From the NCBI RefSeq assembly GCF_018139625.1, contig NZ_JAGSOH010000001.1, forward strand, positions 62,001 to 126,000: a DNA stretch of 64,000 nucleotides. The letters run 5' to 3'. The stretch's first letter is position 1; each line of letters begins with the position of its first letter. The stretch is from Actinospica acidithermotolerans (lineage in GTDB: Bacteria; Actinomycetota; Actinomycetes; Streptomycetales; Catenulisporaceae). A program made the position numbers and the translations under genes. A model generated the notes under the pieces. The model was not told where the DNA came from. It saw only the letters and a list, made by a program, of their open reading frames with translations, and did no database searches. Below, piece by piece: positions 1 to 64,000 of this stretch.

Positions 1-1706
1 ACTACAACGACGTCTATGGCGGAAGCAGCGGGACGGCCTATTCCTGGGGCGGTACCGCCTACCCCACCGCCGCGGGGCTGTTCTCCGCTGTGGCGCAGGG
101 CAAGCACGACTACAACGGCGCCGACGGCGGTGAGCTCGCCGAGGGCTCGCCGGTCATCAACTCCGCCGACTCCGCCGCGATCGGCGAGCAGCCGTTCGAC
201 GTCAACGGCGATCCGCGCGTGATCGACCCGCTGGTCACGCCGACCGGCGCCGGGCCGTACAACTACTACGACCGGGGTGCGACCCAGTTCCAGGACCCGT
301 ACACGGCGACCGCGAACAGCTCGTACACGCTGTCGGCGACCAAGATCCCGCTTGGCGCGACGGTCACCGCGCATGCCGTTCTCGCCGACACCTGGGGCGA
401 CAGCTTCACTTCGTACGAGTTCCTTTTCGGCGGCAGCGCGCAGCCCGTCGTGAGCTCCACGCCGACGGAAACCTTCACCCCGACCACCGCCACGACCTAC
501 TGGACCGCCGTTCTCGCCGCGACCGCGGGCAGTTCCACGTACCACCAGCTCTCCGGGGTCGCCGACCAGTACGTCTCCGTCGTCGCACCGCAGCCGCTGG
601 TAGCGGCCGAGGCTCTGACGGCTAGCGGCGAACTCGGCGTCATCGCCACCGACTACGGCACGACGGACGCGTGGAACATCTCCAGTGCCACGTTCGACTT
701 CGGTGACGGCACGAAGCCCGAGACGGTCGCGGACCTCGCCCAGGCGCAGCACACCTACGCCAAGCCGGGTACGTACACGATCACCGAGACGGTCACAGAC
801 GCGGGCGGGAACTCGGCGACGACGTCCTCGAAGTTCGCAACCGCCGAACCCCAGCCCGGCACGCTGGGTTCCGTCGTGAACGGAGGCGGAGTCCCGGCCG
901 GATCCACCGGCATCGCGCAAGCCGCCATCGGCGGCGCCGGCTCAGGCGCAGAGATCCTCGCGGCCACCACCAGCGGGCAGGCCGAGTTCTCCAGCAGTGA
1001 CTTCAACGCCGTCTGGCAGCCCTGGCAGACCCTGAGCCAGCCGGGCGTGACGGTGAAGTGGGTCGGCCTCGCGGGCATGCCGAACGGCTCCACGCAGCTG
1101 ATCGAGGTCACCTCCGCGGGCAGACTGCTGCACACGATCCGCAACGCGAACGGGACGTGGCAGTCCAGCGGCTGGGGCAGCCCCGCCGGATCCACCGGAT
1201 TCGCGCACGCGGCGATCACGGCCATGCCCGACGGATCCGCGCAACTCGTCGCGGTCACCACGTCCGGCGTGTTGATGCACAACATCCGCTTCGCCAACGG
1301 CTCCTGGCAGGGTTGGCGCGCGCTCAGCCAGCCCGGCACGACGATCATCGACGCGAGTATCGCCGGCAAGCCCGATGGCTCCTCCCAGATCGTGGAGGTC
1401 ACCTCCGGCCGTGTCATGAAGCACACGATTCGCTTCTCCAACGGGTCGTGGCAGAAGCAGGGCTGGGGCTCGCCGGCCGGGGCCACCGACATCGTCCAGG
1501 CCTCCATCGCCACCGTCGGCGCCGGGTCCACGGCGATCGCGGTGACCAAGGCCGACGGCACCGGCGAGACCACCTATCGGAACTGGGACGGCTCGTGGAC
1601 CGGATGGCAGCAGGCTGACATATCCCCCGCGCCCTCGATCACCGACTTCGAAGCCGGCTGGGTTCCGAACGAGAACGTCCTCTTCATCGCCGTTTCCGGC
1701 GGCTGA
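1..1706 (+). CDS. Secreted beta-helix/PKD/propeller-like protein, 5' end outside window
   Basis: The reading frame is already open at the first bases of the window, so the gene begins upstream; an ATG at 90 is internal. The visible part starts in the end of a parallel beta-helix region, recognised by similarity to the next gene. It continues into a PKD-like domain encoded around 680-840 (FDFGDG and HTYAKPGTYTI motifs). The C-terminal half consists of about five repeats of roughly 47 residues, each with a WxxW core such as NGSWQGWRALSQPG, probably blades of a PLL/tectonin-type beta-propeller. No enzyme motif is seen. By family resemblance it is exported and may bind carbohydrate or cell surface. 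Only 35 nt separate it from the next gene, a close tandem paralogue, so the two may be co-transcribed. Function is inference; the repeats are direct observation. Confidence 0.8.
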   Translation, partial: YNDVYGGSSGTAYSWGGTAYPTAAGLFSAVAQGKHDYNGADGGELAEGSPVINSADSAAIGEQPFDVNGDPRVIDPLVTPTGAGPYNYYDRGATQFQDPYTATANSSYTLSATKIPLGATVTAHAVLADTWGDSFTSYEFLFGGSAQPVVSSTPTETFTPTTATTYWTAVLAATAGSSTYHQLSGVADQYVSVVAPQPLVAAEALTASGELGVIATDYGTTDAWNISSATFDFGDGTKPETVADLAQAQHTYAKPGTYTITETVTDAGGNSATTSSKFATAEPQPGTLGSVVNGGGVPAGSTGIAQAAIGGAGSGAEILAATTSGQAEFSSSDFNAVWQPWQTLSQPGVTVKWVGLAGMPNGSTQLIEVTSAGRLLHTIRNANGTWQSSGWGSPAGSTGFAHAAITAMPDGSAQLVAVTTSGVLMHNIRFANGSWQGWRALSQPGTTIIDASIAGKPDGSSQIVEVTSGRVMKHTIRFSNGSWQKQGWGSPAGATDIVQASIATVGAGSTAIAVTKADGTGETTYRNWDGSWTGWQQADISPAPSITDFEAGWVPNENVLFIAVSGG

Positions 1707-1741
1707 GCCGACCACCAGACCAGGAATACGAGGTGGGGGAC

Positions 1742-4321
1742 ATGCGTCCTCGCGTCGTCGCCACGTCCACGGCGACACTCATCGCCGCGGCCTCGCTCTC
1801 GCCGATGGCGGCGCAGGCGGCCGGGCAGAACACGATCTTCGTCAACAGTTCCAGTTCGGCATGCACCGACTCGGGCACCGGGACTGTCGCGGCCCCGTAC
1901 TGCACGCTCCAGGCGGCCGCCGACGCGGCGAATCCCGGTGACGTCGTGAACGTGGCGCAGGGTACGTACGCGCCCGCCACGATCACCCGCTCCGGCACCG
2001 CGTCCGCGCCGATCACCTTCACCGGCAACGGTGTGCGCAACGCCATCGGGAGGCTGGCCTACGCGGCGACCATCTCCGTCGACGTCAGCGGCGCGAGCTA
2101 CCTGAAGTTCCAGAACTTCGACATCATGCCCGGGAGCAGCGCCGCCGCCGCGGTGGTCGACGGTGGTTCCGACATCACGTTCAGCACCGACTGGTTCCAG
2201 GCCGCGACGCCCGCGGAGCCCTCGCTGCACGTGACCGACGGCGCGTCGGCCGTGACCGTGCAGGATTCCATCTTCTACGAGCAGATCCTCGTCGACGGCG
2301 GATCCTCCGGCACGATCCTCACCACGAACAGATTCAGCGATCTCGCCTCGAATCCGATCTCCGTGGTCGGCGCCGCGAACACGGCCATCACCAGCAACAC
2401 GGTGTACGGCTGCGGACCGGCGGTGTCGGTCACCGGCTCGGCGACCGGGACGAGCATCGAGAACAACGTCATCGGCAATCCCGCTACGTCCTCGACCACG
2501 ACCTGCCCCGCGCCGGCGCAGGCTGAGGACGGCATCCTGGTCGACGCGAGCTCCGCGTCCGGCACGACTTCCGACTACAACGACGTGTACGCGACGGGCT
2601 CTGCCTACGACTGGGCCGGCACCACATACGCGTCGGCCGCAGCGCTCTACGCGGCGGCAGGTCAGGCCCAGCACGACGACAACTCCCTGCTGGGTACCGA
2701 GACGACCGAGCATTCGCCGCTGATCAACTCGGCGAACTCCGCGGCGATCGGCGAACAGCCGCTCGACCTCAACGGCAATCCGCGCGTGATCGATCCGCTG
2801 GTGACGCCCACGGGCGCGGGACCGTACAACTACTACGACCGCGGCGCCATCCAGTTCCAGGACCCGGTGACGCTGACCTCGAGGAGCATCACGGCCTCGG
2901 CGACTCAGGCCCCTGTGGGCGGCGTGGTCACTCTGCATGCCTCAGCGACGGACACGTGGTCCAGCAAGTTCGACTACCAGTTCCGGATCAACGGCAGCAA
3001 CGGCACGCTGATCGACGGCGGGACGAGCGGTACCGCGACCGCCTCTTTCAGCACGCCGGGCGACTACGCTGCTTACCTGTACCTCGCCCCAACCAACGGC
3101 TCGCCGACCCCAGTTACACCGGCGGCCTATGTGCAGCTCGTCGTAGTCCCCGCCGCGCCGCTCGCGCCGCAGATTAGCGCGACCGCGGGTCCGGGACCGT
3201 ACGACGTCATCGTCGCCGACTCGGGCACGACGGATGCATGGAACATCACCGGGGTCACGTACGACTTCGGCGACGGCACGCCGACGCAGACCGTCGCCAC
3301 CGGGGCGAGCTCGACGCACACGTACGCCAAGGCCGGAACGTACACGATCACCGAGACGGTCACAGACGCCGACGGGAACAAGGCCACGACCTCGACGAGG
3401 TTCAGCACATCCGCACTGACCGCCGGAACACTGATCAACCTCGGCAGCGCACAGACGACCGACGTCCCCGCCAACTCCACCGGAATCGTCCAGGCGGCCG
3501 TCGGCTCGCTGCCCAACGGCACCAGCGATCTCGTCGCGGCCACCACCGCCGGGACGGTCGAGTTCGCCACCGGCAACAAGAACGGCACCACCTGGCAGTC
3601 CTGGCAGCAGCTCAGCCAGCCGGGAGTGACGGCGAGGTGGGTGGGGATCGCGGGCATGCCCAACGGCTCCTCCCAGCTCATCGAGGTCACATCCACCGGC
3701 AGCCTGCGGCACATCGTCCGCAACGCCAACGGCACCTGGCAGTCAAGCGGCTGGGGCACCCCGGCCGGTTCCACCGGGTTCGCGCACGCGTCGATCACCG
3801 CCATGCCCGACGGCTCGACGCAGCTTCTCGCCGTGACTACCTCGGGCGTGCTGATGCACAACATCCGCTTCGCCAACGGTTCCTGGCAGGGTTGGCGGGC
3901 GCTGAGCCAGCCGGGCGTCACGATCGTGGACGCGGGGATCGCCGGGATGCCCGACGGCTCCTCGCAGATCGTCGAGGTGACCTCCACGCAGGTGATGAAG
4001 CACGACATCCGCTACGCCAACGGGCGCTGGCAGCCGCAAGGCTGGGCCGTCCCCGCCGGCGGCACCGGGATCGCCGGGGTCTCGATCGCCGCTCAGCCCG
4101 CGTTCAGCAGCACGAGCACCTCCCTCGGCGCGGTCATCTCGGCCGTCACCACGCAGGGCGGCGTGCTCATCGGTATGCGCGAGGCCAACGGCTCGTGGTC
4201 CGGCTGGCAGAACTGGAGCGGCACGGCCACTGGACTCGGCAACTTCGGCACCGCCGCCAACGTGACCGACGCGACCCAGCACGATACGACGTTCCTGAAC
4301 TTCGCCGTGGCAGGAGGCTGA
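1742..4321 (+). CDS. Secreted beta-helix/PKD/WxxW-repeat protein (tandem paralogue)
   Basis: 859 residues. ATG 1742 is chosen over the in-frame GTG 1733 because GAGGTGGGGG lies directly before it and the signal peptide then starts with MRPRVV. Residues 1-30 are a Sec signal ending near AQAA. Residues 35-375 are a parallel beta-helix with the family N-terminal motif (CTDSGTGT, then APYCTLQAAADAA). A PKD domain lies around 500-558 (YDFGDGTPT, HTYAKAGTYTI). From about 576 to the end there are WxxW repeats of a probable beta-propeller. Several DNA stretches are nearly identical to the preceding gene, for example around 1274 and 3853, indicating recent tandem duplication or gene conversion. Probably an extracellular, carbohydrate-interacting protein; catalytic activity cannot be claimed, although beta-helix folds are common in polysaccharide lyases and hydrolases. 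Confidence 0.85.
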   Translation: MRPRVVATSTATLIAAASLSPMAAQAAGQNTIFVNSSSSACTDSGTGTVAAPYCTLQAAADAANPGDVVNVAQGTYAPATITRSGTASAPITFTGNGVRNAIGRLAYAATISVDVSGASYLKFQNFDIMPGSSAAAAVVDGGSDITFSTDWFQAATPAEPSLHVTDGASAVTVQDSIFYEQILVDGGSSGTILTTNRFSDLASNPISVVGAANTAITSNTVYGCGPAVSVTGSATGTSIENNVIGNPATSSTTTCPAPAQAEDGILVDASSASGTTSDYNDVYATGSAYDWAGTTYASAAALYAAAGQAQHDDNSLLGTETTEHSPLINSANSAAIGEQPLDLNGNPRVIDPLVTPTGAGPYNYYDRGAIQFQDPVTLTSRSITASATQAPVGGVVTLHASATDTWSSKFDYQFRINGSNGTLIDGGTSGTATASFSTPGDYAAYLYLAPTNGSPTPVTPAAYVQLVVVPAAPLAPQISATAGPGPYDVIVADSGTTDAWNITGVTYDFGDGTPTQTVATGASSTHTYAKAGTYTITETVTDADGNKATTSTRFSTSALTAGTLINLGSAQTTDVPANSTGIVQAAVGSLPNGTSDLVAATTAGTVEFATGNKNGTTWQSWQQLSQPGVTARWVGIAGMPNGSSQLIEVTSTGSLRHIVRNANGTWQSSGWGTPAGSTGFAHASITAMPDGSTQLLAVTTSGVLMHNIRFANGSWQGWRALSQPGVTIVDAGIAGMPDGSSQIVEVTSTQVMKHDIRYANGRWQPQGWAVPAGGTGIAGVSIAAQPAFSSTSTSLGAVISAVTTQGGVLIGMREANGSWSGWQNWSGTATGLGNFGTAANVTDATQHDTTFLNFAVAGG

Positions 4322-4453
4322 GCAGCGAATCGGTTGCCGCCGCGCCCGGCCTGCGGTGTGCGGCGGCGAAGGTGGCGGCGTGGAGGGCCAGGGCGAGCAG
4401 GGCCCGTCAATCGCTTCGTCTCCGCCCGATCGCATAGCACCTGCACAACGACG

Positions 4454-4489
4454 ACCGCTGGCATTCGCACTCATGTGAATGCCAGCGGT
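4454..4489. terminator. Bidirectional hairpin terminator
   Basis: A perfect 13-bp inverted repeat, 4454-4466 (ACCGCTGGCATTC) with 4477-4489, around a 10-nt loop and followed by TTTCG. It lies between the rightward secreted-protein gene and the leftward gene ending at 4874, so it could serve both strands. Confidence 0.7.
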
Positions 4490-4873
4490 TTCGCGTCTGG
4501 CCACCCGAACGCGGCCCGCCGAGCGGGCTAGCGAACTTCTCCGCGAACGCTATGTCAGAGTCCGACGACCGTCAGCCCTACTACGGCCACTCCGATGGGC
4601 GTGCCCCAGCACGACGGAGGGCGTGACGCCGAGAGGCCCCGACGGCGGTGCCCAGTCCGGCGCTCTCGCCGGGACGCCCACGCCGGCAACGAGCGGCTCG
4701 GTGACTGATTCGAGGGTGCCCTCGCCGACTTCGCCCACGTCGCTTGCTCTGGGAGCGGAGGATCGGCTCGCTAAGGCGGCGCTGAGCTCGGGGTTTCGTG
4801 GTGTCCGGTGGGCTTGGGGTGCTCGGGTTGCCTGAGCATGCGCGGCCGGTCCATGCCCGCCCGGATCGAGAGG
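4490..4873. other. Intergenic stretch without a supportable gene
   Basis: Short open frames exist on both strands (4479-4835 plus, 4550-4738 minus) but overlap each other. Neither has a convincing ribosome-binding site or a recognisable domain, and their composition is that of random high-GC frames. No RNA or mobile-element signature was seen. Confidence 0.5.
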
Positions 4874-5182
4874 TCAGCAGAGCTCGATCACGGCCGCGGC
4901 TCTCTGCTGCGGCACGTCGGCGGCGTGGGAGTGGACGGTGAGCACGGCGCCGTCGACCTCGACGCGGCGGGTGCGGGTGGTGTCGCCTGCACGAAGGCGG
5001 TCGAGGCAGCGCAGGAACAGCTGCATCTCGGCGTCGTCGAGGACTGCGGCCGCCAGGTCCAGGACCGGGGCCAGGCTCTCGTCGGTGAGTTCGGCGGGCA
5101 GTTCACCCGACAGGAGGACGACCGATTCGCCCTCGCGGCCCCGGACCACAGCGGTGGTGGGCCCCCCTTGCACGACCAGCAC
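4874..5182 (-). CDS. Small protein of unknown function downstream of HTH regulator
   Basis: 102 residues if translation starts at GTG 5182, which has GAGGAG four bases upstream. A longer frame starts at GTG 5362, overlapping the stop of the HTH gene (GTGA). Its first 60 residues look non-coding and cover an AT-richer segment with two palindromes, so I prefer the short form. The product opens VLVVQGGPTTAVVRGREGESVVLL and then has a helical, acidic middle and a beta-rich end. No known domain is recognised. Its position directly after the HTH gene and beside the peptide cassette suggests a regulatory or immunity partner; this is inference only. Confidence 0.5.
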   Translation of the reverse strand: MLVVQGGPTTAVVRGREGESVVLLSGELPAELTDESLAPVLDLAAAVLDDAEMQLFLRCLDRLRAGDTTRTRRVEVDGAVLTVHSHAADVPQQRAAAVIELC

Positions 5183-5310
5183 GTGACTCCTCGGTGCGTT
5201 GCGCGGACGAAACCGGGGCGCGGATATGGCCCGGTCGGGCCCGTGCGCTTCGGTTTCTGCGACGTTAACCCGCGTCAGCGGTTCTTGGGGGAGTCTTGAC
5301 CGAATAGAAC

Positions 5311-5353
5311 GCGCCAATACTTGGCGCCAGTGCAGCGCCACCCGTAAGGGTGG
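5311..5353. promoter_or_regulatory. Two palindromes between HTH gene and its neighbour
   Basis: 5311-5327 is a perfect 7-3-7 palindrome, GCGCCAA-TAC-TTGGCGC. 5338-5353 is a second inverted repeat, CCACCC-GTAA-GGGTGG. They lie in the segment between the stop of the HTH gene and the preferred start of the gene ending at 4874. The first looks like a protein-binding operator and shares the CCAA...TTGG core with the operators in front of the precursor peptides, although its spacer is 3 rather than 5. The second could be an operator or an mRNA hairpin. Confidence 0.45.
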
Positions 5354-5358
5354 ATCGC

Positions 5359-5796
5359 TCACTCGTGCGGCGTAACGGCGGAACCAGCGCTCTCCGCGTT
5401 CTGCGCGTCCTCGTCGCCCTTGCCGCGCTCCAGCAGGGACTCGACGAGGGCCGCGACATGCCGACGGTCCTGTGCGGAAAGCTGGTTGAGGCTCGCGATC
5501 AGCACGTCGACCTCGGGGTCGGGGGCGGCCTCGTAGACGTGGATGCCGCAGGACTGCGCGGCGGCGCGGCGGACGGCGTCCAGCGGGAGCTCGAGTCCGC
5601 GGGCCAGGCCCTCGAGGGTGGCCGGCTGCGGCATGCGCACCAGGCGCTCGGCCGTGGCGAGGTGGTGCACGGTGGAACGCGGGATGCCGCCGCGCCGTGC
5701 CACGTCGCCGTAGGACCAGCCCTGGCGCTCCAGTCGCTCGCGCACCAGCTCCTGCAAGGCGTTCGACGCCGCGTTCGTCACTCTGGACACCTGCAC
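5359..5796 (-). CDS. Small Xre-like HTH transcriptional regulator
   Basis: About 145 residues from GTG 5796 (GAGGAG 12 nt upstream); nearby in-frame GTGs at 5790 and 5781 are alternatives. The open frame extends to 5958, but that part covers the probable promoter (TTGACT at 5898-5893) and is unlikely to be translated. The N-terminal half carries a helix-turn-helix (WSYGDVARRGGIPRSTVHHL) of the lambda-repressor type, followed by a second helical region containing LEGLARGLELPLDAVRRAA. The C-terminal part (EVDVLIASLNQLSAQDRRHVAALVESLLE) is a helical pair typical of small actinobacterial Xre-like regulators. It is transcribed divergently from the precursor peptides, so it is the natural candidate to bind the paired operators at 6005-6043. 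Confidence 0.75.
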   Translation of the reverse strand: MQVSRVTNAASNALQELVRERLERQGWSYGDVARRGGIPRSTVHHLATAERLVRMPQPATLEGLARGLELPLDAVRRAAAQSCGIHVYEAAPDPEVDVLIASLNQLSAQDRRHVAALVESLLERGKGDEDAQNAESAGSAVTPHE

Positions 5797-5976
5797 CTGT
5801 AGCCGGGACTCCTCGGACGGTCGATCTGCCCGGCCGACGACCCGTCGGACACCTGCCGGGACGTCGATTCTATGCGTAACACGCGTGACGCGAGTCAACC
5901 TGTCGCCACCGCATGTGTCCCGACCTGCCGATTCCGCTGCGTTACCGGCCTGTTGCAATCAGTTTCGGCGAAATGC

Positions 5977-6043
5977 TTGCGCGGCGCTCCGGCGATCCAC
6001 TACTGTCCAATCTCGTTGGACAGAACGTCCGACGCAATTGGAC
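5977..6043 (+). promoter_or_regulatory. Promoter and paired operators of the precursor-peptide operon
   Basis: A possible -35 TTGCGC (5977-5982) and -10 TACTGT (6001-6006) are 18 bp apart. Two copies of the same palindrome follow: GTCCAA-N5-TTGGAC at 6005-6021 (perfect) and GTCCGA-N5-TTGGAC at 6027-6043 (one mismatch). Their centres are exactly 22 bp apart, two helical turns, so two dimers would bind the same DNA face. The sites cover the -10 and start region, which favours repression. The ribosome-binding site GGAGGG of the first precursor follows directly. Confidence 0.65.
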
Positions 6044-6061
6044 GAACCGGAGGGATCCGTC

Positions 6062-6268
6062 ATGGACATGCACGAGCTCGAGGCCGAGACCGCTGAGCTG
6101 CTGCCGGGCCGCGAGGCGCTGGGCAAGCTCTCCTTCAGCTTCACCAAGAACCTCACGGTGCACAAGGCGTACGTCAGCGCCGACAACACCTCGAACGTCG
6201 GCAACTTCGGCTCGCCGGGCGCCGTCGCCGAGGGCGAGGCCGTTCAGAGCATCTCGATCACCCAGTAG
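6062..6268 (+). CDS. Ribosomal precursor peptide 1 (RiPP-like, unrecognised class)
   Basis: 68 residues from ATG 6062, with GGAGGG seven bases upstream; a longer frame from 5885 runs through the promoter and is rejected. The first 29 residues are almost the same as in peptide 2: MDMHELEAE, then ELLPGREALG, then KLSFSFTK. This is a typical acidic leader-like segment without signal peptide or transmembrane helix. It is followed by a variable stretch (NLTVHKAYVSAD), a conserved NTSNVGNF, a variable GSP, and a conserved tail ending QSISITQ. It has no cysteine, so a lanthipeptide core is unlikely. The next large gene encodes a membrane protease with a peptide-binding RRE-like domain, which suggests that this peptide is its substrate. 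I cannot assign it to a known precursor family. Confidence 0.7.
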   Translation: MDMHELEAETAELLPGREALGKLSFSFTKNLTVHKAYVSADNTSNVGNFGSPGAVAEGEAVQSISITQ

Positions 6269-6317
6269 CACCGCAGACCTTCCTACCGACCTTCCTCTCT
6301 AGCGACAGGAGAACACC

Positions 6318-6536
6318 ATGAGCATGGACATGCACGAGCTCGAGGCCGAGTCCGCCGAGCTGCTCCCGGGCCGCGAGGCGCTGGGCAAGCTCTCCTTCAG
6401 CTTCACCAAGACGGTGAACGTCTCGAAGAACGTGGCCGCGGTCGGCGCGTCCAACACCTCCAACGTGGGCAACTTCTGCTCCTGGGGCGCCGTCGCCCAG
6501 GGCGAGGCCGACCAGTCCATCTCGATCGCCCAGTAG
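6318..6536 (+). CDS. Ribosomal precursor peptide 2 (paralogue of peptide 1)
   Basis: 72 residues from ATG 6318, supported by AGGAG six bases upstream; an internal ATG at 6324 would give exactly the peptide 1 start. It is the same as peptide 1 over the leader-like segment except for one residue (T10 to S). It then has TVNVSKNVAAVGAS, the shared NTSNVGNF, a CSW triplet replacing GSP, and the shared tail QSISIAQ. It contains a single cysteine. The tandem copies differ mainly in two short windows, the pattern expected of precursors with a constant recognition part and diversified core positions. It is separated from the protease gene by a strong hairpin. Confidence 0.7.
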   Translation: MSMDMHELEAESAELLPGREALGKLSFSFTKTVNVSKNVAAVGASNTSNVGNFCSWGAVAQGEADQSISIAQ

Positions 6537-6557
6537 CCGGACCACGCCGAGGCACGG

Positions 6558-6587
6558 GGGTACCGCGGGCCGCCACCCGCGGTACCC
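6558..6587 (+). terminator. Strong hairpin between precursor and protease genes
   Basis: A perfect 12-bp inverted repeat, GGGTACCGCGGG at 6558-6569 and its complement at 6576-6587, with a 6-nt loop. It is not followed by a clear T-run. Its position after the small precursor genes suggests partial termination or mRNA protection, giving many precursor transcripts per protease transcript. Confidence 0.6.
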
Positions 6588-6613
6588 GACCGTCTTCACG
6601 AAACGCCGAGGAA

Positions 6614-8458
6614 ATGACAGTCGCTGCGAATGCGAAGACGCAGGCGTTCGTGCCCGGTCCGGGCGGGTTCGCCGTTTCCGTGCCGCCGGCCGACGCCGTG
6701 ATTCCGCCCGGCCGGAGCTTCCCCATCCCCCGGCAGAGCGCGGGACTGCGGTTGCACGGCGAGTACTTGGGCTCCGGGTTCACCGAGCCCAAGTACATCG
6801 CCCGGCGCGGAGACGGCCAGGTGCTGCAGCTCAGCCGGCTGCTGCACCTGGTCGCCGACGCGGTGGACGGACAGCGCGACACCGAGGGGATCTCCCACCG
6901 GGTCAGCGCCCGCCACGGCCGGGAGGTGAGCGAGGAGAACATCCGTTTCCTGCTCGACCACAAGCTGATCCCGCTGGGCGTCGTCGTGCCCTGGGATCAG
7001 GAGGGCGACGAGGTCGAGGCCCCGGGCACCGACCTGCTGCTCGCCCTCAAGGGCCATCGCGTCATGTTCAGCGAGGCGCGGGTCAACAAGATCGGCAAGT
7101 CGCTCGCGTGGCTGCACCGGCCGCCGATCGTCGCCCTCGTGCTGCTCGCCGCGGTGGTGATGGACGTCTGGCTGTTCGGGTTCTACGGCGCGATGGGGCC
7201 GGTCCTCGGGGTGCTGAACCAGCCGGTGCTGATGCTCGCGGTGTTCGCGCTGACGGTCGCGTCGCTGGTGTTCCACGAGTTCGGCCACGCATCGGCCTGC
7301 AGATACGGAGGCGCGCGACCAGGGTGTATCGGTTGCGGCCTCTATCTCGTATGGCCGTCGATGTACACCGAGGTCACCGACGTCTACCGGATCAATCGGG
7401 CCGGCCGGCTGAGAACGGATCTCGGCGGCGTGTACTTCAACGTCGTGTTCATGCTGGTGCTGACCGGTTGCTACCTGCTGACCGGCCAGCCCTTCCTGTT
7501 GAGCGCCGTCTACCTCGGGCACTTCGAGGTGCTCGAGCAGCTGATGCCGGCGGTGCGGCTCGACGGCTACTACATCCTCGGCGACATAGCGGGCGTACCC
7601 GACCTGTTCGGCAAGATCAAGCCGATCCTGCGCAGCATGATCCCGGGCCGGCCGACGCCGCCCGAGGTCAGGGACCTCAAGCGCTCGGCTCGCATCATCG
7701 TCACGGTGTGGGTGCTCGCGATGGTGCCGCTGATCCTGGGCGACCTGGGATACGCGCTGTGGAACCTGCCCCGTCTCCTGTCGACCGGGGCGCGCTCGCT
7801 TTCGGAGCAGCTGTCCGGCACCGGTTCGGCGTTCGTGCACGGGCAGATCGCGGTGGGGCTCGTGGGCGTGATCGGCAGCCTGATGCTGATCATCCCGCTG
7901 GCCGGAATGGTGTACCTGTCGGTGCGGCTGACGGGTCGTCTGATGCGGACGCTGCGGCGGGCCAGCGAGGGCAACACCCGGCTCCAGATCGGGATCGGCG
8001 CGGTGGGCGCGCTCCTGGTCGGCGGCCTGTGCTTCGCCTGGGTCGTCGGCCTGACGCCGAAGCCGCTGCCGCCGACCGCGCCGATCGTGCCCGCGTTGCA
8101 GCCGGGCGTCCCGACGGTGATCGCGGCGCCGAGCGGCCCGACCGGCTCGACGGCCTCGAGTTCGCCGGCGGCCGTGCGGCCGTCGCCGAGTTCGCTGCCG
8201 AGCGTGCACCACAGCGCGTCGGCCTCCGCGGCCGCCGCGGCGGCGAGCGCCAGCGCTACCGCATCGGTCTCGGCCACGGCCGGCACCTCCGCTCCGGCTA
8301 CCTCGCCGAGCCCGAGCACGGTGGCGAAGAGCACGTCGCCGGCCGGGGGTTCGTCCGGTGGCTCCACGCCGACGCCGACCGCGTCGGCGAGCCCCTCGCC
8401 GTCGGGTTCGGCGACGACCGCGACCACGACCCCGACGCCCAGCGCATCCACAACCTAA
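6614..8458 (+). CDS. Membrane M50 (site-2-type) metalloprotease with PqqD/RRE-like domain
   Basis: 614 residues. Residues about 44-125 resemble a PqqD/RiPP-recognition domain: EPKYIARRGDGQVLQLS, a dG-x-t helix-turn, then a winged-helix-like end at FLLDHKLIPLG. Several membrane segments follow. HEFGH at 221-225 supplies two zinc ligands and the catalytic Glu, and RLDGYYILGD at 315-324 supplies the third (Asp 317), the classic M50 pair. From about 500 to the end is a Pro/Ala/Ser/Thr-rich low-complexity tail after the last membrane helix. Families with this architecture are annotated as putative peptide zinc metalloproteases and occur in some epipeptide-type clusters. Here it probably binds the leader of the two preceding peptides and cleaves or releases them at the membrane. 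GAGGAA abuts the start codon, an unusually short spacing that may limit translation. Confidence 0.85.
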   Translation: MTVAANAKTQAFVPGPGGFAVSVPPADAVIPPGRSFPIPRQSAGLRLHGEYLGSGFTEPKYIARRGDGQVLQLSRLLHLVADAVDGQRDTEGISHRVSARHGREVSEENIRFLLDHKLIPLGVVVPWDQEGDEVEAPGTDLLLALKGHRVMFSEARVNKIGKSLAWLHRPPIVALVLLAAVVMDVWLFGFYGAMGPVLGVLNQPVLMLAVFALTVASLVFHEFGHASACRYGGARPGCIGCGLYLVWPSMYTEVTDVYRINRAGRLRTDLGGVYFNVVFMLVLTGCYLLTGQPFLLSAVYLGHFEVLEQLMPAVRLDGYYILGDIAGVPDLFGKIKPILRSMIPGRPTPPEVRDLKRSARIIVTVWVLAMVPLILGDLGYALWNLPRLLSTGARSLSEQLSGTGSAFVHGQIAVGLVGVIGSLMLIIPLAGMVYLSVRLTGRLMRTLRRASEGNTRLQIGIGAVGALLVGGLCFAWVVGLTPKPLPPTAPIVPALQPGVPTVIAAPSGPTGSTASSSPAAVRPSPSSLPSVHHSASASAAAAAASASATASVSATAGTSAPATSPSPSTVAKSTSPAGGSSGGSTPTPTASASPSPSGSATTATTTPTPSASTT

Positions 8459-8466
8459 GGAGAGAA

Positions 8467-9183
8467 ATGACAGCTTCGCATCGCAAGGAAGGCCGGCCCG
8501 AGGCGGGCTCGCGCCGCCTGGCCCGATTCGGCGTGCTCGCCACGGCGGCGGTCGGCACAGTCGCCACGATCGGCGGTGTCGCACAGGCCGTGACCGTCGG
8601 CGGCGGGACCTACACGAACTCCAACGGCGTCGCCGTCGCGGAGGATCACACCTTCGCGCTCAGCAACCCCCAGAACCAGACCTCGTTCAAGGACTCGTTC
8701 ACGGTCCACCAGGCCGGCTCGGTGGACGCGGCGTACCTGCACAACGAGGCGACCGCAGAGTCGGTGTCCTGCTCGCCGGACGCGCCGTGCCACTCGGTCT
8801 CGCTCTCGTTCCAGATCGTCACGATGGCGGGCACCGACATCCACCTGAGCGCGAACAACTACAGCAACGCCGTGAACGAGCACTGCGCCGGATGCCAGAC
8901 GGTCGCCGGCGCCTACCAGTTCGTCGTGGACACGCCCGGCGCGTTCACGCTGAGCAAGACGGCCATGAAGCAGCTCGACGAGATCCACCACGAGCTCAAC
9001 GCGCTGAACAACTCCTCGCTCTCCGCGGACCAGGTCCAGTCGGCGGCAGACGCGCTGGCGCTGAAGGTGGCGGCGATCCTGAAGAACGCCGCCGCGACCA
9101 CGCCCGAGGGACCGGTCATGCAGCCGCTGACCAAGTCGTTCACCCCGAGCGTGCGGATCTACCGCGATTTTCAGCAGCACTGA
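8467..9183 (+). CDS. Secreted four-cysteine protein of the peptide locus, unknown function
   Basis: 238 residues from ATG 8467, with AAGGAG just upstream and only 8 nt after the protease stop, so it is clearly in the same operon. It has an N-terminal twin-basic region, a hydrophobic stretch (GVLATAAVGTVATIGGVAQA) and a probable cleavage site after A41 (AQA). The mature part is Asn/Ser/Thr-rich and beta-like, with cysteines at 102, 108, 140 and 143 (CSPDAPC and CAGC), suggesting disulfides or metal binding. A helical segment (165-210) follows, then a tail after TPEGP. No known domain is recognised. It may be the extracellular receptor, carrier or immunity partner of the peptides; this rests on context only. 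Confidence 0.7.
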   Translation: MTASHRKEGRPEAGSRRLARFGVLATAAVGTVATIGGVAQAVTVGGGTYTNSNGVAVAEDHTFALSNPQNQTSFKDSFTVHQAGSVDAAYLHNEATAESVSCSPDAPCHSVSLSFQIVTMAGTDIHLSANNYSNAVNEHCAGCQTVAGAYQFVVDTPGAFTLSKTAMKQLDEIHHELNALNNSSLSADQVQSAADALALKVAAILKNAAATTPEGPVMQPLTKSFTPSVRIYRDFQQH

Positions 9184-9198
9184 GGCGCTCGTCACCGC

Positions 9199-9211
9199 TA
9201 GCCTGCTCCCG
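9199..9211 (+). promoter_or_regulatory. Leaderless-type -10 element of the nucleotidyltransferase gene
   Basis: TAGCCT (9199-9204) lies six bases before GTG 9211, which has no ribosome-binding site. This is the usual TANNNT arrangement of actinobacterial leaderless transcripts, and it suggests that the following gene is transcribed separately from the peptide locus. Confidence 0.45.
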
Positions 9212-9924
9212 TGATCGGTGAGGGGGCGGCGAAGACGACGATGCCGGAGGGCGCGGTACTGCTCTCCGGCATCGTCGGGTCTACGGCCTACGGGCTCGCG
9301 GGGCCGGATTCGGACGTGGACCGGCTGGGGATGTTCGCGGCGCCGACCCTGGATCTGGTGCGGCTCAGACCGCCGAAGGACAGCCTGGTCACCACGCACC
9401 CCGACGTGACATTCCACGAGGCGGCGAAGGCACTGCGGCTGTTCCTGGTCTGCAATCCGACGGCCATGGAGCTGCTCTGGCTGCCGGACGGTCTGTACGA
9501 GACACGCACCGGACTCGGGGACGAGGCGATCGCCGTGCGTACGTCGTTCCTCTCGGCGCGACGCACGAAGGACGCGTACCTCGGCTACGCGGTTCAGCAG
9601 TTCAGAAAGCTGATGCTGCGCGATCAGGGGTCCTCGGCCTCGTCGCCGGCGCGGTTGGCGAAACATGCGAGGCATTTGATGCGGCTGGTCGAGCAGGGCT
9701 ACGAGCTTTACACGACGGGGCAGGTGCGTGTCCGGCTGGAGGATCCGGAGAAGTACCGCGCGTTCGGGGAGCGGGTGGCGCGGGATCCGCAGGCTGCGGC
9801 GGCGTTCATGGCGGACGCCCAAGAGCGTTTCGCCGAGGCCAGGACCGTGCTTCCCGAGGAGCCGGATTACGCGGTGGCCGAGGACTGGCTGCTGCGGGTG
9901 CGACAAGCTTTCTGGACGCCGTGA
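9211..9924 (+). CDS. RlaP-like predicted nucleotidyltransferase
   Basis: 237 residues. The N-terminal GSTAYGLAGPDSDVDRLGMF carries the GS...D-x-D signature of the DNA polymerase beta nucleotidyltransferase superfamily, in the form seen in the RlaP/YcgL-like family (PF10127, predicted RNA repair pathway). The rest is helical (LFLVCNPTAMELLWLP, then RLAKHARHLMRLVEQGYEL), as usual for that family. GTG 9211 is preferred because of the leaderless -10 element; ATG 9241 is possible but would lack a proper Shine-Dalgarno. Substrate is unknown. It is followed with no gap by an AlkD-like gene, which suggests a nucleic-acid repair theme. Confidence 0.75.
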   Translation: MIGEGAAKTTMPEGAVLLSGIVGSTAYGLAGPDSDVDRLGMFAAPTLDLVRLRPPKDSLVTTHPDVTFHEAAKALRLFLVCNPTAMELLWLPDGLYETRTGLGDEAIAVRTSFLSARRTKDAYLGYAVQQFRKLMLRDQGSSASSPARLAKHARHLMRLVEQGYELYTTGQVRVRLEDPEKYRAFGERVARDPQAAAAFMADAQERFAEARTVLPEEPDYAVAEDWLLRVRQAFWTP

Positions 9925-9939
9925 TTGGAGACTGGCCAG

Positions 9940-10605
9940 GTGGAACTGCTTCCAGCGGTCGTCGCGAGCTACCGAGGCGCGGCCAATGAGGAGCTGGCGG
10001 CGGCTCAGCGTCAGTACATGCGCGATCAGTTTCCGTTTCTGGGGATTCCGACACCGGAGCGCCGCCGTCTGTCCAAGGCTGTGTTGAAGGCCGCGGGCAA
10101 CGCTCGGCCGAGCACGGATGAGTGCGCCGCGCTCGCCCTGCGCTTCTGGGAGCTGCCGGAGCGCGAGTTCCGGTACTTCGCCGTCGACTACCTGGTCGCG
10201 AACGTGAAGTACTGCGACACCTCGCTCCTGCCGACGCTGCGCACCTTGATCACGACGGACTCGTGGTGGGACACGGTCGATCCGCTGGCGTCCCGCGTCG
10301 TCGGCGCGCTGGTCACGGCGGATCCGTCGCTGGCCGACGAGATGGACGCCTGGGCCCGCGACGAGAACATGTGGATCGTGCGCTCGGCCATCCTGCATCA
10401 GCTGCACTACAAGGCGGCGACCGACGAGAGGCGCCTGTTCGAGTACTGCACACTCCAGGCCGGGCACAAGGACTTCTTCATTCGAAAGGCCATCGGGTGG
10501 GCGCTGCGCGAATACGCGTACACGGCGCCCGAAGCTGTGCGCGCGTTCCTCGATCGCGTCGAGCTTTCCCCACTGTCGGTGCGCGAGGCGAGCAAGCATC
10601 TTTGA
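9940..10605 (+). CDS. AlkD-like DNA alkylation repair protein (HEAT-like)
   Basis: 221 residues from GTG 9940, which has GGAG nine bases upstream; a TTG at 9925 abutting the previous stop is the alternative. The sequence is all-helical with the DNA-alkylation-repair pattern: FPFLGIPTPERRRLSK near the N-terminus, FRYFAVDYLV, TTDSWWDTVDPLASRVVG, MWIVRSAILHQL and FFIRKAIGWALREYA. The W and D residues of the WWDTVD block correspond to the substrate-pocket region of AlkD-type glycosylases, which remove bulky or alkylated bases. Co-orientation with the nucleotidyltransferase suggests joint transcription. Family assignment is confident; substrate is not. Confidence 0.8.
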   Translation: MELLPAVVASYRGAANEELAAAQRQYMRDQFPFLGIPTPERRRLSKAVLKAAGNARPSTDECAALALRFWELPEREFRYFAVDYLVANVKYCDTSLLPTLRTLITTDSWWDTVDPLASRVVGALVTADPSLADEMDAWARDENMWIVRSAILHQLHYKAATDERRLFEYCTLQAGHKDFFIRKAIGWALREYAYTAPEAVRAFLDRVELSPLSVREASKHL

Positions 10606-10646
10606 CGACGGCCTGAGCGGCGCGAGCCCGGCGGACGGGGAGAGCT

Positions 10647-11471
10647 TCAGCGCGGCGCGCCGTACCTGGCGAGACAGTGCCACACGTATTTAAGGTGCTG
10701 CGGGTCGTACTGCCCGGTCGCGGCGGCCTCGCCGATGATCCGCGGGTCCAGCCAGCCGTCGTCGGCGATGCTCCGGCCGAGCTCGACTATCTCTCGGCCG
10801 CGGAACTCCGGGTACGCGGCCAGCTTCTCGACGCGCAGCAGGAATCCGGCGTGCCACTCGACGGGGCAGGGCAGCAGCTCGGCGGCGACTTCGACGTCCG
10901 TGCCGCGGTAGCAGGGATCGAGGACCAGCGCCTCGACGTCGCCGTCGACGCGGACCGGGCCGTGGACGTGGGCCTCGATGTAGTCGTCGAGGTTCCTCCG
11001 GCCGGTGTCGGCAGTCGCCAGCGGAATCAGGCCCATGTGACGTGCGGTCCCGAAGTCCGCGGGTTCGCCGGCGCTGTCCGGGAAGCAGAACGTGGCGCGC
11101 GCGGTCGCCTCGGCGGTCAGCCGGAAGTGCGCGGAGCCGAAGCGCGGCGCCGCGCCGAAGGAACGGCCGCGATGGTTCAGCGCGCCGTAGACCGGGCGCA
11201 ACCGCGGATCGGCCGCGTCGTACTCGCCGCCGAAGATCCGGCTCTCCCACAGCCAGCGGTCGCCGCCGGGGTACGCGGTCAGGCCGCCGTTGCTCGTGCC
11301 GGTGACGAACTGGGAGCTGTAGATCCGCTCCCTGGCCAGCGCGGCGAGTATCGGCACGCCGCCGGCCGCGCGGTCGGGGTGGAAGTTGAGCGTGACCCGA
11401 AGGGCGGCGTCGAGCGCGGGACCCGCGGATCGGGCCTCGACGTGGGCGATGGCCCGGGCGAAGAGGTTCAC
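10647..11471 (-). CDS. DUF3626 family protein
   Basis: 274 residues from GTG 11471, two bases after the stop of the upstream crcB, so probably translated by coupling. A longer frame to 11762 lies inside crcB and is rejected. Recognisable family features are VTLNFHPDR at the N-terminus, IYSSQFVTGTSNGGLTAYPGGDRWLWE, then PVYGALNHRG and the C-terminal DDYIEAHVHGPVRVDGDVEALVLDP. The family is found mainly in actinobacteria and its biochemical role is unknown; conserved His, Asp and Arg residues hint at an enzyme. Its coupling to the fluoride-channel genes may be incidental. Confidence 0.7.
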   Translation of the reverse strand: MNLFARAIAHVEARSAGPALDAALRVTLNFHPDRAAGGVPILAALARERIYSSQFVTGTSNGGLTAYPGGDRWLWESRIFGGEYDAADPRLRPVYGALNHRGRSFGAAPRFGSAHFRLTAEATARATFCFPDSAGEPADFGTARHMGLIPLATADTGRRNLDDYIEAHVHGPVRVDGDVEALVLDPCYRGTDVEVAAELLPCPVEWHAGFLLRVEKLAAYPEFRGREIVELGRSIADDGWLDPRIIGEAAATGQYDPQHLKYVWHCLARYGAPR

Positions 11472-11473
11472 GG

Positions 11474-11845
11474 TCAGATCAGCAGCGCCAGGCCAAGGCC
11501 GGCGGCACCCGCCAGCAGCCCGGACGCGATGCTGCCCGCGATGTTGCCGAGGGAGCCGGCCAGCGAGCCGTCCTCGGTGAGCCGGATCGTCTCGAAGTTG
11601 AACGTCGAGAAGGTCGTGTAGCCGCCGCAGACGCCGGTGCCCAGCACGCTGACCACGTGCGCGTTCAGGCCGTGGTGCACGGCTAATCCGGTGATCAGGC
11701 CGAGGATGAAGGACCCGGAGACGTTGATCACCCAGGTTCCCCACGGGAACGCCGACTCCCACCTGGTCCCGACGAACTGGTCCAGCAGGTAGCGCGCGAG
11801 CGCGCCGAGGGCCGCCGCGAGGCCGACGAGGATGGCGAGCAGCAT
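11474..11845 (-). CDS. crcB: Fluoride ion channel CrcB/Fluc, subunit 1
   Basis: 123 residues, four membrane helices. Family hallmarks are GALARYLLDQ in helix 1, WGTWVINVSGSFILG in helix 2 (channel Asn) and GTGVCGGYTTFSTFNFE in helix 3 (the Phe/Thr/Ser track and the sodium-binding break). It exports fluoride passively as a dual-topology dimer. The ATG at 11845 shares one base with the stop of the DUF190 gene (TGATG), so translation is coupled. A second crcB lies upstream in the same operon, so the two products may form a heterodimer. Confidence 0.9.
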   Translation of the reverse strand: MLLAILVGLAAALGALARYLLDQFVGTRWESAFPWGTWVINVSGSFILGLITGLAVHHGLNAHVVSVLGTGVCGGYTTFSTFNFETIRLTEDGSLAGSLGNIAGSIASGLLAGAAGLGLALLI

Positions 11846-12183
11846 CAGGGTTTCCGCCCCACGTACCGGATGACCTCGACGTCGTCGATGATGACCAGGC
11901 CCTCCGTCACCAGTTCGTCGAGCTGCGGCAGGAACGCGTCGATCCGCTCGCGCTCGTCCACGATGACGATCGCGACCGGCAGGTCCTGGGACAGGCTGAG
12001 GATGCGGGTGGTGTGGATGTGGCTGCTGGCGCCGAAGCCCTCGATGCCGCGCATGACGGTCGCACCGGCGAGCCCGGCGCGGTGGGCCCGGTGCACGATC
12101 TCGGTGTAGAGCGGGTGGTGGTGGAACTGGTCGCTCTCGCCGACGAAGATCGTCAGCCGCCGTGCCGGGCCGGTCGTTCTCAT
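11845..12183 (-). CDS. DUF190 protein (GlnB/PII-like fold)
   Basis: 112 residues starting [20 protein letters not shown] at ATG 12183, which overlaps the stop of the upstream crcB by four bases (ATGA). The core includes [28 protein letters not shown] and, towards the C-terminus, [19 protein letters not shown], the signature of DUF190, a small PII-like ferredoxin fold. The family repeatedly sits next to crcB genes and is suspected to bind a ligand and modulate the channel; this is not proven. Here it lies exactly between the two channel subunits. Confidence 0.85.
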
Positions 12184-12692
12184 CGCAAGGCCTCTGATTC
12201 GCTCGGGTCGGGCTGCTGTGCGGGGATGAGCGGGCCCTCGGCGCGCCGCCTGCGGTAGGCGACCAGGGCCCGGCCGCAGGCGAGGCCCAGCGTCGTGGCG
12301 GCCAGCCCGGCGAGCAGCGAGCCGAGGACGTTGGCGGCCGCGAGGCCGTAGCGGCCGGCGGAGATCAGCCTGTCGGTGTCCACCATCCACGTGGAGAACG
12401 TCGTGTACGCGCCGCAGAAGCCGGTGGCCAGCAGGGGCCTGAGGTACTTCGTCGGCGGCCAGACTTCGAGGATCAGCACCAGCAGCAGCGCCAGGATGAA
12501 GGAGCCGGAGATGTTGATCGCGAAGATCGTCGCCGGGAACGCGCCGTGCGCCGTGGGGAACGCCAGGCCGAGCAGGTAGCGCGCCTCGCCGCCGAGGAAG
12601 CCGCCGGCGGCGACGGCCCCGAGCACGCGCGGATCCTGCCGGCGTCGGCGCGGTCGGGCGGCGAACGGGTGTCCGTCGGCTTCGGTGGCCAT
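12180..12692 (-). CDS. crcB: Fluoride ion channel CrcB/Fluc, subunit 2
   Basis: 170 residues from ATG 12692; a TTG at 12713 would collide with the purD start and is rejected. A basic N-terminal extension (RPRRRRQD) precedes four membrane helices with [22 protein letters not shown] and [16 protein letters not shown], all CrcB hallmarks. The C-terminal tail is hydrophilic. It is the first gene of the crcB-DUF190-crcB-DUF3626 operon. The two CrcB proteins differ strongly outside the motifs, which fits a fixed-topology heterodimer rather than a dual-topology homodimer. Only 20 nt separate it from the divergent purD, so the promoters must overlap. Confidence 0.9.
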
Positions 12693-12712
12693 AGCGACAG
12701 CGTATAGGCTCA

Positions 12713-14020
12713 ATGACCGTGAAGATTCTGGTCATCGGCGGCGGCGGCCGCGAGCACGCGATCTGCGTCGCCCTCAGCAAGGACGATTCCGTCACCGCGC
12801 TGCACTGCGCCCCCGGCAACCCCGGCATCGCCGAGGTCGCCGCGCTGCACCCGGTGGACTCGCTCGACCCGGGCGCGGTCGCCGCGCTGGCCATCGAGCT
12901 GGGCGCGGACCTCGTCGTGGTCGGACCCGAGGCGCCGCTGGTGGCCGGGGTGGCGGACGCGGTGCGCGCGGTCGGGATCCCCTGCTTCGGCCCGTCCCGC
13001 GAGGCGGCGCAGCTCGAGGGCTCCAAGGCCTTCTCGAAGGACGTCATGGCCGCGGCCGGCGTGCCGACCGCCGAATCCTTCGTCTGCACGACGCTGGAGC
13101 AGGCCGAGCACGCGCTCGACGCGTTCGGGCCGACCTACGTGGTGAAGGACGACGCCCTGGCCGCGGGCAAGGGCGTCGTCGTCACCGATGACCGGCGGGC
13201 CGCGCTTGACCACGTCCGCGACTGCGTGCTGCGGCCCGGCGGCGGCCGCGTCGTGATCGAGGCCTTCCTCGACGGGCCCGAGGTCTCGCTGTTCGCGATC
13301 ACCGACGGCGTGACCGTGCTGCCGCTGCAGCCCGCGCAGGACTTCAAGCGGATCGGCGACGGCGACACCGGGCCGAACACAGGTGGCATGGGTGCCTACT
13401 CGCCGCTCGACTGGGCCCCGGCCGGGCTGGTCGACGAGGTGATGGCGCTGGTGCTGCAGCCGACCGTGGACGAGCTGCGCCGCCGCGGCACGCCGTTCGC
13501 GGGGCTGCTGTACGCGGGCCTGGCGCTGACCAGCCGCGGCACCCGCGTCGTCGAGTTCAACGCGCGCTTCGGCGACCCGGAGACCCAGGTCGTGCTGCCG
13601 CTGCTGAAGACCCCGCTGGCCTCCGTGCTGCTGCGCGCGGCGACCGGCACGCTGGCCGACCAGCACCCGCTGAGCTGGCACGACGGCGCCGCGGTCACCG
13701 TGGTGCTCGCCTCCGACGGCTACCCGGTCAAGTCCCGCAGCGGCGATGTGATCCGCGGGATCAAGGCGGCCGAGATGCTCTCCGCGCCGACCGGCGGCTC
13801 GGTCACGGTCTACCACGCCGGGACCGCGCGCAACGCCGAGGACGAGTTGGTCACCGCGGGCGGCCGGGTGCTCGCCGTGACCGGTCGCGGCCGCGATCTG
13901 GCCGAGGCGCGCAAGATGGCCTACGCGGGCGTCACCGAGATCGGGTTCGACGGCGCGCAGCACCGCACCGACATCGCCGCCGCGGCACTCGCCGGGCAGG
14001 TCCGCGCGGCCGACGCGTAG
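12713..14020 (+). CDS. purD: Phosphoribosylamine-glycine ligase (GAR synthetase)
   Basis: 435 residues, normal length. It catalyses step two of purine synthesis, joining glycine to phosphoribosylamine with ATP. The N-terminal [13 protein letters not shown] motif, the ATP-grasp region ([16 protein letters not shown]), the [17 protein letters not shown] loop and [14 protein letters not shown] are diagnostic. There is no Shine-Dalgarno. TATAGGCT ends two bases before the ATG, so the transcript may be leaderless or start just upstream. It starts the purine region and is divergent from crcB. Confidence 0.95.
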
Positions 14021-14185
14021 CCCGCGGCGCCGGGCGGCGCGGCGGATCGCGCGGCCCGTTAATCACTCATACGAGCGCATCATGACCCCTCCCGGGTGCC
14101 GGGCCGCGCGGACCGGCGCTACAGTCCGGAATTGAAGGGACTCTTCCGGTTCCCTCTTCGAGCATGCGGGAGCGGGTGAACGCCG

Positions 14186-15487
14186 GTGGGCGGCGGCGCG
14201 GACCAGCCGGTGCGGCTGGCCAGGGCGATCCTGCGGATCGGATCCCTGGCCGTCGCCGGCTGGGTGCTGCTGGCCTGCGCGGTCGCGGCGCTGGCCGGCT
14301 GGCTGCTGCCGGGCTACGCCGGGGCCGCCGGGGTGCTCGCGGTGCTGGGCTTCGCCGCCGTGCCGCTCTGGCGCTTCCACCGGATAACCCCGCCCGCCTC
14401 GGCGACGGTGCCGCTGGAGAACGCGGACCGCAGCGAGCTGGCCCTGATCGTGCGGCAGATCTCGGCCGCGCTCGGCGTGCCGACGCCGGCGGCGATAGAA
14501 CTCTCCCCGGACTGCGACGCCTGGCTCGAACCCAGGCAGGGCGGTCCGGTGCTGGTGGTCGGGACTCCGTTCCTGTGGTGGCTGCGGGTGAGCGAGCTGC
14601 GCGGGCTGCTGGCCCCGGTGATCGCGGGTCTCGAGGCGGCACACGATCCGGCCGTGGTCCGCGCCCGGCGCACCGTGCGGCGGTTGGACTGCGCGCAGCG
14701 ACAGGGCCTGCTGCCCTGGCCGCGCGGCCTGGTCGCCTGGGTCGCGGACGGCTGCCGGACCCGGGCCGAGGGCATGGAGCGGGTGATCGCCGCGCACGCC
14801 TCGCAACGGGCGAGGATCGTCGAGCCGGCCGGCCGGGTGTACGCGCACGAGCAGGTCGGCCTCGTCGCGGCGGCCTGGGAGCGGCTGCTCACCCGGCTGG
14901 CGTATCCGGCCTGGGACGCGGGCTACGCGCCGAGCGCGCTCAACGCCGCGCTGGTGGCCGCGCTGGTCGAGCTCGGCGAGCGGGACCGGGTCGGCGTCGG
15001 CCTCGCGGACCGGCTGAGCGAGCGTCCGGGCTGCGATCTGCTGGACGAGCCGGGGGAGGTGGACCGGGCCGTCTCCGCGATCGTCCCGGTGGTCTACCAG
15101 GACAAGGCGGTCGAGACGCCGCTGGACTGGAGCGACTACACCCGGCTGGTCGCCGAGCCGAACCTGCGCAAGGCGGCCGCCGCGGCGCCGGACCACCCCC
15201 TCGTCGCGAAGACCCGGGCACTGCTGCTCGCCCCCGCGCCTCATACGACGATCACACTGATCCACGACTCCGGCGACGGCGAGCTGCCGGCCGGGCTGCG
15301 CGCCGTGCTGCAGTGCGGCCTGGTGGACCTGGGCTACGCGGCCTTCGCGGTGGACTGGCTGGACGGCGTCGTGCTGCGCGACCGGGCCGGGCTGACCGTG
15401 CCGGTGGACGAGATCGTGCACGCGCTCGTCGACTACTCCGACTTCACGGCGCTGCGGGAGTGGCTGTCCTACGCTGCCGGGCTGTGA
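14186..15487 (+). CDS. Membrane protein with degenerate M48-like peptidase domain
   Basis: 433 residues from GTG 14186. Two adjacent hydrophobic segments (about 14-33 and 36-62) are followed by a cytosolic part. LALIVRQISAALGVPTPAAI then VLVVGTPFLWWLRVSELRGLLAPVIAGLEAAHD aligns in layout with the M48 pattern 'L...EL.AVLAHELGHH', but the zinc motif HExxH is replaced by PVIAG, so protease activity is unlikely. The C-terminal 200 residues contain YQDKAVETPLDWSDYTRLV and match nothing I know. A possible -10 TACAGT lies near 14118. It sits between purD and purB; similar genes occur at this place in related genomes as far as I recall. Role unknown, perhaps a membrane-tethered scaffold or binding protein. 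Confidence 0.65.
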   Translation: MGGGADQPVRLARAILRIGSLAVAGWVLLACAVAALAGWLLPGYAGAAGVLAVLGFAAVPLWRFHRITPPASATVPLENADRSELALIVRQISAALGVPTPAAIELSPDCDAWLEPRQGGPVLVVGTPFLWWLRVSELRGLLAPVIAGLEAAHDPAVVRARRTVRRLDCAQRQGLLPWPRGLVAWVADGCRTRAEGMERVIAAHASQRARIVEPAGRVYAHEQVGLVAAAWERLLTRLAYPAWDAGYAPSALNAALVAALVELGERDRVGVGLADRLSERPGCDLLDEPGEVDRAVSAIVPVVYQDKAVETPLDWSDYTRLVAEPNLRKAAAAAPDHPLVAKTRALLLAPAPHTTITLIHDSGDGELPAGLRAVLQCGLVDLGYAAFAVDWLDGVVLRDRAGLTVPVDEIVHALVDYSDFTALREWLSYAAGL

Positions 15488-15560
15488 CCCGCCCGGCTAA
15501 AATCGTGGGCGGCGGGCCAGGTCTGTCCCGCTGAAATCCTCCCCGAAGGAGCGATCCGCC

Positions 15561-16871
15561 GTGATCGGACGGTACACACTTCCGGAGATGGGCCGCGTGT
15601 GGAGCGAGGCCCATAAGTACGAACTCTGGTGCCAGGTCGAGACCCTGGTGATGGAGGCGCACGCGGAGGCCGGGGTCGTCCCCGCCGACGCGCTCGAGGC
15701 GGTGCGCAAGGCGCCCGCCCCCACCCCCGAGGCGGTCGCCGAGATCGAGGCGGTCACCCAGCACGACGTCATCGCGTTCCTCAGCGCGTGGGCCGACAAC
15801 ACCGAGCCGCGCGAGGCCGCTGCCTACGTGCACTTCGGCATGACCTCCTCCGACCTGCTGGACACCGCGCTCGCGCTGCAGCTGGTCGAGGCCACCGACA
15901 TCCTGCTGGAGAAGGCCGACCGGCTCGTCGCGGTGCTCCGGGACCACGCGCTCGCGCACCGGAACACGCTGCGCGTCGGCCGCACCCACGGGATCCACGG
16001 GGAGCCGGACGTGTGGGGCCACCGGGTGGCCGACTTCGCCTTCGGCGTCGCGCGCTCCCGGGACCGGATCAGGGCGGCCCGCGAGGCCGTCGGCGTCATG
16101 GCGATCTCGGGTGCGGTGGGCACGTACTCGAACATCGACCCGGCCGTCGAGGCGTACGTCGCCGAGAAGCTGGACCTGAAGGCGGCGGACGTCTCCACCC
16201 AGGTCGTGCTGCGCGACGGGATCTCCGAGTGGGTCAGCGCCCTGGCGATCATGGCCACGGTGCTCGAGGCGATCGCGCTGGAGGTGCGGCACGGGCAGCG
16301 GACCGAGGTCAGGGAGCTGTCCGAGGCCTTCGGGAAGGGCCAGAAGGGCTCCTCCGCGATGCCGCACAAGAAGAACCCGATCATCTCGGAGCGGATCGCG
16401 GGCATGGCCCGGATCGTGCGCGGGCAGATCGTGCCGGTGATGGAGGGCATCCCGCTCTGGCACGAACGCGACATCTCGCACTCGTCCACCGAGCGGATCG
16501 CGCTGCCGGACGCCTCGATCGGCCTGGACTACCTGCTGAACCTGACCATCCGGCTGGTCGAGGGCCTGGTCGTGGACAAGGACCGGATGCTCGCGAACCT
16601 GGAGTCCACCGGCGGCCTGATCTACACCTCCACGGTGCTGCTCGAACTCGTCGAGATGGGCCTGGAGCGCGACACCCAGGCGTACCCGCTGACCCAGCGC
16701 GCCGCGATGAAGACCTGGGAGAGCGGGCGCCCGTTCCGCGAGACGCTGCGCGAGGAGGCCGCCGAGGCCGGCCTCGAGATCGACGAGGCGCGGCTCGACG
16801 AGGTCTGCCGGCCGGAACGCTTCGTGCAGCGGCTCGACGGGATGTTCGCGAAGCTGGCGGAGCTCTCGTGA
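15561..16871 (+). CDS. purB: Adenylosuccinate lyase
   Basis: 436 residues from GTG 15561 with GAAGGAG ten bases upstream. It cleaves fumarate from SAICAR and from adenylosuccinate. The fumarase/aspartase superfamily signature [11 protein letters not shown] is at 263-273, the base-carrying loop. [12 protein letters not shown] (91-102) and [11 protein letters not shown] (140-150) form the substrate site. It overlaps purC by four bases (GTGA), so the two are translationally coupled. Confidence 0.95.
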
Positions 16872-17770
16872 GCGGCGCCCTCGCCGACGTCCCCGGCGTG
16901 CGCCACCTCGGCTCCGGCAAGGTCCGCGAGCTCTACGAGGTGGACGGGAAACTGCTGCTGGTCGCCTCCGACCGGATCTCCGCGTACGACTACGTACTCG
17001 AGACGCCGATCCCGGACAAGGGCAAGATCCTCACCCAGTTGAGCCTCTGGTGGTTCGGGCAGCTGGCCGACCTGGTGCCGAACCACCTGGTCACGACGGA
17101 TCCAGCGATGTTTCCCGTGGAACTTCGCGATCACAAGGCCTTGCTGTCGGGCCGCTCCATGCTCTGCGAGCGGCTGTCCATGATCGAGATCGAGTGCGTC
17201 GCGCGCGGGTACCTGACCGGCTCCGGGCTGGCCGAGTACGACGAGCACGGCACCGCCTGCGGCATCCCGCTGCCGGCCGGCCTGGTCGACGGATCCCGGC
17301 TCGATGAACCGATCTTCACACCGGCCGCCAAGGCCGCGGTCGGCGAGCACGACGAGAACATCGACTTCGCGGAGACGGAGCGCCGGGTCGGCGAGGACCT
17401 CGCCAAGGAGATCCGCGACCTGACGCTCTCGATCTACCGTCGTGCGCACGAGATCGCCGCCGGCCGCGGCATCATCCTCGCCGACACCAAGTTCGAGTTC
17501 GGGCAGCGCGCCGACGGCACGGTCGTGCTGGCGGACGAGGTCCTCACCCCCGACTCGTCCCGGTTCTGGCCGGCCGACCTGTGGGAGCCGGGCCACGCAC
17601 AGTCCTCGTACGACAAGCAGTACGTGCGCGACTGGCTGACCTCCGCCGCGTCCGGCTGGGACCGCCGCTCCGGCGAGGCCCCGCCGCCGCTGCCGGACGA
17701 CGTCGTCGAGCGCACCCGCGCCCGCTACGTCGAGGCGTACGAGCGGCTGACCGGACAGAAGTTCGCGTAG
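16868..17770 (+). CDS. purC: Phosphoribosylaminoimidazole-succinocarboxamide synthase (SAICAR synthetase)
   Basis: 300 residues from GTG 16868, overlapping the purB stop. It condenses CAIR with aspartate using ATP. GSGKVRELYEV and LLVASDRISAYDY near the N-terminus, IECVARGYLTGSG, and ILADTKFEFG followed by LADEVLTPDSSRFWP are the family signatures. The length is typical of the actinobacterial and yeast-like forms. A strong terminator follows, separating the purBC unit from purSQL. Confidence 0.95.
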   Translation: MSGALADVPGVRHLGSGKVRELYEVDGKLLLVASDRISAYDYVLETPIPDKGKILTQLSLWWFGQLADLVPNHLVTTDPAMFPVELRDHKALLSGRSMLCERLSMIEIECVARGYLTGSGLAEYDEHGTACGIPLPAGLVDGSRLDEPIFTPAAKAAVGEHDENIDFAETERRVGEDLAKEIRDLTLSIYRRAHEIAAGRGIILADTKFEFGQRADGTVVLADEVLTPDSSRFWPADLWEPGHAQSSYDKQYVRDWLTSAASGWDRRSGEAPPPLPDDVVERTRARYVEAYERLTGQKFA

Positions 17771-17785
17771 CCGCAGGTCGAGCGC

Positions 17786-17816
17786 ACCTGGGCGGGGGCA
17801 CTGTCCCCGCCCAGGT
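17786..17816 (+). terminator. Terminator between purC and purS
   Basis: A perfect 12-bp inverted repeat (ACCTGGGCGGGG at 17786-17797, complement at 17805-17816) with a 7-nt loop. It lies 15 nt after the purC stop and ends 65 nt before purS, splitting the cluster into two transcription units or allowing controlled read-through. Confidence 0.75.
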
Positions 17817-17881
17817 ACCCTAGAGGAACCGCCAACAGCGATCACACGCGGACGTGTGTGGTCACGACACCGGGAGCGCTC

Positions 17882-18127
17882 ATGGCACGCGTCGTGGTAG
17901 ACGTCATGCTGAAGCCGGAGATCCTCGACCCGCAAGGACAGGCTGTCAATCGCGCGTTGCCGCGCCTGGGCTTCGACGGGATCGTCGACGTCCGCCAGGG
18001 CAAGCGCTTCGAGGTGGAACTGGAGGGTCCGGCCGACGAGGCCGCGCTCGCCCGGGTCCGCGAAATGGCCGAGAAGCTGCTCGCCAACACCGTGATCGAG
18101 GAGTTCCGAGTGCGGGTGGAGGGCTGA
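17882..18127 (+). CDS. purS: FGAM synthase subunit PurS
   Basis: 81 residues from ATG 17882 (GGGAG upstream); a frame from 17858 adds eight unlikely residues. [20 protein letters not shown], then [13 protein letters not shown] and the C-terminal [11 protein letters not shown] define PurS. It dimerises and bridges PurQ and the large PurL in the three-part formylglycinamidine synthase. Its stop overlaps the purQ start by one base. Confidence 0.95.
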
Positions 18128-18828
18128 TGCCGGCCCGCATCGGCGTCGTCACCTTTCCCGGCACCCAGGACGACACGGACGCGCTGCGCGCCGCCCGCCT
18201 CGTCGGCGCCGAGCCCGTCGCCCTGTGGCATCGCGACCCTTCGCTGCACGACGTGGACGCGGTCGTCCTGCCCGGCGGCTTCTCCTACGGCGACTACCTG
18301 CGCTGCGGCGCCATCGCCCGCTTCTCGCCGGTGATGGAGTCGATCATCTCCGCGGCCCGCGAGGGCCTGCCGGTGCTCGGCATCTGCAACGGCTTCCAGA
18401 TCCTGTGCGAGTCGCACCTGCTGCCCGGCGCGCTGATCCGCAACGCGGGCACGCTGTTCATCAACCGGGACGTGCGCCTGCGGGTCGAGTCGACGGGCAC
18501 CGCGTGGACCTCGGATTACGCGGTCGGCCAGGAGATCCTGATCCCGATCAAGAACGGCGAGGGCAAGTTCGCCGCGGACGAGAAGACGCTGGACGAGCTC
18601 GAGGCCGAGGGCCGCGTGATCGCCCGGTACGTCGAGAACCCCAACGGCTCGGCGCGGGACATCGCCGGCATCGCGAACGCCGCCGGGAACGTCGTCGGCC
18701 TGATGCCGCACCCGGAGCACGCCATCGAGGAGCTGACCGGCCCCTACCCCGGCCCGGCCACCGACGGCCTGCCCTTCTTCACGTCCGTTCTGCAGCATCT
18801 TCTGAACCCCGAGCTGGTGGACGCCTGA
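18127..18828 (+). CDS. purQ: FGAM synthase glutaminase subunit PurQ
   Basis: 233 residues. It is a class I glutamine amidotransferase that feeds ammonia to PurL. Nucleophile Cys87 lies in GICNGFQIL, and the His195/Glu197 dyad in PHPEHA. The N-terminal [13 protein letters not shown] and [19 protein letters not shown] are typical. It overlaps purS (TGATG) and purL by one base each, a tightly coupled trio. Confidence 0.96.
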
Positions 18829-21098
18829 TGAGCGAGAACAAGTACCAGGTGGACACCGTCGAGCGCGCCGCCGAGACCCCCGGGACCGAGCAGCCGTACG
18901 AGGCGCTCGGCGTCAAGGACGACGAGTACGCGCGGATCAGGGAGATCCTGGGCCGCCGCCCGACCTCCTCCGAGCTGGCCATGTACTCGGTGATGTGGTC
19001 CGAGCACTGCTCCTACAAGTCCTCGAAGGTGCACCTCAAGCAGTTCGGCGACAAGGCCCCGGAGGTCGACTTCCTGCTCGTCGGCCCGGGTGAGAACGCG
19101 GGCGTCGTGGACGTCGGCGGGGACCTGGCCGTCACCTTCAAGATCGAGTCGCACAACCACCCCTCGTACGTGGAGCCGTATCAGGGTGCCGCGACCGGCG
19201 TCGGCGGAATCGTGCGCGACATCCTGACCATGGGCGCGCGGCCGGTCGCCGTGCTCGACCCGCTGCGCTTCGGCCCGGCCGACGCCGCCGACACCCACCG
19301 GGTGCTGCCCGGCGTGGTGCGCGGCATCGGCGGCTACGGCAACTCGCTCGGCCTGCCGAACATCGGCGGCGAGGTCGTGTTCGACGCCTGCTACTCCGGC
19401 AACCCGCTCGTCAACGCGCTGTCCGTCGGCGTGCTCAAGAAGAGCGAGATCAAGCTCGCGAAGGCGGACGGCCCCGGCAACCGGGTCGTGCTCTTCGGCG
19501 CGCGCACCGGCGGCGACGGCATCGGCGGCGCCTCCGTGCTGGCCAGCGCCACCTTCGACGAGGACAAGCCCTCCAAGCGGCCGAGCGTCCAGGTGGGCGA
19601 CCCGTTCATGGAGAAGGTGCTCATCGAGTGCTGCCTGGAGATCTACGCCGAGGACCTGGTCACCGGCATCCAGGACCTCGGCGCCGCCGGCCTGTCCTGC
19701 GCGACCACCGAGCTGGCCGCGGCCGGCACCGGCGGCATGGACGTGCAGCTGGACCTGGCGCCGCTGCGCGACGCGACGCTCGTTCCCGAGGAGATCCTCA
19801 TGAGCGAGTCGCAGGAGCGCATGATGGCGGTGGTCACGCCGGAGAACCTGCCGCGCTTCTTCGCGATCTGCGAGAAGTGGGACGTGATCGCGACGGTCAT
19901 CGGCACCGTCACCGACACCGGCCGGCTCCGGTTGACCTGGCACGGCGAGACGATCGTCGACGTGGACCCGCGCACCCTCGCGCATCAGGGCCCTGTCTAC
20001 GAGCGCCCGTTCCACCGGCCGTCCTGGCAGGACGGGCTGCAGGCGGACGCGCCGACCGAGGAGCGCCTGGCGCGGCCCAAGACCGGCGACGAGCTGCGCG
20101 AGACCGTGCTGCGGATGATCGCCAGCCCGAATCTCGCGGACAAGACCTGGGTGCTCGAGCAGTACGACCACCGGGTGCGCGGCAACACGGTCCTGGCGCA
20201 CGGCGAGGACTCCGGCATGCTGCGGCTGAACGAGGAGGACGGCCTCGGCATCGCGCTGTCCACCGACGGCAACGGCCGCTACACCAAGCTGGACCCGTAC
20301 ACCGGCGCGCAGCTGGCGCTGGCCGAGGCGTACCGCAACGTGGCCGCGACCGGGGCGAAGCCCTTGGCGGTGACCGACTGCCTGAACTTCGGCTCCCCCG
20401 AGGACCCCGAGGTGATGTGGCAGTTCGCCGAGGCCTGCCGCGGTCTCGCGGACGCCTGCCTGCAGCTGGGCACGCCGGTCACCGGCGGCAACGTGTCCTT
20501 CTACAACCAGACCGGCTCCGAGGCGATCCACCCGACCCCGATCATCGGCGTGCTCGGCGTGATCGACGACGTGGCCCGGCGCACTCGAAGCGCCTTCGAG
20601 ACCGAGGGCGAGATCCTGCTGCTGGTCGGCGAGACCCGGGACGAGTTCGGCGGCAGCGAGTGGGCGCACGTGGTGCACGGCCACCTCGGCGGCCTGCCGC
20701 CGAAGCCGGACCTGGAGCGGGAGCGGCAGCTGGCCGAGATCCTGATCGCGGGCTCCCGCGACGGCATGCTCTCCGCCGCGCACGACCTGTCCGACGGCGG
20801 CCTGATCCAGGCGATCGTCGAGTCCTGCGTCCGCGGCGGCCACGGCGCCCGCGTCGTGCTGCCGAGCGAGCTCGACCCCTTCGTCGCGCTCTTCTCCGAG
20901 TCGGCCGGCCGCGCCGTCGTCGTAGTCCCGCGCAGCGAGGAGAAGCGGTTCACCGACATGTGCAACTTCCGGAACGTACCGGTCGCGCGCATCGGCGTCG
21001 TGGACGGCGACACGCTCGACGTGCAGGACCAGTTCAGCATCCCGCTGGACGAGCTGCGCGAGGCGTGGACCGGCACCTTCCCGAAGCTGTTCGGCTGA
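18828..21098 (+). CDS. purL: FGAM synthase large subunit PurL (short type)
   Basis: 756 residues from ATG 18828, whose A is the last base of the purQ stop. It converts FGAR, ATP and ammonia to FGAM. This is the short, PurS/PurQ-dependent form with two AIR-synthase-like halves. [12 protein letters not shown] near residue 48, [23 protein letters not shown], and [14 protein letters not shown] are diagnostic, as is the repeated [15 protein letters not shown] / [13 protein letters not shown] of the second half. Length and order match other actinobacteria. Confidence 0.96.
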
Positions 21099-21121
21099 CG
21101 GCAGGCCCGAAAAGACGCCTG

Positions 21122-21406
21122 ATGGATCGCAAGGAGCTCGCCGCCGCGGTCAGGGAATCGGTGCGCGCTTTCGCGCAGAAGGTTCCCGGCCGCAGCGTCG
21201 AGCTCCGCGTTCCACCCTTCGTCGCCGTGCAGTGCGTCGAGGGCCCGCGGCACACCCGCGGCACCCCGCCCAACATCGTCGAGACCGACGCCGCCACCTG
21301 GCTCGCCCTCGCCGACGGGTCGCTGGTCTGGGCCGACGCCATCGCGGACGGCCGGGTGCGCGCCTCGGGACCGCGCAGCGACCTGAGCGCGTTCCTGCCC
21401 TTATAG
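21122..21406 (+). CDS. Small sterol-carrier-like (SCP-2 type) protein after purL
   Basis: 94 residues from ATG 21122, 23 bp after purL. It starts MDRKELAAAVRESVRAFAQ, followed by PGRSVELRVPPFVAVQCVEG, PNIVETDAATWLALADGSLVWADA and VRASGPRSDLSAFLPL. This matches the small 'sterol carrier family protein' gene that follows purL in many actinobacteria, a minimal SCP-2 fold for binding hydrophobic ligands. The ligand is unknown, and the fixed neighbourhood suggests co-expression with purine genes. Confidence 0.8.
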   Translation: MDRKELAAAVRESVRAFAQKVPGRSVELRVPPFVAVQCVEGPRHTRGTPPNIVETDAATWLALADGSLVWADAIADGRVRASGPRSDLSAFLPL

Positions 21407-21502
21407 CCCCCGCGCCGCCGCCGGTAGTAGAGTCCTGACAGACCTACGGGGCGTGTGAAAATGGGGGCACGCCCGGGAACGGTCCCGTTTTCAGGGGGCT
21501 CC

Positions 21503-24385
21503 ATGTACCGACGCCGCTTCGCGGCCGTCACCGCGCTCGCACTCATCACGGCATCGACCTCTCCCGTCGTCGCGCACGCCGCGTCCGGGCCCACCACGTA
21601 CTACGTCGCGCAGGTCGCCGCCTGCACCGATCTCGGCCCGGGCACCGCGGCCGAGCCGTTCTGCACCGTTCAGCAGGCCGCGTCCGCCGCGACCGTGCCC
21701 GGCGACACGGTGAAGATCGAGGTGGGCAGCTACAACGACGAGGTGGACATCACCGCCTCGGGCACCGCCGCAGCGCCGATCACCTTCGAGGCCGCGACGA
21801 ACCCCACCCCGTACTCGTACACCGTCGGCCTGAGCGGCGGCCTGGTGATCAAGGGCGCCTCGTACGTCAACGTGAGCGGCGTCTCGACCACGGATGCGCA
21901 GATCGAGAACTCGTCGCACGTCACGCTCAGCAGCGGCGAGCTCACGACTAAGAGCATCAGCACGCCCGTCGTCGCGGTTACGGGCACCTCGTCCGATGTG
22001 ACCCTCAGCAAGCTGCTGGTTTACGGCAGCGCGATCGACATCGACGCGAGCGGCACCGGGAACGCGGTCACGTCCAGCCTCCTCACGGAGTACAGCTCGC
22101 CCGGCATCATCGTCGACGGCAGCGCGAACGCCGTACTGACGAGCAACACCGTGAACGGATACTGCGGTACCGGCATCTCGATCGGCGACGACGGCAACGG
22201 CACCGCGTCGGGCGCCACCATCGAGAACAACGTGGTCGCGGAGGCTGCCACCTCGGCGAATCCAAGCATCCACGGCAGTTGCTCCGCCGCGAGCGCGGTC
22301 GGGCTCTCAATGCAGTCCACGGCCGACACCGCGGGGGTGACCGCCGACTACAACAGCATCTACCCGGATCTGAGCACGGCGTCCTCCGTCTACGACTGGG
22401 CCGGAAACGCGTATTCGACTCCTGCCTCATTCGAGGCGGCCACCGGCCAGGGCGCGCACGATTCGGTCGCGGACCCGGTCATCAACGCCGGCGGCTCGAT
22501 CAGTGGCGAGTCCTCGCCGCTAATCAACTCGGCCAACGCGAACGCTCCCGACGAGCAGTCCACCGACCTGTTCGACCGCACGCGTGTGGCCGACCCGAAC
22601 GTCGCGGAAACCGGTGCGGGCACGGCCGGATACGACCGCGGCGCTCTGCAGTTCGTCGAGGTGCTCGGCATGTACTCCCCGTCCACAGTGGCCACCGCGC
22701 CGAGCGGAGCGGCCGTCACCGTGACGGCTTACGCCGCAAAGAGCAACTGGGCCGGCGCGACCTTCACCTACGAGTACGACTTCGGCGATGGCAGCAAGAC
22801 CACATCGTCGAGCCTCACGGAGAGCCACCCGTACACGAGCGCCAGCACGTACACCGTGACGGTTACCGCGATCAGCGACTACGGCGCGACGTACAGCACG
22901 CAGACGTCGATCCAGATCCTGGCGCCGGTCGCCTTCAGCGCAAGCATCACCTCCGCGCCGACCTACGGCACGATGACGGACACGGCCGTCACCGTCCACA
23001 CCGACTGGCCGATCACCAGCGCGACGATGAAGTTCGGTGACGGCAAGACGCCACAGGACCTGACCTTGTCGACGTCCGGCAGCACGTCCACCGACACCGT
23101 CTACTACTCCTACGCCAAGCCGGGCACCTACACGGTCAGCTTCACCGTCGCGGACGCGGGCGGCGACCAGCAGACCATCACGAAGACCATCACCACCAAG
23201 GGAACGGACTTCACGGCGTACGGCCCGACACGGCTGCTGGACACGCGCAAGAGTCTCGGCGGCACCTCGAGCCAGCTACTGCACGACGGCTCGATCAAGC
23301 TCAAGATCGCCGGAAGCGGCTCGATCCCGGCGAACGTCACCGCCGTGGCGCTGAACCTGACCATCGTGAACGCGAACGGCGGCGGCTACATCCAGGCCGA
23401 CACCGGCACCGACAACGGCACCTCGACGGTCAACTACAACACCGGGCCGGTCTACAGCAATGCCGTAATCGCGCAGGTCGCCTCCGACGGCACCGTGACG
23501 CTGCGGAACTTCGGCGCGACCACCGCGGTGAAGCTGGACCTGATCGCCGACGTCACGGGCTACTTCGCCCCGACCGCCGGATCCGCCTACGACTTCGTCA
23601 CCCCGGCCCGGCTGATGGACACGCGCAAGGGCATCGGCACGGCCAAGGCCAAGCTGGCCGCGGGGAAGACCGACGTCCTCACGGTCGAGGGCGTCAGCTC
23701 TCTGCCGTCCAGCGGAGTCACCGCCGTCTCGGTGAACATCACCGAGGTGAACACGACCGGCTCCGGCTACCTGATCGCCTACCCCGACGAGACGACGCTG
23801 CCGAACAGTTCGACCGTCGACTGGAACGGCGCCACCACCAAGGCGGCCGGCGCCATCGTGCCGGTCGGCGCAGACGGCAAGATCGACATCCACAACGGCG
23901 GAGGCGGCACCGCGGCAGCCGACGTGATCGTGGACGTCACCGGCTACTTCACGAGCACCGGCAGCGGCGACGTGTACGTGCCGGTCACCTCGGACCGGGT
24001 GCTCGACACCCGGAAGTCGGGTCCGGGGATCGCTCCGGGCACCGCGACCTCGCTGAACCTGACGGGCAAGGACGGGATGCCCGGCGAATTCCAGAACGGC
24101 GTCGTCGGCTCCGTGTTCGTGGACGGCTACGTGCTGAACGCGACCGTCACGCAGACCCCGGCCGACGGCTACCTGCTCGTCTCCGGCAGCCAGACGCCCG
24201 ACGGCACGTCCACGGTCAACTGGACCGGCGTCGACCAGACGAGCGCGAACATCGCGTTCACCCAGGCGCAGTCCACCAGCGCCTCGGACGGCGGCGAAGA
24301 CTCCGACGTGTGGTTCTACAACACCGCCACGAAGGGCCACGTCCAGACCATCGCCGACGTGATGGGCTACTTCACGGCCGGCTGA
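21503..24385 (+). CDS. Secreted beta-helix/PKD protein with three DTR...GYF modules
   Basis: 960 residues from ATG 21503 (GGGGG upstream, signal peptide MYRRRFAAVTALALITA). Residues 30-383 are a parallel beta-helix with the family N-terminus (ACTDLGPGTAAEPFCTVQQAA). Two PKD-like domains lie near 416-470 and 506-565 (YDFGDGSK; KFGDGKTP with YSYAKPGTYTV). Three modules of about 115-130 residues follow; each begins with P.R(L/V)LDTRK and ends in DV.GYF. Such modules occur in many actinobacterial exported proteins and probably form a beta-sandwich; their ligand is unknown. The gene sits between the SCP-2-like gene and purF, splitting a usually contiguous purine neighbourhood. A possible -10 TAGAGT is at 21428. 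Probably cell-surface or extracellular. Confidence 0.85.
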   Translation: MYRRRFAAVTALALITASTSPVVAHAASGPTTYYVAQVAACTDLGPGTAAEPFCTVQQAASAATVPGDTVKIEVGSYNDEVDITASGTAAAPITFEAATNPTPYSYTVGLSGGLVIKGASYVNVSGVSTTDAQIENSSHVTLSSGELTTKSISTPVVAVTGTSSDVTLSKLLVYGSAIDIDASGTGNAVTSSLLTEYSSPGIIVDGSANAVLTSNTVNGYCGTGISIGDDGNGTASGATIENNVVAEAATSANPSIHGSCSAASAVGLSMQSTADTAGVTADYNSIYPDLSTASSVYDWAGNAYSTPASFEAATGQGAHDSVADPVINAGGSISGESSPLINSANANAPDEQSTDLFDRTRVADPNVAETGAGTAGYDRGALQFVEVLGMYSPSTVATAPSGAAVTVTAYAAKSNWAGATFTYEYDFGDGSKTTSSSLTESHPYTSASTYTVTVTAISDYGATYSTQTSIQILAPVAFSASITSAPTYGTMTDTAVTVHTDWPITSATMKFGDGKTPQDLTLSTSGSTSTDTVYYSYAKPGTYTVSFTVADAGGDQQTITKTITTKGTDFTAYGPTRLLDTRKSLGGTSSQLLHDGSIKLKIAGSGSIPANVTAVALNLTIVNANGGGYIQADTGTDNGTSTVNYNTGPVYSNAVIAQVASDGTVTLRNFGATTAVKLDLIADVTGYFAPTAGSAYDFVTPARLMDTRKGIGTAKAKLAAGKTDVLTVEGVSSLPSSGVTAVSVNITEVNTTGSGYLIAYPDETTLPNSSTVDWNGATTKAAGAIVPVGADGKIDIHNGGGGTAAADVIVDVTGYFTSTGSGDVYVPVTSDRVLDTRKSGPGIAPGTATSLNLTGKDGMPGEFQNGVVGSVFVDGYVLNATVTQTPADGYLLVSGSQTPDGTSTVNWTGVDQTSANIAFTQAQSTSASDGGEDSDVWFYNTATKGHVQTIADVMGYFTAG

Positions 24386-24410
24386 CCCGCCTGACCCGAC
24401 ACATCCGTAC

Positions 24411-24479
24411 GCCGACGGCCCCCAACCAGTCGAAGAGGCAGACGCTCCGCGTCTCAACGCCTGATCGGGGGCCGTCGGC
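24411..24479 (+). terminator. Long nested hairpin upstream of purF
   Basis: Perfect 13-bp arms GCCGACGGCCCCC (24411-24423) and complement (24467-24479) enclose a 43-nt loop. The loop itself has a GACGC-TCC-GCGTC hairpin (24441-24453) inside AGGC/GCCT pairs. It lies just after the secreted-protein stop and upstream of the purF -10, so it is best read as that gene's terminator rather than a purF leader. Confidence 0.6.
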
Positions 24480-24486
24480 CATGTCG

Positions 24487-24499
24487 TAGACTGGAAGCG
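24487..24499 (+). promoter_or_regulatory. Leaderless-type -10 element of purF
   Basis: TAGACT (24487-24492) is six bases before the purF GTG at 24499. This spacing is typical for actinobacterial leaderless transcripts, although GGAAG before the GTG could also act as a weak Shine-Dalgarno. The -35 region is not clear. Confidence 0.45.
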
Positions 24500-25995
24500 T
24501 GAAGCGCCCAGATGGACGACTGACCCACGACATACTCCCCGACGAAGACAAGCACCCGCAGGACGCCTGCGGAGTGTTCGGTGTCTGGGCCCCCGGGGAA
24601 GAGGTCGCCAAGCTGGCGTACTTCGGCCTCTACGCCCTCCAGCACCGCGGACAGGAGTCCGCGGGCATCGCGGCCTCGAACGGTTCGCAGATCCTCGTCT
24701 ACAAGGACATGGGCCTGGTCTCGCAGGTGTTCGACGAGGAGACGCTCGGCACGCTGCGCGGGCACCTCGCCGTCGGGCACACCCGCTACTCGACCACCGG
24801 CTCCTCCGTCTGGGAGAACGCCCAGCCCACCTTCCGGGCCACCTCGCACGGCGCGATAGCGCTGGGGCACAACGGAAACCTGACCAACACGGCCGAGCTG
24901 GTCGAGCTGGTCGGCGCCGCCCGGGCCAACGGCGAGGTGCTGGGCAAGGACCGCGGCGCCAGCTCCGACAGCGACACGATGACCGACCTGCTGGCCAGCC
25001 GCTCCGAGCTCAGCCTCGAGGACGCGGCGATGCAGGTGCTTCCCCGGCTGCGCGGCGCCTTCTCGCTCGTCTTCATGGACGAGACCACGCTCTACGCCGC
25101 CCGCGACCCGCAGGGCATCCGGCCGCTCGTGCTCGGCCGGCTCGACCGCGGCTGGGTCGTGGCCAGCGAGTCCGCCGCGCTGGACATCGTCGGCGCCTCC
25201 TTCATCCGGGAGATCGAGCCCGGCGAGCTGGTCACCATCGACGAGGACGGCCTGCGCTCGCAGCGCTTCGCCGTCGCCGAGCCCAAGGGCTGCGTCTTCG
25301 AGTACGTCTACCTGGCCCGCCCGGACACGGCCATCGCCGGCCGCTCGGTCAACGCCTCCCGGCTCGCGATGGGCCGCCGGCTCGCCGTCGAGCACCCGGT
25401 CGAGGCCGACCTGGTCATCCCGACCCCGGAGTCCGGCACCCCGGCCGCGATCGGCTACGCGGAGCAGTCCGGCATCCCGTTCGGGCACGGCCTGGTGAAG
25501 AACGCCTACGTCGGGCGCACCTTCATCCAGCCCAGCCAGACGATCCGGCAGCTCGGCATCCGGCTCAAGCTCAACCCGCTGCGCGAGGTTATCGAGGGCA
25601 AGCGGCTGATCGTGGTGGACGACTCCATCGTGCGCGGCAACACGCAGCGCGCCCTGGTCCGGATGCTGCGCGAGGCCGGCGCCCGCGAGGTGCATGTGCG
25701 CATCTCCTCGCCGCCGGTGAAGTGGCCGTGCTTCTACGGCATCGACTTCGCCACCCGCGCCGAGCTGATCGCCAACGGCCTCTCGGTCGAGGAGATCGCC
25801 CACTCGCTCGGCGCCGACTCGCTCGGCTACATCTCGATCGACGGCATGATCGAGGCGACGACGATTCCGGCCGACCGGCTGTGCCGGGCATGCTTCGACG
25901 GCGTGTACCCGGTGGCGCTGCCCGACCCGGAGCGGCTCGGAAAGCATCTGCTGGAGATCCCGACCGACGTCGCCGCGTCGCTCAGCCACCCCTGA
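24499..25995 (+). CDS. purF: Amidophosphoribosyltransferase
   Basis: 498 residues. It commits PRPP to purine synthesis by transferring ammonia from glutamine. Class II amidotransferase nucleophile Cys24 in CGVFG lies behind a 23-residue propeptide that must be removed. YFGLYALQHRGQESAGIA and RYSTTGSSVWENAQP form the glutaminase site. LIVVDDSIVRGNT is the PRPP-binding loop. Cysteines in GCVFEY, PCFYG and CRACF match the 4Fe-4S ligands of the Bacillus-type enzyme. It forms an operon with purM, 14 nt downstream. Confidence 0.96.
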   Translation: MKRPDGRLTHDILPDEDKHPQDACGVFGVWAPGEEVAKLAYFGLYALQHRGQESAGIAASNGSQILVYKDMGLVSQVFDEETLGTLRGHLAVGHTRYSTTGSSVWENAQPTFRATSHGAIALGHNGNLTNTAELVELVGAARANGEVLGKDRGASSDSDTMTDLLASRSELSLEDAAMQVLPRLRGAFSLVFMDETTLYAARDPQGIRPLVLGRLDRGWVVASESAALDIVGASFIREIEPGELVTIDEDGLRSQRFAVAEPKGCVFEYVYLARPDTAIAGRSVNASRLAMGRRLAVEHPVEADLVIPTPESGTPAAIGYAEQSGIPFGHGLVKNAYVGRTFIQPSQTIRQLGIRLKLNPLREVIEGKRLIVVDDSIVRGNTQRALVRMLREAGAREVHVRISSPPVKWPCFYGIDFATRAELIANGLSVEEIAHSLGADSLGYISIDGMIEATTIPADRLCRACFDGVYPVALPDPERLGKHLLEIPTDVAASLSHP

Positions 25996-26009
25996 AAGGC
26001 CTCGCCAAC

Positions 26010-27131
26010 GTGAACACCTACGCAGCTGCCGGACCCGCCGAAGGCGGCGAGGACGCAGTGATCGAGGCCGGTTCCACCACCTATGCCGCAGCCGGCGTCG
26101 ACATCGAAGCCGGTGACCGCGCCGTCGAGCTGATGAAGCAGTGGGTGGCCAAGGCCTCCCGGCCCGAGGTGCTCGGCGGGCTCGGCGGCTTCGCCGGCCT
26201 GTTCGACGCGAGCGCGCTGACGAACTACCGCCGGCCGCTGCTGGCCACCTCGACGGACGGCGTCGGCACCAAGGTCGCGCTGGCCCAGAAGATGGACGTG
26301 CACCACACCATCGGCTTCGACCTCGTCGGCATGGTCGTCGACGACCTGGTCGTCTGCGGCGCCGAGCCGCTGTTCATGACGGACTACATCTGCATCGGCA
26401 AGGTCGTGCCGGAGACGGTCGCGGCGATCGTCCGCGGCATCGCCGAGGCGTGCGCCGTGGCCGGCTGCGCGCTGATCGGCGGCGAGACCGCCGAGCACCC
26501 TGGCCTGCTGGCGCCGGGCGAGTACGACGTGGCGGGCGCGGCTACCGGCGTCGTCGAGGCGGACGAACTGCTCGGCCCGGAGCGGGTCCGCGCGGGTGAC
26601 GCGGTGCTGGCCATCGAGTCCTCGGGCCTGCACTCGAACGGCTACTCGCTGGTCCGGCACGTGCTGCTGAAGCAGGCGGGCTGGGAGCTGGACCGGCCGG
26701 TGCCGGAGTTCGGCCGCAGCCTCGGCGAGGAGCTGCTCGAGCCGACGAAGGTCTACGCGAAGGCCTGCCTCGAGCTGGCGCGCCGGGTGGAGATCCACAC
26801 GTACGCGCACGTCACCGGCGGCGGCCTGGCCGCGAACCTGGCGCGGGTGATCCCGGCCGGGCTGCACGCGCGCCTGGACCGCTCCACCTGGACGCCGCCC
26901 GCGGTCTTCCGCACGGTCGGCGAGGTCGGCTCGATCGAGCGCGAGGAGCTGGAGCGGACGCTCAACATGGGCGTCGGCATGGTCGCGGTGCTCCCGGCGG
27001 AGCAGGCGGACGCGGCGCTGCGCGAGCTCGGCGAGCTCGGGCTGCGGTCCTGGGCGCTGGGCACCGTCGAGGCCGCGGCCGACCCGCAGGCGGCCGGCTC
27101 GGCGGCGCTGACCGGGGACTACGCCGGCTGA
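26010..27131 (+). CDS. purM: Phosphoribosylformylglycinamidine cyclo-ligase (AIR synthetase)
   Basis: 373 residues from GTG 26010, with GAAAGG ten bases upstream. It closes the imidazole ring of AIR using ATP. TYAAAGVDIEAGDRAVELM, LLATSTDGVGTKVALA, DLVVCGAEPLFMTDY and IGGETAEHPG are family signatures. The N-terminus has about 18 extra Ala/Gly/Glu residues before the conserved start, common in actinobacteria. A terminator follows, shared with the convergent DUF3073 gene. Confidence 0.95.
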   Translation: MNTYAAAGPAEGGEDAVIEAGSTTYAAAGVDIEAGDRAVELMKQWVAKASRPEVLGGLGGFAGLFDASALTNYRRPLLATSTDGVGTKVALAQKMDVHHTIGFDLVGMVVDDLVVCGAEPLFMTDYICIGKVVPETVAAIVRGIAEACAVAGCALIGGETAEHPGLLAPGEYDVAGAATGVVEADELLGPERVRAGDAVLAIESSGLHSNGYSLVRHVLLKQAGWELDRPVPEFGRSLGEELLEPTKVYAKACLELARRVEIHTYAHVTGGGLAANLARVIPAGLHARLDRSTWTPPAVFRTVGEVGSIEREELERTLNMGVGMVAVLPAEQADAALRELGELGLRSWALGTVEAAADPQAAGSAALTGDYAG

Positions 27132-27167
27132 GCCGCCCGGCGGCGTTCGTCCCGATAAGCCGAGGAA

Positions 27168-27204
27168 GGGCAGGCGGAGCGGCCATCGGCCGTCCTGCCT
27201 GCCC
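27168..27204. terminator. Shared terminator of purM and DUF3073 gene
   Basis: GGGCAGGC (27168-27175) pairs with 27197-27204. After an internal loop, CGGCC (27180-27184) pairs with GGCCG (27188-27192). It lies between the convergent stops of purM and the DUF3073 gene and could act on both strands. Confidence 0.6.
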
Positions 27205-27221
27205 TACTGCTCTGGCTCAGT

Positions 27222-27467
27222 TCAACGGTGGGGATACGAGTCGTCGTCCTCGTCTTCCTCGTCGTCCTCATCCTCTTCGGCGTCCTCGGCGTAATCCGCG
27301 TATGCCGCATAGCGGTCGTCGAGGTCGTGGTCCCGAGAACCATTGCTCCTCGACGGCGGTTCACTGACGCCCAGCTCCGACCGCAGACGGTCGAGGTCAC
27401 CGGCCGGCTGGTACTTCAGCTGGCGAGCGACCTTGGTCTGCTTGGCCTTGGCCCGGCCGCGCCCCAT
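27222..27467 (-). CDS. DUF3073 family small acidic protein
   Basis: 81 residues, starting MGRGRAKAKQTKVARQLKY at ATG 27467. The strongly basic, conserved N-terminus (to about residue 45) is followed by a highly acidic tail of D/E runs. This is the DUF3073 family, nearly universal in actinobacteria and commonly placed after purM. The charge pattern suggests nucleic-acid or ribosome association, but the function is not known. It is convergent with purM and monocistronic. Confidence 0.9.
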   Translation of the reverse strand: MGRGRAKAKQTKVARQLKYQPAGDLDRLRSELGVSEPPSRSNGSRDHDLDDRYAAYADYAEDAEEDEDDEEDEDDDSYPHR

Positions 27468-27789
27468 GGCTCGACCCCCTCAACGACGGGGCGTTCGCAC
27501 AACCCCGGGTCTCGACAACGATCAACTGACACAGTCACTGGCGTGACCGATGCCTCACGTGGGGATCGCCGGACCGGTCACACAGCTAAAGGTACCTGGT
27601 TCCGCGCCGAAGCGGTACGGCAGGGGGCCGAAAACCTCTCCACCGCGGGGACTCGATACCTCGGTCGAGGATACATGCCCACCGCGCGGATGGTCGATTC
27701 CGACGCCCGCGCGCCGTCCGTTTCGGCGCTCGACCGGCGGGTTCGGGACGGCGCGCGGCGCCGCCGTCACCCGGACGGCCACCCGGGAC
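27468..27789. other. Intergenic stretch upstream of the DUF3073 gene
   Basis: 322 nt with no supportable gene. It holds the promoter region of the leftward DUF3073 gene and the 3' end of the vdh transcript. Small open frames here are antisense or lack ribosome-binding sites. I saw no clear RNA structure. Confidence 0.4.
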
Positions 27790-28881
27790 TCACCCCGGCA
27801 GCAGCAGGCCGCGCAGCCGGGAGACGTCCCGCATGCGCTCCTCGGCGAGCCGGTCGGCGGTGGCCGCCGGGGGCACGCCGTCGGCCTTTGAGCGGCGCAG
27901 GATCTCGAGCGTGGTGTCGAAGATCCGGGCGGCCCGGCCCTTCGCCCGCTCGAAGCTGAAGCCGCCGTCGTGCAGGTGGGCGGCCTCGTCGCCCACCTGG
28001 ATGACGCCGCCGGCGTTCACCAGGTAGTCCGGGGCGTAGAGCACGCCGCGCTCGGCCAGGATCTTGTCCAGGCCGGGGTGGGCGAGCTGGTTGTTGGCCG
28101 CTCCGCAGACGACGGAGGCGCTGAGCGACTCGACCACGGCGTCGTCCAGCGCGCCGCCGAGGGCGCACGGGGCGTAGACATCGAGGTCGAGGGCCAGCAG
28201 CTGCTCGGTGGACTCGACCACGCGCACGTCCGGGTGATGGGCGCGGACCCAGTCGAGCGCGGCGGCGTTCACGTCCGTGACCACGATCTCGGCGCGCTCC
28301 TCGGTCAGGTGCCCGATCAGGTGGCGGCCGACCTTGCCGACGCCGGCGATGCCGACACGGCGGCCGGTCAGCACGGGCGCGCCCCAGCGCTCCTGGGCAC
28401 ACGCGCGCATCGCCTGGTAGACGCCGAAGGCGGTGAGGATCGAGGAGTCGCCGGCGCCGCCGTTCTCCGGGGAGCGTCCGGTGACGTACGCGCACTCGCG
28501 TGCCACCGTGTCCATGTCCGCGACGTAGGTGCCGACGTCGCACGCCGTCAGGTAGCGGCCGTGCAGCGACTGGACGAACCGGCCGTAAGCCCGCAGCAGC
28601 GCCTCGCTCTTGTCCTTCGCCGGGTCGCCGATGATCACGGCCTTGCCGCCGCCGAGGTCGAGCCCGGCGAGCGCGTTCTTGTAGGCCATCCCGCGGGCGA
28701 GGTTCAGCACGTCGGCGAGGGCCTCGGCCTCGGAGGCGTACGGGTAGAAGCGCGTGCCGCCCAGCGAGGGGCCGAGGGCGGTGGAGTGGATGGCGATGAT
28801 CGCGCGCAGACCGCTGGGCTCGTCGTGGCAGTAGACGATCTGCTCGGGTCCGCCGGGCGCGAAGTGGGTGTCGGTGCTCAT
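27790..28881 (-). CDS. vdh: Leu/Val/Phe-type amino acid dehydrogenase (valine dehydrogenase-like)
   Basis: 363 residues from ATG 28881, matching the length of streptomycete valine dehydrogenase. It oxidatively deaminates branched-chain amino acids with NAD. Signatures are [13 protein letters not shown] near residue 40, [16 protein letters not shown] with active-site Lys68 and Lys80, and [10 protein letters not shown]. The Rossmann motif [12 protein letters not shown] lies around 170, and [14 protein letters not shown] further on. The frame extends upstream to 29160 without conserved sequence. It supplies precursors for branched fatty acids and polyketides in actinomycetes. Divergent from bldC. 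Substrate preference cannot be read from the sequence. Confidence 0.9.
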
Positions 28882-29398
28882 GTCTGAAGGGGTCTCCTCG
28901 TCGAGACGTTCCGATGCCTGTGTGCTCCGGTGTGCGGGGGGGTCGGGGGTCTCCCGATCGTCCCTGGGTAAAGGGTAGATCCTCGGCGGTACAAGGGGGC
29001 GCAGCGGGTGCTCGTAGGGTCTTCCGTTCTCCGGCAAGATCCAATATCGTTCGGTTTCACGCGGCTGCTGCGGACAGGTCTGCTTAGCGCCGCAGCGCCC
29101 ACAGCGCCCGGATAGGACCGGGTGCATGACGAAAAGCCACCATGCCGCCACTGTCCGCAATGGGCGGCTCGCGCGCTTCCGTCCGCTTCCAGTGATTTGC
29201 CTCTTCTATGTATCGATTTCATAGAGTTCGCGGCCAAGCGGCTCCGGATGGTGTACTTCTAGTTCTTGAACGACAAGCCGTTCGTCCGATTACCGGCACG
29301 CCCGACCTTGAACATGACGGCATGACGGACCATCGGGGAGGATCCAGCGATCCGGCCCCCAGCCGGGCCGGGAACCATGGAGATGGAGGAAGCCGCTC
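28882..29398. promoter_or_regulatory. Long divergent regulatory region between vdh and bldC
   Basis: 517 nt without a supportable gene, between divergent vdh and bldC. It is locally AT-richer around 29040-29060 and 29200-29290 (TTCTATGTATCGATTTCATAG near 29200), consistent with promoters. A long untranslated leader is known for developmental genes such as bldC. No specific operator is claimed. Confidence 0.45.
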
Positions 29399-29602
29399 AT
29401 GACCGCGCGCACGCCCGACGCTGAGCCGCTGCTTACCCCGGCCGAGGTGGCCACGATGTTCCGAGTCGACCCGAAGACGGTCACCCGGTGGGCCAAGGCA
29501 GGCAAGCTCACGTCGATCCGCACCCTGGGCGGGCACCGCCGCTACCGCGAGGCCGAGGTGCGGGCCCTGCTGGCCGGGATCCCGGCGCAGCGGGAGGCCT
29601 GA
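29399..29602 (+). CDS. bldC: Developmental regulator BldC (MerR-like)
   Basis: 67 residues from ATG 29399 with GGAGGA upstream. MTARTPDAEPLLTPAEVATM, then FRVDPKTVTRWAKAGKL and RTLGGHRRYREAEVRALLAG, is essentially the BldC sequence of Streptomyces. It is a stand-alone MerR-type winged helix without a dimerisation domain, binding head-to-tail on direct repeats. It controls the timing of sporulation and antibiotic genes. This is the best single marker that the host is a differentiating actinomycete. A terminator follows at 29748. Confidence 0.95.
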   Translation: MTARTPDAEPLLTPAEVATMFRVDPKTVTRWAKAGKLTSIRTLGGHRRYREAEVRALLAGIPAQREA

Positions 29603-29747
29603 TCCGCTTCGGGACCTTCCCGAACGGAACCGGCGCAGCAGCACGAGGCAAGCCCAGAGGCAACAGCACAGCACCACCCACACACGGCCACCGGATCGGG
29701 CCCGGTGGTCGCCGCGCGTCGCCGCACGACGCCTCAAGAGCATGCAC

Positions 29748-29772
29748 GGCCCGCCCCTCGCCGGGGCGGGCC
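29748..29772 (+). terminator. bldC terminator
   Basis: A perfect 10-bp inverted repeat GGCCCGCCCC (29748-29757) with complement at 29763-29772 and loop TCGCC, followed by TTCGCGTGTTT. The rest of the 29603-29940 gap shows no gene. Confidence 0.75.
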
Positions 29773-29940
29773 TTCGCGTGTTTCCGCCGGGGCCGGGCAT
29801 CCGGCTCGGCATCCGACCGGGCAGCACCCGGGCGAAACGGGCTAAACGCCGCTAACATCGAGGCGAGAGGCGAATGAGCCCTCGAAGACCGAGGTCTCGA
29901 CCACCACCACGCCCGGCGGCCGGAAGGATCCCGACGGCAG

Positions 29941-31056
29941 ATGAAGATCACCCACATTGCGCTGGAGCGGCTGCGGCTGCCGCTGGAGCCGCCGGGCTTC
30001 GCACCCGCCTGGGCGGCCGAGCCGTGGCAGGCCTTCGAGACCACGCTCGTGCGCGTCCACACGGATGAGGGGATCACCGGCACCGCCTCGTCGGCCGACC
30101 CGATGGACGGCTTCGAGGGCCACCGGCAGCTGTTCCTCGGCACCGACCCGCTCGACATCGTCGCCCAGGTCCGCGCGCTCGAGACGCTGGAGTTCCACGG
30201 CGGCTCGTTCCGCCCGCTGGAGGCCGCGTTCTGGGACATCATCGGCCAGGTCACCGGCCAGCCCGTCGCGGTCCTGTTCGGCAACGCGGCCAAGCGGCTG
30301 CCCGCCTACGCGTCCACGGCCGGGCTGCGTCCGCCTATCGAACGCGCCGAGGCCGCGGTGGCGATCAAGGAGCGCGGCTTCCGCGCGATGAAGATCCGCA
30401 TCGACCGAGCGAGCCTGCACGAGGGCGTCGAGACCGTCCGCCGCACCCGGGAGGCCGTGGGCGACGCCTTCGAGATCATGGTCGACCTGGGCCAGTCCTG
30501 GCGCACGCCAGGCGGCGCCGGCGCGGCGAGCGACCTGGTCCGCACCCGCAAGATCGTCGCCGAGCTCGGCGAACTCGGCGTCTTCTGGGTGGAGAACCCG
30601 CTGCCCTACCCCGACCTCCCCGGCTACAAGCGCCTGCGCGCCGACATCCCCCACGTCCGCATCGCCGCCGGCGGCCTGCACCGCTCCGTCCCGGAACTGC
30701 TGCGCTCGCTGGAGCTCGACGCCCTCGACGTCTACCAGATGGACGTCGTCCACGCCGTGGGCATGCTCCGCGCCCGCACCCTAGCCGAACTCGCCCTGCT
30801 CAAGCACCGCGACTACACCCCCCGCACCTGGCACGACGGCATCGCCCTGCTGGCGAACCTGCACGTGGCCGCGGGCGTCGGCGGCGGCCCCTTCTTCGAG
30901 TTCCCCTACGACCCACCGTTCTGGACCCCGCGACAACGTGACTTCATGCTGGCCCGGGAGATCGATATCGACCCCGATGGGTTTCTGACCGTGCCCCAGA
31001 TGCCCGGTCTGGGCGTCGAATTGGACGAGGACGCGGTGGCCAGGTACCGAACTTGA
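29941..31056 (+). CDS. Enolase-superfamily (mandelate racemase/muconate lactonizing-like) protein
   Basis: 371 residues with N-terminal capping domain and C-terminal barrel. It shows the superfamily layout: KxR at 151-153 (KIRID), Asp182 in VDLGQ, Glu218 in FWVENP, and His298-Asp299 in TWHDG. The usual third metal ligand, the Glu of the AxGE block, is Gly245 here (IAAGGLHRS). So metal binding or catalysis must differ, or another residue replaces it. Substrate is unknown, an acid sugar or related carboxylate by family. The ATG at 29941 follows GGAAGGATC. It ends directly against a remnant of a secreted paralogue, suggesting that a deletion joined them. Confidence 0.8.
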   Translation: MKITHIALERLRLPLEPPGFAPAWAAEPWQAFETTLVRVHTDEGITGTASSADPMDGFEGHRQLFLGTDPLDIVAQVRALETLEFHGGSFRPLEAAFWDIIGQVTGQPVAVLFGNAAKRLPAYASTAGLRPPIERAEAAVAIKERGFRAMKIRIDRASLHEGVETVRRTREAVGDAFEIMVDLGQSWRTPGGAGAASDLVRTRKIVAELGELGVFWVENPLPYPDLPGYKRLRADIPHVRIAAGGLHRSVPELLRSLELDALDVYQMDVVHAVGMLRARTLAELALLKHRDYTPRTWHDGIALLANLHVAAGVGGGPFFEFPYDPPFWTPRQRDFMLAREIDIDPDGFLTVPQMPGLGVELDEDAVARYRT

Positions 31057-31564
31057 GCAACTCGCCGTCCACCTGCACCGATTCCGGATCGGGCACGCAG
31101 GAAGCGCCATACTGCACCATCCAGGCCGCGGCGGACGCCGCCGTCGCCGGCGACACAATAGCTCAGGCTCGGGCTACGGCTCGGCGACGCTGGAGCGGAT
31201 CGATTCCGGGGCAGACGATCTCGAACACGGTGATCGTCCCGGTCGCGGCCGACAGCCGGATCGAGCTCTACAACGGTGCGCCCTGCTGGAGACGAACGAG
31301 AGCACGGACATCCCGAGCGACGCCACCTTCGCCGCGAACCTGACGGTCACGGACACGGCGGCGGGCGGGCATCTCACCGCCTTCCCGTTCAACACCTCGG
31401 CGGAGCCGAACGTCTCCGCGCTCAACTTCGGCAAGGGCCAGACCGTCGCCGGCTTCGGCCTGTTCGGCTCGCCGACCGGCGACGACGGGATCAACGTGGA
31501 CAACTGGTCCGACGGGAACGTCGACGTGATCTTCGACGTGTTCGGCTACTTCGCGAGCAGCTGA
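31057..31564 (+). pseudogene. Deleted remnant of a secreted beta-helix/DTR-module gene
   Basis: Pieces of the downstream paralogue survive in order. First is CTDSGSGT...APYCTIQAAADAAVAGDT without signal peptide (31070-31160). Then comes an out-of-context GQTISNTVIVPVAADSRIELYNGA from a middle module (31205-31280). After a frame change, the last module follows: DATFAANLTVTD to DVFGYFASS, stop at 31562-31564. At least two internal deletions and one frameshift are needed to derive it from an intact copy. It has no start of its own. A GGCCGCGC...GCGCGGCC hairpin near 31583, like the terminators of the intact copies, follows. Confidence 0.8.
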
Positions 31565-31626
31565 CGCGTCACCGCGTATCAGGGGCCGCGCTCGGGTGGG
31601 CGCGGCCCTTCGCGCTTCCATCACCG

Positions 31627-31697
31627 GTTGAGATAGATCCGTTACCCGACTGGGGAAAATCCGCCGCACCTCGCGGCAGGTTCGAGGTCTACAGTGC
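31627..31697 (+). promoter_or_regulatory. Duplicated upstream element, copy 1
   Basis: A 24-nt stretch at 31627-31650, starting GTTGAGATAGATCC and ending TTACCCGAC, recurs exactly at 34400-34423 before the next paralogue. A second shared block, AGGTCTACAGTGC (31685-31697), contains a possible -10 TACAGT. The rest of the interval is not conserved, so these two blocks are likely functional promoter or operator parts. Confidence 0.55.
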
Positions 31698-31753
31698 GAC
31701 TAGACGGTCGTCTGCGCCGTCAGGGGATTATGTTCAGAGAGGGTTGGGGCCTC

Positions 31754-34312
31754 ATGCGTTCCACGCGCCGCGCCGCCACGGCCGCGGTTTCAGTCTCATT
31801 GGCACTGACGGGAGTCGCGGCCACCGCACACGCGGACTCGACGAACGTGCTCTACGTCAACGGCTCGTCGTCGGCCTGCACCGATTCGGGCACCGGCACC
31901 GCGGCCGCGCCCTACTGCACCATCCAGGCCGCGGCGAACGCGGCCGTCGCCGGCGACACGGTCGACATCGCCGCCGGCTCCTACACGGGCCAGGTGGACG
32001 TGAAGTCGCAGGGTACCGCGGCCGCGCCGATCGTCTTCCAGCCCGAGGGCGGAAGCGTAGCGATCGAGGACGCCACCGGCCAGACCGGCGCGGCGCTGAC
32101 GCTCGACGGCGCCCAGTACGTGAGCTTCGAGGGCCAGACCTGGGATACGTTCATCACCTACGGAACCGACGTCACCGGCTCCTCCGACATCACACTCAAC
32201 AGGATCACCGGCAACTCCTCCGTCATCGTGTCCGGCACCTCGTCGAACGTGACCCTGACGCGGAGCGCCGTCACCGCCGTCCAGATCGGATCGGGGAGCT
32301 CCGGCGACGTCATCAGCACAAACTACGTCGTCGATGAGAGCGCGACGGCCGGAATCTCGGTGGCCGGCGCGTCGAACACGGACATCACGTCGAACAACGT
32401 CGTGGACGCCGCGTCCTACAGCAACGCGATCTCCGTTACGGGCAGTTCGACCGGCATCTCCATCGAGAACAACATCGTCGCCTACCCGCGCAACATCACG
32501 ACGCAGGCCGCCGTGGCATCAGTCGAGGTGGACGCCTCCTCGGCGCCGGGAACGACGCTCGACTACAACGTCGTCTACCCCACAGTGAACGGCTCGGCCG
32601 TGGTGGCGCAGGTCCCTTACTCGTGGGCCGGCACGGAGTACTCGTCCGCGGCGGCGCTGTCAGCGGCTACCGGCGAAGGTTCGCACGATCTGAACACGAA
32701 CCCGACGGCCTACCTCTACTCGCACAGCGAGTCCGCACCGCAGATCGACTCGGCCAACAGCAACGCGCCCGGGATGCTGTCCACGGACATCTACGGGAAC
32801 GCTTGCAGCGTCGATCAGCTGGTCGCGGCGACTGGCGCCGGAACGCCCGACTACTGCTCGCGGGGCGCCTTGCAGGAGCACTACACCACCTCGGTCACCG
32901 CGACCGCGACCGCGACGTCCGCGCTGAGTACGGACCTGAGCAGCAGCATCGCGCAGACCGCCTCGTGGCTCAACGGCATCCAGACGGCTGTCACGGCGGC
33001 TGCGACACCCCAGGTGTCGTACACGATCAACTGGGGTGACGGGCAGTCGCAGACGGTTCAGGCCTCAAGCACTGCGGCCGCGACCAGCACCGCGCACACC
33101 TATGCCAAGAGCGGCACGTACACGATCACGGACACGGCGACCCTCGCCGACGGTTCGACCGAGTCGACCACGACCTCCGTCACGACGGCCGGCTCCGACT
33201 TCACATCGCTCACGCCCAAGCGGATCATGGACACCCGCAGCGGCGTCGGCGGCTTCAACGGCTCGATTCCCTCGGGCACCTGCTACGGCCTCAAGGTGGC
33301 AGGGGTGGACGGCGTCCCGTCGAACGCGACCGCCGTCGCACTGAACCTGACGGTGACCGGCACGGTGAGCAACGGGCTCTTCTACATCGGCTCGGGCACC
33401 GCCTCCAACCTGAACTACAACGCGGGCCAGACCGTGGCCAACAGCGCGATCGTGCCGCTGGACTCGGACGGCGGCATCGCCGTCTGCAGTTCGGGCGACA
33501 GCAACGCGAGCGCCGACGCGATCATCGACGTGACCGGCTACTTCAGCCGGGCCACCGGCAACGGCTACCAGCCGACGACGCTGGACCGGATCCTCGACAC
33601 GCGCTCCGGCACGGGCGCGGCCAAGGCGAAGGTGGCCGCCAAGTCGAGCCTGTCGGTACAGATCACCGGCGAGGACTCGATCCCGGCGGACGCCACAGCC
33701 GTCGCGGTGCATGTGACGGAGACGAACGCGACCGGCAGCGGCTACATCGCGGTCGTGCCGGGTGGCACTTCCGGGGTGCCGACGACCTCCAGCCTGAATT
33801 ACGGCAAGGGCCAGACGGTCTCGAACACGGTGATCGTCCCGGTCTCGGACGGCAAGATCGAGCTCTACAACGGCGCGGTCTCCGGTTCCGTCGACCTGAT
33901 CGCGGACGTATCGGGCTACTTCGACGGCTCGGCGGCCCAGGCGTTCGTCCCGGTGACCGCGTTCCGCTCGGTGGACACCCGGCAGACCGGGAACGGCCTC
34001 GGGAGCGACGGAAGCGAAACCTTCCCGCTGAACTCCGTCCTGGCCACGACACTCGTGGGATTCCCCGCGAACGCGACGGTGGCCGCCAACCTGACGGCGA
34101 CCGAGGAGACGGCGGGCGGCTCGGTCATCGTCTACCCGGCGGGCACCGCGCAGCCGAACGTCTCCGCGCTCAACTACGGCAAGGGCCTGAACATCGCCTC
34201 CTTCGGCCTGTTCACCACGACGGGCGTCGCGGACGCGGTCAACGTCTACAACGACTCGCCGGGCTCGACGCAGCTCGTGGTCGACGTGTTCGGTTACTTC
34301 TCAGCGAGCTGA
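31754..34312 (+). CDS. Secreted beta-helix/PKD protein with three DTR...GYF modules
   Basis: 852 residues. ATG 31754 is chosen because MRSTRRAATAAVSVSLALTG aligns with the start of the next paralogue; ATG 31730 with AGGGG upstream is possible. It has a signal peptide ending near AHA, and a beta-helix to about 375 opening with CTDSGTGTAAAPYCTIQAAA. The PKD domain is near 421-478 (INWGDGQSQ, HTYAKSGTYTI). Three modules at about 481-597, 600-723 and 729-852 start RIMDTRSG, RILDTRSG and RSVDTRQT and end DV.GYF. No catalytic motif is apparent. Likely exported to the surface; the repeated architecture suggests binding or structural use. Confidence 0.85.
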   Translation: MRSTRRAATAAVSVSLALTGVAATAHADSTNVLYVNGSSSACTDSGTGTAAAPYCTIQAAANAAVAGDTVDIAAGSYTGQVDVKSQGTAAAPIVFQPEGGSVAIEDATGQTGAALTLDGAQYVSFEGQTWDTFITYGTDVTGSSDITLNRITGNSSVIVSGTSSNVTLTRSAVTAVQIGSGSSGDVISTNYVVDESATAGISVAGASNTDITSNNVVDAASYSNAISVTGSSTGISIENNIVAYPRNITTQAAVASVEVDASSAPGTTLDYNVVYPTVNGSAVVAQVPYSWAGTEYSSAAALSAATGEGSHDLNTNPTAYLYSHSESAPQIDSANSNAPGMLSTDIYGNACSVDQLVAATGAGTPDYCSRGALQEHYTTSVTATATATSALSTDLSSSIAQTASWLNGIQTAVTAAATPQVSYTINWGDGQSQTVQASSTAAATSTAHTYAKSGTYTITDTATLADGSTESTTTSVTTAGSDFTSLTPKRIMDTRSGVGGFNGSIPSGTCYGLKVAGVDGVPSNATAVALNLTVTGTVSNGLFYIGSGTASNLNYNAGQTVANSAIVPLDSDGGIAVCSSGDSNASADAIIDVTGYFSRATGNGYQPTTLDRILDTRSGTGAAKAKVAAKSSLSVQITGEDSIPADATAVAVHVTETNATGSGYIAVVPGGTSGVPTTSSLNYGKGQTVSNTVIVPVSDGKIELYNGAVSGSVDLIADVSGYFDGSAAQAFVPVTAFRSVDTRQTGNGLGSDGSETFPLNSVLATTLVGFPANATVAANLTATEETAGGSVIVYPAGTAQPNVSALNYGKGLNIASFGLFTTTGVADAVNVYNDSPGSTQLVVDVFGYFSAS

Positions 34313-34330
34313 TCCGCCGACACACAGCGG

Positions 34331-34355
34331 GGGCCGCGCTCGCCGAGCGCGGCCC
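34331..34355 (+). terminator. Hairpin terminator after secreted paralogue
   Basis: GGGCCGCGCTC (34331-34341) pairs perfectly with 34345-34355 across a 3-nt loop, then CTTCGCG. It lies just after the stop at 34312. Confidence 0.75.
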
Positions 34356-34399
34356 TTCGCGTTGCCGTCGCGGTCCGCCGTCACTCTGCGCAGTCACGC

Positions 34400-34469
34400 G
34401 TTGAGATAGATCCGTTACCCGACCGGGAAATGTCCTGGATATGCAGGGCTCTCACCAGGTCTACAGTGC
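34400..34469 (+). promoter_or_regulatory. Duplicated upstream element, copy 2
   Basis: Exact 24-nt copy of 31627-31650 at 34400-34423 and a copy of AGGTCTACAGTGC at 34457-34469. Spacing between blocks is 33 bp here against 34 bp in copy 1. The start codon follows 48 bp after the second block (56 bp in copy 1). Confidence 0.55.
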
Positions 34470-34517
34470 TGAATGACGGCTGCTTGCGCCGTCGAGGATT
34501 TCTCGGGGAGGGTTCTG

Positions 34518-37061
34518 ATGGGTTCTACGCGCCGCGCCACCACGGCCGCGGTGTCCCTGTCGCTCGCGCTGACCGGTGTCGCCGCGACGGCGCACGCAGG
34601 CAGCTCGAAGATTTTGTACGTGGACAAGGCGTCGGCGGCCTGCGTCGATTCGGGCACGGGGGCCGGGACCGCCGCCACGCCCTTCTGCACCATCCAGGAC
34701 GCGGCGAACGTCGTCGCGGCCGGTGACACGGTCGACATCGAGGCGGGCGACTACACCGCCGCCGTCGATGTGACGACCGCGGGCGCCGCCGACGCGCCGA
34801 TCGTGTTCCAGGCCGTCGACGGTCAGGTCATCATCGGAGGCGGTGTGGGCCTCGAAGGCGCGTCATATGTGACGTTCGAGGGGGCCGAGACCGGTGTCGC
34901 CACACAGGAACTGCGCATTTCGAAGGTGACCGTCGACGACTCGTCGCACGACACGTTCGATCGAACCGTGCTCGGCACGAGCGAGGTTACGGGGACGTCG
35001 ACCGACGCGGCCTTCACCCGCAACTGGGTCCGCGGGTCCCTAACGGTCGATGCGGGCAGTTCCGGCGACGTCATCAGCACGAACTGGTTCGAGGCCGAGA
35101 CGGGCGCCATCTCGGTCACCGACGCCTCGAACATCGCCATCACCTCGAACAACATCGAGGGGAACTTCCAGACCGTCAACGCCGTCGGCGTCTACGGGGC
35201 GTCCACCGGAGTCACGATCGAGAACAACATCGTGACCTATCCGTCTGTGACGACGGGATCGGACGCGGAGATTGCGGTCGACGCCGCTGCGGCGCCGGGC
35301 ACCACACTCGACTACAACGTCGTGTGGCCGCACCCGGAAGACTCCAGCGTCATCGAGACGGAATACTCCTGGGCGGGCGTCACGTACGCGAGTGCCGCGG
35401 CGCTCTACAAGGCCACCGGTCAGGCACAGCACGACATCAATGCGAACCCCGAGCTGTACGGCGGATCGTTCTCCGACGACGACACCGCGCCGCAACTCAA
35501 CTCGGCGAACAGTTCCGCGCCCGGGATGCTGAGCACCGACATGTACGGCGCTTCCTGCAGCGGTGACCCGGTCGTCGCCGCCAGCGGCGCCGGGACGCCT
35601 GCGTATTGCGCGCGTGGTGCGGTCCAGGGGACGTACACGACCGACGTCATTGCGTCGGCAGCGGCGACCGACGCGCTGAGCGTCAGCCTGACCAGTGGCG
35701 TGAGTCAGTACATCACCGCAGGCGGAACCACGAGCCGTGAGTACCTGGACGCGACCCCGGTCGTGTCGTACACGGTGAACTGGGGTGACGGGACCACAAA
35801 GGCGTACGCGCAGGGCGTCGACCAGGCGTCGCACACGTACGCCAAGATGGGCACCTACACCATCACCGACATGGCCACCCTCACCAACGGCACGACCGCG
35901 GTGACCACGACCAGTGTCACGACCGCCGGATCCGGCTTCACCGCATACGGCCCGACGCGGATCCTTGACACGCGCAAGGGCATCGGCGCTGCCAAGGCGA
36001 AGCTCGGCGTGGATTCGCGCGTCTACGTCAAGGTCGCTGGGGTCGGTTCGATCCCCAGCGACGTCACTGCAGTGGCCGTGAACCTGACCGCGACCAACAC
36101 GACCGGCGGCGGCTACGTCGTCGCCGGCGGCGTGGGCACTTACGCGTCCACGTCGAACGTCAACTACGGCAAGGGTCAGACCGTCGCGAACAATGCGATC
36201 GTCCCGGTCAACTCCGATGGCACGATCGAACTTGTCAACGAGGGCTCCTCGGGCGACACCATCGACCTGATCGCCGACATCTCCGGGTACTTCACCCAGT
36301 CGTCGGGGAACGGGTACACGCCGGTAGCCCTGAAGCGGCTCCTCGACACCCGCAACGGAACCGGAGCGTCGAAGGCGAAGGTCGCCGCGGGCGGGCACGT
36401 GTCGCTCACGATTGCCGGAGCCGACTCGATCCCGAGCGGCGTCAAGGCGGTCGCGGTGCACGTGACGGAGACCGACGCCACCGGCGGCGGCTTCATCGCC
36501 GCCGAGGCAGACGGCGCCGGTGTGCCGACCACGTCGAGCCTGAACTTCTCAACCGGGCAGACGATCTCCAACACGGTCATCGTCCCGGTCGCGAGCGACG
36601 GCAAGATCGAGCTCTACAACGGGGCGGCCTCCGGCTCGGTCGACCTGGTCGCCGATGTCTCCGGCTACTTCTCCGCGAGCTCGACCGAGGCGTACGTGCC
36701 GCTCACCGCGGACCGCGTGTTCGACTCCCGTGACCAGGGCGAGCTCTACCCCAACAGCGTCACGGAGCTCTGGCTGGCCGACTGGACCACCGACGACACC
36801 GAGAATCTGATCCCGTCCGGCGCGACCGTGATCACCAACATCACGATCACCGGCACGCAGGCTGCCGGATACCTGACCGTGTACCCGGACGAGACCGCGG
36901 CTCCCGGGGTATCCGACCTCAACTTCCTCAAGGGGCAGACGGTCGCGAACCTCGGGCTGCTGACCACGACCGGCGCCGAGCAGGGCATCGACGTCGCCAA
37001 CCACTCGTCCGGCTACGACGAGCTGATCCTCGACGTCGACGGATACTTCGCGAACAGCTGA
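34518..37061 (+). CDS. Secreted beta-helix/PKD protein with three DTR...GYF modules
   Basis: 847 residues from ATG 34518 (GGGGAGGG upstream). It is the closest relative of the preceding gene, with MGSTRRATTAAVSLSLALTG as signal start and beta-helix to about 370. The PKD domain is near 415-470 (VNWGDGTTK, HTYAKMGTYTI). Modules lie at about 473-592, 596-717 and 724-847. The last module is diverged: it begins RVFDSRDQG instead of DTR and has an acidic insert. Tandem duplication together with promoter elements is evident. Function is unknown beyond probable export and surface location. Confidence 0.85.
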   Translation: MGSTRRATTAAVSLSLALTGVAATAHAGSSKILYVDKASAACVDSGTGAGTAATPFCTIQDAANVVAAGDTVDIEAGDYTAAVDVTTAGAADAPIVFQAVDGQVIIGGGVGLEGASYVTFEGAETGVATQELRISKVTVDDSSHDTFDRTVLGTSEVTGTSTDAAFTRNWVRGSLTVDAGSSGDVISTNWFEAETGAISVTDASNIAITSNNIEGNFQTVNAVGVYGASTGVTIENNIVTYPSVTTGSDAEIAVDAAAAPGTTLDYNVVWPHPEDSSVIETEYSWAGVTYASAAALYKATGQAQHDINANPELYGGSFSDDDTAPQLNSANSSAPGMLSTDMYGASCSGDPVVAASGAGTPAYCARGAVQGTYTTDVIASAAATDALSVSLTSGVSQYITAGGTTSREYLDATPVVSYTVNWGDGTTKAYAQGVDQASHTYAKMGTYTITDMATLTNGTTAVTTTSVTTAGSGFTAYGPTRILDTRKGIGAAKAKLGVDSRVYVKVAGVGSIPSDVTAVAVNLTATNTTGGGYVVAGGVGTYASTSNVNYGKGQTVANNAIVPVNSDGTIELVNEGSSGDTIDLIADISGYFTQSSGNGYTPVALKRLLDTRNGTGASKAKVAAGGHVSLTIAGADSIPSGVKAVAVHVTETDATGGGFIAAEADGAGVPTTSSLNFSTGQTISNTVIVPVASDGKIELYNGAASGSVDLVADVSGYFSASSTEAYVPLTADRVFDSRDQGELYPNSVTELWLADWTTDDTENLIPSGATVITNITITGTQAAGYLTVYPDETAAPGVSDLNFLKGQTVANLGLLTTTGAEQGIDVANHSSGYDELILDVDGYFANS

Positions 37062-37075
37062 CTCACACACACGAA

Positions 37076-37102
37076 GGGCCCGCACTCGTCGAGTGCGGGC
37101 CC
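37076..37102. terminator. Terminator between secreted paralogue and hrpA
   Basis: GGGCCCGCACTC (37076-37087) pairs with 37091-37102 across GTC, followed by CTTCGCC. It lies between the convergent stops of the paralogue and hrpA, so it may serve both. Confidence 0.75.
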
Positions 37103-37137
37103 TTCGCCTTGTCCGCCGGGGTCGAGGGTCTCGAGAC

Positions 37138-40100
37138 TCAGCCGAGCAGTTTCCTGATCCGCTTCTCGCTGACCGTGGTCGCCGTGCCGATCTGCTGGGC
37201 GAAGAGGCTGACGCGGAACTCCTCGATGAGCCACCGGGCCTGGCGCAGATCGGCGCTGGGGCGGCGGCCGCGGGGTACGCGGCTGAGGGCGTCTTCGTAC
37301 TCGCGCTGGAGCTGTTGCACCTTGGCGAGGTTCGTCTGGTCGCGGTACGGGTCGTCGTTCATCTTGTCGAGGCGGTAGCCGATCGCGCGCAGGTAGCGCG
37401 GGAGGTGGCGCAGCTGCTCGTAGCCGGTCGCCGAGATGAAGCCCTTGGGCAGCAGTTGCGCGAGCTGTGTCTTCACGTCGGTGAGCGAGGGGAGCAGCGC
37501 GAGGCTCGCCTTGCCCTTCAGGCGGCGGTCGAGTTCGTGCGCGGCGGCGAGGGTGTCGGCGACGGTGATGAGCGTGTTCTCGGCGATCTCGACGAGGTCG
37601 GCGCGTACCTTGTCGCGGAGTGCTGTGAAGCCGGCCTCGTCCCAGCTGGGGCCGCCGTTGCGCTCCATGAGGTAGTCGGCGGCGCAGGCGACGCAGTCCT
37701 CGAACAGGAGCGGGACCGGGCCGTAGGGGTTCGTGCCGAGCGCGAGCTTCTGCTTGTTGTCGAGCGCGGCGAGCATGGCCTTGTTCGGCGACGGGATGTT
37801 GAGCAGCAGCAGACGGCGCACGCCGAAGTGCATCGCGTCGGCCTGCTCTTCGGGCGTGTCCAGCAGCTTGAGCGCCACGGACTGGCCCTCGTCGACCAGC
37901 GCCGGGTACGCCTTCATGGCCACGCCGCGCTGGTGCTGCTCGTAGGTGTGCGCGACGGCGCCGAAGTCCCAGGTCTTCAGGCCGGTCTTCTCGATGTCGT
38001 CGGCCGCGTTGGAGAGCGATTCGCGGAGCTTGGGCTTCAGCTTCTCCTTGAGGGTGAGCAGATCCTTGCCCTCGGCGATCTTCCGGTTGCGCTCGTCGAC
38101 GATGCGGAAGGTCATCGTCAGGTGCTCGGCCAGCCGGCTCAAGTCCCAGTCGTCGCGGTCGAGGTCGCGGGCGCCCATGCGGCGCATCTCGCGTTCCAGG
38201 CCGTCGAGCAGCGAGCCGCTGTTGCCGTCGACCCCGTGGGCCGGCAGCTTCTCGAGCAGCGCCTTCGCGTAGTTGGGCGCGGGGACGAAGCTGCGGCGGA
38301 TCGGCTTGGGCAGCGAGCGGATCAGCTCGGTGACCAGCTCCTCGCGCAGGCCGGGGATCTGCCAGTCGAAGCCGTCCGGCTCGACCTGGTTCAGCACGGC
38401 GAGCGGGATGTGCACGGTCACGCCGTCCGCGTCCGCGCCCGGCTCGAACTGGTAGGTGAGCTTGAAGCGCAGCCTGCCCTGCCGCCAGACGTTCGGATAC
38501 TGCTCCTCGGTGACGGCCGCCGCGTTCTCGTTGACGAGCATCGAGCGCTCGAAGGAGAGCAGGTCGGGCGTCTCCTGCCGGGCCTTCTTCCACCAGGTGT
38601 CGAAGTGCCGCGCCGAGGTGCAGTCGGCTCCGACGCGCCGGTCGTAGAAGTCGAACAGCGTCTCGTCGTCCACGACGATGCCGCGCCGGCGGGCCCGGTT
38701 CTCGAGCTCCTCGACCTCCTTGAGCAGCTTGCGGTTGTCGTGGAAGAACTGGTGGCGGGTCGTCCATTCGCCGTAGACCAGCGCGTGCCGGATGAACAGC
38801 TCGCGGCTGAGCTCGGGGTCGATCTTGCCGTAGTGGACCTTGCGCTGCGCGACGATCGGGATGCCGTAGAGCGTGACCTTCTCGTAGGCCAGCACCGATT
38901 CCTCGGCCTTCGACCAGTGCGGTTCGCTGTAGCTGCGCTTGACCAGGTGGCCTGCGAGCTCCTCGATCCACTCGGGCTCGATGCGGGCCGCGACCCGTCC
39001 CCACAGCCGGCTCGTCTCCACGAGCTCGGCGGCCATGACCCACCGCGGCGACTTCTTGAACAGCGAGGAGCCCGGGAAGATCGCGAACCGTGCGTTGCGG
39101 GCGCCGAGGAATTCGCGCTTCTCCGGGTCGTACATCCCGAGGTGCGAGAGAAGCCCGGAAAGCAGAGCCCTGTGCACAGCCTGTGGATGGGCGGCCGCCG
39201 AGTTGGGGACGACGTCGAGGTCGCGGATCGACTGCCGCAGCTGCGCGTGCAGGTCCTGCCACTCGCGGATGCGCAGGTAGTGCAGGAATTCGTTCTTGCA
39301 CAGCTTGCGGAACTGGTTCGAGGAGAGCTCCTTCTGCTTCTCCTTGATGTAGTCCCAGAGCTTGAGGTACGTCAGGAAGTCCGACTGCGCTTCCTTGTCC
39401 ACGAAGCGGGCGTGGCTCTGCTGGGCCTGCGCCTGCTTGTCCACCGGCCGCTCGCGCGGATCCTGGATGGAGAGCGCGGCCGTGATGACCAGCACCTCGT
39501 TGAGGCAGCCACTGCGATCGGCCTCGATGACCATCCGCGCGAGCCGCGGGTCGACGGGCAGCCGCGCGAGCTTGCGGCCGACAGGGGTGAGCCTGGGCCG
39601 CGCCTCGGCGGAGGTGGGTTCGATCGCGCCGAGCTCGTGCAGCAGGTCCAGGCCGTCCTTGATGTTCCGGCGGTCCGGCGGCTCGACGAACGGGAAGCCG
39701 GCGACGTCGCCGAGGCCGATGTTCGTCATCTGCAGGATGACCGAGGCCAGGTTCGTGCGCAGGATCTCCGGCTCGGTGAACTCGGGCCGCGCCAGGAAGT
39801 CGGCCTCGGAGTAGAGCCGGACGCAGATGCCGTCCGACGTACGTCCGCAGCGGCCCTTGCGCTGGTTGGCCGAGGCCTGCGACACCGGCTCGATCGGCAG
39901 CCGCTGCACCTTGAGACGATGGCTGTAGCGGGAGATGCGCGCCGTGCCCGGGTCGATGACGTACTTGATGCCGGGGACGGTCAGCGAGGTCTCGGCCACG
40001 TTCGTGGCCAGCACGACGCGTCGCTCGCTGTGCGGCTGGAAGACGCGGTGCTGCTCGGCGCTGGACAGCCGCGCGTAGAGCGGGATGACCTCGGTGCGCC

Positions 40101-41070
40101 TCAGCTGGAGCTTGTTGAGCGCGTCCGCGGTGTCGCGGATCTCCCGTTCGCCACTGAGGAAGACGAGGATGTCGCCGTCGCCTTCGGCCTGCAGCTCGCC
40201 GACGGCGTCGCAGATCGCCTGCACCTGGTCGCGGTCCGGATCGCCATCCGGATCGTCGAGGTCGACGATGGGCCGGTAGCGCACCTCGACGGGATACGTG
40301 CGGCCGGAGACCTCGACGATCGGCGCGGGCTCGCCCGCGGCGTCGGCGAAGTGGGCGGCGAAGCGCTCGGGGTCGATCGTGGCCGAGGTGATGACGACCT
40401 TGAGGTCGGGCCGGCGCGGGAGCAGCTGCTTGAGATAGCCGAGGATGAAGTCGATGTTGAGGCTGCGCTCGTGCGCCTCGTCGATGATCAGCGTGTCGTA
40501 CTGGAGCAGGTCGCGGTCGTGCTGCAGTTCGGCGAGCAGGATGCCGTCGGTCATCAGCTTGACCAGCGTGTCCGAGCCGCCCTTGTCGGTGAACCGGACC
40601 TTGTAGCCGACGACGGCGCCGATCTCGGTCTTCAGCTCGTGGGCGATCCGTTCGGCGACGGTGCGCGCGGCGAGCCTTCGTGGCTGGGTGTGCCCGATGA
40701 CCCCGCGTACGCCGCGGCCGAGCTCCAGGCAGATCTTCGGGATCTGCGTCGTCTTGCCCGAGCCGGTCTCGCCCGCGACGATCACGACCTGGTTGTCCCG
40801 GATCGCCGCGAGGATCTCCGCCCGCTTCGCGCTGACCGGCAGGTTCTCCGGGTACTCCAGTGCGGGCACCGCGGAGGTGCGCGCCTGCAGCCGGCCCAGG
40901 GCCGTGTCGATCTGCGCCGAGATCTCGGCGGCGATGGCCGCGGCGGCCTCGGGCTTGCGTACCCGGCGCGCGCCGTCTATCCGACGGCGCAGCCGCGCCG
41001 CGTCGCGTGGGGGCAGCTCGTCGAGACGGGGGCGCAGGTCGTCGAGAGTGGTGGGTCCGTGAGCGCACAT
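37138..41070 (-). CDS. hrpA: ATP-dependent RNA helicase HrpA (DEAH box)
   Basis: 1310 residues from ATG 41070; the frame continues to 41130 but MCAHGPTTLDDLRPRLDEL fits the family start. Helicase motifs are GETGSGKT (about 100-107), DEAH (197-200), SAT (229-231) and QRKGRCGRTSDG of motif VI. HA2 and OB-fold domains follow, then the long C-terminal DUF3418-type region typical of bacterial HrpA (KMNDDPYRD, RWLIEEFRVSLFAQQ at the end). It resolves stalled or collided ribosomes in bacteria and unwinds RNA. The long opposite-strand frame 37093-41178 is its antisense shadow. Confidence 0.95.
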   Translation of the reverse strand: MCAHGPTTLDDLRPRLDELPPRDAARLRRRIDGARRVRKPEAAAAIAAEISAQIDTALGRLQARTSAVPALEYPENLPVSAKRAEILAAIRDNQVVIVAGETGSGKTTQIPKICLELGRGVRGVIGHTQPRRLAARTVAERIAHELKTEIGAVVGYKVRFTDKGGSDTLVKLMTDGILLAELQHDRDLLQYDTLIIDEAHERSLNIDFILGYLKQLLPRRPDLKVVITSATIDPERFAAHFADAAGEPAPIVEVSGRTYPVEVRYRPIVDLDDPDGDPDRDQVQAICDAVGELQAEGDGDILVFLSGEREIRDTADALNKLQLRRTEVIPLYARLSSAEQHRVFQPHSERRVVLATNVAETSLTVPGIKYVIDPGTARISRYSHRLKVQRLPIEPVSQASANQRKGRCGRTSDGICVRLYSEADFLARPEFTEPEILRTNLASVILQMTNIGLGDVAGFPFVEPPDRRNIKDGLDLLHELGAIEPTSAEARPRLTPVGRKLARLPVDPRLARMVIEADRSGCLNEVLVITAALSIQDPRERPVDKQAQAQQSHARFVDKEAQSDFLTYLKLWDYIKEKQKELSSNQFRKLCKNEFLHYLRIREWQDLHAQLRQSIRDLDVVPNSAAAHPQAVHRALLSGLLSHLGMYDPEKREFLGARNARFAIFPGSSLFKKSPRWVMAAELVETSRLWGRVAARIEPEWIEELAGHLVKRSYSEPHWSKAEESVLAYEKVTLYGIPIVAQRKVHYGKIDPELSRELFIRHALVYGEWTTRHQFFHDNRKLLKEVEELENRARRRGIVVDDETLFDFYDRRVGADCTSARHFDTWWKKARQETPDLLSFERSMLVNENAAAVTEEQYPNVWRQGRLRFKLTYQFEPGADADGVTVHIPLAVLNQVEPDGFDWQIPGLREELVTELIRSLPKPIRRSFVPAPNYAKALLEKLPAHGVDGNSGSLLDGLEREMRRMGARDLDRDDWDLSRLAEHLTMTFRIVDERNRKIAEGKDLLTLKEKLKPKLRESLSNAADDIEKTGLKTWDFGAVAHTYEQHQRGVAMKAYPALVDEGQSVALKLLDTPEEQADAMHFGVRRLLLLNIPSPNKAMLAALDNKQKLALGTNPYGPVPLLFEDCVACAADYLMERNGGPSWDEAGFTALRDKVRADLVEIAENTLITVADTLAAAHELDRRLKGKASLALLPSLTDVKTQLAQLLPKGFISATGYEQLRHLPRYLRAIGYRLDKMNDDPYRDQTNLAKVQQLQREYEDALSRVPRGRRPSADLRQARWLIEEFRVSLFAQQIGTATTVSEKRIRKLLG

Positions 41071-41131
41071 GACGTCACCAGCATAGGTGGCCGGGGCCCC
41101 GGATCGCTCCAGGTTATCCGCTTCTTGCAAA

Positions 41132-41186
41132 TGAAAACGGTTTTCACTAGCCTTAAGGAGCGATGCCGGTTAAAATGATGTTCATT
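41132..41186 (+). promoter_or_regulatory. Zur-type operators and promoter of the zinc transporter
   Basis: TGAAAAC-G-GTTTTCA (41132-41146) is a perfect palindrome matching the Zur box form known in Streptomyces. A second palindrome, AATGA-TGT-TCATT (41174-41186), overlaps a possible -10 TAAAAT (41171-41176). Zinc-loaded Zur would block the promoter. The first site is also close to the 5' side of the divergent hrpA. Confidence 0.75.
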
Positions 41187-41209
41187 CTCAGCCTTTGGGG
41201 GCTTTCGAC

Positions 41210-42163
41210 GTGTCCGACACAGCCGTTCCGCAATCACGCCGACGGATCTTGGCAGGCCTCACCGCGATCGGCGCGGTGACGCTGGCCGCATCGGCGTGCG
41301 CAACGACAGCGCCGGGGAGCGCGTCACGCTCCACCGGCACCGCGAAGATCGTCGTGGTCGCGGCGGAGAACTTCTGGGGCTCGATCGCCGCGCAACTCGG
41401 CGGTTCGAAGGTCGCCGAGACCTCGATCATCACCAACCCGGACACCGACCCGCACTCCTACGAGGCGACTGCCGCCGATGCCCGGACCATCGCGGGCGCG
41501 CAGCTGTTCATCCAGAACGGGATCGGTTATGACTCCTCCTGGGCGCCCGGCCTGGTCTCGGCGAATCCGAACTCCTCGCGCACCGTGCTGACCGTCGGCG
41601 ACGTGCTCGGCCTCAAGGACGGCGACAACCCTCACCAGTGGTACTCCCACGCGAGCGTCTACAAGGTCATCGACGCCATCACCGCCGAGTACCAGAAGAT
41701 CGACCCCGCCGACGCGTCCTACTTCGCGCAGCAGAAGACGGCCTTCGAGGACAGCGCGCTCGCCCAGTACAACCAGCTCGAGACGACGATCAAGGCGAAG
41801 TACGCCGGCACTCCCATCGGCGCCTCGGAATCCATCGTCTCCCCGCTCGCCGACAGCCTAGGGCTCGACATGCTCACGCCGTACTCCTTCCTCAAGGACA
41901 TCAGCGAGGGCACCGACCCGACGTCGGCCGACAAGGCGGCGATCGACCGGCAGATCAGGAATAAGCAGATCGAGGTCTACGTCTACAACTCGCAGAACTC
42001 GACTCCGGACATCCAAGCCCAGGTCAAGCTCGCACAGCAGGAAGGCATCCCGGTCACGACGGTGACCGAGACGCTCTCCCCGGCCGGCGACAGCTTCCAG
42101 GAGTGGATGGTCGGCCAGCTCCAGGACCTGGAATCGGCCCTGGCCAAGGCGACGGGACACTGA
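41210..42163 (+). CDS. znuA: Zinc ABC transporter substrate-binding lipoprotein
   Basis: 317 residues from GTG 41210 with GGGG eight bases upstream; TTG 41195 is less likely. The N-terminus combines a twin-arginine-like SRRRIL and lipobox LAASAC (Cys30), so it is an exported lipoprotein. The cluster A-I fold shows candidate metal ligands His82 (DPHSYE), His142 and His147 (NPHQWYSH) and Glu207 (GASES). There is no long His-rich loop as in E. coli ZnuA. It delivers zinc (possibly manganese) to the permeases encoded downstream. Control by the two upstream Zur-type boxes supports zinc. Confidence 0.88.
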   Translation: MSDTAVPQSRRRILAGLTAIGAVTLAASACATTAPGSASRSTGTAKIVVVAAENFWGSIAAQLGGSKVAETSIITNPDTDPHSYEATAADARTIAGAQLFIQNGIGYDSSWAPGLVSANPNSSRTVLTVGDVLGLKDGDNPHQWYSHASVYKVIDAITAEYQKIDPADASYFAQQKTAFEDSALAQYNQLETTIKAKYAGTPIGASESIVSPLADSLGLDMLTPYSFLKDISEGTDPTSADKAAIDRQIRNKQIEVYVYNSQNSTPDIQAQVKLAQQEGIPVTTVTETLSPAGDSFQEWMVGQLQDLESALAKATGH

Positions 42164-42168
42164 GGACC

Positions 42169-43041
42169 ATGATCGACGACGCTGTTCTCTCCCTGCGCGA
42201 CGCGGCCGTGTCGGTGGGCGGGCGCCTGCTGTGGAGCGGCGTGGACCTGAGCGTGCGCCCCGGCGAGTTCGTGGCCGTGCTCGGCCCGAACGGCGTCGGC
42301 AAGTCGACGATGATCAAGGTGCTGCTGGGCACGCTGCCGGCTGCCGCGGGCAGTGTGACCGTGCTCGGCGAGCGGCCCGGCGCGGCCGGCGAGCAGATCG
42401 GATACCTGCCGCAGCGGCGGAACTTCGACGGCTCGCTGCGGATCCGCGGCGTGGACGTGGTGCGCCTCGGCCTGGACGGCGACCGCTGGGGCGTGCCACT
42501 GCCGTTCGCCCGCCGGTTCAGCTCGGGCCGCCGGATCGCGGACGAGCGCGTACGCGAGGTCATCGACCTCGTCGGCGCCTCGGCGTACGCGCACCGGCCG
42601 ATAGGCGAGTGCTCCGGCGGCGAACAGCAGCGGCTGCTGATCGCGCAGGCGCTCGTGCGCAGGCCGCGACTGCTGCTGCTCGACGAGCCGTTGGACTCGC
42701 TGGACCTGCCGAACCAGGCCGGGATCGCCGCGCTGATCCACCGCATCTGCGTACAGGAGCAGGTCGCCGTGGTGATGGTGGCGCACGACGTGAACCCGAT
42801 CCTCAGCTACCTGAACCGCGTCGTGTACATCGTCAGCGGCGGTGCGGCCTCCGGCCCGGCCAGCGAGGTGATCACCACCGAGACGCTGACCCGGCTGTAC
42901 GGCACGCCGGTCGAGGTGCTGCGCGCGGCCGATGGCCGGCTCGTCGTGGTCGGCGGCCCCGAGGCTCCCGCGCTGCACAGCGATCGTCACGCGGATCACC
43001 ACTCCCACGAACACGGCGACCGCCACGAGGCACTCCGGTGA
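42169..43041 (+). CDS. znuC: Zinc ABC transporter ATP-binding protein
   Basis: 290 residues from ATG 42169, GAGGA just upstream, 5 nt after znuA. Walker A is GPNGVGKST, signature is CSGGEQQR, Walker B is LLLLDEP and the switch is AHDVN. The C-terminal 20 residues are His/Asp-rich (HSDRHADHHSHEHGDRH), a plausible zinc sensor or buffer that could slow uptake when zinc is plentiful. It overlaps the first permease gene by four bases (GTGA). Confidence 0.92.
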   Translation: MIDDAVLSLRDAAVSVGGRLLWSGVDLSVRPGEFVAVLGPNGVGKSTMIKVLLGTLPAAAGSVTVLGERPGAAGEQIGYLPQRRNFDGSLRIRGVDVVRLGLDGDRWGVPLPFARRFSSGRRIADERVREVIDLVGASAYAHRPIGECSGGEQQRLLIAQALVRRPRLLLLDEPLDSLDLPNQAGIAALIHRICVQEQVAVVMVAHDVNPILSYLNRVVYIVSGGAASGPASEVITTETLTRLYGTPVEVLRAADGRLVVVGGPEAPALHSDRHADHHSHEHGDRHEALR

Positions 43042-43934
43042 ACCCTGGATTCACGTGGAACATCATCACCGACGTGCAGTGGATGTGGTCGCTGCCGTCG
43101 ATGGTCAACGCCTTCCGCGCCGGGCTCGCGGTCGCGATCCTGGCCGGGGTGATCGGCTGGTTCATGGTGCTGCGGCGGCAGAGTTTCGCCGGGCACTCGA
43201 TCGCGGTGACCGGATTCCCGGGCGCGGCCGCGGCCGTGTACCTGGGCCTGAGCGCGACGGTCGGCTACTTCGGATTCTGCATCGGCTCGGCGCTGGTGAT
43301 CGCGCTGCTGGCGCGCGGCAGTGGAACAGGTGTCGGCGAACGCGCGCACTCCTCGGCGCTCATCGCCGTCGTGCAGGCCTTCGCGCTCGCCCTCGGCGCC
43401 GTCTTCCTCGACCTCTACGGCGGATTCCTCAGCAGCACATCGGCATTCCTGTTCGGCAACTTCCTCGGCATCACCGACGAGGATGTGCTGACGCTCGTAG
43501 CCGTCGCCGTCGTGGTCCTGCTGGCAATGGCCGTGATCGGGCGCCGCCTGCTGTTCGCCTCCGTCGATCCCGCGGTCGCTGCCGCGCGCGGAGTCCCCGT
43601 CCGCGCCCTCAGCGTGCTGTACCTGGTGCTGCTCGGCGCGACCGTGGCCGAGGTCTCCAAGTTCACCGGCTCGCTGCTCGTCTTCGCGCTGCTCGTGATG
43701 CCCGCCGCGACGGCCCAGGTGATCACGGCCCGCCCGGGCCTCAGCCTGCTGTACACGGTCGTCATCGGTGTGCTCGTCACCTGGTTCGGGCTGGCGTGGG
43801 CCTATTTCGGCAACCAGGCCACCGGTTTCACGATCACCTCGCTCGCGTTCGCCTGCTACGTACTCGCGTACGCCGCGAAGTCCGTGCGCCGCACACTCCG
43901 GCAGGGCCGGCCGGGCCGGCTGGAGGTGGCGTGA
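43038..43934 (+). CDS. znuB: Zinc ABC transporter permease 1
   Basis: 298 residues from GTG 43038. About eight membrane helices of the ABC-3 family. RQSFAGHSIAVTGFPGAAAAVYLG is the conserved region after helix 1, and FLFGNFLGIT and DPAVAAARGVPVRALSVLYLVLLGATV are typical coupling-helix parts. It overlaps both neighbours by four bases. A second, diverged permease follows, so the transporter may be a heterodimer. Confidence 0.9.
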   Translation: MNPGFTWNIITDVQWMWSLPSMVNAFRAGLAVAILAGVIGWFMVLRRQSFAGHSIAVTGFPGAAAAVYLGLSATVGYFGFCIGSALVIALLARGSGTGVGERAHSSALIAVVQAFALALGAVFLDLYGGFLSSTSAFLFGNFLGITDEDVLTLVAVAVVVLLAMAVIGRRLLFASVDPAVAAARGVPVRALSVLYLVLLGATVAEVSKFTGSLLVFALLVMPAATAQVITARPGLSLLYTVVIGVLVTWFGLAWAYFGNQATGFTITSLAFACYVLAYAAKSVRRTLRQGRPGRLEVA

Positions 43935-44791
43935 GCGTGTTCCACGACTCGTACATGACGACGGCGCTCGTCGCTGGCACCGGTATCGCCCTCGCCTGCG
44001 GCCTCGTCGGCTACTTCCTCGTGCTGCGCGCTCAGGTCTTCACCGGCGACGCGCTGTCCCACGTCGCGTTCACCGGAGCGCTCGCGGCCCTGGCGTTCGG
44101 CATCGACCTGCGCGTGGGCCTGTTCGCGGCATGCGTGCTGATCGCGGTCCTGTTCGGCGCGTTGGGACGACGAGGTCGTGCGGACGACGTCGTGATCGGC
44201 AACGTCTTCGCCTGGGTGCTCGGCCTCGGCGTGTTCTTCATGACGCTGTACACGACGAACCAGTCCGGCTCCTCGAACTCGAGCGGCAACCAGACCGTCA
44301 ACGTGCTGTTCGGCTCGATCCTCGGCATCTCCTCCGGCCAGGCGGTCACCGCACTCGTGATCGGCATCGCCGTCTCCCTCGTCCTCCTGCTGATCGCGCG
44401 TCCCCTGCTGTTCGCGACGCTGGACGAGGCCGTGGCCGCCGCGCGCGGAGTGCCCGTGCGCCTGCTCGGGTACACGTTCCTGGTGCTGATCGGGATCACG
44501 GCGGGCGAGGCCAGCCAGGCCGTCGGCTCGATGCTGCTGCTCGGCCTGCTCGCCGCCCCGGCCGGAACCGCGCTGCTCGTCACGGACCGGCCCTTCGTCG
44601 GACTGGCCGTCTCGGCGGTGCTCGGCGTATTCGATGTCTGGGTTGGCCTGACCCTGTCCTACTTCGTGCCGGACACGCCAACGAGCTTCTGGATCATGGC
44701 TGTCGCCGCGGCGACGTACGCTTGTGCCGTGGCATATTCGCGGATGGCCCGACGGCGGCGACGGCCGGGCGTGACAGCGGCAGCGTCGTGA
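43931..44791 (+). CDS. znuB: Zinc ABC transporter permease 2
   Basis: 286 residues from GTG 43931 (GTGA overlap). ABC-3 permease with RAQVFTGDALSHVAFTGALAALAFG, LFGSILGISSGQAV and DEAVAAARGVPVRLLGYTFLVLIGIT. An Asn/Ser-rich external loop (NQSGSSNSSGNQT) is distinctive. It keeps the canonical SHVAFTG form that permease 1 lacks, so the two probably do different jobs within one complex. It overlaps the methyltransferase gene by four bases. Confidence 0.9.
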   Translation: MSVFHDSYMTTALVAGTGIALACGLVGYFLVLRAQVFTGDALSHVAFTGALAALAFGIDLRVGLFAACVLIAVLFGALGRRGRADDVVIGNVFAWVLGLGVFFMTLYTTNQSGSSNSSGNQTVNVLFGSILGISSGQAVTALVIGIAVSLVLLLIARPLLFATLDEAVAAARGVPVRLLGYTFLVLIGITAGEASQAVGSMLLLGLLAAPAGTALLVTDRPFVGLAVSAVLGVFDVWVGLTLSYFVPDTPTSFWIMAVAAATYACAVAYSRMARRRRRPGVTAAAS

Positions 44792-45858
44792 GCACCGACG
44801 CGGCGGACGACTACCTGCTGCGGCACCTCGAGGAAGCCGGCGTCGACCTCGGCGGCACCGTCGTCGTCCTCGGCGACCGCACCGGCGAACTGCTCGCCGC
44901 GCTCCCGATGAAGGACGGGCGTCCGGTGCTGATAACCGACTCGTACCTGGCCATGGAGGCCGCGCGGGCCAGAGTCGGCGACGCGGCGACGCTGCTCAGC
45001 ACGCAAGACGAGCCCCCGGCCCGCATCGACGTGCTGCTGATCCGCGTCCCCAAGATCCTCGCCCTGTTGGAGGATCAGCTCCACAGGCTGGCCCCCCGCT
45101 TGCACGAGGGCTCGGTCGTCGTCGGCACCGGCAAGGCCACCGAGATCCACACCTCGACGCTGAACCTCCTGACGCAGCTGGTCGGCCCGACCAGGACCTC
45201 CCTGGCGGTCCGCAAGGCCCGCCTCATCTTCACCGAGCCCGACGTCGCCCGAATCCACGCCGATTCCGCCAATCCGTGGCCGCTTACGTATCCCCTACCC
45301 GCGGACAGAAAGCTCGGCCCGATCGCCGGACACGAGGTGACCAACCACGCCGGCGTCTTCTGCGCCGACCGCCTCGACATCGGCACCCGATTCTTCCTGC
45401 AGTACCTCCCAGTCACCCACGGCGGCGACCACATCGTCGACCTAGGCTGCGGCAACGGCGTCGTAGGAACCGCCGCCGCACTGGCGAATCCGACCGCGCA
45501 ACTGACTTTCCTCGACGAGTCGTACCAGGCTGTCGCCTCGGCGAGGGCTACCTACGAGGCCAACATCGCCGACCCCGGCAACGCCCGCTTCGTCGTCGGC
45601 GACGCGATGTCCCCCGTCGAAGACGCGAGCGCCGACCTAGTCCTGAACAACCCGCCCTTCCACACCCACCGCGCCACGACCGACCTCGTAGCCTGGCGCA
45701 TGTTCACCGGCGCACGCCGCGCCCTGCGCCCCGGCGGCCAACTATGGGTCGTCGGCAACCGCCACCTCGGCTACCACGTGAAGCTGCGCAAGATCTTCGG
45801 CAACTGCGAAACCGTCGCGGGCAGCCCGAAGTTCGTGATCCTGCGTTCTGTCAGATGA
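44788..45858 (+). CDS. RlmG-like rRNA guanine-N2 methyltransferase
   Basis: 356 residues from GTG 44788. The N-terminal half is a degenerate methyltransferase-like domain. The C-terminal half has the SAM motif IVDLGCGNGVVGTAAA, then FLDESYQAV, and the catalytic NPPFHTH of N2-guanine or amino methyltransferases. The two-domain build matches RlmG/RsmC, which modify 23S or 16S rRNA (G1835 for RlmG). Translational coupling to the zinc permease puts it under the same promoter; a functional link to zinc is not obvious. Confidence 0.8.
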   Translation: MSTDAADDYLLRHLEEAGVDLGGTVVVLGDRTGELLAALPMKDGRPVLITDSYLAMEAARARVGDAATLLSTQDEPPARIDVLLIRVPKILALLEDQLHRLAPRLHEGSVVVGTGKATEIHTSTLNLLTQLVGPTRTSLAVRKARLIFTEPDVARIHADSANPWPLTYPLPADRKLGPIAGHEVTNHAGVFCADRLDIGTRFFLQYLPVTHGGDHIVDLGCGNGVVGTAAALANPTAQLTFLDESYQAVASARATYEANIADPGNARFVVGDAMSPVEDASADLVLNNPPFHTHRATTDLVAWRMFTGARRALRPGGQLWVVGNRHLGYHVKLRKIFGNCETVAGSPKFVILRSVR

Positions 45859-45876
45859 GACTGCTTTGATGGAGCG

Positions 45877-46458
45877 ATGGAGCCCCCTGTCATCCGCTTC
45901 ACTGTAGACACGCCGCTGCCTTCCGGCCGCATGCGCGTCGCGGCCACGGCACACGGCGTGATCTGGGCCGCGTTCCACGAGAACGACACGGAGCAGATGC
46001 CCGAAGGCCTCGACCTCGCCGATCCCGCCGCGGTCGACGCCGACCGCCGCGCCCGCGCCGTCACCCAACGCCTAGCCGCCTACTTCGCCGGTCAATGGCG
46101 CAAGCCCAGTTTCGAGCTGCCGATCGACTGGTCACTGACCTCGAACCTGCAGCGCAAAGTCCTGCACTATCTCGACGCCACGGTTCCCTTCGGCGCAACC
46201 ATCACCTACGGCGCACTCGCCGAACGCTGCGCCGGCTTCGATCCGGAAATGGCCCGCAGCGGCCAAGCAGCCCGCCTCGTCGGCACCATCATGGCCACCA
46301 CCCCGATCGCCATCCTCATCCCCGCCCACCGCGTCGTCGCCGCCGACGGCCTAGGCGGCTTCGGCAGCGGGCCCGACGCCCTGCCCACCAAACGCTGGCT
46401 GCTCACCCTTGAGGGCTGCATCCCACCGACCCTGGATTGGGACGGACCCGAGGTCTAA
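45877..46458 (+). CDS. Alkyltransferase-like protein with PAHR in place of PCHR
   Basis: 193 residues. The C-terminal domain is that of O6-alkylguanine-DNA alkyltransferase: LQRKVLHYLDATVPFGATITYGALAE holds the helix-turn-helix with its usual substitutions, and VVAADGLGGFGSG follows the active site. The reactive motif is IPAHRV (149-152), so the alkyl-accepting Cys is Ala150 and suicidal repair is impossible. Alkyltransferase-like (ATL) proteins with a substituted Cys bind O6-alkylguanine, flip it and hand it to nucleotide excision repair; ATLs typically carry Trp or Ala here. The N-terminal domain is retained, which is less usual for ATLs. Start ATG 45877 with GGAG upstream. Confidence 0.8.
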   Translation: MEPPVIRFTVDTPLPSGRMRVAATAHGVIWAAFHENDTEQMPEGLDLADPAAVDADRRARAVTQRLAAYFAGQWRKPSFELPIDWSLTSNLQRKVLHYLDATVPFGATITYGALAERCAGFDPEMARSGQAARLVGTIMATTPIAILIPAHRVVAADGLGGFGSGPDALPTKRWLLTLEGCIPPTLDWDGPEV

Positions 46459-46657
46459 CCTGCGCTTGGCAATCACCCGACGCGATGATGACACCGACCG
46501 GAAGCCGGTGACACCGACGGGACACCTGGCGGCTGGCCACACCTTGATCCCTTCGACTCTGCCAGAAGATTGATTAGCCTTCGCCCCTCATGTACCGTCA
46601 CAAAGGACTTACGTTCTCAGAACGCGCTTGGGGAGATCGCGCGCCGAAGGGGTTACC

Positions 46658-47305
46658 TTGACTGACGAAGCCCGTCCGACGAGCGCGCCGAAGGCTACGG
46701 CACGTCCCGCCTCAAGCCGCGAGACGAAGCGGAGAAGGCGGTTGGCGCTGGTCGCCGCAGTCGTCCTGGTCATCCTGATCGGCGGGGCGGCGTTCGCGAT
46801 ATTCGGTCGCGGCGGCACGAACACCCCCGCCTCGTCGGCACCCGCGTACCACCTGCCCCAGAAGGTCAGTGACCTCTCCCTCATCGAAGAACCGGACTCC
46901 TACCCGGTCTGGCGCACCTACCCTGCGGTGCTGCCGAAGAACACCGCCACGTTCTCGACCTTCAGCGGGTCATATTCCGATCCTGGCGGGGCCGGCGTAG
47001 CCGTCGACGGCATCTACGCGGTATCCCATGGCGCCGTGGGCGGCAAGCTCACCGACGACCCGGCCACCCTGGCCGAGAACACGCTGAACACGATCGACCT
47101 GGGCACGGCCTCGCCCGACGAATTCTCGGTCGGCAGCAGCTCCACCGCCGACCTGAAATGCGCAACGCTCGTCGGCAACGCCGGCAACGTCGACTGCGTC
47201 TGGGCCGACAACGGCGTCGAGTACGTCTTCTCCTTCAACAGCCTGCCGGACGAGGAGAAGGACGCCGACTACGCCAAGGCGATCGCGCTGGCCACCACCC
47301 ACTGA
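46658..47305 (+). CDS. Single-pass membrane protein of unknown function
   Basis: 215 residues from TTG 46658, with AAGGGG five bases upstream; TTG 46628 is an alternative. A cytosolic, basic Ser/Thr/Pro-rich N-terminus (ending RETKRRRR) precedes one helix (LALVAAVVLVILIGGAAFAIF). An outside domain of about 140 residues follows. The outer domain contains YPVWRTYPAVLPKNTATFSTFSGSYSDPGG and two cysteines (KCATLV, VDCVWAD) that probably pair. Similar membrane-anchored unknowns are common in Streptomyces. No function can be given. Upstream 46459-46657 shows only a weak CACCG/CGGTG repeat. Confidence 0.6.
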   Translation: MTDEARPTSAPKATARPASSRETKRRRRLALVAAVVLVILIGGAAFAIFGRGGTNTPASSAPAYHLPQKVSDLSLIEEPDSYPVWRTYPAVLPKNTATFSTFSGSYSDPGGAGVAVDGIYAVSHGAVGGKLTDDPATLAENTLNTIDLGTASPDEFSVGSSSTADLKCATLVGNAGNVDCVWADNGVEYVFSFNSLPDEEKDADYAKAIALATTH

Positions 47306-47411
47306 CAACGCGTAGGGAATACAGGCAAACACGAGGCTTGTAGAGCCGGGCAAACTGTCGCAGCTCCTCACATACCCCACGAACATTGATATTCTGAATC
47401 ACCAGTTGCGT

Positions 47412-47429
47412 AGGGCTGAACCGAGCCCT
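47412..47429 (-). terminator. Small hairpin at the end of the NB-ARC gene
   Basis: AGGGCT (47412-47417) pairs with AGCCCT (47424-47429), touching the stop codon of the leftward gene. It is short and may only mark the 3' end; the 47306-47411 gap otherwise shows nothing. Confidence 0.3.
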
Positions 47430-50242
47430 CAGAGGGCGACCGGCAAGAGCTCCAGGTCAAGCCGGGTTCGGGATGCGATGCTGCTTACGGTGCGGGCTTC
47501 GCGCCTACGGCCCAGCGCCCGCAACGTGACAGCGAGATTGTTCGCTATGGCAGCGTTGTCGGGGTGATCACCCCCGAGCGCGGCTGCCATATGGTCGAGT
47601 GCTCGGCGCTCGAGGCGCTCGGCGTCACTGAGCCGCCCGGCGTGGACGAGGCAGTTTGCGAGATTGGCCATGGCCACGCACGTATTCGGGTGCCCGATTC
47701 CAAGACGTCCGGTGAGCCCCTCGACGACTCGTTCGAGCTGCGCCAGCGCCGCGTCGGGATTCCCGGCACGACGCTCGTAGACTGCGACATTGTTGACGCC
47801 TGCCAAAGTGCTGGGGTGGTCCGCACCGAAGCGAGCCTCGAACCCGGAGACGGCCTCACGCGCGATCTGCACAGCTCTGCAGTCGTTGACACGACCATTA
47901 GCCGATAGTGCAGCGGCCAGAGCCAATCCACACAGCAGCGCGCCGGGGTGATAAGGATCGTAGTTCCCGGCATAGTGCGTGCGTGTCTGCTGTGCCAACG
48001 CGAGGGCCTCAGCAGTCCTGTCCGCCTTGTTGAGTGCCCATACGAGCAGCGTCGCCACGCTCAGAGTGCGCGGTCTTGCGAGACCGATCGACTCGACGAG
48101 GCCGGCCATGCTCTCGGTAAGGATCTGCACGGCCTCCTCCCGTATGCCCATCACGAGGAGTTCAAGGCCTACTTGCGCCTGGGAGTGCAGGGTGTCCGGA
48201 TGCTGTCCGCCGAGCACGGCGCGACGTCGGACGAATGTGTCTTCATCAATCTGCCGCGCCCTGGCGTAGTTGCCGACCAGGAAGTGGGAGAGGGCAAGGT
48301 TGTTGGCCTCGGAAAGCGTCCGTGGGTGGTCGGCGCCAAGTACTGTCACCGAGTCGGCGTACGTGCTCTGATCCAGCTTCAGAGCGCCGTTGAAGTCTCC
48401 AAGTGCGCGAAGATCACCGCCGAGCATGATCGAGGAAACGATGATATCGGGGTGACGTTCCGGTAGTAGTTCTCGCTGACGGCTGAGCGTCGCGGTGTCG
48501 AGTTCGTAGGCCTCGCGCAGATTGCCCTCGATGCGAAGCGTGGTCGCCATCTCTGTCTGCAGCGCGAGCAGCTGCCGATTGAGTTCGAGCGTCTGCTCAC
48601 CCAGCACGAGCTCGTCTTCCTGGAGTCGCGCCGACCATCGGTCGGCAATCGGGCGGGCATATCCCAGGGCCCTTTGATATTCGCCGTTACGCCAGAGGAA
48701 GCGGACGCGATCGATCATCAGCTCACGGACTTCTGGCTCGTCACAAGACTCTGCCATCGAGGGGGCCAGGTGGTGCCAGATCTGCGCGTAGCGCGGCCAG
48801 GCCTCGGGGTTATCGATCTGGCCCGGCCCGGGACGAGCGGCGTAGAGGATGCGGTGGACGGCATGTACTGTCTCGTCGAACGCAGCCCCTTCCAATTGCG
48901 CACGCACCGCGCCTTGAACAAGGCGGTGGATGCGCAATTCGTTCGAGTCGGCGCGCAGCAGCGAGTACCGGACTGCCGCCCGCACGAGAGTGCCGACTGC
49001 GATCGAGTCATTCACCCGCTCGTCGAATCTGCGCAGCTCGTCGATGGCCGCCTTCGAGTAGAACAGCTCGGTAGCGATCCCATCGGGGCTCATGAACGAG
49101 GCCAGTTCGAGCAGGTGGGCCGCCGCTGGCTCGTATTCACGGAGCCGCTTGAGGCTGAGGCTCCAGACGGCAGCGACCGGAAGTGCATATCCCAGCGGCC
49201 GTTCGAGCGAGAGCACACGCATCGTCTCCCTGGCCAGAGCCTCAATGTACTTGTCAACAGGCGTACCCGTCGTCGCGAGCCACGCTGTGGCGCTCTCAAC
49301 AGCCAGCGGCAAGTCACCAAGAAGCTCGGCAATCGACGAGGCGGCCTCCGGCGCAAGACTCCGCACTCCGCAGGTCAGCCGGGCAACGCTCTCACTTCGG
49401 GTGAACACGTCCACCTCGAGGGTGGCAGCGACCGAGGCCCATGTCTGATCGCGCGAGGTGATCAGAAGGTGGCCATGTGCTGCCGGCTCGGGCAGATACG
49501 CGAGCACGTCATCGGGCTCCGCCGCGTTGTCGAAGATCAGCAGCCAACGCCGATACGGCTCGCCACGCCTCAGCGCCTCCCTAGCTTGCCGCGCATCGTC
49601 CGGAGTCTTTCCAGTGGACGCGAGTCCCATCGCCTCTGCCAGTCGGGCGAGAGAGACGTCCACGAGTTCGAGTTGCTCCGTGTCGATCCACCACACCACG
49701 TCATAGTCCGCCTTGAACCGATGCGCATACTCCAGGGCAACTTGGGTCTTACCGACCCCGCCGAGCCCCCGCAGCGCGATCGGCAGAATCACCGTGCGCA
49801 GTCCACCAAGCAGTTGCTGGTGCAGTTCTGCCAGAACCGCGTCGCGCCCGGTGAAATGGACGTTGCGCCCGGGAACACTCCATACGTCGGGGGTGCGGCT
49901 CTGCGCCTGTGACGAACTCTCCGGAGTGGCGACAGCGCCCTCCTCAAGAAGCTCGCGCAGCTCATCCGCTTGCCGCGCGGACAGGCCGAGCGCCGCGATG
50001 AACGCATCGAGCAGTTCGGCGTTCGGCAGTTGCTCACCGCGCTCGACGTGACTGACTTGCCTGGGGTGGACGACCAACCGGGCAGCCAGCTCGGTCTGGG
50101 ACAGGCCGACGGCAAGCCGATGCCCGCGCAGCCGGGCCCCTATGGCCGACGCTCTGGGCGTCGGTTCACGGCGTTCGACCGCGGCGCGTCGCTCCCGGTC
50201 ATTCCATGGTTCGTTCGCGGGACCCGATTTTCCCGGCGTCAT
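47429..50242 (-). CDS. HTH / NB-ARC / TPR signalling protein (STAND-type)
   Basis: 937 residues from ATG 50242 (GAAGGAGGG eight bases upstream); GTG 50251 also fits. Residues about 32-92 are an Xre-type HTH (GLSQTELAARLVVHPRQVSHVERGEQLP). FTGRD near 130 starts an NB-ARC NTPase with Walker A GLGGVGKT (about 159-166), WLLIFDNA (Walker B) and LLITSRDQTW. From about 480 to the end are TPRs of 42 residues, many with the kinesin-light-chain type GADHPRTL/GGQHPDTL motif. The same layout occurs in proteins annotated as FxSxx-COOH system TPR proteins, but no FxsA or radical-SAM partner is in view. It overlaps the pentapeptide-repeat gene by 44 nt, so they are made together. Probably an ATP-driven sensor and regulator. 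Confidence 0.85.
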   Translation of the reverse strand: MTPGKSGPANEPWNDRERRAAVERREPTPRASAIGARLRGHRLAVGLSQTELAARLVVHPRQVSHVERGEQLPNAELLDAFIAALGLSARQADELRELLEEGAVATPESSSQAQSRTPDVWSVPGRNVHFTGRDAVLAELHQQLLGGLRTVILPIALRGLGGVGKTQVALEYAHRFKADYDVVWWIDTEQLELVDVSLARLAEAMGLASTGKTPDDARQAREALRRGEPYRRWLLIFDNAAEPDDVLAYLPEPAAHGHLLITSRDQTWASVAATLEVDVFTRSESVARLTCGVRSLAPEAASSIAELLGDLPLAVESATAWLATTGTPVDKYIEALARETMRVLSLERPLGYALPVAAVWSLSLKRLREYEPAAAHLLELASFMSPDGIATELFYSKAAIDELRRFDERVNDSIAVGTLVRAAVRYSLLRADSNELRIHRLVQGAVRAQLEGAAFDETVHAVHRILYAARPGPGQIDNPEAWPRYAQIWHHLAPSMAESCDEPEVRELMIDRVRFLWRNGEYQRALGYARPIADRWSARLQEDELVLGEQTLELNRQLLALQTEMATTLRIEGNLREAYELDTATLSRQRELLPERHPDIIVSSIMLGGDLRALGDFNGALKLDQSTYADSVTVLGADHPRTLSEANNLALSHFLVGNYARARQIDEDTFVRRRAVLGGQHPDTLHSQAQVGLELLVMGIREEAVQILTESMAGLVESIGLARPRTLSVATLLVWALNKADRTAEALALAQQTRTHYAGNYDPYHPGALLCGLALAAALSANGRVNDCRAVQIAREAVSGFEARFGADHPSTLAGVNNVAVYERRAGNPDAALAQLERVVEGLTGRLGIGHPNTCVAMANLANCLVHAGRLSDAERLERRALDHMAAALGGDHPDNAAIANNLAVTLRALGRRREARTVSSIASRTRLDLELLPVAL

Positions 50243-51068
50243 CGACCTCACCCTCCTTCGATGGGCGCATTCCGGCTGGCCATCTCGTCGTTAGATCACT
50301 GCGAATCGAGTGCAGCGACGCCCCTTCGAGAACCGCGGTCGACAGATCACAGCCGCGGAGATCCGCGTGGGCGAGATCCGCGCCCGACAAGTCCGCGCCG
50401 GAGAGATCCGCGTCGCGGAGATCGGCGTGAGTGAGGTCGGCGCGCAGCAGCCTGGCCCCACCCGCGTCGGCCCCACGCAGCGCGACACCACCGAGTTTCG
50501 CGTCGTCCGCGACGGCCCATTCCAGCACCGCCCGGTTGAGATTCGCACCGGTCAGTCGTGCACCGATCAGCGAGGCGCGGCTGAGGTCAGCATCGTCGAG
50601 TTTCGCGCCGACCAGATCAGCCCCGCTCAGATCCACTCCCGCGAGCTGCGACCCGACGAGATCGGCCCCGATCAACCGCGCGCCGGCCAGGGCTCCCTCG
50701 GCAAGCCATCCGCGGGCGTCCAGCTCCAGCAGCGCTCGGCCCGCCACAGTGTGGTCAGAACTCGCGCACTCCCGGACCAGTTGCCGCCGCCGCTCCTCAT
50801 CCTCTCGGAGCCTGGCGGACCGGTCGATCACCAGGACAACAATCGCAGCGCCGACCAAATCGGCACCTGAGTTGGGATAGACCTCGAAGACGAATTCCTT
50901 CGGCCACCAGCTCCGCGGATAGTTGTAGCCCGCGATCAGAACCCCCAGCCCGGCGAGCGCGCAGACGACGCCCACTCGCGTCGCCGACCAGGGTCGGCGC
51001 CGTCGTGTCTTCAAGGCATCCCCCACCGGCAGGCGTCTATCTTGTTCTTCCCCTCCAGAGCCATACAT
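50199..51068 (-). CDS. Membrane-anchored pentapeptide-repeat protein
   Basis: 289 residues from ATG 51068 with GAAGAGGGGG upstream. Two hydrophobic segments (about 30-48 and 70-82, around the WWPKEFVFEVYPNSGADLVGA loop) are followed by a charged helix (RSARLREDEERRRQL). From about 118 to 255 there are pentapeptide repeats of A(D/N)LxG type (ADLVGSQLAGVDLSGADL, DLRDADLSGADLSGADL), which fold into a right-handed quadrilateral helix. A charged tail ends SRERTME. Such proteins act as scaffolds or DNA mimics in some families; here the membrane anchor argues for a surface or scaffold role. Its 3' end overlaps the start of the HTH/NB-ARC gene. Confidence 0.8.
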   Translation of the reverse strand: MYGSGGEEQDRRLPVGDALKTRRRRPWSATRVGVVCALAGLGVLIAGYNYPRSWWPKEFVFEVYPNSGADLVGAAIVVLVIDRSARLREDEERRRQLVRECASSDHTVAGRALLELDARGWLAEGALAGARLIGADLVGSQLAGVDLSGADLVGAKLDDADLSRASLIGARLTGANLNRAVLEWAVADDAKLGGVALRGADAGGARLLRADLTHADLRDADLSGADLSGADLAHADLRGCDLSTAVLEGASLHSIRSDLTTRWPAGMRPSKEGEVDDAGKIGSRERTME

Positions 51069-51230
51069 CCCCCTCTTCGCAGACAGACGCTCTGGCGAGT
51101 GTAAACAGAGCGCTGAGACGAATCGAGTGGATCGTGACGCATTTTGCGGATCAGCGCGATACCCGAGCGCCGTCGGCGCGACGTCACGCGCCTGCGCTGA
51201 ACACGGTCTCGACGGGGGTGGTCAATGCGA

Positions 51231-51264
51231 AAGCCCGGTGGTCATTTCGCTGATCACCGGGCTT
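51231..51264 (-). terminator. tRNA-Gly terminator
   Basis: A 14-bp hairpin, 51231-51244 with 51251-51264, one G-T pair, loop TTTCGC. On the minus strand it starts 9 nt after the tRNA 3' end and is followed by TTTCGC. Confidence 0.7.
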
Positions 51265-51272
51265 CGTATGTC

Positions 51273-51346
51273 TGGAGCGGGTGACGGGAATCGAACCCGC
51301 GCTGTCAGCTTGGGAAGCTGATGTTCTACCATTGAACTACACCCGC
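51273..51346 (-). tRNA. tRNA-Gly (anticodon CCC)
   Basis: Read on the minus strand, it starts GCGGGTGTAGTTCAATGG and has a complete cloverleaf. The acceptor is GCGGGTG/CACCCGC, the D arm GTTC..GAAC, and the anticodon stem TCAGC/GCTGA around TTCCCAA. The T arm is GCGGG-TTCGATT-CCCGT. The discriminator is T and the CCA end is encoded (51275-51273). The anticodon CCC reads GGG glycine codons. Confidence 0.95.
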
Positions 51347-51412
51347 ACGACCACTCACCGTCACCGACGGTGGGGGTGCTGCCCGCTCAGGCTACCAGAT
51401 CTGCGCGGCGGT

Positions 51413-51450
51413 TTGGGAGGCTGGGCGGTGGGGCGATACGGTCGTTGGCG
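51413..51450 (+). promoter_or_regulatory. Leaderless promoter of dcd
   Basis: TTGGGA (51413-51418), 18-bp spacer, TACGGT (51437-51442), then seven bases to GTG 51450 and no ribosome-binding site. This is a textbook-like actinobacterial leaderless arrangement, and it fixes the dcd start. Confidence 0.6.
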
Positions 51451-52025
51451 TGTTGCTCTCAGATAAGGACCTGCGCGCGGAGATCGCCTCGGGGCGGGTG
51501 CGGATCGAGCCGTTCGAGGATGCGATGGTGCAGCCGTCGTCGATCGATGTGCGGCTGGACCGGTTCTTCCGCGTGTTCGAGAACCACCGGTATCCGCACA
51601 TCGATCCGGCGGAGGAACAGCCGGAGCTGACGCGGCTGATCGAGCCGGAGAAGGGTGAGCCGTTCATCCTGCATCCGGGCGAGTTCGTGCTGGGGTCGAC
51701 GTACGAGCTGGTGACGCTGCCGGATGACGTGGCCTCGCGGTTGGAGGGCAAGTCGAGCCTGGGGCGGCTCGGGCTGCTCACGCACTCGACGGCCGGGTTC
51801 ATCGATCCGGGGTTCTCGGGGCACGTGACGCTGGAGCTGTCCAACGTCGCGACGCTGCCGATCAAGCTGTGGCCGGGGATGAAGATCGGGCAGCTGTGCA
51901 TGTTCCGGCTCTCCTCGCCCGCGGAAAACCCGTACGGCTCCACGGCGGCCGGCTCGCGGTACCAGGGGCAGCGGGGGCCGACGCCGTCGCGCTCGTACCT
52001 GAACTTCCACCGCACCGAGATCTGA
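51450..52025 (+). CDS. dcd: dCTP deaminase
   Basis: 191 residues, the normal length. It converts dCTP to dUTP, feeding dTMP synthesis; some actinobacterial forms also remove pyrophosphate to give dUMP. The trimeric dUTPase-like fold is shown by [11 protein letters not shown], the active-site block [40 protein letters not shown] and the C-terminal [12 protein letters not shown] lid. GTG start; promoter described separately. Monofunctional versus bifunctional activity cannot be decided here. Confidence 0.95.
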
Positions 52026-52067
52026 GCCGCGGCACTCGCCAATCACGTTCACAGGGGGGAATTCACC

Positions 52068-52490
52068 ATGCCGCTCATCTCGGATCCTCGGGCGGTCACG
52101 ATCGTCGCGCCCGAGCTCGCGCCGCTGGAGGGGCTGCTCGACGCGTTGGCGCCGCTCGGCACGGGGGATGTGTTCTGCGCGGCTCCGCCGGAGGACCCGG
52201 AGGAGGACGACTACTCGGACTATCTGGACGAGTACTCGTTCCCCTACTACACCGCCACCGTGTCGGACACGGTCGCGACCTTCCTGATCGAGATCGAGCG
52301 CGCGGATCCGAGCTCGGCGCAGACGCGGTACGAGGTGCACGTGACGGACTCGGGGCCGGGCGCCGATCGCCTGCGGTACCGGGTCGCGAAGGTCGTGCTG
52401 GAGCTGACCGGGGGAACGGCGTTCGGCGCGGACGGTGCGCCGACTGACTTGGCGGCGCCGTCGCAGGACCCGTTCGGCGCACTCTGGTAG
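52068..52490 (+). CDS. Small acidic protein of unknown function
   Basis: 140 residues from ATG 52068 with a GGGGGGAA ribosome-binding site, 42 bp after dcd. It has an ordered start (MPLISDPRAVTIVAPELAPLEGLLDALAPL), an acidic Tyr-rich centre (PEEDDYSDYLDEYSFPYY) and a beta-rich second half (RYEVHVTDSG). No known family is recognised. The absence of signal or membrane segments suggests a cytosolic protein. It is probably transcribed with dcd. Confidence 0.6.
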   Translation: MPLISDPRAVTIVAPELAPLEGLLDALAPLGTGDVFCAAPPEDPEEDDYSDYLDEYSFPYYTATVSDTVATFLIEIERADPSSAQTRYEVHVTDSGPGADRLRYRVAKVVLELTGGTAFGADGAPTDLAAPSQDPFGALW

Positions 52491-52567
52491 TCACTGCCTG
52501 CTCCATTCGAGCGAGCAAGGCGTATATATCGTCCGACACGCCGGAGGCGCGCTGGGACAGTGGCGTC

Positions 52568-53521
52568 ATGACAACCTGGACCTGGTTCCGGCACCGCTCC
52601 ACCGCCTCTCCACCTCTGGGCGGCGATACGGCGGCCGTCCTGCGCAGCAGTCCTGTGCTGCTGCTTGCCGGGCCTCCAGCGGACGTCATGGTCAACCGGC
52701 TGCTGCGTACGTGGAATCCGCGTGCCCAGGTGGGCGGAGGGGCGGACGGTACGCTGGGCAGCTGCGCCATCGCTGACGGCGTGCGATGGGTCGGGCCGTT
52801 TCGGCTGGGCGCCGTCGGTGCTGCGGAGGCCGGATTGCCGCTCGGGTGGTCGACGGCGTACGCGGCGCAGGCGGAGCGCCGGCGGATGCGTGTGCCGGAT
52901 GGGCTGGCGGCGGCCGAGGTGCGGGAGCGGTATCCGGACGGGATTCCGGTCGGTGCCGAGGCGGTGGCGTGGTCGCTGGTCACGGGGTTGGCGCGGCGGT
53001 TGGACGGCGCCGCGCGGCTTCCAGCGGGGGACCGTCGGCCGCGCAACGCGGGAAGTGTTGTCGCGCAACGGCCTGAGCTGCGGCAGAACACGTACTGCGT
53101 CTACGGGAACCAGGCGCTGCCGTGGTCCGTGCTGTGCTCGCTGCTCGCGCTCAGCCTGCCCGGGCTCGATCTCAACGGCGCGTTGGCGGACAACGACTAC
53201 TGCCTCGATCGGACTGACACATTCGAGGTGCGGGTCGAGCCGTTCCGCGAGGGCGATTTCCTGCCGTACGCACTGCGTCCGCGGGCGACGGAGGGCTGGC
53301 CGTGCACGGTCTACCGCTTCCGCTGCCTGTCGCGGGCGACGAGGACGGGCGCGGCCCACGCTGACCTGCAGCTGCGCGGCGCACCCCACGCCGACCTGCA
53401 GCTTCGTGCGGATGTCCAGCTGCGTGCCGCCGCGTTGGAGCTAGCCGATGTCGTCGGCGGCGCGCTGCTGGACGGGGAGGGATTCCCGGTGATCACCGAG
53501 CTTGCGCGGCAGCGCCGGTAG
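52568..53521 (+). CDS. Unknown protein with short C-terminal DLQLR repeats
   Basis: 317 residues from ATG 52568. A hydrophobic segment near 28-36 (VLLLAGPPADVMV) is not a clear membrane helix. The middle has GWSTAYAAQAERRRMRVPDGL and RQNTYCVYGNQALPWSVLCSLLALSLPGLDL. A tandem repeat lies near the C-terminus (HADLQLRGAP-HADLQLRA-DVQLRA). I recognise no family. Its 3' end overlaps the convergent gene by 29 nt (53493-53521). Coding is supported by length, third-position GC and an AT-rich upstream patch (TATATA at 52523). Confidence 0.55.
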   Translation: MTTWTWFRHRSTASPPLGGDTAAVLRSSPVLLLAGPPADVMVNRLLRTWNPRAQVGGGADGTLGSCAIADGVRWVGPFRLGAVGAAEAGLPLGWSTAYAAQAERRRMRVPDGLAAAEVRERYPDGIPVGAEAVAWSLVTGLARRLDGAARLPAGDRRPRNAGSVVAQRPELRQNTYCVYGNQALPWSVLCSLLALSLPGLDLNGALADNDYCLDRTDTFEVRVEPFREGDFLPYALRPRATEGWPCTVYRFRCLSRATRTGAAHADLQLRGAPHADLQLRADVQLRAAALELADVVGGALLDGEGFPVITELARQRR

Positions 53522-54095
53522 TCGAGACGCCCCCGCAGTCCTCGATCGTGTCGCACTCCACGGCGCCGAGAACGGCTCCGGTCACAACGGTGCCGGTCAC
53601 GACCAGCTTCCCCGGCGCCGCCTGCACGGTCGCGCCGCCGGCGACGCCGCTGAAGTCGATGACCGCCTGGTCGAGCCGCAGCGCGTTGCCCGCGATGACG
53701 TTCACGCGGTCGTGCGTGTTCAGCATCAGAGTGAGCTGCGCGGTACAGCGGGAGTCGGGGCAGCGCTCCGTGAGGTAGAGCGTCTTGCCGATCACGTTGG
53801 TCGAACGCACCGGATCATCGAACACTGTCGAGGTGTCGACTGCGTTCACCGTCACGCCGGTACGGCCGTCCGTCTGGCCGAGTACGGACACCGAGATGTC
53901 GCCGTCGAGGACGACGTCGACCACGTCGATGTTGTTGAAAGTCTGCGAATTCGAGCTCGTGTGCCGGGTGACGTGCAGGACCACGTCGGTCGCGCCGCCG
54001 AAGATCGCCAAAATGATCAGCGTGGATGCGAGAGCGACTGCCGATCGCAGCAGGGCGCCGAACCATATTCGTGCCTTGCCGCTGGATCCGGTCAT
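53493..54095 (-). CDS. Membrane-anchored beta-rich protein (putative adhesin-like)
   Basis: 200 residues. An N-terminal anchor (FGALLRSAVALASTLIILAIFGGA, about 12-35) is followed by an extracytoplasmic domain of short beta strands: NNIDVVDVVLDGDISVSVLGQ, TDGRTGVTVNAVD, GKTLYLTERCPDSRC, and LMLNTHDRVNVIAGNALRLDQ. The strand-turn pattern resembles the putative auto-transporter adhesin or DUF4097-type beta-helices seen in actinobacterial membrane proteins. Cysteines in CPDSRC and CDTIEDC may form disulfides. Upstream lies a short gap, then the convergent tail of another gene. Function unknown. Confidence 0.65.
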   Translation of the reverse strand: MTGSSGKARIWFGALLRSAVALASTLIILAIFGGATDVVLHVTRHTSSNSQTFNNIDVVDVVLDGDISVSVLGQTDGRTGVTVNAVDTSTVFDDPVRSTNVIGKTLYLTERCPDSRCTAQLTLMLNTHDRVNVIAGNALRLDQAVIDFSGVAGGATVQAAPGKLVVTGTVVTGAVLGAVECDTIEDCGGVSTTGAAAQAR

Positions 54096-54157
54096 GAAGA
54101 AGCTGCCCTCCGAGTGGGTATCGGTGGAGGGCAGCCTACTCCAGTTGTGCCAGTCTC

Positions 54158-56335
54158 CTACTTCACCGAACGCAGCAGCAACTGCGAGACATCAACGACC
54201 TCCATCGATTCCGGCACCTCACCCGCCTGCTTACGCGCGGTGATCGAGTCGCCGAGCATCACCAGGCAGTAAGGACAAGCCGTGGAGATGACGTCAGGAT
54301 TCGTGGACAGCGCCTCGTCGACGCGCTCGGTGTTGATGCGCTTGCCGATCCGCTCCTCCATCCACATCCGCGCGCCGCCCGCGCCGCAGCAGAAGCCCTT
54401 CTCCTTGCAGCGGTGCATCTCGGTGTTGCGCAGGCCCGGCACCTTCGCGATGATCTCGCGCGGCGGGGTGTAGACCTTGTTGTGCCGGCCGAGGTAGCAC
54501 GGGTCGTGGTAGGTGATGTTCTGCTCGATCGGGGTGATCGGCGTCAGCCGGCCCTCGTCGACCAGAGTGTCTAGCAACTGCGTGTGGTGGATGACGTCGA
54601 AGTGGCCGCCGACCTGCGGGTACTCGTTCGCGAGCGAGTTGAAGCAGTGGGGGCAGGTGGCGACGATCTTCTTCACGGGCTTGTCCCCGAAGACCTCGTT
54701 GAGCATCTCCACGTTCGCCATCGCCTGCATCTGGAACAGGAATTCGTTGCCCAGCCGACGTGCCGGGTCGCCCGTGCAGGACTCCTCGCCGCCGAGGATC
54801 GCGAACTTGACCCCGGCGATGTGCAGCAGCTCGGCGAACGCCTTCGTGGTCTTCTTCGCCCGGTCCTCCAGGGATCCGGCGCAGCCGACCCAGTACAGGT
54901 ACTCGACCTCGTCGAGGTTCTCGACGTCCTCGCCAAAGACCGGGACCGGGAAGTCCACCTCGGAGATCCAGTCCAGGCGCCTCTTCGCGGGCATGCCCCA
55001 GGGGTTGCCCTTGTTCTCGATGTTCTTGAGCATCGTGCCGGCCTCGGACGGGAACGCCGACTCGATCATCACCTGGTAGCGGCGCATGTCGACGATGTGG
55101 TCCACGTGCTCGATGTCCACCGGGCACTGCTCGACGCACGCGCCGCAGGTGGTGCAGGACCACAGCGCCTCGGCCGCGATCACCGCGTTCTCCTCCGGCG
55201 AGCCGACGAACGGCCGCGCGGCCTCGGCGAGCACGTCGTGCGGGACGCCCTTGAGCATCTCCTCGGTGGCCTTCTCCTCGCCGGCCATGTCCAGGCCGCC
55301 GCCCGCGAGCACGTACGGCGCCTTCGCGTGCGCGTTGTCCCGCAGCGCGAGCACCACCAGCTTCGGGCTCAGCGGCTTGCCGGTGTTCCACGCCGGGCAC
55401 TGGTCCTGGCAGCGGCCGCACTCGGTGCACGTGGAGAAGTCCAGCAGGCCCTTCCAGCTGAAGTCCTCGACCTTCCCGACGCCGAAGACCGCGTCCTCGT
55501 CCGGGTCCTCGAAGTCGATCGGCACGCCGTTCGAGAGCATCGGGTTCAGCGCGCCGAGCGCGGTGGTGCCGTCTTCCTTCTTCTTGAACCAGATGTTGAA
55601 GAAGGCGAGGAAGCGGTGCCAGGCGACGCCCATGTTGGAGTTCAGCGAGATGGTGATCATCCAGGTGAAGGAGATCACGATCTTGAGTGCGGCGACGGCC
55701 CAGATCACGTTCTGCAGCGTGTCGACGGAGGCGTTCTTGAACAGCGCCTGGGCGATCGGTGCGGAGAAGAAGTACTCCATCGAGAACTTCGAGCCGTTCT
55801 CCAGCGCCGCCTCGGCTCCGCGCAGCGTCAGGATGCACAGCATCACGCCGAGGATCACGTACTCGACGAAGTACGCCTGCCACATCACCGAGCCGAAGAA
55901 CCGCGACTTGCGGCCCTTCTTCGAGGGCAGGTTCCTCAGCCGCACGCCCATCAGGAACACGATCGCCAGCAGGCCCGCGACGGTGAAAAACTCGCTGACG
56001 AACTGGTACGGCCACCAGTGCCCGATCACCGGGAGCTGGAAGGTCGGCGAGAACAGCTGGCCGAACGCCGTCACCAGCGTCAGGAACAGCAGTCCGAACG
56101 ACACCATGACCAGCCAGTGCGCGGCGCCGATCGAGCGCTTGCCCTTGCGCGCCAGCCGGGTGTGCGCACCGAACTCGATCACGAGGTTCCTGGTGCGCGC
56201 CCACGGGTTGCCGGTGCGCCCGGGCGCGGGCTGGCCCATCGTGATCGTCCGGTACATGCGGACGAGCACCTGGCCGAAGAGGGCGATGCCCACCGCGGCG
56301 ATGCCCAGCGAGACGATGATCGCGGCGATCTGCAT
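54158..56335 (-). CDS. Membrane-bound Fe-S oxidoreductase (HdrD/GlpC-like)
   Basis: 725 residues. The N-terminal 250 residues carry several membrane helices like the gamma subunit of nitrate reductase or HdrE, with His residues suited to heme b. Two 4Fe-4S motifs follow: CTECGRCQDQCP (303-313) and CTTCGACVEQCP (394-405). The C-terminal half has two CCG domains (CPHCFNSL near 600; FCCGAGGARMW near 645; CPYC), the heterodisulfide-reductase/GlpC type that binds noncubane clusters. It likely passes electrons between the quinone pool and a cytosolic donor or disulfide. Such fusions are common in actinobacteria, but the partner is not known. The ATG at 56335 opens a typical membrane helix. Confidence 0.85.
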   Translation of the reverse strand: MQIAAIIVSLGIAAVGIALFGQVLVRMYRTITMGQPAPGRTGNPWARTRNLVIEFGAHTRLARKGKRSIGAAHWLVMVSFGLLFLTLVTAFGQLFSPTFQLPVIGHWWPYQFVSEFFTVAGLLAIVFLMGVRLRNLPSKKGRKSRFFGSVMWQAYFVEYVILGVMLCILTLRGAEAALENGSKFSMEYFFSAPIAQALFKNASVDTLQNVIWAVAALKIVISFTWMITISLNSNMGVAWHRFLAFFNIWFKKKEDGTTALGALNPMLSNGVPIDFEDPDEDAVFGVGKVEDFSWKGLLDFSTCTECGRCQDQCPAWNTGKPLSPKLVVLALRDNAHAKAPYVLAGGGLDMAGEEKATEEMLKGVPHDVLAEAARPFVGSPEENAVIAAEALWSCTTCGACVEQCPVDIEHVDHIVDMRRYQVMIESAFPSEAGTMLKNIENKGNPWGMPAKRRLDWISEVDFPVPVFGEDVENLDEVEYLYWVGCAGSLEDRAKKTTKAFAELLHIAGVKFAILGGEESCTGDPARRLGNEFLFQMQAMANVEMLNEVFGDKPVKKIVATCPHCFNSLANEYPQVGGHFDVIHHTQLLDTLVDEGRLTPITPIEQNITYHDPCYLGRHNKVYTPPREIIAKVPGLRNTEMHRCKEKGFCCGAGGARMWMEERIGKRINTERVDEALSTNPDVISTACPYCLVMLGDSITARKQAGEVPESMEVVDVSQLLLRSVK

Positions 56336-56471
56336 TTCGGTGCGGACTCCTTCGGGGACAGGTCTGCCCGGAGGCAGGTCTGCGTCGACGTCCGCAGTCT
56401 ACTCACGAGTAACTTATTTGGCGACCATGGACTGAACGCTCATTCAGTCTGACTTATCGGACAGAATAGGA

Positions 56472-56531
56472 CACCTCGCCACGCGGTGCCCTGGTCCGAA
56501 CCGGTAGCCAGGGGCGATGCGGGGCGAGGTG
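56472..56531 (-). terminator. Nested hairpin after the secreted gene at 56607
   Basis: CACCTCGCC (56472-56480) pairs with GGCGAGGTG (56523-56531), and inside CCCTGG (56489-56494) pairs with CCAGGG (56508-56513). It lies about 75 nt beyond the stop of the leftward secreted gene and before the Fe-S gene. Confidence 0.55.
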
Positions 56532-56606
56532 TGACTAATGCCACTCGTGAGAGCGGCTGATATTCAGTTGTTCGAGCGGTCGCCGCCAGGTCGGCGGCGA
56601 GGATGC

Positions 56607-58316
56607 TCAGTTGCTCGGGAAGAAACCGAAGGCGTCGAGGACGACCTGCGCGGTGCCCGTGCCGCCGATGTACATGCCGAGGTCGTAGGAGTCGAAGTTC
56701 TTGTCCAGGACCGTGCCGGCGGAGACGACGGCGGTGTTCGGGATCGTCTGGCCCTTCACCCAGTTCAGCGTCGAGGTGCCCGGCAGGGCGGTCGCGCTGC
56801 TGTTGTACGGGTAGAGCTCGAGGTATCCGGCGCCGGTCGTGCTGGTGACCGTCGCGTTCAGCACGAACGCGGTCTCGCCCGTGTCGTAGGTGATCGGGAA
56901 GGGCACCGTCTTGCCGGCCGAGAGCGGGCCGTCGAAGACGCCGTTGCCCTTCACCCGCGAGTCGTAGAGCCGCGTGGGCTCGTACAGCGGGACGTAGGTG
57001 CTGCCGCCGTCGGCCGAGGGCAGGTAGTACCCGGACACGTCGGCGATCAGGTCGACGGTGCCGCCGCTGCTGTTGTACAGGGACAGCTCGCCGGTGCCGG
57101 TGCCCGAGGTGCCGAGCGGCACGATCGCGCTGTTCGCGACGGTCTGGCCGATGGCGTAGTTCACGTTGGACGTCGACGTCGGCGTGCCGTTGCCGGCGTA
57201 CGCCGTGATGTTGCCGTTGTGCGTGCCGTTGGTGACGGTGATGTTCAGCTGGACGGCCGTCGCGGTGCTGGGCACGGTGCCGTCGCCGGCGACCTTCAGA
57301 GTCACCGTGCCATCGGAGGCGACCTTCGCGACCTTGCCGGTGCCGGTTCCCTTGCGGGTGTCCAGGATCCGCTTCGGGGTGACCGGCTTGTAGGTCGACG
57401 CCGCCGAGGTCGTGTAGTAGCCCTCGACGTCCGCGACCATCTGCGTCACGCCCGAGGAGTTGTTGTAGAGGTCGACCACGCCGTCCGCGCCGACCGGCAC
57501 GACGACCAGGTTGGCGACCGTCTGGCCCTTGCCGAAGTTCAGGTTCGAGGTGGACGGCGCGGTGAGCGAGTAGCCGTCGGCGTCCTCGTCGTTGTACGCC
57601 GTGACCACGCCGCTGGCGGTCGGCTGGGTCGCGGTGACGTTGAGCACGACGGCGGTGATCCCGGCCGGGACCGTGTTGCCGGAGGTGCCCGCGCCGGTGA
57701 CCTGGAGCTTCACCGTACCGTGCGCGGCGACCGCGCCCTTGGTCGCGCCGGTGCCGATCCGGGTGTCCAGGATCCGGACCGGACCGTACGGCGTGTACTC
57801 GGAAGCGGTCTGCACGAGGACGCTGTTCGTCGCGGTGTCGCCGCCCGAGCCGTCGTCCAGGGTGGCCGTGATGGTGTACGTGCCGACGGCGGAGTACGTG
57901 TAGGGCTCCTCCAGGCTCGTGGTGCCCTGGGCGACCGTGTAGGTCTTCGGCGTGCTGCCGTCGCCCCAGTTGACCGTCAGCGTCGCGCTTCCACTGTTCA
58001 GGCCGGAGATCCCGGCCACGAGCTCCATGCCGTAGGCACTCGTCTGAACGGCGCCGATGGCGATCGTCAGGTCCGGGTTCGTCGTCGCGGCCGTCGTGTT
58101 GGCCTTGATACCGCTGGACGACACGGCGTGCCGGGAGTAGACCGACTTGCTGGCGGGGCTGCTGAAGTTCAGGGCCCCGTTCTTGGATGCCGCCGAGCCG
58201 AAGACGCTCGAGGCGGCGGAGTGCGGCGTCGTGGACGCCGCGGCGAAGCTGGGCGCGAGGGCGATTCCGAAGGAACCGGCCAAGGCCAGCGGTACCAGAA
58301 TTCTGCGGTGCTGCAC
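56607..58316 (-). CDS. Secreted PKD protein with three DTR...GYF modules, no beta-helix
   Basis: 569 residues from GTG 58316. This start has GGGGAGGG upstream and aligns with the next paralogue (VQHRRILVPLALAGSFG against MRHRRLAAPMALVGSLG); the frame to 58385 is not translated. Signal peptide ends near AAA. A short linker and one PKD domain (VNWGDGSTP, YTYSAVGTYTI; about 110-170) precede three modules starting RILDTRIG, RILDTRKG and RLYDSRVK and ending DV.GYY or DAFGFF. It lacks the beta-helix of its relatives, so the modules can exist without it. Likely extracellular; ligand unknown. Confidence 0.85.
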   Translation of the reverse strand: MQHRRILVPLALAGSFGIALAPSFAAASTTPHSAASSVFGSAASKNGALNFSSPASKSVYSRHAVSSSGIKANTTAATTNPDLTIAIGAVQTSAYGMELVAGISGLNSGSATLTVNWGDGSTPKTYTVAQGTTSLEEPYTYSAVGTYTITATLDDGSGGDTATNSVLVQTASEYTPYGPVRILDTRIGTGATKGAVAAHGTVKLQVTGAGTSGNTVPAGITAVVLNVTATQPTASGVVTAYNDEDADGYSLTAPSTSNLNFGKGQTVANLVVVPVGADGVVDLYNNSSGVTQMVADVEGYYTTSAASTYKPVTPKRILDTRKGTGTGKVAKVASDGTVTLKVAGDGTVPSTATAVQLNITVTNGTHNGNITAYAGNGTPTSTSNVNYAIGQTVANSAIVPLGTSGTGTGELSLYNSSGGTVDLIADVSGYYLPSADGGSTYVPLYEPTRLYDSRVKGNGVFDGPLSAGKTVPFPITYDTGETAFVLNATVTSTTGAGYLELYPYNSSATALPGTSTLNWVKGQTIPNTAVVSAGTVLDKNFDSYDLGMYIGGTGTAQVVLDAFGFFPSN

Positions 58317-58487
58317 CGCGTCCCTCCCCAGGGAACGGTCCTGCGCGACAGAAGCACAGGACAAGGAAACCAAGCAACTGACCATATCGCTCTTGAGCTC
58401 CCCTCACCACGAACTCATGTCACAGTTCCTCGACAGCCAGAGAACATATCGGCGCAGGTAAGACGCATGATTTCTCATGAATGCGAA

Positions 58488-58517
58488 GGGCGCCCGACCC
58501 CGAGGGGTCGAGCGCCC
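58488..58517 (-). terminator. Terminator of the secreted gene at 58543
   Basis: GGGCGC-C-CGACCC pairs with GGGTCG-A-GCGCCC (58488-58517, one mismatch), loop CGAG. On the minus strand it follows the stop at 58543 and is succeeded by TTCGCATT. Confidence 0.65.
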
Positions 58518-58542
58518 GGTGTTCACGGGTGGCGCGGCGGCG

Positions 58543-61335
58543 TCACTGGCTCTCGAAGACTCCGAAGAGGTCGAGGATCAGCTGGGCGGTGCCGTTGCCG
58601 CCGAGGTAGATGCCGAGGTCGTACGCGCCGAGCGAGGTGTCCTCGACCGTGCCGGGAGAGGCGAACGCCAGGTTCGGCACCGTCTCGCCCTTGAGGTAGT
58701 TGAGGTTCGACCCCGTCGGCAGCGCGGTCGGCTTGTTCGGGTTGTACGGGTACAGCGCCAGCACGCCGTTGCCGGTCGTCTGTGTCACCGTCGCGTTGAA
58801 GACGAACGCGGTCTCGGTGGCGACGTCGGTCAGACCGAGGTAGTACGCGAAGTCCGTGTACAGCGGGACGCTGCCCGTGCGGGTGTCGAGCAAGCGCTGC
58901 GGGCTGTCGAGCGGGAGGTACGCGGCCGCCTTGGTCGACGTCGTGGTGGAGCTGTAGTAGCCGTCCACGTCGGCGATCAGGTCGACCGGGCCGGCGCTGG
59001 TGTTGTGGAAGGTGACCTTGCCGCTGGACTGCAGCGGGACCACGGACATGTTCGCCACGGTCTCGCCTGCCGCGTAGTTGACGTTCGAGGCGGTCGGCAT
59101 CGACTCGTCCGCGGGGTACGCGGTGATGTCGCCGATGTGCGTCGAGTTCACCACGGTCAGGTTCATCGCGACCGCGGTCACGCCGCTGGACGGGATCGTG
59201 CCGCCGTCGGAGCCGGCGACGCTCAGCGTGATGCTGCCGTTCGCCGGGATCTTCGCGACCTTGCCGGTGCCGATTCCCTTGCGGGTGTCGAGGATCCGGG
59301 CCGGGGTCACCGACACGTACTTGCTCGTGTTGGCGGTGGTGAAGTAGCCGGCGACGTCCGCCACGAGGTGCGTGGTGGCGGCCGCCTTCGCCGAGGAGTA
59401 GTAGAAGTCGACGACGCCGTTCGCGCCGACCGGGACGACCACCAGGTTCGGCACGGTCTGCCCGGCGCCGAAGTTGAGGTTCGAGGTGCTCGGCAGGCTC
59501 TCCGCCGCGCCGGAGGAATCCTCGTCGCCGTAGACCGAGACGTAACCGCTGCCGGTCGAGTCGGTCGAGGTCACGTTGAGCACGACGGCCGTGATGCCGC
59601 TCGGGATCGTGTTGCCGCTGGTTCCGGCACCGGTCACCTGGAGCTTGAGCGTGTGCTTGTTCGCCAGCGGGGCGGCGGACGAGGTGCCCTTGCCGATCCG
59701 GGTGTCCAGCAGGCGGGTCGGGCCGTACGCGGTGAACTCGGAGCCCGCGGTCTCGGCGCCGGTGATCGAGTTGGTGGCGATGTCGCCCTCGCCGTCGCTC
59801 ACCGTCACGGAGATCGTGTAGGTACCGAGCTTGGAGTAGACGTGCGTCTCCGTCGGCGCGGTCTCGTTGTCGACGGTGGTCGTCTGGCTGTCACCCCAGT
59901 TGATGGTGACCGAGAGATCGCCGGTGCTGGACGTGTAGTTGCTGACCGTGGTGTCCAGTTCGACGCCGAACGCGGAGATGTCGCCGCCGGACAGCGAGAC
60001 GCCGAGGTTCGGGTTCGGGGTCGCGATCTGGATGGCGCCGCGCGACTTGTAGCCGGAGTCGCCGTAGAAGTCCGTGGTCAGCTCGCCGGGAGCACTCAGG
60101 TTCGCCGAGTTGGCCGCCGGCGACGAGGACGAGGGCGCGGCCTGGATGTTCGCCGACTCGTTGTCGCGGATGTACACGCCGCCGAACGTCGTCGTGTCGT
60201 TCGTGTCATGCGTGCCCTGATTCGTCGCGGACTGGAAGCTCGCGACCGTGGAGTAGGTCGCCCCGCCCCAGGAATACGGTGCCGTGGCGGCGTCGGTGCT
60301 CGTGACGTCGAAGTCGTTGTAGTCGCTCACGGTCGACGCCGTCGACCCTGCGGCGACGGTGATGTCCGGCGACCAGGTCGAGCAGGTCGAAGGGTAGCCG
60401 CCCATCGCGTAGTCGAAGGACGCGTTGGTGTCCTCGAGCACGTTGTTATAGAGGTAGACGGCGGTCGACGAGCCCTCGACGTCGATGCCCGAGGCGCAGC
60501 CGCGCTGGATCGTGTTGCCGGTCACGTCGAGTCCGGCGACGCCGGTCGCGATGATGCTGGAGTCCGCTATCAGGTCGCTGGCCAGCGTCACGTTCTGCGC
60601 GCCGGAAGCGATTCGGACTGCGGCGTAATTCGCGCTCCAGCCGCCGGTGTCCACGTACGTCCGGCTGACCGTGACGTCATCGGAGGTGCCGTCGATCGTC
60701 ACGCCGTCGTGGTTGCCGTAGGCGTATCCGCCCAGATAGTCGGAGTCGAGCGTGATGTTCGAGGAGTTCTCGATCGCCACGTCCGCCGAGTTCTGGGACG
60801 CGAGCATCATGTTCTTGATCGTCACGTTCGTGACGCCGTCGAGCGTGATCGCCGCCCCGGTCGTGTGCGCCAGCCAGGACTGCGTGCTGGTGCCCACGAT
60901 GGTGAGGTCCGACGTGGTGATCGTCACCGGCGACTCCGAGAAGTACCCGACTGAGCCCTCGACGTCGATCGTGTCACCGGGCGAAGCGGCGTTGACCGCG
61001 TCCTGCAGAGCGCAGTACGGGTTCGCCGACGTTCCGGTGCCGGTGTCGGTGGAGCACGAGAAATCGCCGGTCGTCGCGTAGATCGTGGTGCCGGTCGAAG
61101 TCGCCGATGTGGCTTGGGCCGTGGCGGCCTTCTGCACACGGACGGACTTCTTCGCGGGCGAGCTGAAGGTCTTGAGCCCGGCCGCGTTCTCGGCCGCGGT
61201 CGAAGCGGAGTGAGTGGTCGTGAGGTGTGATCCGGTCGTCTGGGCCGGAGTCGCCGCCTGCGCGAGGGCAGGCGTGAATGCGATACCCAAGCTGCCCACC
61301 AAGGCCATGGGTGCCGCGAGTCGGCGGTGTCGCAC
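58543..61335 (-). CDS. Secreted beta-helix/PKD protein with three DTR...GYF modules
   Basis: 930 residues from GTG 61335 with GGGGAGGA upstream. Signal peptide MRHRRLAAPMALVGSLGIAF ends near AQA. After a Ser/Thr/Ala-rich linker comes a beta-helix (about 85-430) with the family signature CSTDTGTGTSANPYCALQDAV and many I-x-N turns (VTIKNMMLASQNSADVAIE). Then follow a PKD domain (INWGDSQTT, HVYSKLGTYTI) and three modules starting RLLDTRIG, RILDTRKG, RLLDTRTG. Its upstream sequence to the start is almost the same as that of the gene at 58316, indicating duplication. Extracellular, function unknown; the beta-helix could bind or cut a polysaccharide. Confidence 0.86.
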   Translation of the reverse strand: MRHRRLAAPMALVGSLGIAFTPALAQAATPAQTTGSHLTTTHSASTAAENAAGLKTFSSPAKKSVRVQKAATAQATSATSTGTTIYATTGDFSCSTDTGTGTSANPYCALQDAVNAASPGDTIDVEGSVGYFSESPVTITTSDLTIVGTSTQSWLAHTTGAAITLDGVTNVTIKNMMLASQNSADVAIENSSNITLDSDYLGGYAYGNHDGVTIDGTSDDVTVSRTYVDTGGWSANYAAVRIASGAQNVTLASDLIADSSIIATGVAGLDVTGNTIQRGCASGIDVEGSSTAVYLYNNVLEDTNASFDYAMGGYPSTCSTWSPDITVAAGSTASTVSDYNDFDVTSTDAATAPYSWGGATYSTVASFQSATNQGTHDTNDTTTFGGVYIRDNESANIQAAPSSSSPAANSANLSAPGELTTDFYGDSGYKSRGAIQIATPNPNLGVSLSGGDISAFGVELDTTVSNYTSSTGDLSVTINWGDSQTTTVDNETAPTETHVYSKLGTYTISVTVSDGEGDIATNSITGAETAGSEFTAYGPTRLLDTRIGKGTSSAAPLANKHTLKLQVTGAGTSGNTIPSGITAVVLNVTSTDSTGSGYVSVYGDEDSSGAAESLPSTSNLNFGAGQTVPNLVVVPVGANGVVDFYYSSAKAAATTHLVADVAGYFTTANTSKYVSVTPARILDTRKGIGTGKVAKIPANGSITLSVAGSDGGTIPSSGVTAVAMNLTVVNSTHIGDITAYPADESMPTASNVNYAAGETVANMSVVPLQSSGKVTFHNTSAGPVDLIADVDGYYSSTTTSTKAAAYLPLDSPQRLLDTRTGSVPLYTDFAYYLGLTDVATETAFVFNATVTQTTGNGVLALYPYNPNKPTALPTGSNLNYLKGETVPNLAFASPGTVEDTSLGAYDLGIYLGGNGTAQLILDLFGVFESQ

Positions 61336-61464
61336 CGCGTCCTCCCCTATGTGAACCCGCGCTCAGAGAGCGCTGAGCAACGTTGCAAGAAGGCGGACTC
61401 TACCGCTTGTGACAACGCCTCACAACGCTCTGGCGTCACGGTTCCACCACAGACGGGGGGCTTA

Positions 61465-62316
61465 TCAGTTCAGGTAGTACCCGTGGTCCTCGTTGAGGGC
61501 CTCGTGCTCCTCGAGGCGGAGCTGGGTGCGGGCGGGCTCGGCGTCGGCGATGGCCTGGACCAGCAGGCCGGCGAGGACCATCGGGGCGGCGTGGGAGTCG
61601 AAGACGAGGCGGGAGCCGACGGGGGCGGCGAAGACGGCGTCGGCGTGCTCGGCCCAGGGGGCGAGGCGGGAGTCGGTGACGAGGGCGATCTTGAAGCCGC
61701 GGCGGCGGGCTTCGTCGAGGACTGTGATCGCCTCGGCGGCGTAGCGCGGGAGCATGAAGGCCAGCAGCCAGGTGCCGCCGGCCTGCCTCGCCTGGAGCAG
61801 CAGGTCGAAGGCGGCGGAGCCGGCGCTGTCGACGAAGCGCACGTCGGGGTGGATGCGCGCCGCGCTGTAGGTGAAGTAGTAGGCGACCGGGTCGGACATG
61901 CGCAGCCCGAGGACCGGCAGGCACGCGCTGGCGGCGAGTTCGCGGCCCACCGCGGCGATGCCCTCGGGGTCGGCGGCGAGGGCGTGCAGGGTCGCGAGGT
62001 TCTGCTCTTCGGCGGCGATGGCGGCCTGGAACTCGTTGCGGCGCACGTCCTGCGGGGTCTCGGCGACCGAGCCGAGGACGATGGGGCGCAGGGCCTCGCG
62101 CAGCGCCGGGTAGCCCTGGAAGCCGAGGGCGGTGGCGAAGCGGCTGACGGCGGGCTGGCTCACGCCGGCGCGCTCGGCGAGGTCGACGCTGTTGAGGAAC
62201 GCGGCCTCGGACAGGTGGTCGATCAGGTACTGCGCGATGCGGCGCTGCGCCGGAGACAGCCGCCGCCCGTCGAGGAGGGCGAGCAGCTGCTCCGACGCCG
62301 CCTTCGTCTGTTCCAT
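61465..62316 (-). CDS. RpiR/MurR-family transcriptional regulator
   Basis: 283 residues from ATG 62316, 10 nt after hutH. Residues 1-80 form the RpiR-type HTH (LSPAQRRIAQYLIDHLSEAAFLN then DLAERAGVSQPAVSRFATALG). Residues about 115-265 form a SIS sugar-isomerase-like domain (VLGLRMSDPVAYYFTYSA, DSAGSAAFDLLLQARQ, IALVTDSRLAPWAEHADAVFAAP). SIS domains usually sense phosphosugars, but RpiR-type proteins also control hut genes in actinomycetes. The shared operon with hutH makes it the likely local regulator, binding palindromes near 63907-63958. Confidence 0.85.
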   Translation of the reverse strand: MEQTKAASEQLLALLDGRRLSPAQRRIAQYLIDHLSEAAFLNSVDLAERAGVSQPAVSRFATALGFQGYPALREALRPIVLGSVAETPQDVRRNEFQAAIAAEEQNLATLHALAADPEGIAAVGRELAASACLPVLGLRMSDPVAYYFTYSAARIHPDVRFVDSAGSAAFDLLLQARQAGGTWLLAFMLPRYAAEAITVLDEARRRGFKIALVTDSRLAPWAEHADAVFAAPVGSRLVFDSHAAPMVLAGLLVQAIADAEPARTQLRLEEHEALNEDHGYYLN

Positions 62317-62326
62317 CGCAGGAACC

Positions 62327-63874
62327 TTAGCTGAGCGGACCGGTCACGGCCTCGACGGCGGCGAGCACCGAGCCGTCGCGCACGGCCTGCTCGGCGGCGC
62401 GCATCTCGACCGACAGGAAGCGGTCGGGGCCGGGGCCGCCGACGCCGCCGGCGCGCAGGACGGCGACGGCCGCGGCGGTGGCGGGGGCCGGGGTCAGCGG
62501 GGCGCGCAGGTCGAGGGCGCGGGCGGCCGTGAGCAGTTCGATGGAGAGGACCTTCGCGAGGTTCTCCAGCGAGTGGCGCAGCTTGCGCGCGGCGGACCAG
62601 CCCATCGACACGTGGTCCTCCTGCATCGCGGAGGACGGGATCGAGTCGACGCTCGCGGGCGCGGCGAGGCGCTTGGCCTCCGAGACCAGGGCGGCCTGCG
62701 TGTACTGGGCGATCATCAGGCCGCTGTCGACGCCCGGGTCGTCGGCGAGGAAGGGCGGCAGGCCGTGCGAGCGCGCGACATCGAGCATCCGGTCGGTGCG
62801 GCGCTCGGCGATGGAGGCGACGTCGGCCGCGGCGATGGCCAGGAAGTCCAGGACGTAGGCGACGGGCGCGCCGTGGAAGTTGCCGTTGGACTCGACGCGG
62901 CCCTCGTCGATGAGCACGACGGGGTTGTCGATGATCGAGGCGAGCTCGCGGCCGGCCACGGACGCGGCGTGCGCCACGGTGTCCCGCGCGGCGCCGGCGA
63001 CCTGCGGCGAGCAGCGCAGCGAGTAAGCGTCCTGGACACGGTTGCAGGTGTCGGGCTCGCGGTGCGAGGCCATGATCGCGGAGTCGGCGAGTACGCGCAT
63101 CAGGTTGTCGGCGGACGCGGCCTGGCCCGGGTGTGGCCTTATCGCGTGCAGTTCGGGCCGGAAGACGCGGTCGGTGCCGAGCTGCGCCTCGACGCTCATC
63201 GCGGCGCTGATATCGGCGATCTTGAGCAGCTTCTCGAAGTCGCGGATCGCCATGATCAGCATGCCGAGCATGCCGTCGGTGCCGTTGATCAGCGCCAGGC
63301 CCTCCTTCGGCGCGAGCTCGACCGGGGCGATGCCGTGCGCCGCGAGGACGGGGCCGGCCGCGGTCTCCCTGCCGTCCTCGCCGATGACCTCGCCTTCACC
63401 CATCAGGACGAGCGCGACATGGGAGAGCGGCGCCAGGTCACCCGAGCAGCCGAGCGAGCCGTACTCGCGCACGGCCGGGGTGATCCCGGCGTTGAGCAGC
63501 GCGGCCATCGTCTCGGCGACGATCGGGCGCACGCCGGTCTGCCCGCTGGCGAGCGTCTTGAGCCGCATCAGGATCAGCGCGCGGACGACCTCCGGCTCGA
63601 CGATCGCGCCGAGGCCGGCGGCGTGCGAGCGGATCAGCGAGCGCTGCAGCGCGGCGCGCAGCTCCGGGTCGATGTGCCGGGTGGCCAGCGCGCCGAAGCC
63701 GGTGGAGATGCCGTAGGCGGGGGTCGGGGCGGCGGCCAGCTCGTCGACGAGGGCGCGGCCGCGGGCGAGCGCGTCCAGGGCCTCGGCGCCGAGTTCCACC
63801 TTCGCGCCGCCGCGGGCCACGGCCAGCACGTCGTCGAAGCTCAGCTCGCCCTTACCCAGAGTTACGACCGTCAC
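62327..63874 (-). CDS. hutH: Histidine ammonia-lyase
   Basis: 515 residues from GTG 63874 with GGAGGA upstream. It releases ammonia from histidine to give urocanate, the first step of histidine use. The prosthetic MIO group forms from residues 143-145 in GSLGCSGDLAPLSH, with Ser144 central; the first residue is Cys, not the textbook Ala. YGISTGFGALATRHI (54-68) carries the catalytic Tyr loop, and QEDHVSMGW near the C-terminus is typical. The remaining hut genes are not in view, so this is a stand-alone hutH-regulator pair. Confidence 0.93.
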   Translation of the reverse strand: MTVVTLGKGELSFDDVLAVARGGAKVELGAEALDALARGRALVDELAAAPTPAYGISTGFGALATRHIDPELRAALQRSLIRSHAAGLGAIVEPEVVRALILMRLKTLASGQTGVRPIVAETMAALLNAGITPAVREYGSLGCSGDLAPLSHVALVLMGEGEVIGEDGRETAAGPVLAAHGIAPVELAPKEGLALINGTDGMLGMLIMAIRDFEKLLKIADISAAMSVEAQLGTDRVFRPELHAIRPHPGQAASADNLMRVLADSAIMASHREPDTCNRVQDAYSLRCSPQVAGAARDTVAHAASVAGRELASIIDNPVVLIDEGRVESNGNFHGAPVAYVLDFLAIAAADVASIAERRTDRMLDVARSHGLPPFLADDPGVDSGLMIAQYTQAALVSEAKRLAAPASVDSIPSSAMQEDHVSMGWSAARKLRHSLENLAKVLSIELLTAARALDLRAPLTPAPATAAAVAVLRAGGVGGPGPDRFLSVEMRAAEQAVRDGSVLAAVEAVTGPLS

Positions 63875-63906
63875 GGGTCCTCCACTGCCGAAATGAATAG
63901 CTCCAT

Positions 63907-63958
63907 GCGGTTGACCGCACCCATGAATGATTGCATAACATGACTGGTGGCTCCACCA
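63907..63958. promoter_or_regulatory. Inverted repeats upstream of hutH
   Basis: GCGGT-TG-ACCGC (63907-63918) and TGGTGG-CT-CCACCA (63945-63958) are perfect palindromes flanking an AT-rich core (ATGAATGATTGCATAACATG). They lie 33-84 nt before the hutH start, between it and a possible rightward gene. They are good candidates for the RpiR-type regulator. Confidence 0.45.
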
Positions 63959-63993
63959 TCGATTCGGAACTCAGCAGAAGGCGAGCACTGCGC

Positions 63994-64000
63994 ATGTACG
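63994..64000 (+). CDS. Possible start of a rightward gene cut by the window edge
   Basis: ATGTAC at 63994 is preceded by AGAAGG at a distance of 12 nt and by an AT-rich promoter-like region. Only two codons are visible, so the call is tentative. Confidence 0.25.

Follow-up and report, generated by a model that had tools for sequence, protein, structure and literature searches.

RREs are regarded as a mark of RiPP modification; what, then, does a locus produce when its RRE sits on a protease and no modifying gene is conserved with it? We analysed such a locus in a window of 64,000 nt from Actinospica acidithermotolerans. The system is built of small parts (a 72-aa precursor, one protease, one partner and one promoter) and is found in lineages across the actinomycetes, and no published description of the gene set was found in the literature searched. 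Our main reading, to which we assign a probability of roughly 50%, is that the locus processes peptides under the guidance of a leader and assembles them at the surface: an unmodified hairpin peptide would be released and added onto a four-Cys secreted protein, here termed CYS4.

Results

The gene set recurs across actinomycetes

The minus strand carries P6 (4874-5182), a conserved small protein of unassigned function, and an XRE-type HTH regulator (5359-5790, upstream end at approximately 5790; HTH_3 E 4e-6) that is divergent from the precursors. On the plus strand, genes for precursor 1 (6062-6268, 68 aa) and precursor 2 (6318-6536, 72 aa) are followed by those for an RRE-M50 membrane protease (6614-8458) and, 8 nt later, CYS4 (8467-9183). 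The order P6-HTH, two precursors, RRE-M50, CYS4 is repeated in Actinospica, Streptacidiphilus, Streptomyces and Actinacidiphila, and the arrangement was found in dozens of species. Homologues of the precursors were present in all 81 loci compared, mostly as tandem pairs, together with the RRE-M50 gene in 76, the HTH gene in 74, P6 in 74 and CYS4 in 66. This recurrence is far beyond chance, and a comparison of the neighbourhoods revealed no further gene common to most of the 81 loci.

Precursors and CYS4 also co-occur at the genome level. Within the order, 20 of 198 genomes bear precursors, and these are exactly the 20 with CYS4; outside the order but within the class, 21 of 22 CYS4 genomes also have precursors, and the contig of the remaining one begins inside the M50 gene. 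An orphan precursor-CYS4 copy, accompanied by P6 and lacking M50, is located on contig C65 of the same A. acidithermotolerans genome. An earlier note on this DNA had described a self-contained peptide locus comprising a divergent HTH gene, a dedicated operator pair and a secreted four-Cys protein directly after the M50 gene. That description held for every element, and precursor homologues adjoining RRE-M50 genes were looked for in other genomes and found.

The Pfam-named neighbours in the window are an RlaP-type nucleotidyltransferase, DNA alkylation repair, DUF3626, CrcB and PurD. Rodlin genes lie nearby in one clade only.

A tandem operator marks the locus

The two operator halves, GTCCAATCTCGTTGGAC (6005-6021) and GTCCGACGCAATTGGAC (6027-6043), are spaced by 22 bp on the plus strand and gave two matches in the window compared with 0.03 expected by chance. 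The pair is kept in relatives: where a divergent HTH gene is adjacent, 59 of 61 loci hold it, compared with one of the 20 loci where none is. Half 1 is identical, its 5-nt centre included, in most of the 60 pair-holding loci, and the 22-bp spacing is fixed wherever both halves are listed. Throughout the 7.9-Mb genome, the pair occurs only here and at the orphan copy, as does half 1 at ≤2 mismatches. A putative promoter, TTGCGC-N18-TACTGT (5977-6006, plus strand), was read from the sequence by consensus; its -10 box overlaps half 1, and the same layout was seen by eye in relatives. The HTH regulator, with P6, would control this single promoter via the tandem operator.

P6 also belongs to the locus. 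It is the second gene after the HTH gene, and its homologues mostly keep this position and strand. The protein has 102 aa here and approximately 86 aa in relatives, and its conserved start is the GTG at 5182 (MLVVQGG...), not 5362. Searches of Pfam and NCBIfam returned no match for P6 and no name for the precursors or CYS4.

Precursor cores look structural

The precursors have no signal peptide and share the leader motif ELLPGREALG. Within it, LPx[RK]E is where the precursors are best conserved, and this motif also occurs in the precursors of distant actinomycetes. They had been described as near-identical, which is true of the leader only because the cores have diverged (79% identity overall). 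All 136 distinct main-family precursors end in Gln. Conservation along the core rises and falls from one residue to the next on both sides of a single turn, as in a strand-turn-strand unit; the lag-2 minus lag-1 autocorrelation of 1.18 was reached in 1 of 100,000 shuffles, and the same test applied to the leader gave a p-value of 0.64. Distant precursors hold two strand-turn-strand cores within 230-390 aa. The conserved core residues are A, N, S, Q and I/V, and the core faces are conserved across genera. Judged by sequence, the cores look structural and not RiPP-like.

The membrane protease carries a predicted RRE

The RRE-M50 protein has its RRE at about residues 40-120 and an extracytoplasmic Ser/Thr/Pro-rich tail at 480-614. 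It probably contains seven transmembrane helices, as predicted with a positive-inside pattern, in which HEFGH (H221-H225) and LDG (D317) are located; H221, E222, H225, D317 and G318 are invariant in 49 sequences. This agrees with an M50 site-2 protease, in which HExxH and a downstream LDG or NPDG lie in membrane helices, and a housekeeping site-2-protease reading was considered and rejected. In the AF2 model, residues 46-118 are predicted to form beta-beta-beta-alpha-alpha-alpha (strands 46-51, 60-64 and 70-73; helices 75-83, 90-101 and 107-118), which is the three-stranded sheet plus three helices of a PqqD/lasso B1-like RRE. The best Foldseek matches in the PDB are RREs, namely TbiB1 (prob 0.97), TruD (0.91), lasso B1 and LynD, with E-values that are weak (0.3-1) because the RRE is a small part of the whole model; the solved RREs matched by this domain include ones with bound leader peptides. 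The predicted fold and these matches bear out the earlier proposal of a membrane M50 protease with an N-terminal PqqD/RRE-like domain. It is likely that the protease binds the precursor leader and cuts it off, as had also been proposed, given the RRE fold match and the precursor-M50 co-occurrence.

The M50 protein had been linked to epipeptide-type clusters, and this kinship is corrected here: its nearest relatives are of the daptide type. The daptide protease model NF041824 matched over both RRE and M50 (E 6e-17, 61.9 bits, below the cutoff of 300), and distant relatives reached 99-106 bits against the same cutoff of 300. The LiaK/YydH model matched the M50 part only (residues 208-322; LiaK E 4e-10, 39.9 bits, below the cutoff of 225). 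Sequence profile searches of the PDB with M50 or CYS4 returned nothing meaningful, and no phage record matched the protease.

The precursor hairpin recurs in CYS4

CYS4 belongs to a conserved family and has a signal-peptide-like N-terminus, six predicted beta-strands (three hairpins), a helical hairpin and a last strand, with its cysteines arranged as C-x5-C and C-x2-C. The mean pLDDT of the AF2 model is 82, with values above 90 in most of the beta core. In many distant actinomycete genomes, M50 and CYS4 are fused in one frame beside the precursors, and no adjacent HTH gene is common to these fused loci.

The precursor hairpin recurs in CYS4 with Cys at its turn. A core HMM searched against 20,698 ORFs matched at E<1, apart from the precursors already known, nothing but distant precursors and CYS4 proteins, and hhalign aligned the same segment (P 0.0016, probability 16%); the match is weak per single sequence (best E 0.015), and the CYS4 relatives are not mutually independent. 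Comparison of the CYS4 model with the PDB (Foldseek, VIA-align) yielded only weak beta-solenoid-like and unrelated rows (E >0.3, Z <4), none of which counts as a PDB match. The solenoid likeness is below significance, and the row for the CsgA fibril (Z 3.6, rmsd 8) carries no weight as evidence.

Discussion

We propose that both precursors are made in the cytosol, where the RRE of the membrane-bound M50 protein would bind their LPGREAL leader. Cleavage at the membrane would then remove the leader and let the core out, by analogy with EpeP, for which cleavage and export by one protease have been proposed (PMC10885120); export by an M50 protein without an ABC transporter is a proposal for EpeP as well. 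The chemically unmodified core would fold as a strand-turn-strand hairpin and beta-stack onto extracytoplasmic CYS4, the carrier of the same hairpin (with a disulfide or metal at the turn), which in relatives is joined to the protease in one polypeptide. A fibre or coat would thereby form on the cell surface, and it may be a functional amyloid, a reading taken from the periodicity of the strand-turn-strand cores and from the hairpin that they share with CYS4. We put forward tentatively that this is an undescribed form of surface-fibre biogenesis, in which a RiPP-type RRE guides a membrane protease that cuts and releases unmodified hairpin subunits and has an extracytoplasmic nucleator of the same hairpin, either as its own domain or as a separate partner.

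CYS4 could instead be a substrate-docking module or a metal-binding knuckle that aids release of a free peptide used otherwise. Its fusion to M50 in relatives fits this role, its two Cys pairs could bind metal and its similarity to the core could be substrate mimicry, but the orphan precursor-CYS4 pair has no M50 and CYS4 here is a separate secreted protein; we consider this explanation rather unlikely. It is unlikely, too, that M50 releases an unmodified, diffusible pheromone and that the response comes from the HTH regulator or from CYS4 in the role of a receptor or carrier. The dedicated HTH and operator, the small size of the peptides and the precedent for M50 in peptide maturation (PMC10885120) speak for a signal, whereas the core faces are not split into pherotypes between genera, the long two-core precursors beside fused M50-CYS4 are unlike a small diffusible signal, and the fused loci share no adjacent HTH. 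The signal-peptide reading of the earlier note is weakened because the cores look structural, as judged from their periodicity, their similarity to CYS4 and the long two-core forms elsewhere.

A RiPP with its modifying enzyme encoded elsewhere, for which the RRE-M50 protein performs the last step only, has the relationship to the daptide protease, which acts after modification (PMC10036551), in its favour. This is nevertheless improbable: no modifying enzyme or exporter is conserved across the 81 loci, in line with the earlier note, which had seen none near this one, the distant minimal two-gene loci likewise have no conserved modifying gene, and the core has no invariant Thr or Cys. The operator pair, confined to two genomic sites, marks no other gene and lends an enzyme elsewhere no support. 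A bacteriocin of two peptides, with the small genes conferring immunity, is suggested by tandem short peptides that lack a signal sequence and are retained as pairs in most loci. It was rejected as highly improbable on the slight acidity of the core (mean net charge -1.1), its hydrophilic character (GRAVY -0.3), the absence of a double-Gly leader and exporter, and the hairpin shared by CYS4.

The locus belongs neither to the daptide nor to the epipeptide systems. Daptide MpaP is an RRE fused to an intramembrane site-2 protease, and the locus resembles it in the N-terminal RRE on M50 and in several short adjoining precursors with a common leader motif (PMC10036551). Unlike in daptide systems, the protease remains below the NF041824 cutoff; aminotransferase, dehydrogenase, methyltransferase, ABC transporter and DUF-RRE are not conserved across the 81 loci; the leader reads ELLPGREAL and not ELExMEAP; the precursors end in Gln and not in an invariant Thr (PMC10036551); and a CYS4 partner is present. 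With epipeptide EpeP/YydH/LiaK, the locus shares the M50 core and the proposal that one membrane protease both cuts and exports (PMC10885120). It differs in its sub-cutoff LiaK/YydH score, the protease-fused RRE, the precursors and the four-Cys partner, and no radical SAM epimerase was common to the loci or present among the Pfam-named window neighbours.

In curli (CsgA/CsgB), chaplins and rodlins, small and polar residues alternate on one face of the repeat unit, and a partner with the same unit may act as nucleator. By analogy, the locus would resemble them in its alternating-face units and same-unit partner. In contrast to these systems, with which sequence homology is not shown, its subunit has no Sec signal, and leader, RRE and M50 take the place of a secretion channel. 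Should the product prove to be a surface polymer, proteolysis guided by a leader would be a way to export subunits that self-assemble but carry no Sec signal. The protease-fused domain that resembles the substrate would then act as a nucleator placed at the exit, and genome miners would be warned that an RRE-M50 locus need not be an antibiotic cluster. Many soil actinobacteria carry the gene set, which may represent a novel route to surface fibres.

A plasmid of Streptomyces changanensis holds a similar locus with an RRE-M50 protein that is about 40% identical and two precursors whose leader reads GELLPERAVLSAF; unlike the locus described here, it has no recognised CYS4, and its core is Gly-rich with two Cys.

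Gene layout and conservation of the locus

Re-reading of the sequence bore out the locus coordinates given in an earlier note on this DNA. The minus strand carries P6, a conserved small protein gene (4874-5182), and an XRE-type HTH gene (5359 to about 5790); on the plus strand follow precursor 1 (6062-6268), precursor 2 (6318-6536), the M50 membrane protease gene (6614-8458), whose product we call RRE-M50 for its predicted N-terminal RRE domain, and, 8 nt after it, the gene of the secreted four-Cys protein CYS4 (8467-9183). Homologues place the P6 start (MLVVQGG) at position 5182; a longer ORF of 162 aa begins too far upstream. The first ~28 residues of the two precursors are nearly identical, and their cores have diverged. 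Elsewhere in the window lie a tandem pair of similar large PKD-domain proteins (90-1706 and 1733-4321), the second also with a right-handed beta-helix region, and two neighbouring minus-strand CrcB (fluoride channel type) genes (11477-11845 and 12183-12713).

A precursor scan of GTDB species genomes yielded 79 loci from Actinospica, Streptacidiphilus, Streptomyces and Actinacidiphila, to which we added the window and one plasmid locus. All 81 loci contain precursors, 76 M50, 74 HTH, 74 P6 and 66 CYS4, several of the missing genes being due to contig ends. The common order is P6 and HTH leftward and two precursors, M50 and CYS4 rightward. When all predicted genes around these 81 loci were clustered, no further gene was present in a majority, and the next-largest neighbour groups (26 loci) were Streptomyces chromosomal genes in fixed synteny. 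Among 198 genomes of the order, the precursor-positive genomes are the same 20 as the CYS4-positive ones, which are related and hence do not represent 20 independent events. The locus is a conserved unit, and gains and losses of precursor and CYS4 clearly coincide across the order. One locus (L134, 8565-9920) has three main-family precursors in tandem ahead of M50 rather than two, and one CYS4 homologue (G053:C9:224119-224763) has a single in-frame TAG in a genome with two precursor genes.

Distant relatives define a minimal system

A CYS4 profile search of 395 class genomes found 22 positive genomes outside the order, and nearly all fetched loci again contained an RRE-M50 gene. The closer of these loci keep CYS4 as a gene of its own, with three precursors of the type ...EELPDREAMSLINANLAAPVNAAVAANVLSDNSVAYANAEQ...ITQ upstream; elsewhere a single reading frame (about 770-870 aa) encodes both M50 and CYS4, immediately preceded by a longer precursor of about 230-390 aa with a leader ...ALPDKEVVSILDLN... 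and the core in two copies. The precursor profile detected 31 of 390 class genomes. Of the 22 CYS4 genomes, 21 were among them, and in the one missed the contig starts within the M50 gene. In the ten additional genomes M50 adjoins the precursor, visibly fused to a CYS4 domain in seven. The minimal system is therefore a precursor plus RRE-M50-CYS4.

RRE domain and membrane topology

In the AF2 model of M50, built from 48 aligned sequences, the membrane part is preceded by three strands (46-73) and then three helices (75-118). With the whole model as query, the top Foldseek match was the TbiB1 lasso RRE with leader (probability 0.97), followed by 6jx3 (0.84) and TruD (0.91) and, only slightly lower, LynD (0.80); TglHI and SkfB were also listed, and most leading matches were RRE proteins, intermixed with GdmN-type ones. 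Only about 85 of the 614 residues enter these alignments, hence the weak E-values. NF041824, the NCBIfam model of the daptide protease, spans the RRE part too (residues 61-331, E 6e-17), and Pfam PqqD matched weakly at this position in a distant fused protein (E 0.048).

Taken together with the AF2 helices, alignment hydropathy is consistent with seven membrane helices. Since Lys/Arg residues lie on the RRE side and are nearly absent from the tail, the RRE would face inside and the tail outside. A separate CYS4 begins with a signal-peptide-like stretch, and a fused one follows the protease tail, which places CYS4, as predicted from sequence, on the outside.

Alternating cores and the CYS4 hairpins

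We surveyed 136 distinct main-family precursors and measured periodicity across an alignment of 59 sequences. Over the final 34 positions, conserved sites (~4.0-4.1 bits on average) alternate with variable ones (~2.0-2.2 bits), with one shift of register, at a turn; the lag-2 minus lag-1 autocorrelation of 1.18 was matched by 1 of 100,000 shuffles, and the same test gave no alternation in the leader (p 0.64). The conserved face consists of A, N, S, Q and I/V. Main-family cores are hydrophilic and slightly acidic, with no conserved Cys or invariant Thr. The pattern is that of a predicted strand-turn-strand with one buried face; beta-solenoids and functional amyloids show such a pattern, whereas most RiPP cores do not.

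In an hhalign comparison of precursor and CYS4 alignments, A-x-V-x-A-x-N-x-S-x-A-x-N paired with LNAxNxSxAxNxxCxxCQT..A..AYQFV (P 0.0016, probability only 16%). Run over the 20,698 ORFs from the collected loci, a core-only HMM gave 15 matches at E <=1 besides known precursors: nine within CYS4 proteins and six in distant-locus ORFs that are precursors there. In the CYS4 model, strands 126-138 and 144-156 of the core-like segment pair as a hairpin; the hairpin just before it (88-121) has the same layout and holds the other Cys pair. By inspection, the modelled CYS4 looks like two or three core-like hairpins plus a helical hairpin; no PDB match was found for the model.

A dedicated operator

The operator, GTCCAATCTCGTTGGAC-N5-GTCCRA-N5-TYGGAC, is present at constant spacing between the divergent genes of 60 of the 81 loci. 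Its first half is almost invariant, centre included, and the operator overlaps a putative promoter, TTGCGC-N18-TACTGT. It tracks the adjacent HTH gene (59 of 61 loci with an HTH in that position, 1 of 20 without). With up to 3 mismatches the pair occurs twice in the 7.9-Mb genome, at the window locus and on contig C65, where an orphan precursor and CYS4, accompanied by a P6 gene of their own, follow it. It marks no other gene in this genome, which counts against a co-regulated modifying enzyme elsewhere.

The orphan group (G000 contig C65 about 870-2700, L003 and L136) comprises a third precursor, a second four-Cys gene and P6 without M50 or HTH, and adjoins a LuxR-type regulator. Five loci (L048, L066, L068, L072, L076) lack the operator pair and have a second HTH nearby, mostly with a second P6, which suggests rewired regulation.

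Proposed mechanism and comparison with known systems

The predicted recognition of the leader by the RRE and processing by M50 are well supported. By analogy, M50 itself may release the peptide, as proposed for EpeP, the epipeptide M50, which is not the sole route in B. subtilis (PMC10885120). The cores would then stack onto CYS4, and we infer a surface role for the product. One Streptomyces clade has rodlin-like genes (IQGTLNKPC) at a distance of about 2.6 kb from the precursors in six to eight of its loci (L033, L034, L035, L051, L053 and L087, about 5400-6200). This is compatible with such a role but may reflect a single event.

Daptides share an RRE-site-2 protease (MpaP) and multiple precursors with this locus (PMC10036551), whereas it lacks the precursor ending and the enzymes that define daptides and falls far short of the curated score of the daptide protease model; epipeptides share only the M50 part. 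We therefore class the locus as a variant of leader-guided M50 processing, with a chance of a new kind of fibre biogenesis.

A Streptomyces changanensis plasmid (L005; 3903-4145, 5780-6076 and 6347-7996) encodes an RRE-M50 without CYS4, alongside two precursors that combine the leader GELLPERAVLSAF with a Gly-rich core containing two Cys. This is probably a further RRE-M50 peptide family that uses a related leader motif.
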